Positions 1 through 35,704 of a stretch of DNA of 35,704 bases are shown here, in pieces (the first letter of the stretch is position 1; each line of letters starts with the position of its first letter). This DNA is from Syntrophobacteraceae bacterium (GTDB taxonomy: Bacteria > Desulfobacterota > Syntrophobacteria > Syntrophobacterales > Syntrophobacteraceae): assembly GCA_031292215.1 (NCBI GenBank), contig JARLHO010000147.1, positions 1 through 35,704 on the forward strand, written 5' to 3'. The notes beneath the pieces were generated by a model that saw nothing but the letters and a program-made list of their open reading frames with translations, searched no databases and was not told the origin of the DNA. The translations under genes were made by a program, and so were the position numbers.

Positions 1-287
1 ATATTGTTTGGCCGAGCTTCATTGGCGTCTCCCGTGGCTAGTGTTGTTTTCGTCGACCGCACTTTACCACAAGATCGTTGATGGAGCTCTTTTTTCAAAC
101 CTTAATCACTGCCTCGGACGGACTTTTGCAAGAGGCTCAATTGTAAAGATAAGTGAAAATATCTAGATTGACCTGAAAGTATCGATTGTGTAAATTGCCT
201 TTTCATTTATGCCGAATGCGACTCGACCGCGGGGGCGAAAGAGTTTGTCCAGAGTTTACGTCATCAAGGTTAAACAGGAACTTTACA
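1..287. other. left-edge sequence, no assignable gene
   Basis: I see no recognisable gene here. Reading frame 2 of the + strand is open from the window edge to a stop near 167, about 55 codons, so it could be the tail of a gene that begins outside the window. The conceptual peptide has no motif I recognise. The reading frame of the following glycosyltransferase extends back to a TTG at 186, but the residues before 288 are not hydrophobic and carry no family signature. Confidence 0.3.
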
Positions 288-2102
288 GTGTTTAAATGTC
301 AGGCGGATGCGGCGCAAATCATCCCTAAAACCGAGTATTTATCGGCAAATCGCTGCCTGTCGATCCTAAGCCATCCCCTGTTATGGGTCTTTCTCGTGAG
401 CCTTCCTTTTTACCTGATCGGGGTAAGGAGTTTGGCCCTTATGGACAATGACGCGATGTATCCGCAAATTGCCGGGGAGATGCTGCACTCGGGAGACTGG
501 ATCACCCCTCGGCTGGACGGCGTTGCCCATTTCGACAAGCCTCCCCTGGTCTACTGGTTAAACGCCGCAAGTCTTCATGTCCTTGGGCAAACCGAGGCCG
601 CAGCGCGTATTTGGCCTGTGCTGGGCGCCTGTTTGACAATTCTTGTCGTCGGAGCTATCGGGGCCTCGCTTTACGGAAAAAGGGCGGGGTGGTTGAGCGC
701 GTTGGTATTTAGCGGCTGCATGGGTCCCTACCTTTACTGCCGTGTGGTCGCGGTCAGCGCGGATATTCTCCTAACTTTCTGGACCGCTCTGGCTATTTTG
801 GCCTACATCAAGGCGATTATTGAAAAAAACAGCAATGCCGGGGCGTGGCTTATGGTCATGTTCGCCTGTTTTGGCCTGGCGGGTCTTACGAAGTCGTTGT
901 ACGGCTTCGGGTTGCCAATTGCGATTATAGGCTTGCATGCTGTCCCGTCCGGCAAATGGAAAAGCTTTCTAACCGGGCGGGCGGCAGCGGGTATACTGTT
1001 GACGGCGGTAATCGTCATTCCTTGGCATGTTCTGGCGGCACGAGCCAACCCCGATTTTTTATGGTGTTATTTTATACGTGAAAATTTTCAACGCTTTACG
1101 GGAAATCGCTGGCCAAGAGATGAGTTTCTCTCGGCCCCTCTTTTCCTGTGTTTCGCCGTCCTGTGGACTTTTCCATGGATGGGCCTGCTGCCGCAGGCGG
1201 TGTTCAGGGCCTTTCGCCGTATTGGAGAGACTCGATGGTCTCAGGCAAACGACCTGCTGATTTGTATATGGTTTTTGTTCATTATAGCTCTTTTTACCCT
1301 TTCCCACGACCGGCTCGAATACTACTCGCTTCCCGCTATCCCGGCGCTTGCGCTCCTTATCGGGAGGTTGTGGGATGAAGCGGTAACCGAAAAGAACCGG
1401 AGTTTGCGTGGCTATATGTCGGTCGCCCTGGCTGCTATCGCGGTTTTGCTCCTGATTGGCGCAGCCGCCGGCTGGGAGGTCCTGGGTCCTGAAAAACGTG
1501 ACATATTTCAGTTTCTTGAAACCTGGTGGCCGTATTCCGGCTGGTCGGGCGTCGCTGCCCAGATCGAGATCCTGCAGCGAATACGCATTCCTACCGTAGT
1601 GGTTTTGGCCGGGGCCGCCATCTTTGTTCTCGGCGCTTCGGCCGCCTTGCTGGACTCACGACCGCGGCTGGCTTGCGGCCTCATGATTGGAATCATGGCG
1701 CCGATCTTCCTGATGGCCAACTGGGGTTTCAAATTGATGGAACCGTTCCAGACCAGCGCCCCGATTGTCGGAATTTTAGAAAAAGCAGGACCTGTAGGGG
1801 CGGTCGTTATTCTGGAACCCCATGAATACCAGTGGGTTAGCGGCATGATTTATTACTCCGGGCAAAAGGTTTATATCCTGAAGGACCCGGGTTTGCACGA
1901 CCCCGCCTGGGACCGGGAGCGGACAGAAAGGCTCCTGGGTGTGCGGGAGTTTTCGAAATTGTGGGAATCGGGCAAAAGAGTGGTCTTTGTCTATGACCTC
2001 GCGCAGAAAGATGAAGTCGCAAGGCTGCTAAGGTCTGAACCTGCAAGGGTGATAGGCGGATTCGGGACCCGGGAGGTTTTGGAAAACGGGAAGAATCGGT
2101 GA
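288..2102 (+). CDS. ArnT/PMT-type membrane glycosyltransferase
   Basis: Predicted integral membrane glycosyltransferase of the dolichyl-phosphate-mannose/ArnT superfamily (GT-C fold). Such enzymes move a sugar from a polyprenyl-phosphate carrier to lipid A, protein or glycan on the outer face of the inner membrane. After the first membrane helix comes the typical periplasmic loop, with an acidic pair (MDNDAMY), then GDWITPRLDG and FDKPPLVYW. About ten further hydrophobic helices follow, then a soluble C-terminal region of roughly 110 residues. I chose the GTG at 288 (604 aa) because AGGAA lies 7 bases upstream; the frame is open back to a TTG at 186. Family members usually have DE in the first loop; here it is DN, which may affect metal or donor binding. 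The acceptor cannot be told. A 330-bp gap separates it from nuoA, so it is probably not part of the nuo operon. Confidence 0.8.
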   Translation: MFKCQADAAQIIPKTEYLSANRCLSILSHPLLWVFLVSLPFYLIGVRSLALMDNDAMYPQIAGEMLHSGDWITPRLDGVAHFDKPPLVYWLNAASLHVLGQTEAAARIWPVLGACLTILVVGAIGASLYGKRAGWLSALVFSGCMGPYLYCRVVAVSADILLTFWTALAILAYIKAIIEKNSNAGAWLMVMFACFGLAGLTKSLYGFGLPIAIIGLHAVPSGKWKSFLTGRAAAGILLTAVIVIPWHVLAARANPDFLWCYFIRENFQRFTGNRWPRDEFLSAPLFLCFAVLWTFPWMGLLPQAVFRAFRRIGETRWSQANDLLICIWFLFIIALFTLSHDRLEYYSLPAIPALALLIGRLWDEAVTEKNRSLRGYMSVALAAIAVLLLIGAAAGWEVLGPEKRDIFQFLETWWPYSGWSGVAAQIEILQRIRIPTVVVLAGAAIFVLGASAALLDSRPRLACGLMIGIMAPIFLMANWGFKLMEPFQTSAPIVGILEKAGPVGAVVILEPHEYQWVSGMIYYSGQKVYILKDPGLHDPAWDRERTERLLGVREFSKLWESGKRVVFVYDLAQKDEVARLLRSEPARVIGGFGTREVLENGKNR

Positions 2103-2113
2103 ATGGGTGAATG
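2098..2113 (+). repeat. two 8-bp tandem units (GGTGAATG)
   Basis: Two perfect GGTGAATG units. The TGA in the first unit is the stop codon of the glycosyltransferase. The same 8-bp period recurs just after nuoH at 6336-6367. Confidence 0.6.
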
Positions 2114-2434
2114 GCGTTTTCTTTTTCCGACGCCAAAATCACCATCCGAAAAACCACCCAAGGCTTTAGCGCCGATCCGCCTTTGGCGCAACGTATCAAG
2201 TATTTCTTCGTAATATTTCAAATTTTCTTCCTTTTTGCTCGTGTTCGAAAGTCGCCCTCTGCGGGCACGGGCAATAATCACAGTTGTACATTTTCGTGTT
2301 TTCGTAGATAGTAAACTTGCGCGGCATGGCCCCGCGACGGTATTTCCCTCGGCTAATTTGGAACCGGGCTATTTACCGACGAAGCGACAATTATTAGATT
2401 GGGAAACATTGCCTTTTCGACCATAGGAGGTTTT
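2114..2434. other. intergenic region upstream of nuoA
   Basis: About 320 bp with no convincing gene. A minus-strand reading frame across 1991-2281 gives a protein-like stretch (KYYEEILDTLRQRR) but no start signal or known domain, so it may be a decayed ORF. A short inverted repeat (GCGCC...GGCGC) sits near 2170-2190. The nuo promoter should lie here, but I could not pick out a convincing -35/-10 pair. Confidence 0.35.
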
Positions 2435-2830
2435 ATGCGGCCCGTAGCTGTAGGGGCGATGTCGCCCTTTCATGCAGGGGTATTTAGCCTGGTTGTCTTT
2501 ACGGTCCTTGCGATGCTTTTCATCGCTTCACAACTGTTTTTGGCCGCCTGGCTCGGGGAGAAGAAAAAGAGTCCCGAGAAATCCCGGCCCTACGAGTGCG
2601 GCATCATTCCAACGGGATCGGCCCGTTTCCGCTATCCGGTTCCTTTCTACCTGGTGGCCATTTTCTTTTTGATCTTCGATGTCGAGGGGGCCTTCATCCT
2701 TACCTGGGCGGCGGTTTATCGGGAGATGGGCTTTGCGGGGTATGCCCAGATGTCGTTTTTTATCGTTTTGCTGCTTGCCGGGCTGTTCTACATCTGGAAA
2801 CAGGGAGGACTGGATTGGAAAGAGCCGTAG
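2435..2830 (+). CDS. nuoA: NADH-quinone oxidoreductase subunit A (NuoA)
   Basis: Small membrane subunit of respiratory complex I that packs beside NuoH, NuoJ and NuoK near the quinone cavity. The 131-residue product has the expected three membrane helices. It also has the family signatures: the loop motif SRPYECGI with the conserved Cys, and [10 protein letters not shown] with the conserved acidic pair in helix 2. I chose ATG 2435 because a perfect AGGAGG lies at 2425-2430; the frame runs upstream to a TTG at 2399 with no such signal. It is the first gene of a nine-gene nuo operon. Its stop overlaps the start of the nuoBCD fusion by 16 bases, so the two are probably translationally coupled. 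Confidence 0.95.
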
Positions 2831-5289
2831 AGGCAAACCGGTTTCTTAGCATAGCGGACAGGGTGATAAACTGGTCGCGCAAATACAGCCTGTGGCCCAT
2901 GTTTTTCGGGCTCTCCTGCTGCTTTGTGGAGGAAGCCGCCGCTTTTACCTCCCGCTATGATCTGGCGCGGTTCGGGGCCGAGGTGCTGCGTCCCTCTCCC
3001 AGGCAGGCCGACCTGCTGATCGTGTCGGGGACGGTTTTTAAAAAAATCGCTCCGGTGGTGTTGCGTCTCTACGAGCAGATGGCCGAGCCGAAGTGGGTGA
3101 TCTCGATGGGTTCCTGTTCGAATTCGGGCGGGATGTACGACGTCTACAGCGTCGTGCAGGGGGTCGACCAGATCATTCCAGTCGATGTGTACGTGCCGGG
3201 GTGCCCGCCGCGTCCGGAGGCCCTTCTCGAAGGGCTGGTTATGTTGCAGGAAAAAGTTTGCACCGAGAGGCCCAGCCGGAAAATATTCCACCTTGGAGGC
3301 GGGTCCCAGGGGACCGAGAGGCCGGTGCTCGAAGTCGGGGCGACAAAATCCGAAGACCCGCGCGGGCCGGGTTATGAGGGAGTACCCATACGGGGAACTT
3401 CGCTGCTTCCGGGACGACTTCAGTGGGGCAGCCGGTCCGATATCATGTGGACCCCTTCGGCGCGGCGCATGGAATTTTCGGACGCAGACCTTTCGCTTGC
3501 CGCCGAGGTGGAGGAAAGATTTGCGGGCAGGGCGCGCAGGGAACTCCACAGCTCGGACATGCTTACCTTCGAAGTCGATCGGGGGAGCGTAAAGGATGTG
3601 CTCCGTTTTTTAAAAAACGAAGCCAAAACGAAATATAAACGGCTAGACGACCTTACCGCGATCGACGAATCGGCCAGAAGAAACAGAATCTGGAGCGAGG
3701 GGATGGCGGAAGCCACAAGTGATGTCGGGGCCGTTTGCTCTTTTTCGAAAAAGGAGCGGGGGCGCTATCCGGATTTTACGGTCGTCTATCAACTGCTCTC
3801 CTTCGATGCCGCCCGCCGCGTCAGGATAAAGTCGGGCCTGGACGCCGAAGGCGGCGCACCTGTTTCCACGGCCTCTGTCACCGACATCTGGCCTTCGGCC
3901 AACTGGTATGAGCGGGAAGTGTTCGATCTTTTCGGCATCGGGTTTACGGGCCATCCGAGCCTTCGGCGGATCCTCATGCCCGAATGGTGGGAGGGCCACC
4001 CGTTAAGGAAAGACTATCCGGGACGGGCGACCGAAATGGCGCCCTATACCTTCGAGGACGCTCGAAAGCGTCAGCCTTTGGATGCCTTGGTAGTCACGGC
4101 ATTAGATGCCAAGGCGCCGGCGGGGGAAAAAGAGTTTCTCCTAAATATCGGGCCGCACCACGTGAGTACTCACGGCCTTTTGCGCTGCATCGCGGCTCTT
4201 TCGGGCGAAAAGATCAAGTCGCTCGATCTCGAGATCGGCTATCATCACCGGGGGACCGAAAAGATCGGCGAGCGGCAGAGCTGGCATCAATACATTCCTT
4301 ACACGGACCGCAATGACTACCTGGCCGGAAGTTCCCTTGAGTTTTCCTACGTTACAGCAGTCGAAACGGTTGCCGACATCGGAGTCCCGGAGCGGGCGCA
4401 AGCTGTTCGGGTATTGCTCGCTGAGCTCTACCGGCTGAGCAATCATCTGGTCTGGCTGGGGACCTTTGCCCACGACGTCGGGGCGATGGGGCCCAATTTT
4501 TATACCTTCGTCGAACGGGAGAGGATTCTAGACATTATAGAGCTTATCACCGGGGGGAGGCTCCATGCCGAATTCCTAAGGATCGGGGGGCTTGCCGCCG
4601 ATCTGCCCGATGGCTGGAAAAAGGCCGTAGACGATCTTACGGCGATATTTCCGCGACGCCTTCTGGAATATGAAAAGCTTTTGAGGAGAAACCCCATCTT
4701 TTTGGCCAGGACCAAAGGTATCGGGAAGATATCCCTGGAAGATGCGATGGACTGGGGTGTGAGCGGTCCCAACCTTCGGGCGTGCGGTCTGGCCTGGGAC
4801 TTAAGGAAAAAGATGCCCTACTCGGGCTATGACCATTATGAGTTCGAGGTCCCGACTGCCACGGAGGGCGATTGCTACGCCCGGTACCTGGTGCGGGTCG
4901 AGGAAATGCGGCAGAGCGTAAGGATCATCGAACAGGTGGCGCGCAACATGCCTTCGGGCCGCTATGTGACCGATGACTACCGCTACGCGATTCCGAGGCG
5001 GGGCGAGATGTTACAGGACATAGAAACCCTGATTCATCACTTTATAAACGTCACCCGGGGAATGAAAATCCCTGTGGGGGAGGCCTACGGGGCGACCGAG
5101 GTCCCGAGAGGCGAGCACGGCTACTACGTGGTAAGCGACGGCCTGGGGTCGGCGTACCGGATGCGGGTAAGAGGTCCGGGATTCGCCAATATCCAGACAT
5201 TGCCCCTCATGGCTACGGGCGAAAGCATCGCCGACCTTATCTCGATCATCGGGTCCATGGACGTGATCCTGCCCGACATTGACCGGTGA
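2815..5289 (+). CDS. nuoBCD: NuoB-NuoC-NuoD triple fusion, complex I Q-module
   Basis: One uninterrupted 824-residue frame contains three peripheral-arm subunits that are normally separate, or only C-D fused. Residues 1-165 are NuoB, with N2-cluster ligands Cys35, Cys36, Cys101 and Cys130; their spacing of 65 and 29 matches E. coli NuoB. Residues about 165-240 are a low-complexity Gly/Arg-rich linker. Residues about 240-410 are NuoC, ending in the signature GHPLRKDYP (around 394-402). Residues about 437-824 are NuoD. It keeps STHG His453 and NDY Tyr502, matching the quinone-binding His38/Tyr87 pair of Thermus Nqo4 in spacing, and the end [12 protein letters not shown] is typical. I chose TTG 2815 because GGGAGG lies at 2803-2808, 6 bases upstream, and because NuoB homology begins just after it. 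The ORF can be extended to 2596, but that part only shadows nuoA. The product should join the quinone site to cluster N2 in a fixed 1:1:1 ratio. Confidence 0.93.
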
Positions 5290-5340
5290 GGGTCTGCTGG
5301 AAGGCAGAAGCTAAAAGGCGAAAGGGAAAGTCAAAAGAGC

Positions 5341-6327
5341 ATGCTGCTGTGGATAGCGGGGTTTATTATCCTTTTGGTAAAGCTCACGATCGTCCTTGGG
5401 GTCGTGCTGTTTTTGGCCGGCTACCTGGTGTGGGTGGAGCGAAAATTTCTAGCAAGGCTCCAGGTCCGCCTCGGGCCTAACCGGGCCGGTCCTTTCGGAC
5501 TGCTCCAGCCTCTGGCAGACATTGTGAAGATGCTGACCAAGGAAGACACTGTGCCAGACGGCGCGGACCGTGCCTTTTTTCTGCTCGCTCCGGCAGTCGT
5601 GGCTTTAACCGCTCTGCTTATGTTCTCTGTGGTTCCTTTCGGAAAAGATATTACGGTTTTGGGGCAAAGGGTCCCCTTGGTCATTACCGATTTGAACATA
5701 GGCCTTCTTTTCGTTTTCGCCATGTCGTCTCTTAGCGTCTATGGAGTGGCGCTGGGGGGGTGGGCGTCGAACAATAAATACGGGCTTCTTGGCGGAATCA
5801 GGGGTGCTGCGCAGATGATCAGCTATGAGCTTGCGCTCGGACTATCGCTTGTCCCCATAGTCATGCTGGCGCACTCGTTTAGCATCGTCGATATAGTCGG
5901 GGCACAGCAAAAATACCCGTTTATTCTCTATCAGCCCCTGGCCTTCCTCATTTTCGTCATTAGCGCCATGGCTGAGAGCAAGCGCATTCCCTTCGACCTG
6001 CCGGAGGCCGAAAATGAGCTGGTGGCCGGGTATCACACCGAATACTCCGGCATGCGGTTTGGCCTGTTTTTCCTCGGCGAGTACGTTCACATGATGGTGT
6101 TCGGTGGACTTCTGGCGGTGCTTTTTTTGGGCGGATGGCGCGGACCGTTTCTGCCTCCGGTCGTCTGGCTGCTCATAAAGATCTTTTTGGTCGCCCTGTT
6201 CATGATCTGGGTGCGTGGAACCCTGCCGAGGCTTCGATACGATCAGCTCATGACCCTTGGGTGGAAGGTGTTGATCCCTCTTGCCCTCATAAATATCCTG
6301 GTTACCGGGGCGGTTGGATTGATGTGA
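5341..6327 (+). CDS. nuoH: NADH-quinone oxidoreductase subunit H (NuoH)
   Basis: Membrane heel subunit of complex I that, with NuoB and NuoD, forms the quinone entry channel and links quinone reduction to the pump chain. The 328 residues contain about eight membrane helices. Diagnostic motifs are WVERKFLARLQVRLGPNRAG after helix 1 and the acidic loop AESKRIPFDLPEAENELVAG followed by YHTEYSGMRF. ATG 5341 is preceded only by a weak purine-rich stretch (AAAGAG). The gene starts 51 bases after nuoBCD, at the place where nuoE, nuoF and nuoG lie in the common gene order. Confidence 0.95.
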   Translation: MLLWIAGFIILLVKLTIVLGVVLFLAGYLVWVERKFLARLQVRLGPNRAGPFGLLQPLADIVKMLTKEDTVPDGADRAFFLLAPAVVALTALLMFSVVPFGKDITVLGQRVPLVITDLNIGLLFVFAMSSLSVYGVALGGWASNNKYGLLGGIRGAAQMISYELALGLSLVPIVMLAHSFSIVDIVGAQQKYPFILYQPLAFLIFVISAMAESKRIPFDLPEAENELVAGYHTEYSGMRFGLFFLGEYVHMMVFGGLLAVLFLGGWRGPFLPPVVWLLIKIFLVALFMIWVRGTLPRLRYDQLMTLGWKVLIPLALINILVTGAVGLM

Positions 6328-6335
6328 AAAGAGCC

Positions 6336-6367
6336 GGTGAATCGGTGAGTGGGTGAATGGGTGAGTG
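6336..6367 (+). repeat. four 8-bp tandem units (GGTGARTS)
   Basis: Units GGTGAATC, GGTGAGTG, GGTGAATG and GGTGAGTG run head to tail between nuoH and nuoI. Two units of the same family lie at 2098-2113. Both arrays sit at gene ends. Confidence 0.7.
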
Positions 6368-6411
6368 GGCAAAAGCTTTTTCTATTCACCTGCTCTTATA
6401 CGGGAGGGAAA

Positions 6412-6948
6412 ATGGAATCTGCGTTTGAAGCTGTAAAAGAGCTGCTCTCGGGGCTTTGGACGGTACTCATTCATCTTTTCAGAAAACCGATAACCGAGCA
6501 GTATCCCGAATACAAACGGCCCCTGCCGGTAAGAGCCCGAGGGAGGATCATCCTTACCCTCGACCCCGACGGGGAGGAGCGCTGTGTCTCCTGCTACCTG
6601 TGTTCGGCGGTCTGTCCGGTCAACTGCATTTCGATGGAAGGAGCGGAGAGACCCGATGGGCGCCGCTTTGCCGCGTGGTTTCGGATAAACTTCGCCCGGT
6701 GCATCCTGTGCGGTTTTTGCGAGGAGGCCTGCCCGACTTCGGCGATCCAGCTAACGACCGACTACGAATTCGCCAAAACAAACATTCTCGCGTTTGTCTA
6801 TGAAAAAGAGGACCTGCTCGTAAACCACCAGGGCAAGGACAAGGAATACAACTTTTACCGATATGCGGGGGTAACCTCGAAGTACGGCGACAAAGGCGAA
6901 CACGTCGGCGAGAGTAAACCCGTGGATATAAAGAGCAATATGCCGTGA
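6412..6948 (+). CDS. nuoI: NADH-quinone oxidoreductase subunit I (NuoI), 2[4Fe-4S]
   Basis: Peripheral-arm ferredoxin-like subunit carrying clusters N6a and N6b, which pass electrons to N2 in the NuoB domain. The 178-residue product has two classic motifs: Cys58-x2-Cys61-x2-Cys64-x3-Cys68-Pro and Cys97-x2-Cys100-x2-Cys103-x3-Cys107-Pro. ATG 6412 was chosen for the GGGAGGG at 6402-6408; the frame extends upstream to 6349 through the 8-bp repeat, which is unlikely to be translated. With NuoG missing from the operon, NuoI is the outermost iron-sulfur subunit encoded here. It would be the natural docking point for a soluble electron donor such as ferredoxin, as proposed for other EFG-less complexes. 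That assignment is inference. Confidence 0.95.
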   Translation: MESAFEAVKELLSGLWTVLIHLFRKPITEQYPEYKRPLPVRARGRIILTLDPDGEERCVSCYLCSAVCPVNCISMEGAERPDGRRFAAWFRINFARCILCGFCEEACPTSAIQLTTDYEFAKTNILAFVYEKEDLLVNHQGKDKEYNFYRYAGVTSKYGDKGEHVGESKPVDIKSNMP

Positions 6949-6982
6949 CGGAGACGATGCCGGATGAAGGGCTGAGGACGCG

Positions 6983-7510
6983 ATGACGCTTTATGGAATT
7001 CTTTTCTATCTGATATCGGCGGCGGTGATAGGGGCTACGGCTATCGCTATTACACGGAAAAACCTGATGCACGCCGTGGTCTACCTGATAGTTTCCTTTT
7101 TTGGGACCGCGATGCTTTTCTATCTTTTCGGGGCGCCGCTTCTGGCGGCTTTCGAGGTCATCATCTACGCGGGCGCGATAATGGTGCTGTTTTTGTTCGT
7201 AGTGATGATGATCCGGGAAGAACCTTCGGGGGAAAGCGTGTTTCCAGCGACCCAGTGGGTTCCGGCGGCTTTTTTTTGCCTGATCTATGTATTTGTCGCA
7301 GCGGCCATGGCGGTGCAAACGCCGGGCCTTAACGCCCCCTTAAAAATGCTCACCGCCTCGCCGATTCAATTTGCCGTCCATGTTTTCGAGTATCACTGGT
7401 TTTCAATAGAGGTCGTGTCTCTCTTGCTCCTGGTGGCGCTGATAGGCGCCCTGAACCTTGGGGCGGGTAAAAGCGCTCACTGCGGCCAAGATGGTGAGGA
7501 AGAAAAATGA
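6983..7510 (+). CDS. nuoJ: NADH-quinone oxidoreductase subunit J (NuoJ)
   Basis: Membrane subunit between NuoH/NuoA and NuoK; its third helix undergoes the pi-bulge change seen in complex I structures. The 175 residues contain five predicted helices and the characteristic stretch ending FEVIIYAGAIMVLFLFVVMM. ATG 6983 has a GAGG about 6 bases upstream. The stop overlaps the nuoK start (ATGA at 7507-7510), which indicates coupled translation. Confidence 0.93.
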   Translation: MTLYGILFYLISAAVIGATAIAITRKNLMHAVVYLIVSFFGTAMLFYLFGAPLLAAFEVIIYAGAIMVLFLFVVMMIREEPSGESVFPATQWVPAAFFCLIYVFVAAAMAVQTPGLNAPLKMLTASPIQFAVHVFEYHWFSIEVVSLLLLVALIGALNLGAGKSAHCGQDGEEEK

Positions 7511-7809
7511 TAGCGCCCTTCAGTCATGTTTTAGTGGTTGCGGGTATTCTTTTCGCGCTGGGAGCATTTTGCGCCGTGACAAGGCGCAACCTGATCATGA
7601 TCGTTCTCGGTATCGAGATCATGCTAAATGCTGCGGCCATCGCTTTTGTGGGGGGCTCGCTGCACCTCGATAATCTCGACGGCCAGACTTTCGTGCTGTT
7701 CATACTGGCGGTGGCCGCAACCGAGGTTTCGGTAGGCCTTGCGATCATTGTCTATGCTTTCCGGCGCACCGGGTCGTTTGATCCGGCCGACTTCAACCTT
7801 TTGAGGTAA
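7507..7809 (+). CDS. nuoK: NADH-quinone oxidoreductase subunit K (NuoK)
   Basis: Small Mrp-C-like membrane subunit with three helices, 100 residues, the normal length. The two membrane glutamates needed for proton translocation are present: Glu37 in GIEIMLNA and Glu73 in ATEVSVGLAI. It overlaps nuoJ by 4 bases and lies 8 bases before nuoL. Confidence 0.95.
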   Translation: MIAPFSHVLVVAGILFALGAFCAVTRRNLIMIVLGIEIMLNAAAIAFVGGSLHLDNLDGQTFVLFILAVAATEVSVGLAIIVYAFRRTGSFDPADFNLLR

Positions 7810-7817
7810 GGGGCTAT

Positions 7818-9728
7818 ATGGCTGGCTCACCTGCTTACGCTGTAGATCTTACGGCCATGATCGCGGCCACGATGCTGCCCTTTGTCTCCTTTCTGACGAT
7901 ACTTATTGCCACGCGGGGCCGGCCACGTCTTTCGGCGGGGCTATCGATCGGGTCGGTGACGATCTCACTGGCATGTTCGATCGCTTTGCTGGCGCTACAT
8001 TTCCACTTGGCTGCGCCCATCGAGTTTTCGACCCGGCTGCTTGCTTCCGGCGGTTTGGATATTCCGTTCGGGTTTTTGCTGGACAGGCTAAATCTTTTGA
8101 TGATTGCGATCGTCTCGGCGATCTGCTTTCTGGTGCAGGTCTACTCGCTCGGGTACATGGCAGGAGATCCCGGGTTTTCTCGCTACTACGGCTTCATGTC
8201 GCTTTTCACCTGGGCCATGATGAGCCTTGCCCTTTCGGCCAGCCTGCTCCAACTGTATTTTTTCTGGGAACTCGTAGGGCTTTCGTCCTATCTGCTTATC
8301 GGCTTCTGGTATGAGAAATTCAGCGCCACCCAGGCGGGCAAAAAGGCGTTCGTAATGACGCGGGCCGGTGATGCGGCCTTTTTTATCGGACTCCTGCTTC
8401 TTTTCGTACACACCGGGGATCTTAGTATCGCGCACCTGGACAGCCGGAGCGCGTTATCGGGGGTCTCGCCTTCCTTTCTCACCCTTTCGGCCCTCCTGAT
8501 ATTTGGGGGGATAGTGGGTAAAAGCGCGCAGTTTCCCCTGATGACCTGGCTGCCCGACGCCATGGAAGGACCCACCCCGGTTAGCGCCTTGCTCCATTCG
8601 GCCACGATGGTCGCAGCGGGAGTGTATCTTTTCGCGCGGCTTTTCCCTTTTTTCAGCATGTCTTCGGTAGCAATGACGGTCTTTCTGGCCATTGGAACGA
8701 TCAGCATGCTGCTGGCCTCGACGATGGCCATCGTCAGCCGGGACATAAAGAAGGTTTGGGCCTATTCAACGATAAGTCAGCTCGGCTTTATGATTATGGC
8801 CCTGGGTGCGGGCGGATATTTCGCCGGTGTTTTTCATCTGACCACGCACGCGGGTTTTAAGGCGCTGCTCTTCCTTTGCTCCGGGGTGTTCATCCACCGC
8901 TACGAGACCAACGACATCTATGAGTTGAGCCGTTTTGGGGCAAGGCGGATGGTTATCCCCACGGTTTCGATTGTCCTTGGGGCGGCGGCACTTTCGGGGC
9001 TTCCGCCGCTTTCGGGCTATTTCAGCAAAGAGGCCATAATGGGCTCGCTCGCGGCGATGCACAATCCTTTGTGGCTGGCAGCGGGGCTTGCCGGGGTCTT
9101 TTTGACCGCCTACTACTCGTTTCGCGTAATTTTTATCCTTCTCTTTCCGCGGGCGGAAGGGGCTGCAAGCCCGCCGCCGCAGGAAGCGGGCATAACGGCA
9201 GGCGGTCACGCCGCCCATGAGTCCGGGTATCGGGCGATGGCCTGGCCGCTGATTATCCTTTCTGCGGTTAGCGTTATATTTGGTTTTTTTAAAACCTCGT
9301 TTAAAGATTTTATCGGTGGCGGCGCAGCAGCAGGCGGCGCGGCGGGGATGGAACCCTCCTGGCTCCATATCGCCCCGCTTGCTCTTGCCCTGGCGGGGGT
9401 GGGGCTTGCGTGGGTCGAATTTGGCCGCAAGGGGGCAAAGCAGATCGGTTTTGTGGACAGGATGCCGGTTCTATCCCGATTGTTTGCCGAGAGGTGGTAC
9501 ATCGATCGTTTTTACGGCCTCGTAGTCGAGTTCGTTATCGACAGGGGCATATCAAGGCTCTGCTCTCAAAACGACAGGAAAGTCATTGACGGGAGTATCG
9601 ACGGAATATGCGAGGGAACGGTTGAAAGCGGTTGGGTGGTGGCCTTTCTGCAGACCGGGATGATTCAGTACAGGCTTTTGGCGATACTTGGAGTTTTGGC
9701 CCTGCTTCTTCTTTGCTTTTATTTTTGA
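7818..9728 (+). CDS. nuoL: NADH-quinone oxidoreductase subunit L (NuoL)
   Basis: Distal antiporter-like proton pump subunit of complex I, 636 residues, with the long C-terminal extension that forms the lateral helix. Pump residues are in place: Glu151 in FWELVGLSSYLLIGFW, Lys235 in VGKSAQFPLMTWLPDAMEGP, the following histidines (LLHSATMV), and the Lys of GYFSKEAI in the broken helix TM12. The loop between roughly residues 435 and 520 is rich in Ala, Gly and Pro. ATG 7818 lies 8 bases after nuoK. The 3' end overlaps the upstream extension of the nuoM frame, but the likely nuoM start lies beyond the nuoL stop. Confidence 0.95.
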   Translation: MAGSPAYAVDLTAMIAATMLPFVSFLTILIATRGRPRLSAGLSIGSVTISLACSIALLALHFHLAAPIEFSTRLLASGGLDIPFGFLLDRLNLLMIAIVSAICFLVQVYSLGYMAGDPGFSRYYGFMSLFTWAMMSLALSASLLQLYFFWELVGLSSYLLIGFWYEKFSATQAGKKAFVMTRAGDAAFFIGLLLLFVHTGDLSIAHLDSRSALSGVSPSFLTLSALLIFGGIVGKSAQFPLMTWLPDAMEGPTPVSALLHSATMVAAGVYLFARLFPFFSMSSVAMTVFLAIGTISMLLASTMAIVSRDIKKVWAYSTISQLGFMIMALGAGGYFAGVFHLTTHAGFKALLFLCSGVFIHRYETNDIYELSRFGARRMVIPTVSIVLGAAALSGLPPLSGYFSKEAIMGSLAAMHNPLWLAAGLAGVFLTAYYSFRVIFILLFPRAEGAASPPPQEAGITAGGHAAHESGYRAMAWPLIILSAVSVIFGFFKTSFKDFIGGGAAAGGAAGMEPSWLHIAPLALALAGVGLAWVEFGRKGAKQIGFVDRMPVLSRLFAERWYIDRFYGLVVEFVIDRGISRLCSQNDRKVIDGSIDGICEGTVESGWVVAFLQTGMIQYRLLAILGVLALLLLCFYF

Positions 9729-9771
9729 AAGCGTATTTGCGAACCCCTGGATCAAAGAAGGCGATTTTCCC

Positions 9772-11253
9772 ATGCACATGGAGCCCGCAACGTTTCCTTT
9801 TCTTTCCGCCATCCTGCTTAGCTGCGTAGTCGGCATGCTGACGATCATGGTTATTCCGGAAGAAAGGCATGTGCTGATAAAGCAGGTCAGCATTTTTTTC
9901 TCCGGAGTTTGCCTGCTTTTAACCCTGTATGTTTTTTTTGCTTTCAACAGGAGCTTAGGGGGACTGCAGTTCGTAGAGCAGGTGTCGTGGATTCCCACCC
10001 TGGGCATAAGTTATTTCAACGCGGTGGACGGGTTCAGCCTGCCGAATCTATTGCTTACGGGCATCGTATTTTTTACCGGTGTTTTGACCATGTGGGAACT
10101 CAATACGCGGGTAAAAGAATACTTCGCTCTCTATTTTTTGCTGGTTACCGGTGTGTTCGGTCTTTTCATGAGTATGGACCTTTTCTTCATATTCGTCTGG
10201 TACGATGTTTCCCTTTTCCCGATGTATCTTTTGATAGCGATCTGGGGCACGACCCGCAAGGAGTACGGGGCGATGAAGCTGACCCTCTACCTTCTTGCGG
10301 GAAGCGCTCTGATTCTGCCTGCGATCATCTTTTTGTGGGCCAAATCGGGTCTTAACACCTTTTCCTTCGTTTCGCTGATGCACCCCGGGATGTTTAGTCC
10401 GGCGGATCAGAAGTTCGCTTTCCTGCTGCTCTTTTTGGGATTTGGCATCCTTGCGGCCGTTTGGCCCATGCATACCTGGTCTCCCGACGGACATGTGGCA
10501 GCACCCCATGGGGTCAGCATGGTGCATGCGGGGGTCCTCATGAAGATCGGATCTTTCGGGGTGCTTCGCGTCGCCATCATGCTCTGTCCTCTGGGGTGGA
10601 TCTACTGGGCGAAGTCGATGGCGGTGCTTGCCGTAATCGGAATAATCTACGGCGCGCTGGTTGGCTTGAGGCAGACGGACCTAAAATACGTGATCGGCTA
10701 TTCGAGCGTATCGCACATGGGGGTCGTGGGGCTGGGGCTATCGACGGTCACCGTGGCGGGGCTTAACGGGGCTGTATTCCAGATGTTTGCACACGGCATC
10801 ATGACGGCACTGCTCTTTTCGTCGGTCGGCTACATTTACGACCGGACCCACACGAAGCTGATCCCCGAACTCGGAGGCCTTAGCCGTATAATGCCGGTCG
10901 CCTCGGCGTTTTTCATCCTTGCGGCCCTTGCCGGGGTGGGATTGCCCGGGCTTGCGAATTTTTGGGGCGAACTCCTGGTATTTCTGGCGGCTTTTAAGGT
11001 TTATCCCCTCTTCGGGGTAATTGGAGTGGTGACGCTCGTTATAACCGCTCTTTTCATGCTGCGCGTCGTGCAGAAAACATTCTACGGTCCCGCAAACGCG
11101 CGCTTTGCCGGACTGCCGGATGTCTCCCCATGGCTTGGGACTCCCCGGATAATACTGGCCGCGGTCCTTTTGATCCTGGGCCTTTATCCTTCCCTGTTAT
11201 TTAACGTGATCCGGACCGCTTCGGTTCCATTTATGAATGGGTTGCCTAGATGA
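9772..11253 (+). CDS. nuoM: NADH-quinone oxidoreductase subunit M (NuoM), altered pump residues
   Basis: Antiporter-like proton pump subunit of complex I, 493 residues with about 14 helices. I chose ATG 9772 (AAGAAGG 10 bases upstream; ATG 9778 is also possible). The frame is open to a TTG at 9688 inside nuoL. Two key residues differ from E. coli NuoM. The TM5 Glu144 position reads VWYDVSLFPMY, with Asp145. The TM7 Lys234, expected seven residues before the His of the P-x-H-x-W motif, is Leu227 (GILAAVWPMHTW). The TM8 lysine (VLMKIGSFGVLR) and the TM12 glutamate (ANFWGELLVF) are conserved. I checked both codons (GAT and CTT) and the surrounding frame is clean, so this is not a frameshift. The subunit is structurally intact but may pump differently. 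Confidence 0.93.
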   Translation: MHMEPATFPFLSAILLSCVVGMLTIMVIPEERHVLIKQVSIFFSGVCLLLTLYVFFAFNRSLGGLQFVEQVSWIPTLGISYFNAVDGFSLPNLLLTGIVFFTGVLTMWELNTRVKEYFALYFLLVTGVFGLFMSMDLFFIFVWYDVSLFPMYLLIAIWGTTRKEYGAMKLTLYLLAGSALILPAIIFLWAKSGLNTFSFVSLMHPGMFSPADQKFAFLLLFLGFGILAAVWPMHTWSPDGHVAAPHGVSMVHAGVLMKIGSFGVLRVAIMLCPLGWIYWAKSMAVLAVIGIIYGALVGLRQTDLKYVIGYSSVSHMGVVGLGLSTVTVAGLNGAVFQMFAHGIMTALLFSSVGYIYDRTHTKLIPELGGLSRIMPVASAFFILAALAGVGLPGLANFWGELLVFLAAFKVYPLFGVIGVVTLVITALFMLRVVQKTFYGPANARFAGLPDVSPWLGTPRIILAAVLLILGLYPSLLFNVIRTASVPFMNGLPR

Positions 11254-12695
11254 ACTGGATAACTGAGGGTCCCGAAATATTTTATTTTGGAGCAAGCCTG
11301 TGGTTCCTGCTCCTTACCTTTGCCGCTCCGCAAAAGCCCGTTTCGAACGGGGGGCGTCGCCGGGAATATCTATCGGCCATTCTCCTGGCTTCGGTCGGCA
11401 TACTGGTATGCCTTGCTTCGGTGCGGGCGGAAGGCTGGCTTTTTATACGGGCCTACAGCGTCGATCTTTTTTCACAGGTCTTTAAGACGCTGCTCTCGCT
11501 TGGGCTCTTTTTGATAGTGTCTCTTTGCGGAAGTATTTCGGATATCGATGAGCGGCGCCACAACGAGTTCTATTTCCTTCTTTTTTCCTGCACGCTTGCG
11601 CTGATGCTGCTGGTGAGCGCCGACCATCTTTTGTCGATTTACTTATCGCTCGAGCTCTCCAGCTACTCGCTCTACATCCTCGTTGCGTTGAGGAAGAGGC
11701 GAGCTCTTGGGCTGGAAGCGGGGATAAAATATTTTCTGACAGGCAGTTTCGCTGCGGCGGTGATGCTTTTTGGGATGGCGCTTCTGTATTCTTCCTGCGG
11801 GACAGCCTACCTTCCCGATATGGCCAAAGTACTGCCGGGATTGATCAGCAGACCGACTGTGATAATGGGATTGCTTTTCACCCTGGGCGGGTTTTTCTTT
11901 AAGCTTGCCGTATTCCCCTTCCATTCCTGGGCGCCCGATGCCTACCAGGGAGCTTCCAACCAGGTCGCGGGCTACATCGCGACGGCTTCAAAGGTTGCAG
12001 CCATCGCCGTTGTCCTGAGGGTGCTGGCCTCCGCCGGCCACGGCAGCGCCTACCTCGTTCACGTGCTGGTGATTTTATCCGTTGTTTCGATGACCCTGGG
12101 AAACCTTGCCGCCATTGTGCAAAAAGACCTGAAGAGGCTGCTCGCATTCTCGACAACGGCCCATTCCGGCTACGTGCTCATAGCCTTATTGGTTTTGGAT
12201 CCTGCGGGGTACTCGGCTGCGATTTTTTATGCGCTTGCGCTTCTGGTGATGAAATTTACCGTTTTCATGGTCATTGTGGAACTTGCCCCGGACGGGCGCA
12301 ACCTGCAGATAGAAGAGCTGGCAGGGCTTCACAAAAGATCCCCTATAATGGCCCTGGCTCTTCTGGTGGCCCTTTTTAGCCTCGCCGGAATACCCCCGAC
12401 CGTCGGATTTACCGGAAAATTTCTGATTTTTACGGCGGCTATTCAAAAGGGCTACGTGGCGCTTGTAATCATCGCCATGATAAACGTCGTGATATCGCTT
12501 TATTATTACCTGCTGGTTATAAAGGCCGCCTATCTTTTAGAACCCGCCGAAGCGCTGCCGCCTCTTTTGGTCTCGTTTCCAAAGAAGCTCCTGGCGGGTT
12601 TTTCCATAGTCGGAATCGTGGTCGCGGGCTTTTTCCCTTACTGGCTGATTCAAATAGCTAATGCCGCGGTCCTTCCGCTCTTTGGGGGGCGGTGA
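11250..12695 (+). CDS. nuoN: NADH-quinone oxidoreductase subunit N (NuoN)
   Basis: Third antiporter-like subunit of complex I, 481 residues. The pump residues are normal: Glu in YLSLELSSYSLYIL (TM5), Lys in GGFFFKLAVFPFHSWAPDAY (TM7), Lys in TASKVAAIAVVLR (TM8) and Lys in VGFTGKFLIF (TM12). The start overlaps the nuoM stop (ATGA, 11250-11253). It is the last gene of the operon and converges with darP 26 bases downstream. The intact lysines here and in NuoL contrast with the altered NuoM. Confidence 0.95.
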   Translation: MNWITEGPEIFYFGASLWFLLLTFAAPQKPVSNGGRRREYLSAILLASVGILVCLASVRAEGWLFIRAYSVDLFSQVFKTLLSLGLFLIVSLCGSISDIDERRHNEFYFLLFSCTLALMLLVSADHLLSIYLSLELSSYSLYILVALRKRRALGLEAGIKYFLTGSFAAAVMLFGMALLYSSCGTAYLPDMAKVLPGLISRPTVIMGLLFTLGGFFFKLAVFPFHSWAPDAYQGASNQVAGYIATASKVAAIAVVLRVLASAGHGSAYLVHVLVILSVVSMTLGNLAAIVQKDLKRLLAFSTTAHSGYVLIALLVLDPAGYSAAIFYALALLVMKFTVFMVIVELAPDGRNLQIEELAGLHKRSPIMALALLVALFSLAGIPPTVGFTGKFLIFTAAIQKGYVALVIIAMINVVISLYYYLLVIKAAYLLEPAEALPPLLVSFPKKLLAGFSIVGIVVAGFFPYWLIQIANAAVLPLFGGR

Positions 12696-12721
12696 GGGGG
12701 GGGGACTAACCTGCGAGGTGA

Positions 12722-13228
12722 TTATACCCCCTTGGATAGTCCTTTTAGAAAACGAAAAAGAACCCGTGATGCTTTCGGAGGTTTTTGCCCCTCTCGCTCT
12801 TTCCGGGCGTTGAGTACGAGTTGGCGTAGAGTCTGTCGGTCTGTTCCCGGGAATCGGCTCAGGATTTCATCCATAGGGTCATTGTCTCCATCTATCAATT
12901 TATCGCGCCATCGTTCAACCTCTTTAAATTGTTGCTCCTTTTGAAGTCCTCCCCTGCCAATGGCATGCAAGGCCTTCTCAATGGGTTCCGGATCGGCCTC
13001 GCGCATGAGCGCGCCAATATATTGAAGCTGCCGCCGCCTGGCTTCACCCTTTCGAATCGTCTTGCAAAAAAGCAATGCGTCCCGCAGTTCCAATGGTAAT
13101 TCGATCTTTTTTATCTGGTCCGAAGCGAGTTCCGCAAGCCTCTCACCCAGGGCCTGCAAAGAGAGCATTTCTCTTTTTACCTGCGATTTGCTTTTTGGCT
13201 CCGTTTCAGCCGACATATCCTCCTGCAT
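12722..13228 (-). CDS. darP: ribosome maturation factor DarP/YjgA (DUF615)
   Basis: Homologue of E. coli YjgA/DarP, a small helical protein that binds late 50S precursors and promotes peptidyl-transferase centre maturation. The 168 residues follow the family pattern: KSKSQVKREMLSLQALGERL, then IRKGEARRRQLQYIGALMR, then WRDKLIDGD, and LRQLVLNARKEREGQKPPKASR near the C-terminus. I chose ATG 13228 because GGGAG lies about 9 bases upstream. The frame extends to 13315 but then overlaps the preceding gene. A second ATG at 13216 has AGGAGG only 2 bases away, which is too close. It follows an S4-domain gene by 73 bases on the same strand; both products bind RNA or ribosomes, which suggests a shared transcript. 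Confidence 0.9.
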   Translation of the reverse strand: MQEDMSAETEPKSKSQVKREMLSLQALGERLAELASDQIKKIELPLELRDALLFCKTIRKGEARRRQLQYIGALMREADPEPIEKALHAIGRGGLQKEQQFKEVERWRDKLIDGDNDPMDEILSRFPGTDRQTLRQLVLNARKEREGQKPPKASRVLFRFLKGLSKGV

Positions 13229-13301
13229 TTCAATAGTCTCCCGAAAAGCTTTAGGCAATTGTGGCGGTGAGTTGCCGGTGTCGACCCGCCTTCCGTCAGT
13301 C

Positions 13302-13520
13302 CTACACCACCTCAATGATACTTTTCTGATACTCCACTTTTTGTCCCCGAGCTATCTTTCGACCTTTACGGTATTCAACCACTCCATCCACCCGGACGCT
13401 CCCTTCGCTTATGACAAACTTTGCCATTCCACCGCTCGGGCATAACCCTGTTGCCTTAAGGAGTTTGGACAGTTCAATGTAGCCAACTTCGAGCAATTCG
13501 AGTGAAAATTTTATTAGCAC
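13302..13520 (-). CDS. YbcJ-like S4-domain RNA-binding protein
   Basis: A 72-residue protein made of one S4 RNA-binding domain, close in length and motif order to E. coli YbcJ: ELSKLLKATGLCPSGGMAK, then ISEGSVRVDG, then RKGRKIARGQKV. Such proteins bind structured RNA; the physiological target of YbcJ is not known to me. The start is GTG 13520, with AAGGA about 9 bases upstream. It lies just upstream of darP on the same strand, which fits a ribosome-related role by context only. Confidence 0.85.
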   Translation of the reverse strand: MLIKFSLELLEVGYIELSKLLKATGLCPSGGMAKFVISEGSVRVDGVVEYRKGRKIARGQKVEYQKSIIEVV

Positions 13521-14217
13521 CGATCTCTATCCTTGAAATGAGTCCTACTCCAATCCCGGCCAAAGATGCCCCCTGTTGGACATGTTTTTCTTATTCGAAG
13601 AGGATGTGGCAGGACATAAAGAAAAAAATATAATCACCCAACTGTTGATGCCGACAAGGGTTTCTGCAGCCTTGGAGTCGTCGATGTCACCGGGCGGCCT
13701 GATTGCTTTGGTTTCCCTGCCTCTGGGGGGACCCAACCTATTACTATCTTCTCCGCAGTATTTCCGATTTCCGGACCATAACCTGTTCTACTACAAAAAG
13801 GTCTCTGCGGACAAGGCCCGCTCCAAGAATATCCCGTGGTTCACGGGGAAATAGGGAGCGCAATTGCGGCTTTTTCGTTTTTCGGCGCCTGAGCGTTGCA
13901 GTATTTCAAGGGCCATTCCCGTAATTGAGCGCCAGATGAGGTTTGAGGAAAAATCACCCGATCCGATTTAGAGGGATAATGACTTTTTTGTCCCGAAACC
14001 AAGCTCGCTTTTGCCCTTGGGGTTCCCTATACGGCGATCATATGGTGAAAAACCATAGCGGTTCAACATGGCGGCAAGATCCTCTGAGTAGCTACGTTCG
14101 TAGATGATTCTAGCTTGACGCCCCAGGTACATTACCATATATTACGAATTGGTATCTTACGCGGATGAATAGAAACATATATCGCATAAAAAAGAACAAA
14201 TGGAGATAGGAGATTCG
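13521..14217. other. gene-poor region, base composition changes
   Basis: About 700 bp without a confident gene. ORFs on both strands at 13545-13854 overlap each other, lack ribosome binding sites and show no domain. G+C falls visibly after about 14130, leading into an AT-rich small ORF. A 56-codon minus-strand frame (13968-14138) is listed separately. Promoters for the S4-darP unit and the small ORF should lie here but are not evident. Confidence 0.35.
13968..14138 (-). pseudogene. possible small ORF or gene fragment, 56 aa
   Basis: A minus-strand frame too short for ordinary ORF cut-offs. The peptide is protein-like in composition: MVMYLGRQARIIYERSYSED near the N-terminus, then a Gly/Lys-rich end. 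There is no Shine-Dalgarno sequence before either ATG (14138 or 14132), and a stop lies two codons upstream. The first half vaguely recalls the C-terminal helix of GT4 glycosyltransferases (GRRAR...YE..YS), so it could be a remnant. I cannot assign a function. Confidence 0.25.
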
Positions 14218-14421
14218 ATGGATCCTGAAAAAATAATGGATGATTTGTCAAAAGAGTTGAATGTAACATTGAAGGCAATGGCAAAAGCAAAAGATGTGAA
14301 TGAAAAAGAGGTTTATAGTCGAATAATAAAGAACCTTTGTGAATCATTGGGTGTGTTTTTAAAACTGGCAAGTGAAATGATGCAATATGATGATGAAGGA
14401 AGTGAAGACATTCCTTTGTGA
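14218..14421 (+). CDS. small acidic hypothetical protein, AT-rich gene
   Basis: A 67-residue ORF starting at ATG 14218, with AGGAG at 14208-14212 placed ideally upstream; the ATG at 14200 has no such signal. The product is predicted to be mostly helical, with heptad-like hydrophobic spacing (IMDDLSKELNVTLKAMAKA, IIKNLCESLGVFLKLASEMM) and an acidic tail. I recognise no family. The gene is strikingly AT-rich (codons such as AAA, AAT, TTG and ATA dominate) compared with the G+C-rich genes on both sides, which suggests recent acquisition. It stands alone, with tesB 156 bases downstream. Confidence 0.6.
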   Translation: MDPEKIMDDLSKELNVTLKAMAKAKDVNEKEVYSRIIKNLCESLGVFLKLASEMMQYDDEGSEDIPL

Positions 14422-14577
14422 TAGTGCTAACCGTCAATTGTCGAGTTCGCGCTACCCGTTAGAAACCTCACGAATGCTCCTCCATCCAATCGGTTACCAG
14501 GCGGATGAAAAGGTCCGTTTCGTAAAGGTGTAGTATAAGGAAAGCAAGTCTAACTTGTCGCGGAGGAGAAACTGGCG

Positions 14578-15471
14578 ATGAAGGCATGCACGGATGGCGA
14601 CGTACTGGAAGAGTTGTTGCAGTTGCTAAATCTCGAACAGATCGATGAGAACAGTTTTCGCGGCCAGAGCCAGGATCTCGGGTTTGGCAGCGTCTACGGC
14701 GGCCAAGTCCTGGGGCAGGCATTGTCTGCGGCATACAAGACCGTGCCTGCCGAGCGCCGGGCCCACAGCATGCATGCGTATTTTCTAAGACCCGGCGATG
14801 TCCGTGACTCGATAGTCTACCAGGTGGACCGTATCCGCGACGGCAAGAGCTTCACCACGCGCCGGGTGGTCGCCATACAGAAGGGGCGGGCGATTTTTAA
14901 CATGTCGGCTTCCTTTCAGGTAGGTGAGCCGGGTTTCGACCATCAGGACCAGGCGCCGTGCGTTGCCGGCCCTGAGGGGCTGGCAACGGAAATGGAGATT
15001 GCCGGCCAGATCGCCGACCAGGTCCCGGGGCCTATAATGGAAAGGCTTAAATGCCCCCAGCCCATAGAAGTCCGGCCGGTGGAACCGAGTAACCTTTACT
15101 TGCCGCAAAAGCGTGGGCCTAAGAGGCATCAGTGGTTTAAAACCATCGACACGATACCGGACGATCCGGCCATTCATCAGTATCTTCTGGCCTATGCGTC
15201 GGACTACGGTTTTATGCCGACCTCTCTTTACCCGCACGGTCGGAGTCTTTTGGACCCGAAGATGCAGGTGGCAAGCCTGGATCACGCGATGTGGTTCCAC
15301 CGGCCGTTTCGCATGGACGACTGGCTGCTCTACGCCGTCCATACCCCTAATGCGAGCAGCGCCCGCGGCCTGGTCATAGGCAAGATATTCGACCGCCGGG
15401 GCTTGCTCGTGGCCTCTGTGGCCCAGGAGGGGCTTATCCGGTTTCATGGCGATTTACATGATGAGGCCTGA
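14578..15471 (+). CDS. tesB: acyl-CoA thioesterase II (TesB family)
   Basis: Double-hotdog thioesterase that hydrolyses acyl-CoA to free acid and CoA. The 297 residues align along their whole length with E. coli TesB: FRGQSQDLGFGSVYGGQVLG, HSMHAYFLRPGD, IRDGKSFTTRRVVAIQ and MWFHRPFRMDDWLLY. The catalytic triad positions read Asp209 (YASDYGF), Ser233 (VASLDHAMW) and Gln283 (VAQEGLIR). E. coli has Thr228 where this protein has Ser233, a conservative change. ATG 14578 has GGAGGAG at 14562-14568. It appears monocistronic and converges with malQ 19 bases downstream. Confidence 0.93.
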   Translation: MKACTDGDVLEELLQLLNLEQIDENSFRGQSQDLGFGSVYGGQVLGQALSAAYKTVPAERRAHSMHAYFLRPGDVRDSIVYQVDRIRDGKSFTTRRVVAIQKGRAIFNMSASFQVGEPGFDHQDQAPCVAGPEGLATEMEIAGQIADQVPGPIMERLKCPQPIEVRPVEPSNLYLPQKRGPKRHQWFKTIDTIPDDPAIHQYLLAYASDYGFMPTSLYPHGRSLLDPKMQVASLDHAMWFHRPFRMDDWLLYAVHTPNASSARGLVIGKIFDRRGLLVASVAQEGLIRFHGDLHDEA

Positions 15472-15490
15472 AAGGAAAATGGTTCTCGCA

Positions 15491-16999
15491 CTATCGGCTA
15501 TTTCTCCCGTAAGTCCGGGTGAGGCCGGCGATACTTTTTGAAAGATCGGCGCTCAGCCGGTCGGCGGTGACCCGCCATTCCCAGTTGCCAAATGAGACAG
15601 ACGGTGTGTTCATGCGCGCCTCCGCCCCGAGGTCTAGAAAATCCTGCATCGGAATTATCGCCGTTGAGGCAACCGACATCATCGCCGCCCTCACCAGGGT
15701 AAGCGACACGGTGTTACCGTTTAGTTCCCGGCCAAAGTACCGGCAGAGGTTTTCTTTTTCCTGTTGGGTCGCGTCGTTTTGGAACCAGCCCTTTACCGTA
15801 TTGTTGTCGTGGGTTCCGGTGTAGACGACGCAACTGCGCACGTGATTGTGGGGAACATAAGGGTTGGTGGCCGGGTCGCCGCCGAAGGCGAACAATAGAG
15901 GCTTCATGCCCGGAAATTCGTACATGTTCATGATTTCGCGAACCTCGGGAGTAATTATGCCCAGATCTTCGGCAATAATTGAAATCGAGGGAAAACGGTT
16001 TAGCAGGACACCAAAAAACTCGGTAGCCGGGGCGTTTACCCATCTGCCGTTTATGGCGGTTTTTTCCGAGGCGGCCACTTCCCAGTAGGCGACAAAGCCC
16101 CGGAAATGATCGAGCCGGACCATGTCCAGATATTTAAGGTTATGCTCTATCCTGCCGAGCCACCACGCATAGGAGGTTTCCCGCAGCGAATCCCAGCAAT
16201 ACACGGGGTTTCCCCACAACTGGCCGGTCTCGCTAAAGTAATCCGGAGGCACGCCGGAGACAAAATCCGGTCGTCCATTCCCGTCGAGTTTAAAGTACCG
16301 GCGATTTGCCCAGACGTCGGAGCTGTCGTGGCTAACATAGATCGGGATATCGCCAATCACCTGGATCTGTTTTTGGTTGCAGTAGCTTTTGAGCGCCGCC
16401 CATTGATGGAAAAAAAGAAATTGAGAAAATTTTTCCCGCTCGATGCTTTCCGAAAGTCTTTGCGTCCAGTTGCCAAGCGCTGGCTCCGTCCTGTCGCGGA
16501 TCTCAGGGGGCCATTGGCGCCAGGGGGCCCCCGCGAATTGCTCCTTGAGGCTAGTGAAAAGAGCGAAGTCGTCTAACCAGTGCGCATTGGCATTTGCGAA
16601 ATTTTTAAATGCGCAGTCCCTATCCCCGGTTTGCCGAAAATTTTCATAAGCCTTTCTAAGAAGTCGGTTTTTGAGGACAGCCGCCTGCTCGTAATCCACC
16701 TTGAAGGGGTTGTTAGAAGACGAATCGACGTTGAGATCTTCCGGCGAAAGATATCCCTGTTTCACCAGTAGATCCGGGGCGATCAGGAGAGGATTTCCGG
16801 CGAAGGCGGAAAAACTGCAGTAAGGAGAGTTCCCGCAGGCAGGAGAAGATGGATTGAACGGAAGCACCTGCCAGGCCGTCTGGGCCGAATCGGCCAAAAA
16901 ATCGGCGAAATCGTATGCTCCCCGCCCCAAATCTCCGATTCCAAACTCTGAAGGCAGTGAGGTTATATGCAACAAAATACCGCTTTTTCGTAGTCTCAA
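15491..16999 (-). CDS. malQ: 4-alpha-glucanotransferase (amylomaltase), GH77
   Basis: Cytoplasmic enzyme that transfers 1,4-alpha-glucan segments between maltodextrins, used in glycogen and maltodextrin turnover. The 502-residue product starts with SGILLHITSLPSEFGIGDLG. Catalytic residues are the nucleophile Asp297 (VRLDHFRGF), the acid/base Glu344 (IIAEDLG) and Asp398 (YTGTHDNNT). I chose TTG 16999 because AAGGAG lies 6 bases upstream and because homology begins right there. The frame is open to 17185, but that extension is not typical of the family and has no domain. With glgB at the right end of the window it points to glycogen metabolism, though the two are not adjacent. Confidence 0.93.
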   Translation of the reverse strand: MRLRKSGILLHITSLPSEFGIGDLGRGAYDFADFLADSAQTAWQVLPFNPSSPACGNSPYCSFSAFAGNPLLIAPDLLVKQGYLSPEDLNVDSSSNNPFKVDYEQAAVLKNRLLRKAYENFRQTGDRDCAFKNFANANAHWLDDFALFTSLKEQFAGAPWRQWPPEIRDRTEPALGNWTQRLSESIEREKFSQFLFFHQWAALKSYCNQKQIQVIGDIPIYVSHDSSDVWANRRYFKLDGNGRPDFVSGVPPDYFSETGQLWGNPVYCWDSLRETSYAWWLGRIEHNLKYLDMVRLDHFRGFVAYWEVAASEKTAINGRWVNAPATEFFGVLLNRFPSISIIAEDLGIITPEVREIMNMYEFPGMKPLLFAFGGDPATNPYVPHNHVRSCVVYTGTHDNNTVKGWFQNDATQQEKENLCRYFGRELNGNTVSLTLVRAAMMSVASTAIIPMQDFLDLGAEARMNTPSVSFGNWEWRVTADRLSADLSKSIAGLTRTYGRNSR

Positions 17000-17183
17000 T
17001 CGATGCTCCTTCCCGGCGAGTATGCCGGGTCGAATTGGGGGCGCGGGGAAGCGATGAAAAGATAAGGTGAGCGGATATTGCTCTTTGCCACTCAAGCGCC
17101 CAGGTACACCAGGCAGCGCACAAACAAGTAGAAATCTGCGCACCGTTAAAGTTAGTGGATTCCGGCTTAAACCTTTCGTGAGC

Positions 17184-17205
17184 ACGGGGTTTCTCCCCGT
17201 TTTTT
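17184..17205 (+). terminator. short intrinsic-terminator-like hairpin
   Basis: ACGGGG, a 5-base TTTCT loop and CCCCGT, followed by a run of six T on the + strand. No + strand gene lies just upstream, because malQ is on the minus strand. It sits in the presumed 5' leader of malQ. Read on the minus strand the stem has no T tail, so it would not terminate malQ transcription. Confidence 0.45.
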
Positions 17206-17216
17206 GGGGTGCGAAC

Positions 17217-17244
17217 AGTGTATAGTAAATCTAAGGTTTGGCAA
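17217..17244 (-). promoter_or_regulatory. possible sigma-70 promoter for malQ
   Basis: On the minus strand TTGCCA (17239-17244) and TACACT (17217-17222) are 16 bases apart, in an AT-rich setting about 220 bases before the malQ start. The overlapping TATACA gives a shorter spacing of 14. This is consensus matching only. Confidence 0.3.
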
Positions 17245-17400
17245 TAAAAGATGGAAGTTGGGCGGGGGTATTCTAAAACCCCCGCTGATAATACAGCGAA
17301 AAACGCAGCCGTACCTTTTGCAACCCACTGATTTGTCGAGTCATACTCGATTTATAGCCCCAAAATAACAGCCGGCTAACAGCAGGGGTATCAGCATGAA

Positions 17401-17430
17401 TAACAGCGTATTAACAGCGTATTAACAGCA
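17401..17430 (+). repeat. 11-bp tandem repeat (TAACAGCGTAT)
   Basis: TAACAGCGTAT twice, followed by a partial third unit TAACAGCA. A related TAACAGC occurs just upstream, near 17377. Confidence 0.65.
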
Positions 17431-17593
17431 AAGAGCAGTGATTAGCGATCGGAGGTGCGAAGCGGTCCTATTCATTTGTAAAAGAGCGGCATGGGTGGCG
17501 AGGCGACCCTCGACCGGCAAGCCGGCCGGTCCTGCGGGGCCCCCCCGGGCAATCGACGCGCAAGGGACTATACCACCGGGCTGTTTTAAGCTG

Positions 17594-17675
17594 CAAAGCG
17601 GCAACGAGAAACGGCAACGAGGAGCGGCAAAAGAAACGGCGACCACAAACGGCAAAAGTCCATGCGGCAACTGAC
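17594..17675 (+). repeat. degenerate CGGCAA array
   Basis: Six imperfect copies of a roughly 12-15-base unit built on A-CGGCAA-(C/A)(G/A) run head to tail: AGCGGCAACGAG, AAACGGCAACGAGG, AGCGGCAAAAG, AAACGGCGACCAC, AAACGGCAAAAG, ATGCGGCAACTG. No gene covers it with confidence. Confidence 0.5.
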
Positions 17676-17944
17676 CAGAGGTGATGGGAACCCGATAAGT
17701 CGTCGCCTCTGCGGTAGGGTGGGACGTTGGGGAGCAGGAGGTGCGCCAACAATCCGGGTTTTCTTCCCCTTTGAGCTTTTGAATGTTTTTCCTTCGATGA
17801 TATAAAGAAAACGTTAGTTGGCCAAGTGGTAAAAATCGAGTTGAACCTTTCAGCTCGGGCGGAGATAGACCCCGGGATTCTTGGGGGTTGGCTAAAAATC
17901 TTCGTTCGCGTCCGCCTAGCGCGGATCGAGAGAGAAGGAATCCT

Positions 17945-19153
17945 GTGATCACTAAAGGTTTGCTTGACAAGATTTATGAGGCCGCCAGCATCCAGAGGTG
18001 GAACGACCATGTTCGACCGGTCGAGTTTACCGAACTCGATAAGCAGGCGCACAAGATGATTCTTGCCTATGTATTCGGAAAGCTCGAAGAAAACGAGGGC
18101 CACGCGCGGATCGACTGGATGAAGCTGATCGAGGGGGGGATATTCGAATTTTTCCCTCGCGTAATACTTACCGATATCAAGGCCCCGGTTTTTCACAAAC
18201 TGATGAGCAGGAAGGGAAAAGAGATCAATTCCCTGGTCCTGGGCAAGATGGATGAGGACTTGAAGGGACTGGGGGGAGATTTTGGGGAAAGTTATAAAAA
18301 ATATCTATTCGATCCCAATTATGCGAGGTTTGAAAAGAGGATACTAAAAGCCGCTCATTATCTGGCGACCAACTGGGAGTTCCAGATCATCTACAATACG
18401 GCCCCTTTTATCTACGGGATCGAAAAGACCAAAGAGGAGATAGAAAACCAGATCGAGGACCACTACGACCTTATCGGGGTCCAAAAACTCGCCCTTAGAA
18501 AGAAGTCTTTCGGCTTTATGGACCTTTGCGCTCAGTTGCGGTTCCAGCAAAGGTGGGCCCATTCGCCCCGCGTGCCCAAGACCTCGGTGCTGGGGCACAT
18601 GCTGATTGTGGCCATGATGTCCTATTTTTGCTCGATGGAAATGGGGGCGTGTGTCAAGCGCTGCTGCAACAACTTCTTTAGCGGACTCTTCCACGATCTG
18701 CCCGAGGTGCTTACCCGCGACATCGTCTCGCCGGTAAAGACTTCGGTCGAGGGGCTGGAGGCAATCATTAAGGACTATGAAAAGATGCAGTTCGAGGAGC
18801 GCATTCTGCCCCTTCTTCCTCCTTGCATCCGGGACGAAGTCGTCTATTTCATCCAGGACGAATTTTCGAACAGAATAATGGTGGACGGCGAAGTGAGGAA
18901 AGACATTGCCGGGGAAGAGATGAAAAACTTCAACCAGGACGTCTTTTCGCCGATCGACGGCGAGGTGATTCGAGGCTGCGATAAGCTTGCGGCCTTTATC
19001 GAGGCTTCCCTTTCGATCCAGCACGGCATCCGGTCCCAGCACCTTATGGACGGAATGGAAAAGATATACCGGGAGTACGGGGAGCACCGGTCGGGCGGGA
19101 TCGATTTTGGGGCACTTTTCAACTACTACCGTCTGCCGGAGGGAGGGGCGTGA
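17945..19153 (+). CDS. HD-domain phosphohydrolase (YfbR-like)
   Basis: A 402-residue protein with a metal-dependent HD domain in its middle. His218 (LGHMLIV) is followed by His250-Asp251 in GLFHDLPEVLTRDIVSPVK, a pattern close to YfbR-type 5'-deoxynucleotidases (HDxxEVLTGDxxxPVK). A plausible reaction is removal of phosphate from (deoxy)nucleoside monophosphates, but the protein is about twice the length of YfbR. Its roughly 200-residue helical N-terminal region has no match I recognise. GTG 17945 is chosen for AAGGA 5 bases upstream; an in-frame TTG at 17888 lacks a site. The stop overlaps the dtd start (GTGA at 19150-19153), so the two are translationally coupled. Confidence 0.8.
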   Translation: MITKGLLDKIYEAASIQRWNDHVRPVEFTELDKQAHKMILAYVFGKLEENEGHARIDWMKLIEGGIFEFFPRVILTDIKAPVFHKLMSRKGKEINSLVLGKMDEDLKGLGGDFGESYKKYLFDPNYARFEKRILKAAHYLATNWEFQIIYNTAPFIYGIEKTKEEIENQIEDHYDLIGVQKLALRKKSFGFMDLCAQLRFQQRWAHSPRVPKTSVLGHMLIVAMMSYFCSMEMGACVKRCCNNFFSGLFHDLPEVLTRDIVSPVKTSVEGLEAIIKDYEKMQFEERILPLLPPCIRDEVVYFIQDEFSNRIMVDGEVRKDIAGEEMKNFNQDVFSPIDGEVIRGCDKLAAFIEASLSIQHGIRSQHLMDGMEKIYREYGEHRSGGIDFGALFNYYRLPEGGA

Positions 19154-19599
19154 GAGCGGTGATCCAGCGTGTGGTCGAGGCGGGCGTTAGAATCGAAGGA
19201 GTGGAAGTCTCGCGGGTAGGAAGGGGGCTTCTTGTACTTCTGGGAGTCGGCGGTTCGGACACCGAAAAGGACGCTCGCTACCTTGCGGAAAAGACGGCAA
19301 ACCTGAGAATATTTCCAGACGATGGTGACAGGATGAACCTCTCGGTCCTGGACACAGAAGGGGAGATCCTGGTCGTCTCGCAGTTCACCCTGTACGGGGA
19401 CTGCCGCAAGGGGCGAAGACCATCCTATGCATCGGCGGCAGAACCCGAGGCCGCAAGGGCTCTCTACGAGCGCTACGTCCAAAACCTTTTGGAATATACT
19501 ACGAAGGTTTCTACCGGGCGCTTTCAGGCGATGATGGAGGTCTTTTTGGTAAACGACGGGCCGGTTACCCTGCTTTTGGACAGCGCGAAGGATTTTTGA
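19150..19599 (+). CDS. dtd: D-aminoacyl-tRNA deacylase (DTD)
   Basis: Removes D-amino acids, and glycine mischarged on tRNA-Ala, from tRNA as a translational proofreading step in the cytoplasm. The 149 residues match the family end to end: MRAVIQRVVEAGV at the start, the cross-subunit active-site motif SQFTLYGD, GRRPSYASAAEPE, and NDGPVTLLLDS near the end. The start is GTG 19150, overlapping the stop of the HD phosphohydrolase by 4 bases. It converges with a DUF559 gene 54 bases downstream. Confidence 0.95.
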   Translation: MRAVIQRVVEAGVRIEGVEVSRVGRGLLVLLGVGGSDTEKDARYLAEKTANLRIFPDDGDRMNLSVLDTEGEILVVSQFTLYGDCRKGRRPSYASAAEPEAARALYERYVQNLLEYTTKVSTGRFQAMMEVFLVNDGPVTLLLDSAKDF

Positions 19600-19653
19600 A
19601 TCGCGTTACCTCTCCGCCACGGTCCAGGGTGTATCTCTCATCCGTCCCATTTC

Positions 19654-20262
19654 TTATACTTTGGGGTGCGCATCGATAGCTTTCAGGAGCTGTTTCAGTT
19701 TCTGTTGGATTGCTGCAGGATCGATGGCGCGGGGAAACAACTTGGAGTTGCGGGTCGGTTGCTCCAAGTGCAGCACTACTCTGATCGATTTCGATCTCAG
19801 CGTTTGTCCCGCCAATCCCTTCTCTCCTGGATCGTCTGCATAGGGTCGAGCGCAGACGAGGGTGTGGAGGGGGCAGGATAAATGGTCGGAATGAGTGGGA
19901 GGGCTTGGGGGATTTCGAGTCTGTTCGTAGAGCACGGATAAAACTCCGTCCATGTTTTTAAGAATATCGAGGTCGGAAAACCTGAGTACCGATAATCCTA
20001 AATTTGCAAGGACCTTATCCCCGATCTGATCTTTTACCCTGCCTTCATCCGTATAGTGTTGCCCGCCATCAAGCTCTACAACCAACTTTACGCTCGGGCA
20101 GTAGAAGTCGACAATATAGCTGCCGATGGCTTTCTGCGGATAGAAAACCCGACCATTGAGTTGTTTTCGCCTGACTTTGGACCAGAGAGCCTGTTCTGCA
20201 TCGGTCATCCTCTTGCGCAATTCTCTCGCGAATGGTTTGAGGCTATTGCTATAAGGAAGCAT
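19654..20262 (-). CDS. DUF559 endonuclease-like protein with C-terminal extension
   Basis: The first 120 residues or so are a DUF559 domain, a Vsr/restriction-endonuclease-like fold. Visible are RELRKRMTDAEQALWSKVRR, the FYPQKAIGSYIVDFYCP stretch with the active-site-like Asp, and KLVVELDGGQHY with the acidic/Gln motif. Most DUF559 proteins stop soon after this domain. This one continues for about 80 residues through a Pro-rich stretch (NPPSPPTHS) into a basic helical tail (PAAIQQKLKQLLKAIDAHP). ATG 20262 was chosen for GGGAGG 9-10 bases upstream; the frame is open to 20370 through a hairpin repeat. The biological role of DUF559 proteins is unclear, and they are often found in variable regions and beside such repeats. 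The tail may come from run-on into formerly separate sequence. Confidence 0.75.
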   Translation of the reverse strand: MLPYSNSLKPFARELRKRMTDAEQALWSKVRRKQLNGRVFYPQKAIGSYIVDFYCPSVKLVVELDGGQHYTDEGRVKDQIGDKVLANLGLSVLRFSDLDILKNMDGVLSVLYEQTRNPPSPPTHSDHLSCPLHTLVCARPYADDPGEKGLAGQTLRSKSIRVVLHLEQPTRNSKLFPRAIDPAAIQQKLKQLLKAIDAHPKV

Positions 20263-20345
20263 TGAAAAGATCCTCCCTGGCCCGGGGCGTCTCAAAGGAC
20301 GCTCGGTTTTTGACCTGATCCCTGTGCAAGGGGCGGCGGCAGAGT

Positions 20346-20385
20346 AAATCCCCCCAACTCCCCTTTGCAAAAAAGGGGGGCGATC
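20346..20385 (+). repeat. C-run/G-run hairpin repeat, copy A
   Basis: AAATCCCCCCAAC, then CCCCTTTG and a run of A, then GGGGGG and CGATC. The C and G runs can pair into a stem. Related copies lie at 20481-20554 and 29408-29487. Confidence 0.75.
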
Positions 20386-20480
20386 AGGCCCGGCCCCTTT
20401 CTTGGGAGTCTGCGCTAAGGGGTAAGTGGGCGCATGTGTGGGTAATTGTCAGCTTTGAAAAACAGGAGGGCGATCGAAGT

Positions 20481-20554
20481 AAATCCCCCCAACCCCTTGG
20501 GGAAAAAGGGGGTGATTGAGCCTGGCTCCCTTTCCAAAAAAAGGGGGGGCGATC
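20481..20554 (+). repeat. C-run/G-run hairpin repeat, copy B, double hairpin
   Basis: Begins with the same AAATCCCCCCAAC as copies A and C, and is followed by a second hairpin (CTCCCTTTCC, A-run, GGGGGGGCGATC). It lies directly after the stop of the minus-strand histidine kinase. Read on that strand, the CCCCCCC-TTTTTTT stretch could help end its transcript. Confidence 0.7.
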
Positions 20555-20558
20555 CTAA

Positions 20559-22661
20559 TTATTTTTTCGGATTTCTCCAGATTGCTTTGACCATTGTGCC
20601 CTCGTTTGGCGCCGAATGAATCGTAAATTCTCCACCCGTTAGTTCGGCCCGCTCTCTCATTCCCATCAGGCCAAGGCTCTTTGCTCCAGGCGATTTGATA
20701 ATGAAGTCCGGGTTCATTCCGATGCCGTCGTCTTGTATCTCCAATTCGATGGCGCCATTATTTAGTGCAAGGCGAACATCCACCCAATCGGGGTTGCCAT
20801 GCTTAAAGCTATTGTTTAGGGCCTCCTGGGCTATCCGGAATATCACGATCTTATAGTCTTCCGGGATATCTTCTTCTTCGATTCGCGTCTCCAGTTCTAT
20901 ATGCTGGTCGGGGTAGAGCTTTAGAAGCTCCAGCCGATACCAATCCAGGGTGGCAAGAATGCCATGCTCGGCGAGGATGGTGGGTTTTAGGCCCATGTAA
21001 ATAGCCCTGGTTTCGTCAAGAGAGCGCTGCAGAACCGGAACGAATTCGTTTAGCAGATGGAGCGACTGGGGACATTTTTCCTTTTCCAAACAGACGATTA
21101 CATGTTCGATGCGAAACTTAAGGGCCGCAATAGTCTGGCCGACGGAGTCATGCAACTCCATTGACAGCCTCTGCCTCTCTCGTTCCTGGGCTTCGATCAG
21201 CATGGAAGGCAGGCGGCGAAGTTTTTTATTGGCCGATTTTAGATCCGCGGTCCGTTCCGCCACGCGCAGTTCCAGTTGATCACGCGACCTGCGAAGCTCG
21301 TTTTCCAAGTGCTTTCGCTCGGTGATATCCCAAACGAGTCCGTTTAGCCTCTCCAGCCGCCCCTCTGCGTCGCGGGTAACCTTGCCCCTGGCCGCCAGAT
21401 GAATGATCGCGCCGTCAGGCCTAAGAACCCTGTGTTCGGCCACAAACGGCAGACCCTGCTGTAAGGTCTTACCCAGAGCCCTGCGAACCGTTTCGCGGTC
21501 GTCGACATATATGGCGCTAAAGATTTCTTCCTGAGTGACACCGAACGTAGTCGGATCGATACCCAATAGATCGCAGGCCTGTTGGTCAAAGTGAAAATTT
21601 TGGGACACTATGTCCCAATGCCAAGTCCCCATGCCGGCCGAGCGCAGAGCAAGGTCGAGGCGCGCCCGGCTCTCCAGCAGCCCTTTTTCCGCCTCCTTAT
21701 GGGCAAGGCGGACCCCCAGGGTCTTGATGCCGAAGGCGAGGTTATCGGCCAATCCGGCAAGCAACTTTACCTCATCTTCCGAAAAGGAATCGGTTTCTTT
21801 GGAATATATGACGAGTACGCCCAGGGGCGCTCCGTCGGCCATTAGCGGAAGCGCAACGGAGGAAGCATAGCCTCGCGCCGTGAGCTGGGGGCGCCACGGC
21901 TTTAGACGCGGGTCCGTAAACGTGTTTGCGCAGACGCAGGGTCTTCCGGTCCTTATTGCCGTTCCCGCAGGACCTCGGCCAAATTCGGAATCGGACCAGG
22001 TGACCTTTAGCCTTTTAAGATAATCTTCATCAACCCCCGCCTTAGCCACGATCCTGACCGACTTGTCTTCATCATTTTCGCAAAAACCGATCCACACCAT
22101 TGGCCGATCGCAGTAATCGGCTATGATTCGGCAGACCTCGTCCATAAGCCGGGAGACGTCCGAGGCATGGATCGTGGCCCTGGTGGTATCGCTAAGCGCC
22201 TGGAGAGTCCGGTTGAGGTTGCGGAGCTCCTCTTCCTGTTTCTTGATTTCCGTTATGTCTTCGTTAAAAATGACTATGCCGGCGATACGACCGCTCGAAT
22301 CGCGCCAGGGGCGCATTTCCCAGCGGACCCATTTCGGAGGGCCGTTTTGGGCAATGAATAGATCCGATGCCGAACGCAGCACCTCTCCGGCCAGCGCCCT
22401 GCGGTGGGCCTCTTTCCACCGATCGGGAATTTTCGGAAATACCTCGTAGTGTGAGAGCCCCTTGAGATCGCGTGCGCCAAGATTAAAGTCCAGCAGCCAT
22501 CTCCGACTATAGCCAAGGTAGCGCATTTCACGATCGAACATGGCAATAGAAGCCGGTGCGTGGTCGATAAAGAGACGAAGCCGTTCCTCGCTTTCCTGCA
22601 ACGCCTTTAGAGCGGTTTGGCAGTCGGCGGCAAGTCTTAGCTTTTCTTTCGTTTCATCCAT
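20559..22661 (-). CDS. PAS-GAF-PAS sensor histidine kinase (HisKA_3 type)
   Basis: A 700-residue soluble sensor kinase with no membrane helix. In order: a PAS domain (about 20-145, FIDHAPASIAMFD), a GAF domain (about 160-325, with VGFG-like SDSEFGRGPAGTAIRTGRP), a second PAS/PAC unit (about 335-460), a coiled-coil linker (LELRVAERTADLKSANKKL), a HisKA_3 dimerisation domain with phospho-acceptor His504 (SMELHDSVGQT) and a HATPase_c domain (N box EALNNSFKHG, then DDGIGM and GLMGMRERAEL). This is the NarX/DegS-type layout, which normally pairs with a NarL-type response regulator, but none lies in this window. ATG 22661 has only a weak AAGG upstream. The signal sensed cannot be told. Confidence 0.9.
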   Translation of the reverse strand: MDETKEKLRLAADCQTALKALQESEERLRLFIDHAPASIAMFDREMRYLGYSRRWLLDFNLGARDLKGLSHYEVFPKIPDRWKEAHRRALAGEVLRSASDLFIAQNGPPKWVRWEMRPWRDSSGRIAGIVIFNEDITEIKKQEEELRNLNRTLQALSDTTRATIHASDVSRLMDEVCRIIADYCDRPMVWIGFCENDEDKSVRIVAKAGVDEDYLKRLKVTWSDSEFGRGPAGTAIRTGRPCVCANTFTDPRLKPWRPQLTARGYASSVALPLMADGAPLGVLVIYSKETDSFSEDEVKLLAGLADNLAFGIKTLGVRLAHKEAEKGLLESRARLDLALRSAGMGTWHWDIVSQNFHFDQQACDLLGIDPTTFGVTQEEIFSAIYVDDRETVRRALGKTLQQGLPFVAEHRVLRPDGAIIHLAARGKVTRDAEGRLERLNGLVWDITERKHLENELRRSRDQLELRVAERTADLKSANKKLRRLPSMLIEAQERERQRLSMELHDSVGQTIAALKFRIEHVIVCLEKEKCPQSLHLLNEFVPVLQRSLDETRAIYMGLKPTILAEHGILATLDWYRLELLKLYPDQHIELETRIEEEDIPEDYKIVIFRIAQEALNNSFKHGNPDWVDVRLALNNGAIELEIQDDGIGMNPDFIIKSPGAKSLGLMGMRERAELTGGEFTIHSAPNEGTMVKAIWRNPKK

Positions 22662-22925
22662 CGCCTGTGCCTTGCGATTTCTATCCGTACACCATGCGGT
22701 TCACCAGTTGAAAAAAGGGAATCCGTCGGGCACATCTGCAGTTTGTCGGTCGCCATTTGCGAATCGGATTTTGAACCTGCTAATGTTAATTGCCGGCAAA
22801 CGATAACTACCCAAACTCGGAAAATTTTTGAAACTGGCAGTTTATATCATGGCCGTCCGGAATCATCAATATCACCGGGAAGGGCTACAGAGGTGTTTAA
22901 CGAATCTTTACACGGGGATTCGGCC

Positions 22926-24626
22926 TCAGTCTTTTCTGCCTCTTTGGAGGAGCTCTTTTGCATGCTCGCGGGCCTTCGCGGATATCGAAACGCCGCCAAG
23001 CATGCGAGCGAGTTCCTCTGTGCGTTCCGATTCGGCCAGCATGCGGATGGAGGAGTGAGTCTGGTCACCTTGCGCCTGTTTTTGGACCACGTAGTGGTGT
23101 TTGCCGTAACAGGCGATCTGGGGCAGGTGGGTGATGCAGATGACCTGGTGACGCAAAGAGAGCTTGCTCAGTTGAATGGCGACCAGTTCCGCAACCCGGC
23201 CTCCGATGCCGGCGTCAACCTCATCGAAAATAAGCGTTTCAGCTTCACCTTTTCTGCCAAGAAGGCTCTTCAGGGCGAGAAGGACCCGGGAAAGCTCACC
23301 TCCCGAGGCAACTCTTGCGAGCGGTTTTAAATCTTCTCCGGGATTTGCCGAAAGCAGAAACTCCACCCTGTCGATGCCCGTGGGAGAAAAGAGGGGCTCA
23401 CTGGCGCTTTCGCCTCCAAGGCTTGCGCAAAAGCGGGCCCGGGGCATGTCGAGATCGGCCAGATGGGAGGAGACCTCGGCGGAAAGCGTTTGGGCCGCCT
23501 CGCGCCTTTTGTGTGAAAGGGCGGTCGCCTTTTCGAGATAGCTGCTGCGCAGCGCATCGATTTTTTTTACCAGTTCCTCTTCTTGAAGACTGGATTTTTC
23601 GCCTTCGCCTGCCATGTTTCGGAGCTCACCGAGGCTTTGGAGCATCTCGTTTGCGGTTGCGCCATATTTTTTGCCGAGCTTTCCCAGAAGCGCAAGCCGT
23701 TCTTCGACCGCGGCAAGCCTTGCGGGGTCAAAAACAATCCGGTCGGCATAGAGTCGGAGCGCATGGACCAATTCCTGCAAGTTGATGCGGGCCTGGAGCA
23801 GGTATTCGCCAAGTCCGATCTGGGAGGGATCAAAGCTTTGGATGGCGCCCAGCTCTTTTTCCACTTCCGAAAACCGTTCCAAGACGGCGCCCTTTTCGGC
23901 GTAGAGGGTGTTTACGGCTTTGCGGGCCGCTTGGTTCAAAACGGCTGCGTTTTTTAAGACTTCGCGCTCCCTTTGGAGTTCGGCGTCTTCGTTGGGCAAA
24001 AGCTTTGCCGATTCGAGCTCCTGGATCTGGAGCCTCAGGTGGTCCATCCGGGCCGCCCTCTGTTGGCTTTCGCGCCTCATAAGCGCTAGTTTTTCGCGGC
24101 TTTCCCGCCAGGCATCATATACGGCGCGCACCTCGGAGCAATCGCCCTCAAGATTTGCGAAGGCGTCGAGAAGACCGAGGTGGGTCTCGGGATCGAGGAG
24201 AAACTGGTGTTCGTGCTGTCCGGAGATGGAGATAAGAAGAGGGGAAAGCTGCTGGAGTTGCTGAACGGAGGAGGCCTGGTCGTTTATAAACACCCTGTTC
24301 CTGCCGCTTCTGGCGATGCTCCTGCGAATGACCAGTTCCCCGCCGCAGTCAATCCCCCACTCTTCGAGAAGCCTGGCGCAAAGGTAGCCTTGGGGCAGTT
24401 GCATGACCGCTTCGACGCCGGCTTCGGGGGCGCCCGTTCGGATCATCTCGGTGGAGGCGCGCGCGCCGAGGATCAGGTTGACGGCGCCAACCAGAATGGA
24501 TTTCCCCGCCCCGGTCTCGCCCGAGAGGACATTAAATCCCGGGTGGAAAGCTATTTCGAGGTCGCGGATTATGGCGTAATTATGGATGGCCAGACTAGTC
24601 AGCAATCGAAGCTTTTCCTTTCTCAT
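22926..24626 (-). CDS. recN: DNA repair protein RecN
   Basis: SMC-like ATPase that acts in double-strand break repair. The 566 residues have the typical layout: Walker A GETGAGKS at 36-43, a long coiled-coil middle interrupted near residue 280, the ABC signature VASGGELSRVLLALK, Walker B TLIFDEVDAGIGG, and a C-terminal ITHLPQIACYGKHHYVV. ATG 24626 lacks a good ribosome binding site. A TTG at 24605 has AAGGAA about 9 bases upstream and would start right at the family's usual N-terminus (LTSLAIHNYAII), so either is possible. It lies 264 bases upstream of the histidine kinase on the same strand. Confidence 0.93.
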   Translation of the reverse strand: MRKEKLRLLTSLAIHNYAIIRDLEIAFHPGFNVLSGETGAGKSILVGAVNLILGARASTEMIRTGAPEAGVEAVMQLPQGYLCARLLEEWGIDCGGELVIRRSIARSGRNRVFINDQASSVQQLQQLSPLLISISGQHEHQFLLDPETHLGLLDAFANLEGDCSEVRAVYDAWRESREKLALMRRESQQRAARMDHLRLQIQELESAKLLPNEDAELQREREVLKNAAVLNQAARKAVNTLYAEKGAVLERFSEVEKELGAIQSFDPSQIGLGEYLLQARINLQELVHALRLYADRIVFDPARLAAVEERLALLGKLGKKYGATANEMLQSLGELRNMAGEGEKSSLQEEELVKKIDALRSSYLEKATALSHKRREAAQTLSAEVSSHLADLDMPRARFCASLGGESASEPLFSPTGIDRVEFLLSANPGEDLKPLARVASGGELSRVLLALKSLLGRKGEAETLIFDEVDAGIGGRVAELVAIQLSKLSLRHQVICITHLPQIACYGKHHYVVQKQAQGDQTHSSIRMLAESERTEELARMLGGVSISAKAREHAKELLQRGRKD

Positions 24627-24703
24627 CGAGCATTTTGCCTACGTCCCGGATCTTAGCAGCAAATCGGCAAAAGTGAAAATGAGAAAGAAGTAAAGTGAAA
24701 AGG

Positions 24704-24724
24704 AGCGGGGAGCGGGGAGCGGGG
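24704..24724 (+). repeat. 7-bp tandem repeat (AGCGGGG x3)
   Basis: Three perfect units in a purine-rich stretch upstream of recN. Confidence 0.7.
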
Positions 24725-25155
24725 AGAACCTCTGCCCAAACCTGATTTGGGTGTTCCGAGGTAACAGGAAGGGGGATTCAGACATGCCCTTCTCTTTGCG
24801 GTCTCTACCGGCGCTGCGGTAAATTTGTTCCAAAAAAAGAAATCTACTTCAGCGCCCGGTCGTGGACGGAACATGGAGAGGGCGCGGAGAAAACTTACCG
24901 ACCGAACAAAAAAAATTGAAGTAATGCGAGTTTTTCTGCACTTGCGCGCAAATTTGCCGACATTCCGATTTCTTGTTGTCGCTTTACTTTTGTCCGGCGG
25001 CTTGTGAGAAGGAGAAGACTGAGACCGCCGAGACCATCGCCTGTGAACGGGCGATCAGAATAAGCCCCCTAACCGTCGAACCTCACAGCAGATTATTTCT
25101 AGAACAGAATACCTGCTATCTCCCCGGAGGCAGGACCGTTTTTTTTAGAAATTTC

Positions 25156-25183
25156 TTGACGGGCATCTTCTCCGTGATAGAAC
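25156..25183 (+). promoter_or_regulatory. possible sigma-70 promoter for the acyl-CoA synthetase
   Basis: TTGACG (25156-25161) and TAGAAC (25178-25183) are separated by 16 bases, about 80 bases before the start codon. The -35 is good and the -10 is weak. Confidence 0.3.
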
Positions 25184-25264
25184 CGGACGGAGGATCAGAG
25201 GGAACTGCGGCGATGTGCCGCAATTTTGACCATATCGTAACGTTAACCGGCACAGGAGGGTTTT

Positions 25265-27037
25265 ATGAGCCTAGAGAGCATTTACAGGGATCTGATGAGC
25301 GTAAGCGTCATGGAAGATGACGAGAAGAAGGCTGCCGCATCCGAGGCCGTTTTCACAAAGCTCAACCGGATGGCCATACCTTCCAGTTTCAACTGGGCTT
25401 CTGAAATTCTCGAAGGGATTCACGTCAAGGAGCGAGGAGATCGGGCGGCGCTTTTATGGGTGGATCTCAATACAGGTCTGGAGCGTCGCTACACCTACAA
25501 GGAACTGGCCGAGGAGTCCAACCGGTGCCTCAATTTCCTGCGGGCTAACGGAGTGGCCAAGGGTGAGAGCATGTACATGATGGCCCCTTCTGTCCCGGAG
25601 ACCTGGTTTTCAAACATTGCGACCATCAAGGGCGGGCTGGTGGCGGTGCCCACGGCCGACACCATGACGGTCAGGGAGCTCGAATACCGCTTTGAGAGCT
25701 ACCCCCCGCAGGCTATCCTTGCGGATGTCAATTCGGCCAAACTGATCGATGAGGCGTTAAAGAACATCGGGGTTACCCCCAAGGTCAAAATCGTACTCGG
25801 TGAAGCCCAAGGGTGGAAGAGCTATGATGAGATCAGCAAAGAAAAAGCCACGGCCGAGCCGGCCGACACCAAGAGCAGCGACATCATCCTTTGCTTTTTT
25901 ACCTCGGGCACAACGGGACTGGCGAAGCGGGTAGCCCATACGGCGGCCTCCTACCCGATCGGTCATCTCTCAACGGCAAACATCATCGGGGTGAGGCCCG
26001 GGGATCTTCACAACAATTTGAGCCAGCCCGGGTGGGCCAAATGGGCGTGGAGCTGTCTTTTCTCCCCCCTTAACATGGGTGCGACATCCACCGGGTTCTA
26101 CTATGGCGCCAAGTTCGACACCGGTAAGTACCTGGGGGCGATAGCCAGGTACAAGGTAAATGTTTTCTGCGCTCCTCCCACCGCCTGGAGAGCGTTCATG
26201 CTGGTCGATCTCGAAAAGTTGGATTTCGGATCTCTCAGGGAGTCCTTGAGCGCCGGTGAGCCGCTCAACCCCGAGATAATCCAGAAGTGGAAAAAATCCA
26301 CGGGGACCGAGATCAGGGATTTCTACGGACAAACCGAATCCACGGCAATGATAGGAAACCCCCCGTGGTACAAGGGAAAAGTCATCCCGGGCTCTTTCGG
26401 ACGCCCTGCTTTTCTCTATGACATCGGGCTTGCCGACGACCAGGGAAACGAAATCACCAAGGCCGACGAGGTCGGACACATCGTTGTAAAACTCGACAAG
26501 TGGCGCGCGCTGGGGCTGTTCGACCGGTATGTGGGCGATGAGGAAAAGATGAAGTCGGTTTTTGTGGACAATTTCTACTATACCGGCGACAGGGCCTCTT
26601 TCGACGAAAAAGGGTATTGGTGGTTTGTGGGCCGTGCCGACGACGTGATAAAGTCTTCGGATTACCGCGTGGGTCCATTTGAGGTGGAAAGCGCTCTCAT
26701 CGAGCACCATGCGATTGTGGAGGCGGCAGTCGTTGGCAGTCCGGACCCGCAGAGGTGGCAGTTGGTAAAAGGCTTCATGGTGTTAAGACCAGGGGTAGAA
26801 CCTTCCCGTGAACTGGCTTTGGAAGTATTTCAACATTGCATGGAAGTGCTTGCCAAGTTCAAGATTCCGCGCATTCTCGAATTTGTGCCGGAGCTTCCCA
26901 AAACGATCAGCGGCAAGATCAGGCGAGTCCAACTAAGGGATTCCGAGCAGGCAAGGAAAGAGAAGCAGGAAAAAGGGCCGCAGGAATACTTCTACCAGGA
27001 TTTCCCGGAACTTAAGTCATCGGCAAAGAAGAGTTGA
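25265..27037 (+). CDS. AMP-forming acyl-CoA synthetase (medium-chain/ACSM type)
   Basis: Activates a carboxylic acid to its CoA thioester via an acyl-adenylate in the cytoplasm. The 590 residues belong to the ANL superfamily. Visible are the phosphate-binding loop FFTSGTTGLAKRVAHT (around 213), the ACSM-like stretch NLSQPGWAKWAWSCLFSPLN, A5 DFYGQTES, A7/A8 YYTGDRASFDEKGYWWFVGRADDVIKSSDYRVGP in two parts, and catalytic Lys551 in KTISGKIRR. ATG 25265 has a GGAGGG site about 5 bases upstream. The substrate is not certain; straight-chain, branched or aromatic acids, or acetate, are all possible. In syntrophic relatives such enzymes can also run towards ATP formation, but nothing here shows that. 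It is a single gene ended by a strong terminator. Confidence 0.9.
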   Translation: MSLESIYRDLMSVSVMEDDEKKAAASEAVFTKLNRMAIPSSFNWASEILEGIHVKERGDRAALLWVDLNTGLERRYTYKELAEESNRCLNFLRANGVAKGESMYMMAPSVPETWFSNIATIKGGLVAVPTADTMTVRELEYRFESYPPQAILADVNSAKLIDEALKNIGVTPKVKIVLGEAQGWKSYDEISKEKATAEPADTKSSDIILCFFTSGTTGLAKRVAHTAASYPIGHLSTANIIGVRPGDLHNNLSQPGWAKWAWSCLFSPLNMGATSTGFYYGAKFDTGKYLGAIARYKVNVFCAPPTAWRAFMLVDLEKLDFGSLRESLSAGEPLNPEIIQKWKKSTGTEIRDFYGQTESTAMIGNPPWYKGKVIPGSFGRPAFLYDIGLADDQGNEITKADEVGHIVVKLDKWRALGLFDRYVGDEEKMKSVFVDNFYYTGDRASFDEKGYWWFVGRADDVIKSSDYRVGPFEVESALIEHHAIVEAAVVGSPDPQRWQLVKGFMVLRPGVEPSRELALEVFQHCMEVLAKFKIPRILEFVPELPKTISGKIRRVQLRDSEQARKEKQEKGPQEYFYQDFPELKSSAKKS

Positions 27038-27045
27038 GCTGTTAG

Positions 27046-27081
27046 CCGACCGGTTAACCGATTTGTTAACCGATCGGTCGG
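27046..27081. other. near-perfect inverted repeat before the terminator
   Basis: CCGACCGGTTAAC (27046-27058) pairs with GTTAACCGATCGGTCGG (27065-27081), with a short bulge. There is no T tail, so it is not an ordinary terminator. It lies between the synthetase stop and the intrinsic terminator. Confidence 0.5.
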
Positions 27082-27092
27082 ACCGAGGCTTT

Positions 27093-27144
27093 AGCGGGCC
27101 GCTTATCCTCGTCACGCGAGGGTAGGCGGCCCGCTTTGTTTTAG
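27093..27144 (+). terminator. intrinsic terminator after the acyl-CoA synthetase
   Basis: AGCGGGCCGC (27093-27102) pairs perfectly with GCGGCCCGCT (27126-27135). An inner CCTCG/CGAGG stem lies in the loop, and TTTGTTTT follows. It ends the + strand transcript and faces the minus-strand DUF6600 gene. Confidence 0.85.
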
Positions 27145-27172
27145 GGGCAGTCATTCCCTGAGCTTGTGAGCG

Positions 27173-29386
27173 CTATCGTTCAGGGTGGTGTCCTTTGTCC
27201 TGTTGCCCGGGATGCTTGGCCGCGGGCGGATGGGGTGCGGGGGCCGGCCGAGGAGGCGCGGGATGCTGCATGGCGGGCGGATGCGCCGCAGGCCTTTGGG
27301 GCGCGTTATGCATAGCGGGCGGACGCGCTCCCGGGGGTGGAGAAGCAGGACGCGCGGGCGGGTGCTCCGCAGGCCTTTGGGGCGCGTGATGCTGCAAGGC
27401 GGGCGGATGCGTTGCCGGCCTTTGGGGTGCGTTATGCATGGCGGGCGGACGCGCTCCCGGAGGTGGAGAAGCAGGACGTGCGGGCGGGTGCTCCGCAGGC
27501 CTTTGAGGCCCGTGATGCTGCACGGCGGGCGGATGCGTTACAGGCCTTTGGGGCGCGTTATGCATAGCGGGCGGACGCACTCCCGGAGGTGGAAGCGAGG
27601 GGGGCGCCGCAGGCGGATGTCCGGGGGGCTTTGGAAACGCCGGAGGCGCCGGTGGGTGCATTCCTGGCGGTGGGGGCGAAGGACGCGCGCCGGGAGGATG
27701 CTTTACTCCCGGAGTCGGCTGCGTAACACCATGCACCGGCGGAGCGACTGGACGAACAGGCGCCTTGGCTGCTTCCGGCCGGGCGGCGGCAGAATTCTTC
27801 GCAGGTTTGGTGTTCGTTTTCATCGGCAGAGTTTTAAACTTTACACGGTTTTCAGGAGCTTTGGCCTGGTTGGGGGGAACCAGCTTGCTCGTGAGCTTTG
27901 CCGGTGGTTGGACCGCGCCTTTAGACATGGCTTTTGCCGGCTTGGCTGAGGCCGCAGCCCGCCTGAGCGCGGGGGCGGTCAAGTTTTTGGCCGCCGCGGA
28001 GGCGGCCTGGTTATTGTGGACGATTCTTTTGTCCACGGCGACATAGGGTATTGCGGCCGGGGTTTTGTTTACAAAATTGTACCTGGCGTTTGTCTGGTTG
28101 TAATTTCTAAATACGGTGTTTACCACGGGCGCCGCGCGATAGTTGTTTATTATTGTCGTTCTATTGATGTTCGTAACTCTTACGGAGCTATAGTTATTTA
28201 CGGAATAGAAGTCCCTGTGGGGCACGATTACCGCAGAGGAAGCAAAGGCCAGACGGTCTATTGCGATGGAAGCCGCGCCTGCGGCGCCCACCATGACAGA
28301 GGCCGGTCCCCAGTGGCGATGGGAATAATAGGGCTCGTCCGGGGCCAGCGGGATCCAGCCAACGTCCCGGTTGGCGCCTATCCAGGCGACTCTTCCCGGA
28401 TACCAGCCAAAGGCCAGGGTCGGGCCGGAGGCGGCTTCGCCTATCGGGGCCGGAGGCGCCCAGTACCAGCCCCCGTCGATATGGAGCCAGTTGCCATAGT
28501 GGCACGTAACGTAGCCGAACGATTCTTCCGGCACCCAGACCTGATCGCCGTAATAATCGGTCCATCTGCCGACCGTAAAGGGCTGCCAGGTGGCCGAAAC
28601 TCCAGTGGGCCGCCAGAATTTATGGTATTCTCCCTGATAGAGGACCCGCTCCCATCTTCCGGACCGGTCCAGATCCCGGGCATCGTAGTCGAGTTGAGGC
28701 GGAAGGCGCCTAAAGGATTCGCCGTTTCTTTCCTCCTCGATCCTTTTGTTCAGCATGGAATCACGCTCGGCGTTCCAGCCGTCCCAGGCGGCATCAACGG
28801 CGCTTTCGCCACTTGAGACCTGACTGGCGTCGGCAATTATCGAAGGGCCGCCGGGGGTGAGTTCATAGGAGGAATTGTCGCTCTGCTGAATGTAGTCGAC
28901 CCTGCCGTTCAGATCGATGACTTGCACCGAATGGTCGCCGACATAGAGATCGAAAATGGAATTGGGCTGAGCCAGGACATAACCAAAGGGGGTGGTGACT
29001 TTTAGTATCCCGTTGGGATTTCTGTTGTAAAATCGGGCCATTCCGGACGCCAAATCGATTTGCGAGGCGTCTTGCTCCAACGCGATCAGTTGGATTTGGG
29101 TGGCGGAATCGATCCTTGCCAGAAGGCCATTGGGAAAGATGAATTCAGCTTTGGCGGAATCTCCTGAATACAGGGCGTCATTTAACCCGAAGGGAGAATC
29201 CTGCCTGACAAGGACCCAGTTCTTAATCTCCGGAACATATCTAAGCAATTGTCCATCGATAAAGGAGATGCGTCCGACAACAACAGGCCCCTGCCGGGCT
29301 GCCGCGCGGGACACAGGCAGCAATGCCACGGAGGCGGCAAAGACGATAAGGGCAAGCCCCCAACCTTTGGTTAGGTGTTTCATCAT
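27173..29386 (-). CDS. secreted FecR/DUF6600 protein with Pro/His-rich repeats
   Basis: A 737-residue exported protein of unknown function. It has an N-terminal signal peptide (basic start, LALIVFAASVALLPVSRA). A FecR-like beta domain follows at about 35-200, with GRISFIDGQLLRY and FPNGLLARIDSATQI. A DUF6600-type central region rich in Trp and Tyr spans about 230-400 (WRPTGVSATWQPFTVGRW, YGNWLHIDGGWYWAPP). An Ala/Lys-rich linker leads to a C-terminal tail of Pro, His and Ala containing 42-residue repeats. I chose ATG 29386 (ATGATG) because AAGGAG lies 5 bases upstream; the frame continues back through a hairpin repeat. Similar proteins are thought to be periplasmic or surface proteins. The His-rich tail could bind metal or cell-wall polymers, which is inference. 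Confidence 0.8.
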   Translation of the reverse strand: MMKHLTKGWGLALIVFAASVALLPVSRAAARQGPVVVGRISFIDGQLLRYVPEIKNWVLVRQDSPFGLNDALYSGDSAKAEFIFPNGLLARIDSATQIQLIALEQDASQIDLASGMARFYNRNPNGILKVTTPFGYVLAQPNSIFDLYVGDHSVQVIDLNGRVDYIQQSDNSSYELTPGGPSIIADASQVSSGESAVDAAWDGWNAERDSMLNKRIEEERNGESFRRLPPQLDYDARDLDRSGRWERVLYQGEYHKFWRPTGVSATWQPFTVGRWTDYYGDQVWVPEESFGYVTCHYGNWLHIDGGWYWAPPAPIGEAASGPTLAFGWYPGRVAWIGANRDVGWIPLAPDEPYYSHRHWGPASVMVGAAGAASIAIDRLAFASSAVIVPHRDFYSVNNYSSVRVTNINRTTIINNYRAAPVVNTVFRNYNQTNARYNFVNKTPAAIPYVAVDKRIVHNNQAASAAAKNLTAPALRRAAASAKPAKAMSKGAVQPPAKLTSKLVPPNQAKAPENRVKFKTLPMKTNTKPAKNSAAARPEAAKAPVRPVAPPVHGVTQPTPGVKHPPGARPSPPPPGMHPPAPPAFPKPPGHPPAAPPSLPPPGVRPPAMHNAPQRPVTHPPAVQHHGPQRPAEHPPARPASPPPGARPPAMHNAPQRPATHPPALQHHAPQRPAEHPPARPASPPPGARPPAMHNAPQRPAAHPPAMQHPAPPRPAPAPHPPAAKHPGQQDKGHHPER
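27262..27600 (-). repeat. 126-bp tandem repeat within the DUF6600 gene
   Basis: The marker GATGCTGC recurs at 27262, 27388 and 27514, exactly 126 bases apart, so there are two full units and most of a third. Each unit encodes 42 residues including RPPAMHNAPQRP and HPPARPASPPPGA. The repeats are nearly identical at DNA level, which points to recent amplification. Confidence 0.85.
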
Positions 29387-29407
29387 ATCTTCTCCTTTTG
29401 AATGGCC

Positions 29408-29487
29408 AAATCCCCCCAACCCCCCTCTGCAAAAAAGGGGGCGATCGTTTACGAACCCGCCTTTGCGAAAGGGGGGGGCGCGATCGT
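29408..29487 (+). repeat. C-run/G-run hairpin repeat, copy C, double hairpin
   Basis: AAATCCCCCCAAC at the left end, as in copies A and B, then a C-run/A-run/G-run hairpin ending GCGATCG, then a second hairpin (CCGCCTTTGCGAAAGG...) ending CGCGATCG. It lies just upstream of the DUF6600 gene start. Confidence 0.75.
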
Positions 29488-29880
29488 TCACGCAGCGGCG
29501 AAATTCCGCCTCATGCGGCCGCGGACGGCGCATTGCCCGCTACCGAGTTTTCCTTGCCAAGACCCAAGCGGGCTGTAGGTTCTCGACATCTCCACATTTC
29601 GACATGATAAAGCTAAGGACAATTGAACGATTTCCCACAGCCGGGATATTATATTATCAATTAGGGTTTGATGCGAGAAATTATCCGGGAAAAATTCCGT
29701 CAAAATAGAGGTTGCGAAGGTGTGGAAGGGGATTGGGCGGCTGAGCGTACGGTACCCTTAGGGCGCTGGAATTTTCAGGGTTTTCCGGTCGAACAAAGCC
29801 GGAATGGGCTAGGCCTCCGGCGCCGGTCGAACAGTTGCGCGACCGGCAGCCTCGGAGGCTTGGCACATAACTTGCGGTTA
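29488..29880. other. intergenic region with nested inverted repeats
   Basis: About 390 bp between the DUF6600 gene and the Gcw_chp gene, with no convincing gene. A strong nested hairpin lies at 29813-29859: GCCTCCG with CGGAGGC outside, GCCGGTCG with CGACCGGC inside. A smaller one, TTCCGG...CCGGAA, lies at 29783-29804. The hairpins lie just past the stop of the minus-strand barrel gene and could protect or end its mRNA, but no T tract follows on that strand. Confidence 0.5.
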
Positions 29881-30774
29881 TTAGAACGTAGCGGTCAGAT
29901 TTATGCCGCCGTAAAAGTGAGTGGACCTTTGATCCATCGAATTGGCTTGCAGGTAGTCTGAGGCTTTGCTCGTAAGCGGCAGCCAGAGACCGACCTTGGG
30001 AGAAACCGACAAATACTTGTTGATCGGGAAGGTCACAGAGGCGTTCAAAAAGCACGTATCGAAACCCGAGAAACTCCCGGTAGGGGGGGGGGTCCCGAAA
30101 GGTGTCACTTTCAGTGTATTGATGTCTTGATTTAGAATAAGGTATCCGAAGCTTGTTCCCAGGTTGAGAGTGGTTCCCTTGCACCAACAATCCAGCATGG
30201 GCAATGGAATGGCCTTGCTGAGGTCGAGTTCGAAATACTCATCGGCTGAGTGCATAACTTCGCCGTAAGTCGTAAATGCGGCCGAGAACCATGGGAAGTT
30301 GTAGCTTACGCCGCCGTAAACTTCGTCTTCGTCATTGCTGTTAGGACCATACGCATTCGGATATTGGAGGCCGTAGTACACGTTTCCGATCAGCACCGAG
30401 AAATCTTTGCACAATTCTTTGGTATAGGAAACGGTAAAGTCTGTCTCACTCCATTTCGAGTTGCCCTCTGCCCCGTTTTGCAGGGGAATATAACTGTTGA
30501 CGCTATGCCGGGAGGCGTCGAAATTGCCCCAGACATTCGCGGAAAAGCCGTTCCAGGTGGCCGTGAAAGAAGGTTGGATGACGCAGCCGGTCGAACTGTT
30601 GGCGACACCGCGGAATATGTACTGGCTAAGAATGTCGGTGGAGAAGGCGCCGGTTGGCGCATTGGAGTCATCGGCGCGCGCGGCCGTTAAAGGAAACGAA
30701 ACATTGACGCACAGAAACAGAAACGGTAGCATAAACAGAGATAGACGCTTTTTTGTGAATCGAAGAGAGTTCAT
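29881..30774 (-). CDS. Gcw_chp (TorF-family) outer-membrane barrel protein
   Basis: A 297-residue protein with a signal peptide (KKRLSLFMLPFLFLCVNVSF, cleavage near ARA-DD) followed by amphipathic beta strands. The mature start, GAFSTDILSQYIFRGVANSS, is the hallmark of the Gcw_chp family (putative porins, TIGR02001-like). The chain ends in Phe, as expected for outer-membrane barrels. ATG 30774 has GAAAGGGG upstream. The substrate is unknown. It contains four Cys (in LCKDF, LDCWC and FDTCF), more than most outer-membrane barrels have. Confidence 0.8.
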   Translation of the reverse strand: MNSLRFTKKRLSLFMLPFLFLCVNVSFPLTAARADDSNAPTGAFSTDILSQYIFRGVANSSTGCVIQPSFTATWNGFSANVWGNFDASRHSVNSYIPLQNGAEGNSKWSETDFTVSYTKELCKDFSVLIGNVYYGLQYPNAYGPNSNDEDEVYGGVSYNFPWFSAAFTTYGEVMHSADEYFELDLSKAIPLPMLDCWCKGTTLNLGTSFGYLILNQDINTLKVTPFGTPPPTGSFSGFDTCFLNASVTFPINKYLSVSPKVGLWLPLTSKASDYLQANSMDQRSTHFYGGINLTATF

Positions 30775-31194
30775 TGGTTTGCCCCTTTCATGATGTAAAC
30801 GTAAAATACTCGACCAATCTTTTTTTTGCCGTGCCGCCAGGGCGAAGAGTCCCCCTCACTCGAAAACCCCTTGCAGCCATCCATGGGAACTTATCGTTAC
30901 ATAGAGATTTCCCTTCGGCAGTTGAGGAGATTATATGAGCAGATTTCAGGCCACGCGGGCCAGACGGGAGAAAAATCTTAAAAAAGTTTTTCTATTGGAT
31001 GGTTAAAGTGCTGAAATAATGGCTTTTGCTGCAAGAAGATTGCGGCTTGCGGGCCGTTTGTGTTTATATGGCACAGGGAAAGAGCGTGTGTCATACCGGT
31101 ACGAAAATGTGCCATGCCGGGTAAATGAGGCAAATTTGTAACAAGTCTTTACGAAAAACGTCATGAATACTATCTGCTGCCTGGAGGAATACAA
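30775..31194. other. divergent intergenic region, barrel gene / DUF1828 gene
   Basis: About 420 bp without a gene. ATGGCACA (31068-31075) and TGTGCCAT (31108-31115) form a perfect 8-bp dyad around ATACCGGTAC, which itself contains the palindrome ACCGGT. It lies 80-130 bases before the DUF1828 start and could be an operator. No promoter consensus is convincing. Confidence 0.35.
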
Positions 31195-31617
31195 ATGGAC
31201 GAAAATGAAATATTGGAGGCATTGGCCGAGGATTTCTTTCAGGGTTGGGACGTTGCGCCCACGGGGGGAGGGTTTTTGATCACCACCGACTGGGTTTTTC
31301 CAAACAATGAACGCATCGAGATTCACGTTCGAAGGGTCGGCGAAAGAGACGATCTTTTCATCGTTACAGATGGAGGGGAACTGGTGAATTTTCTTTTCGC
31401 GGAGGGCGTCGATATAACTCGGGACAGTGAGAGTAGCGCCGTTCTGGAAGGAATAGCGCAAAACAGGTCTTTAAAGATAGCCGAGCACCAGATGGTCAAG
31501 GGCGCAGCCGAAGAAGAGATCGCCGGAGCGGTGCGCGTGGTGCTCGAAGCCGTGAAGGAGGTCTCTTTCGCTTTGTGGCACAGGATAAAGTCCAAACCCG
31601 GAACGCCGGTTCACTGA
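31195..31617 (+). CDS. DUF1828-domain protein
   Basis: A 140-residue protein. The N-terminal 90 residues fit DUF1828: TPTGGGFLITTDWVFPNNERIEIHV-like strands followed by LFIVTDGGELVNFLF and a D-x-T-R motif. The C-terminal 45 residues are helical. DUF1828 has no settled function and often occurs in accessory or mobile regions. ATG 31195 has GGAGG about 7 bases upstream. It converges with the 4Fe-4S protein gene 36 bases downstream. Confidence 0.65.
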   Translation: MDENEILEALAEDFFQGWDVAPTGGGFLITTDWVFPNNERIEIHVRRVGERDDLFIVTDGGELVNFLFAEGVDITRDSESSAVLEGIAQNRSLKIAEHQMVKGAAEEEIAGAVRVVLEAVKEVSFALWHRIKSKPGTPVH

Positions 31618-31653
31618 GAAAAAACGGCGACAGGAGGAACCGGCAATCGAAGG

Positions 31654-32817
31654 TCAACCGTTTCGCAACCTCGGGGGCATGACGAACACCCTGCGCAAAC
31701 CTTGTTTCATGGATATGGCCGATTGCGGGCAGAATCCGGCGCAGACCCCGCAGCCAAGGCATGCATTTTCGAGGCGCTGCGCCAAACCGTCTTCGTTTAT
31801 GGAGATCGCATCGGTTGGGCACCATTGCGCGCAGGTTCCACACCCCGTACAGGCGTCGGGGTCGATTATCGCAAGGTAGCAGGTGGAATTTATCATCGGG
31901 AGGGTCCCGTTTCGCCAAATCCGGAACGTATCGCAGCAATCCTTGCAGCAGTTGCAAATGCTGGTCTCCGGGCTAGATGGCCTGCCTGCGGGGTGAAAGG
32001 CCTTGTGGACCAGGCCGGCCTTCCGGGCTTCCCCAAGGATCTTTAGAGCCTCCTCGCGGGTGATTTTTCTGGCAAACCCCATGGAACTTGTGTGGCGCGC
32101 GGATTTTCCGAAGGAAAAGCAGTTTTGAACCGGCGCATTCGTTTTGCACACCTCTCCCAGAAGATTTCTTCGCTGGCGGCAAAAGCAGTTTCCCACGGCG
32201 ATATCGTCAAATTTATCGATTATCTCTTCAACCGACTGGCTCGGCAGAATGAATTCCTCGCAGACTCCCATCGATTTATCGACCGCAATGATTCGAATGG
32301 CTTTTCCGTCGGCGGTTTTACCGCCGCAAACGGTGCGGTCCAGGGGCGGGGCGGCGGCAAATACGGGCGCAAGGCTGTCGTAGTTTGCCTGGGTTAGGTC
32401 GCGGAGTTCGGACAAGAGCTTTTCGAAAAGAAGCGCCAGTTCTTTTTCCTCCGGGCTGCCGGTAAGCGGACCCATGAATTTGTATTCCATCAACCCGACC
32501 ATGAAAAACGGAAGGAGCCGATAGACCATGACGCCGCTAGAACCCGGCTGGTTGAAAAGGAGTCCTTTCCCGGCAAGGCTTGTGGCGAGAGGGAGGATTT
32601 TTCCTTCCGCAAATCCGCTGGATGCGACCAGTTGGGCGAGCGTCTGGGATGGGTTTTCACGGAAAGACGCGATGAGGTCCAGTTCCTCTTCCGCTTGGCC
32701 CACGACCCGGCTAACGATTTCGACCGCAGTCTCCGTTGCCGGGAGTGGAACCAGACCAAGGCGGCAGATGATTTCGGCGGCCCGTTTACATTTTTCGGAC
32801 AATCCGGGTTGAGCCAT
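31654..32817 (-). CDS. 4Fe-4S protein with winged-helix-like N-terminus and Cys-rich middle
   Basis: A 387-residue soluble protein. Residues 1-110 look like a winged-helix or helical domain (LAQLVASSGFAEGKILPLATSLAGKGLL in outline). The middle has Cys211, Cys213, Cys224 and Cys233, then a dense cluster at Cys288, Cys290, Cys291, Cys294 and Cys295. The C-terminus is a 2[4Fe-4S] ferredoxin domain: Cys323-x2-Cys326-x2-Cys329-x3-Cys333 and Cys353-x2-Cys356-x2-Cys359-x3-Cys363. I chose ATG 32817 for AAAGGA 5 bases upstream; an ATG at 32859 lacks a site. Similar proteins are common in sulfate reducers and syntrophs, but no function is established that I know of. A redox-sensing or electron-transfer role is possible. 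Confidence 0.8.
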   Translation of the reverse strand: MAQPGLSEKCKRAAEIICRLGLVPLPATETAVEIVSRVVGQAEEELDLIASFRENPSQTLAQLVASSGFAEGKILPLATSLAGKGLLFNQPGSSGVMVYRLLPFFMVGLMEYKFMGPLTGSPEEKELALLFEKLLSELRDLTQANYDSLAPVFAAAPPLDRTVCGGKTADGKAIRIIAVDKSMGVCEEFILPSQSVEEIIDKFDDIAVGNCFCRQRRNLLGEVCKTNAPVQNCFSFGKSARHTSSMGFARKITREEALKILGEARKAGLVHKAFHPAGRPSSPETSICNCCKDCCDTFRIWRNGTLPMINSTCYLAIIDPDACTGCGTCAQWCPTDAISINEDGLAQRLENACLGCGVCAGFCPQSAISMKQGLRRVFVMPPRLRNG

Positions 32818-32996
32818 GGCGGTCCTTTCTTGGCGGGGTGAGTGGAAAGATTTTTCCATGGTCGAGTCTACGGGTGGCGACTGCTGCGCCTCGTCGGGTT
32901 AGGCACGTGACGCTGGTTTTCTATCACACACAAGCCGGCCAACACAACCCGGATCTTTGCTGGGCAGTTCCCTGAATTCATTGGGGGAGATAAAAT

Positions 32997-33032
32997 AAAG
33001 AAAGCGTGACCGCCAGCGGCCACGCTTTCTTT
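32997..33032 (-). terminator. intrinsic terminator after the PEP-CTERM fragment
   Basis: On the minus strand AAAGAAAGCGTGGCCGC pairs with GCGGTCACGCTTTCTTT across a TGG loop, with one mismatch, and is followed by ATTTTAT. It starts about 22 bases after the PEP-CTERM stop. Confidence 0.85.
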
Positions 33033-33053
33033 AACCGCGATGGGGATGGAAGA

Positions 33054-33467
33054 TTATCCGGTTATTTTCCTGCTGAGGCTATAGGCGCCGATGCCAAGAA
33101 GAGCGATACCCAGCAGCAATATGGTGCTGGGTTCAGGAACGGCAGTTTTAGAGAAGCCGAGAATTTCCGGAAACCCGTTTGTTGCTCCATAGGCTAACGT
33201 ATAGTAGTAGGTAGTGCCTGGATTGAATGTGTAGCTGCCAGTGCTGGTGAGTAGACTGGTAGGGGGGCCGGAACCAATGACCTGAGTCCCCAGGCTGCCG
33301 GCGACGCTGGAAACCCAAAGTGACGCTCCATCATCATGAGTTACCGAGAGTATATCGGTAGTGGTCGAGTTAAAAGTCTTCGACCATTGGAAGGTAAAAT
33401 AGGAACCGATGTATTTGCCAGTTATGTCGATTGTACCACTCGGTCCGGTGACAGTTGCATAAAAAAT
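33054..33467 (-). pseudogene. PEP-CTERM protein fragment lacking its N-terminus
   Basis: A minus-strand frame of 137 codons ends in a textbook PEP-CTERM sorting tail: VPEPSTILLLGIALLGIG, then AYSLSRKITG and stop. Before it is a beta-rich domain with GTTYYYTLAYGATNGFPEIL, as in other extracellular PEP-CTERM proteins, whose tails are processed by exosortase. The frame is bounded upstream by a TGA at 33468-33470. It has no ATG, GTG or usable TTG near its beginning. None of the three minus-strand frames between there and glgB (163 bp) encodes a signal peptide. The gene is therefore 5'-truncated, or the start lies in sequence now lost. Its terminator is intact. Confidence 0.75.
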
Positions 33468-33509
33468 TCATTCTGTGAACATTTCATGAGACATGTCTGC
33501 GTGTGCGAG

Positions 33510-33538
33510 GGCCGTAGCGACCTGTTTCCGCTACGGCC
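33510..33538. repeat. perfect 10-bp inverted repeat
   Basis: GGCCGTAGCG (33510-33519) and CGCTACGGCC (33529-33538) with a 9-base loop, located between the truncated PEP-CTERM gene and glgB. There is no T tail on either strand. Confidence 0.7.
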
Positions 33539-33633
33539 GTCAAGGAACTCGACATCGCCCGCAGGTGCTCGGATGTGTGTGGCGCCTAGAGGTTCTTTGC
33601 GCGGTTTCTCGTTTTCTCTGGTATTTGATTTCG

Positions 33634-35568
33634 TTAGCTATCGACGTCCTTTTCGCTTTTGAAGAAAACGATTCCAAGGGGCGGAAGAGTAAGGGATAGA
33701 GAAAAGTCGCGCCCATGGCTTGGGACCGGCGCGGCGTCCAGGCCGCCGAAGTTTCCGTAGCCCGAGCCGCCGTAAATCCTGGAATCGCTGTTTAGCAGCT
33801 CTCGCCAGCGGCCAGGGGCCGGCACGCCAAACCGATAGCCCACCCGGGGCACCGGGGTGAAGTTTGCCGCCCCCAGTATCAAGTCGCCACCGGTTGCAGA
33901 TTTTCTTAAAAAGGCGATCACGCTTGTCTCCGCGTCACGGAAGTCGACCCACTCAAATCCTTCGGGGCTGAAATCGCGTTGATGCATCGCGGGTTCGCCG
34001 CAATACATTCGGTTGAGGTCACGGACCCAGTTTTTAATCCCCTGGTGGGCGGGATTGTCCAGGAGGCGCCAGGCAATGCTCCGTTCATGGTACCATTCGT
34101 CCCACTCTCCGATTTCGCCCCCCATGAAGATCAGTTTTTTGCCGGGCTGGCCGAACATATAGCCGAAAAGCAGCCTGAGGTTTGCAAATTTTTGCCAGTC
34201 GTCTCCGGGCATCTTGCGCAGCAGCGAGCCTTTTCCATAGACGACTTCATCGTGGGAAAGCGGAAGGACGAAATTTTCGAAAAAGGCGTACCAGAGATTG
34301 AACGTAAGCAGGTTTTGATAAAATTTTCGATAAATCGAGTCCTTCGAGAAATACTCGAGCGTATCGTGCATCCAGCCCATATTCCACTTCATTCCGAACC
34401 CGAGCCCTCCAAGGTATGACGGTCTTGAGACCATCGTCCAGGAGGTGGATTCTTCGGCTATCGTCTGGACGTCCGGGTATTGCGTATAGACCGCTTCATT
34501 CAACCGCTTGATGAAATGGATCGCATCGAGGTTTTCTTTGCCGCCGTGGACGTTTGGCACCCATTCGCCCTCAGTTCTGGCATAGTCGAGATAGAGCATC
34601 GAGGCCACGGCGTCCACCCGGAGCCCATCGGCGTGATACTTGTCCAGCCAGAAGAGGGCGCTGCTGGTGAGAAAGGCCCTGACTTCATGGCGGCCGTGGT
34701 TGAAAATGTAGCTTTTCCACTCCGGGTGGTAGCCTTGTTTGGGATCCTGGTGCTCGAAGAGGTAGGTGCCGTCGAAAAACGTGAGTGAAAACTCATCGCT
34801 TGGGAAATGCGAGGGCACCCAATCGAGAATGACACCGATACCGTTTCGGTGCAGCACGTCGATCAGGTACATAAAGTCCTGCGGCGTACCGTAGCGCGAG
34901 GTCGGAGCGAAGTAGCCGGTGGTCTGGTATCCCCACGAGCCGTAGAAGGGATGCTCCATGACGGGCAGAAGCTCGACGTGTGTGAAACCCATTTCTTTAA
35001 CATAGGCTGGAAGGTGCTCTGCAATCTCGCGGTAGCTCATCCACCGGTTTGCGTCCTCTTCCACACGCCTCCAGGAACCCAGATGAACCTCGTAGACCGA
35101 GTGGGGGGCATCCAACCGGTTGGCTTTTGCCCTGTCGGCCATCCATTGGCCGTCGTTCCATTCGTAATCGGTATCCCAGACAATCGAGCCGGTTTTAGGC
35201 GAGGTTTCGCAGTGGTTGGCGAAGGGGTCGCTTTTATCGACGCGGTAGCCGTTTTCTTTGGAAGCGATGTGATATTTGTAAATCGCGCCTTGTTCGAGCC
35301 CGGTTATGAACCCTTCCCATATACCCGATCCGTCCCATCTCGGCGCGAGGAGATGGGTTTCGCGGTTCCAGCCATTGAAGTCCCCGATGACCGAAACCTT
35401 TTCCGCGTTGGGGGCCCACACCGCGAAAAAGACGCCGGACTTCCCGTCGACTTCGCCAAGGTGCGATCCCAGCTTTTCGTAGAGCCGGAAGTGGCTGCCC
35501 TCCTTAAAAAGATAGGTATCATGTTCGGTTAGCAGGCTAACGCCGTGGCTCACTACCGGGTTTCCCAT
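33634..35568 (-). CDS. glgB: 1,4-alpha-glucan branching enzyme, GH13
   Basis: Makes the alpha-1,6 branches of glycogen by cutting and re-attaching 1,4-glucan segments. The 644 residues contain an N-terminal CBM48 (about 20-130, VFFAVWAPNAEKVSVIGDFNGW), the GH13 barrel with nucleophile Asp319 (GLRVDAVASMLY), acid/base Glu372 (TIAEESTSW) and Asp440 (LPLSHDEVV), and a C-terminal beta domain. I chose ATG 35568, which has AAGGGG 6 bases upstream. ATG 35574 sits too close to that site, and ATG 35601 and the frame start at 35697 have none. It is complete. Other glycogen genes, such as glgA and glgC, are not in the window. Confidence 0.93.
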   Translation of the reverse strand: MGNPVVSHGVSLLTEHDTYLFKEGSHFRLYEKLGSHLGEVDGKSGVFFAVWAPNAEKVSVIGDFNGWNRETHLLAPRWDGSGIWEGFITGLEQGAIYKYHIASKENGYRVDKSDPFANHCETSPKTGSIVWDTDYEWNDGQWMADRAKANRLDAPHSVYEVHLGSWRRVEEDANRWMSYREIAEHLPAYVKEMGFTHVELLPVMEHPFYGSWGYQTTGYFAPTSRYGTPQDFMYLIDVLHRNGIGVILDWVPSHFPSDEFSLTFFDGTYLFEHQDPKQGYHPEWKSYIFNHGRHEVRAFLTSSALFWLDKYHADGLRVDAVASMLYLDYARTEGEWVPNVHGGKENLDAIHFIKRLNEAVYTQYPDVQTIAEESTSWTMVSRPSYLGGLGFGMKWNMGWMHDTLEYFSKDSIYRKFYQNLLTFNLWYAFFENFVLPLSHDEVVYGKGSLLRKMPGDDWQKFANLRLLFGYMFGQPGKKLIFMGGEIGEWDEWYHERSIAWRLLDNPAHQGIKNWVRDLNRMYCGEPAMHQRDFSPEGFEWVDFRDAETSVIAFLRKSATGGDLILGAANFTPVPRVGYRFGVPAPGRWRELLNSDSRIYGGSGYGNFGGLDAAPVPSHGRDFSLSLTLPPLGIVFFKSEKDVDS

Positions 35569-35704
35569 TATCATCCCCTTGCCGGTCGAGGTTTTGGACA
35601 TCGTCAGGTAACTATTTTCAAAGCGTATCCAATCTAAAGACTTTAACGCAGGAATGCAAACGACAAAAGGAGGCTGCAAGCGGAGAGCGAGAAGCAAAAA
35701 CGAA
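35569..35704. other. right-edge sequence upstream of glgB
   Basis: Contains the 5' leader of glgB. I saw no other feature. Confidence 0.3.

Follow-up and report, generated by a model that had tools for sequence, protein, structure and literature searches.

A class of complex I NuoM with leucine at the TM7 lysine position and replacements at two further positions

The antiporter-like subunits of complex I share a common plan, set out in part of a review by Sazanov (PMC10212512), in which a lysine on transmembrane helix 7 (TM7) is paired with a glutamate on TM5, and a central TM8 lysine, or in ND5 a TM8 histidine, lies at a pi-bulge. In NuoM and its counterparts Nqo13 and ND4, a gate role has been ascribed to the leucine equivalent to E. 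coli NuoM L244 (passages of PMC9802314 and PMC13220270). For P. denitrificans ND4, K232Q (E. coli K234), E141Q (E144), L242A (L244, equated by offset from the TM7 Lys), K263Q, E405Q and H246F were reported to cut activity severely; none of these six variants reduced quinone when purified, and those ND4 mutants that remained active still showed 4 H+/NADH (passages of PMC9802314). In isolated T. thermophilus Nqo13, L214A (E. coli L244 by the same offset) raised proton conduction (part of PMC13220270), and conduction also rose in Nqo13 E123Q, where the charge of the ion-pair Glu is lost (part of PMC11496545). E. coli NuoM E407K was given a ratio of 1.5 instead of 2 H+/e- in a passage of PMC9271201, a value disputed in a passage of PMC9802314.

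Two other relatives within the superfamily frame the present case. The TM8 stretch containing His254 is described in part of PMC4938563 as conserved in NuoL/MrpA and not in NuoM. Passages of PMC13358369 place NuoL His254 where the axis (via Lys229, the lysine of its Lys-Glu pair) meets the uptake and release paths, and describe it as moving among the three; in one position it bonds TM5 Ser150, and simulated proton transfer from Lys229 to His254 is unfavourable by at least ~4 kcal/mol. E. coli HycC carries Leu208 at the place of the TM7 Lys and keeps Glu135, as published (passages of PMC5061711 and PMC9474812) and as seen here by alignment, so loss of the TM7 Lys alone was already known in the superfamily; both L208K and E135A are reported there as tolerated. 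In the open-access literature searched we found no published statement of a complex I NuoM that lacks this Lys or shows a coupled exchange.

The window, meaning the whole stretch of 35,704 nucleotides analysed here, corresponds to contig C87 in a draft genome of 4.89 Mb and encodes such a NuoM. Its complex I operon runs on the + strand from ~2399 to 12695 in the order A, fused BCD, H, I, J, K, L, M, N, judged by the order of open reading frames (ORFs): nuoA, fused nuoBCD, nuoH, nuoI, nuoJ and nuoK (2399..7809) form one operon with nuoL (7818..9728), nuoM (9772..11253, 493 aa) and nuoN (11250..12695). NuoB, NuoC and NuoD are a single fused ORF (2596-5289), likewise in the nearest relatives. With E. 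coli NuoE, NuoF and NuoG as tblastn queries (E 1e-4), no match was found in the whole window, and this EFG-less layout recurs in relatives. The nearest relatives of the window NuoM, 85-92% identical, come from metagenome-assembled genomes (MAGs) titled Deltaproteobacteria and Syntrophobacteraceae. The host genome holds three complex I sets, on contigs C87 (the window), C75 and C62; the NuoM of C75 has Asp/Leu at the TM5 and TM7 positions, as in the window, and that of C62 has Glu/Lys in an E. coli-like operon that includes EFG.

Several features identify the protein as NuoM. It matches TIGR01972 (NDH_I_M) with 426.4 bits against a cut-off of 263.8, its gene lies between nuoL and nuoN, and it has the TM12 Glu and TM8 Lys; its best NCBIfam match is NDH_I_M and no hydrogenase subunit. 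Other NuoM proteins of the same kind, which we call L-type for Leu at E. coli column 234 (K-type having Lys there), score similarly (Bacteroides 412.2 bits; one member of a group at 44% identity 477.6 bits). An AF2 model built from 46 sequences (pLDDT 89.4) shows an ordinary NuoM fold, with Z 51.3 and 1.8 A over 484 residues against E. coli 3rko and Z 53.5 against M. smegmatis 8e9g_M; its weakest block is residues 231-240 (pLDDT 56). The assignment as L-type NuoM thus draws on the TIGR01972 score, the alignments and this model.

The sequence-only reading had placed Leu227 at E. coli Lys234 and Asp145 at Glu144, and both assignments held. In a MAFFT alignment with E. coli K-12 NuoM, Asp145 (codon GAT, 10204..10206, + strand), the TM5 carboxylate, falls in the Glu144 column, and Leu227 (CTT, 10450..10452, +) on TM7 in the Lys234 column; phmmer alignments put Lys opposite Leu227 in 5/5 solved NuoM/ND4 chains shown. 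The canonical charge set of a TM5 Glu and TM7 Lys ion pair is thus absent. So is the nonpolar Leu of the N-side gate, which normally follows the PxHxW motif: by column comparison, the position of E. coli L244 is occupied by Ser237 (TCT, 10480..10482, +). On TM8, the alignments place His252 (CAT, 10525..10527, +) at E. coli L259, which is either the NuoL His254 position itself or the one preceding it. As had also been claimed, the central TM8 lysine and TM12 carboxylate are kept, as Lys258 (AAG, 10543..10545, +; E. coli K265) and Glu400 (GAA, 10969..10971, +; E. coli E407), both by alignment. The two central His residues are retained as well. Ser237 and His252, which share the distribution of Leu227, had escaped the earlier reading.

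That reading had also raised a relocated lysine. Across columns 222-240 of 126 L-type rows, a range that excludes the conserved PxHxW His (column 241), the only Lys, Arg or His was a column-222 Lys in three rows, and alignment found no other Lys of the protein at the Lys234 position. Lys214, where TM7 begins (column 221), is matched by Lys or Arg in 108 of the 126 rows, the others having I, N, Y, S, L, H or C. We therefore rejected a relocated Lys or Arg near the site, the column-by-column search having found none and Lys214 being variable; the idea survives in altered form, in that every L-type row has gained a His on TM8. Elsewhere in the protein, Arg431 (11062-11064; E. coli column 438, usually occupied by Trp in K-type) is invariant in 123 L-type rows and lies in a late helix (412-438 of the AF2 model); one of 30 K-type rows has Arg at this column.

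To see how these positions vary together, we compared 158 aligned NuoM rows, which include three Bacteroidota and two rhizobial sequences and are not all independent, eight being pieces or copies of three own-genome genes. At columns 144-234-244-259 the rows read D-L-S-H (101), E-L-S-H (25) or E-K-L-L (32), with no other combination; among the 153 rows of at least 400 aa the counts are 98, 25 and 30. Ser at 244 and His at 259 are thus found in 126/126 L-type rows, and both Leu residues are kept in 32/32 Lys rows. L-type and K-type differ at several columns, 244 and 259 without exception, and E. coli Leu244, the Leu of a Leu-His-Trp triad, is Ser in L-type. Leu at column 234 in 126/158 rows, written with all six Leu codons, excludes a sequencing error, and we rejected an error or MAG artefact on these grounds.

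Trees were built on thinned rows with the key columns removed, one from 94 rows of at least 400 aa (without columns 144, 234 and 259) and one from 64 rows (without 244 as well). On both trees K/L, L/H and E/D require one change each, and L/S requires one in the 64-row tree. Leu227 is more than chance, since Lys fills this column in each of the remaining 32 rows and a single change suffices on the tree. The three switches (K/L, L/S and L/H) map to the branch separating the two types (SH-aLRT 100%), and Lys at this site in NuoL, NuoN, HyfB, HyfD and HyfF suggests that the direction was Lys to Leu. Glu to Asp is a later single change in part of the L-type clade (101 rows; Asp-group support 63 in the 94-row and 91 in the 64-row tree). 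The two substitutions first noticed are thus not one event, the Lys-to-Leu change being older and wider; as to whether both are fixed in a clade, Leu is, in 126/126 L-type rows, and Asp at position 144 is not, with Asp in 101 and Glu in 25. Branch order near the base is unsure because long branches meet there (a treekit warning). Many further columns, Arg431 among them, changed on the same long branch, so a link among the three switches is not proven.

We surveyed the spread of L-type NuoM in the window's phylum and in plasmid records, claiming no absence elsewhere. Among loci from the genome collection, Leu stands at 234 in all of the best 80 of 280 relatives, five of which keep Glu. Of 26 genomes in the family, 25 carry one or more NuoM at ≥64% identity; nine of the 25, most genomes being drafts, have no further 32-38% match above 200 bits. 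The nine include G025 and G002 (single contig), where the matches above 200 bits comprise two NuoM copies each, all L-type-like at 66-78% identity. With no other NuoM class above 200 bits there, L-type seems to serve as the complex I of these two genomes. Across the phylum, 41 of 394 genomes have a NuoM at ≥60% identity and six more have one at 43-45% and >400 bits; every NuoM read from these matches (a subset) is L-type, and those read below these scores, at most 43% identical, all have Lys. K-type complexes occur commonly in this phylum, and one is found in the host genome. In six genomes (G006, G177, G200, G221, G317 and G335) a TAG was reported inside the aligned NuoM range; the alignment probably overruns the true stop, since the L113 frame ends near the C-terminus.

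A tblastn search of plasmid records with the window NuoM placed Phocaeicola massiliensis, Prevotella nigrescens and Bacteroides finegoldii among the best four rows. All three Bacteroidota records are human-associated, and their NuoM proteins, 41-43% identical to that of the window, have Glu, Leu, Ser and His at the four columns; the two rhizobial NuoM read have Glu, Lys, Leu and Leu. The three-switch set is therefore common to Desulfobacterota and three Bacteroidota records. The Bacteroides/Prevotella complex (NUO) resembles that of the window in the three switches and, in the Prevotella record, in an annotated nuo operon without E, F and G, and differs in keeping the TM5 Glu where the window has Asp. 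Viral contigs gave no match to the Bacteroides NuoM.

Codon usage and conservation speak to selection. In 122 rows, Leu at 234 is encoded by CTG (70), CTT (22), CTC (16), TTG (9), TTA (4) and CTA (1), and the same rows use four Ser codons at 244 and both His codons at 259. Within the Asp group, pairwise identity averages 70.4% for NuoM, 59.5% for NuoL and 57.1% for NuoN, with NuoM highest in 4088/4090 pairs; NuoM is also highest of the three in 95/103 pairs of a Glu group at 60-61% identity and in 15/15 of the 44% group. In K-type operons the means are 54.1, 51.6 and 44.2% for M, L and N, with NuoM highest in 171/299 pairs. As the most conserved of the three subunits, L-type NuoM is not decaying, and these sequence patterns indicate that the three switches are held by selection at the protein level.

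The distal partner NuoL and the proximal partner NuoN both have canonical key residues by column comparison, and the claim that they keep their Lys and Glu stood, the axis columns being unchanged. In L-type operons, bar gaps in partial rows, NuoN keeps E133, K217, K247 and K395, and NuoL keeps E144, D178, K229, H254, K342 and K399; compensation at these listed axis Lys/Glu columns was accordingly rejected. Other positions do vary. NuoL D400, which adjoins the TM12 Lys, is Glu405 in the window and Glu in 96/97 rows of the Asp group and 15/15 of the 60% Glu group. In 6/6 members of the 44% group (L146-L151), Tyr occupies the His334 column of NuoL and Ser the His305 column of NuoN, two more alterations of the central axis. 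Most of L-type, with exceptions, has acquired a Lys at column 292 of NuoN and another at column 160 of NuoL.

The EFG-less setting to which the substitutions had been tied turned out not to account for them. The window operon and L011-L014 are among the L-type loci without EFG, yet E-F-G stand directly before H in seventeen L-type loci (L022, L029, L032, L042, L043, L044, L046, L047, L049, L051, L057, L059, L060, L062, L068, L069 and L080), and K-type EFG-less operons occur in the same phylum, for example L152. With both combinations present, we rejected a link of the substitutions to EFG loss. In L033-L039, L-M-N resemble those of the window operon (~62/72/56%) and H-I-K those of a second operon type (H ~45%), a pattern that an exchange of the L-M-N block between complex I operons would produce, and the L-type trait seems to follow this block. 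Several second-type operons (L033-L039, L063-L079) also have a NuoF-like match (~30%) downstream of nuoN, possibly a different electron-input part.

Set against its closest described relatives, L-type NuoM shares with canonical NuoM/Nqo13/ND4 the fold, the place between NuoL and NuoN, the TM5 carboxylate, the TM8 Lys, the TM12 Glu and the two central His residues. It differs in having Leu for the TM7 Lys, Ser for the gate Leu and His for the TM8 Leu, and, in the window's part of the clade, Asp for the TM5 Glu. Paracoccus K232 and L242, mentioned above, are two of the positions replaced. HycC has the same Leu with a retained Glu, but it is a hydrogenase subunit with Phe233 where L-type has His and Val at the gate; since it lacks the His, loss of the TM7 Lys needs no His. 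A common origin with HycC is unsupported by family scores: HycC reaches 129.3 bits against TIGR01972, below 263.8, and its best match is formate hydrogenlyase subunit 3. NuoL, ND5 and MrpA share with L-type a titratable TM8 His in the same helix segment, His252 falling in the column of window NuoL His260 (E. coli His254) by hhalign and one position earlier by MAFFT. In NuoL the TM7 Lys is retained and the column of the NuoM TM8 Lys contains none; L-type NuoM shows the reverse. Given that the His254 stretch is not conserved in NuoM, L-type NuoM combines a NuoL-like His with a NuoM-like Lys on TM8.

L-type NuoM is a real, old and selected variant of a known subunit; its mechanism, and that its complex works, we infer. 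In the usual NuoM, the TM5 Glu and TM7 Lys make up an ion-pair switch, with a TM7 Leu gating cytoplasmic proton entry. In L-type, the TM8 His would take over as the proton-accepting, cationic partner of the TM5 carboxylate, by analogy with the NuoL TM8 His beside its Lys-Glu pair. The nonpolar barrier would shift from 244 to 234, so that polar and nonpolar gate positions swap, and the module would still gate and relay protons through a rewired input half-channel. A TM8 His standing in for the TM7 Lys, with swapped gate positions, is the simplest interpretation to draw on each of the three switches. In its favour stand the unbroken association of Leu, Ser and His with one change each on the tree, the six Leu codons, the high conservation of NuoM, the unaltered axis residues of NuoL and NuoN, the hhalign match to NuoL His254 with its junction role there, the inactivity of purified Paracoccus K232Q and L242A, and the two single-contig genomes whose matches above 200 bits are all L-type-like. 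We give roughly even chances to a working complex I, in a Syntrophobacteraceae-like anaerobe, whose old, distinct L-type middle subunit functions in this way. The more general proposition, that Desulfobacterota and Bacteroidota share a second, old middle pump module in which a TM5 carboxylate-TM8 histidine switch takes the place of the supposedly universal Glu-Lys pair, with an inverted polar/nonpolar input gate, is put forward tentatively, at somewhat less than even. A result in B. fragilis counts against this explanation if its NuoM is, as we assume from relatives, L-type: its NUO is without NuoEFG, and passages of PMC7002350 report that deletion brought no loss of NADH oxidation and no colonization defect or mouse phenotype, the authors expecting another electron donor and a proton gradient; those passages do not mention the residues discussed here. 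Also against it are the unfavourable Lys229-to-His254 transfer in the NuoL simulations, the MAFFT placement of His252 one position off, the HycC Leu that does without a His, and the many other columns that changed along with the three switches.

The middle subunit might instead have become a passive relay that, lacking the ion pair, has stopped gating a proton of its own, lowering the yield to ~3 rather than 4 protons per two electrons; a lower stoichiometry had been among the outcomes named in the sequence-only reading, and published work offers evidence in both directions. Such a loss would suit a menaquinone-linked, low-energy anaerobe, and many of the host lineages are anaerobes. The canonical enzyme cannot do without the ion-pair Lys, no replacement Lys lies near the site, and a NuoM variant, E. 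coli E407K, was reported at 1.5 H+/e- (in part of PMC9271201). However, that ratio is disputed and turning-over Paracoccus mutants keep 4 H+ (passages of PMC9802314). Moreover, NuoM is the most conserved of the three subunits in L-type operons and has retained its TM8 Lys, its TM12 Glu and the two central His, and K-type complexes occur commonly in the phylum and also in this very genome. A passive relay therefore strikes us as rather unlikely.

About as unlikely, and slightly more so, is that the input gate has simply been turned round, with Leu227 as a new hydrophobic plug, Ser237 opening the old one, the Glu-Lys switch dispensable, the His just an additional proton donor like that of NuoL, and pumping unchanged. 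The co-occurrence of K-to-L with the gate L-to-S fits this, as do the tolerated L208K in HycC, where Leu occupies the same place (in part of PMC5061711), and the faster conduction of isolated Nqo13 on changing the gate Leu to Ala (in part of PMC13220270). It overlaps with the TM8 histidine explanation and leaves retention of the TM5 carboxylate in every row unexplained, although HycC keeps its Glu too while tolerating E135A. Drift of a lineage with compensating changes, the mechanism and stoichiometry staying essentially the same, would accord with all changes lying on one long branch where many other columns differ; we think it very improbable, as the changed residues stop the canonical enzyme when replaced and the changes have since been kept in two phyla. 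Still less credible is a module that has switched ion, for example to sodium: Asp and Ser have been gained, and the TM8 stretch of NuoL/MrpA has been considered for ion choice (a passage of PMC4938563), but antiporter modules are reported not to conduct sodium (a passage of PMC13220270).

In the main models of complex I, each antiporter-like subunit has a Glu-Lys pair that acts as a switch and passes the signal along the membrane arm. A natural class without this Lys and without the gate Leu puts these models to the test: either His does the work of Lys, or one module need not switch. The occurrence of L-type NuoM in Bacteroidota brings the class close to tractable laboratory species, and the class is also relevant to the number of protons that anaerobes obtain for each electron pair.
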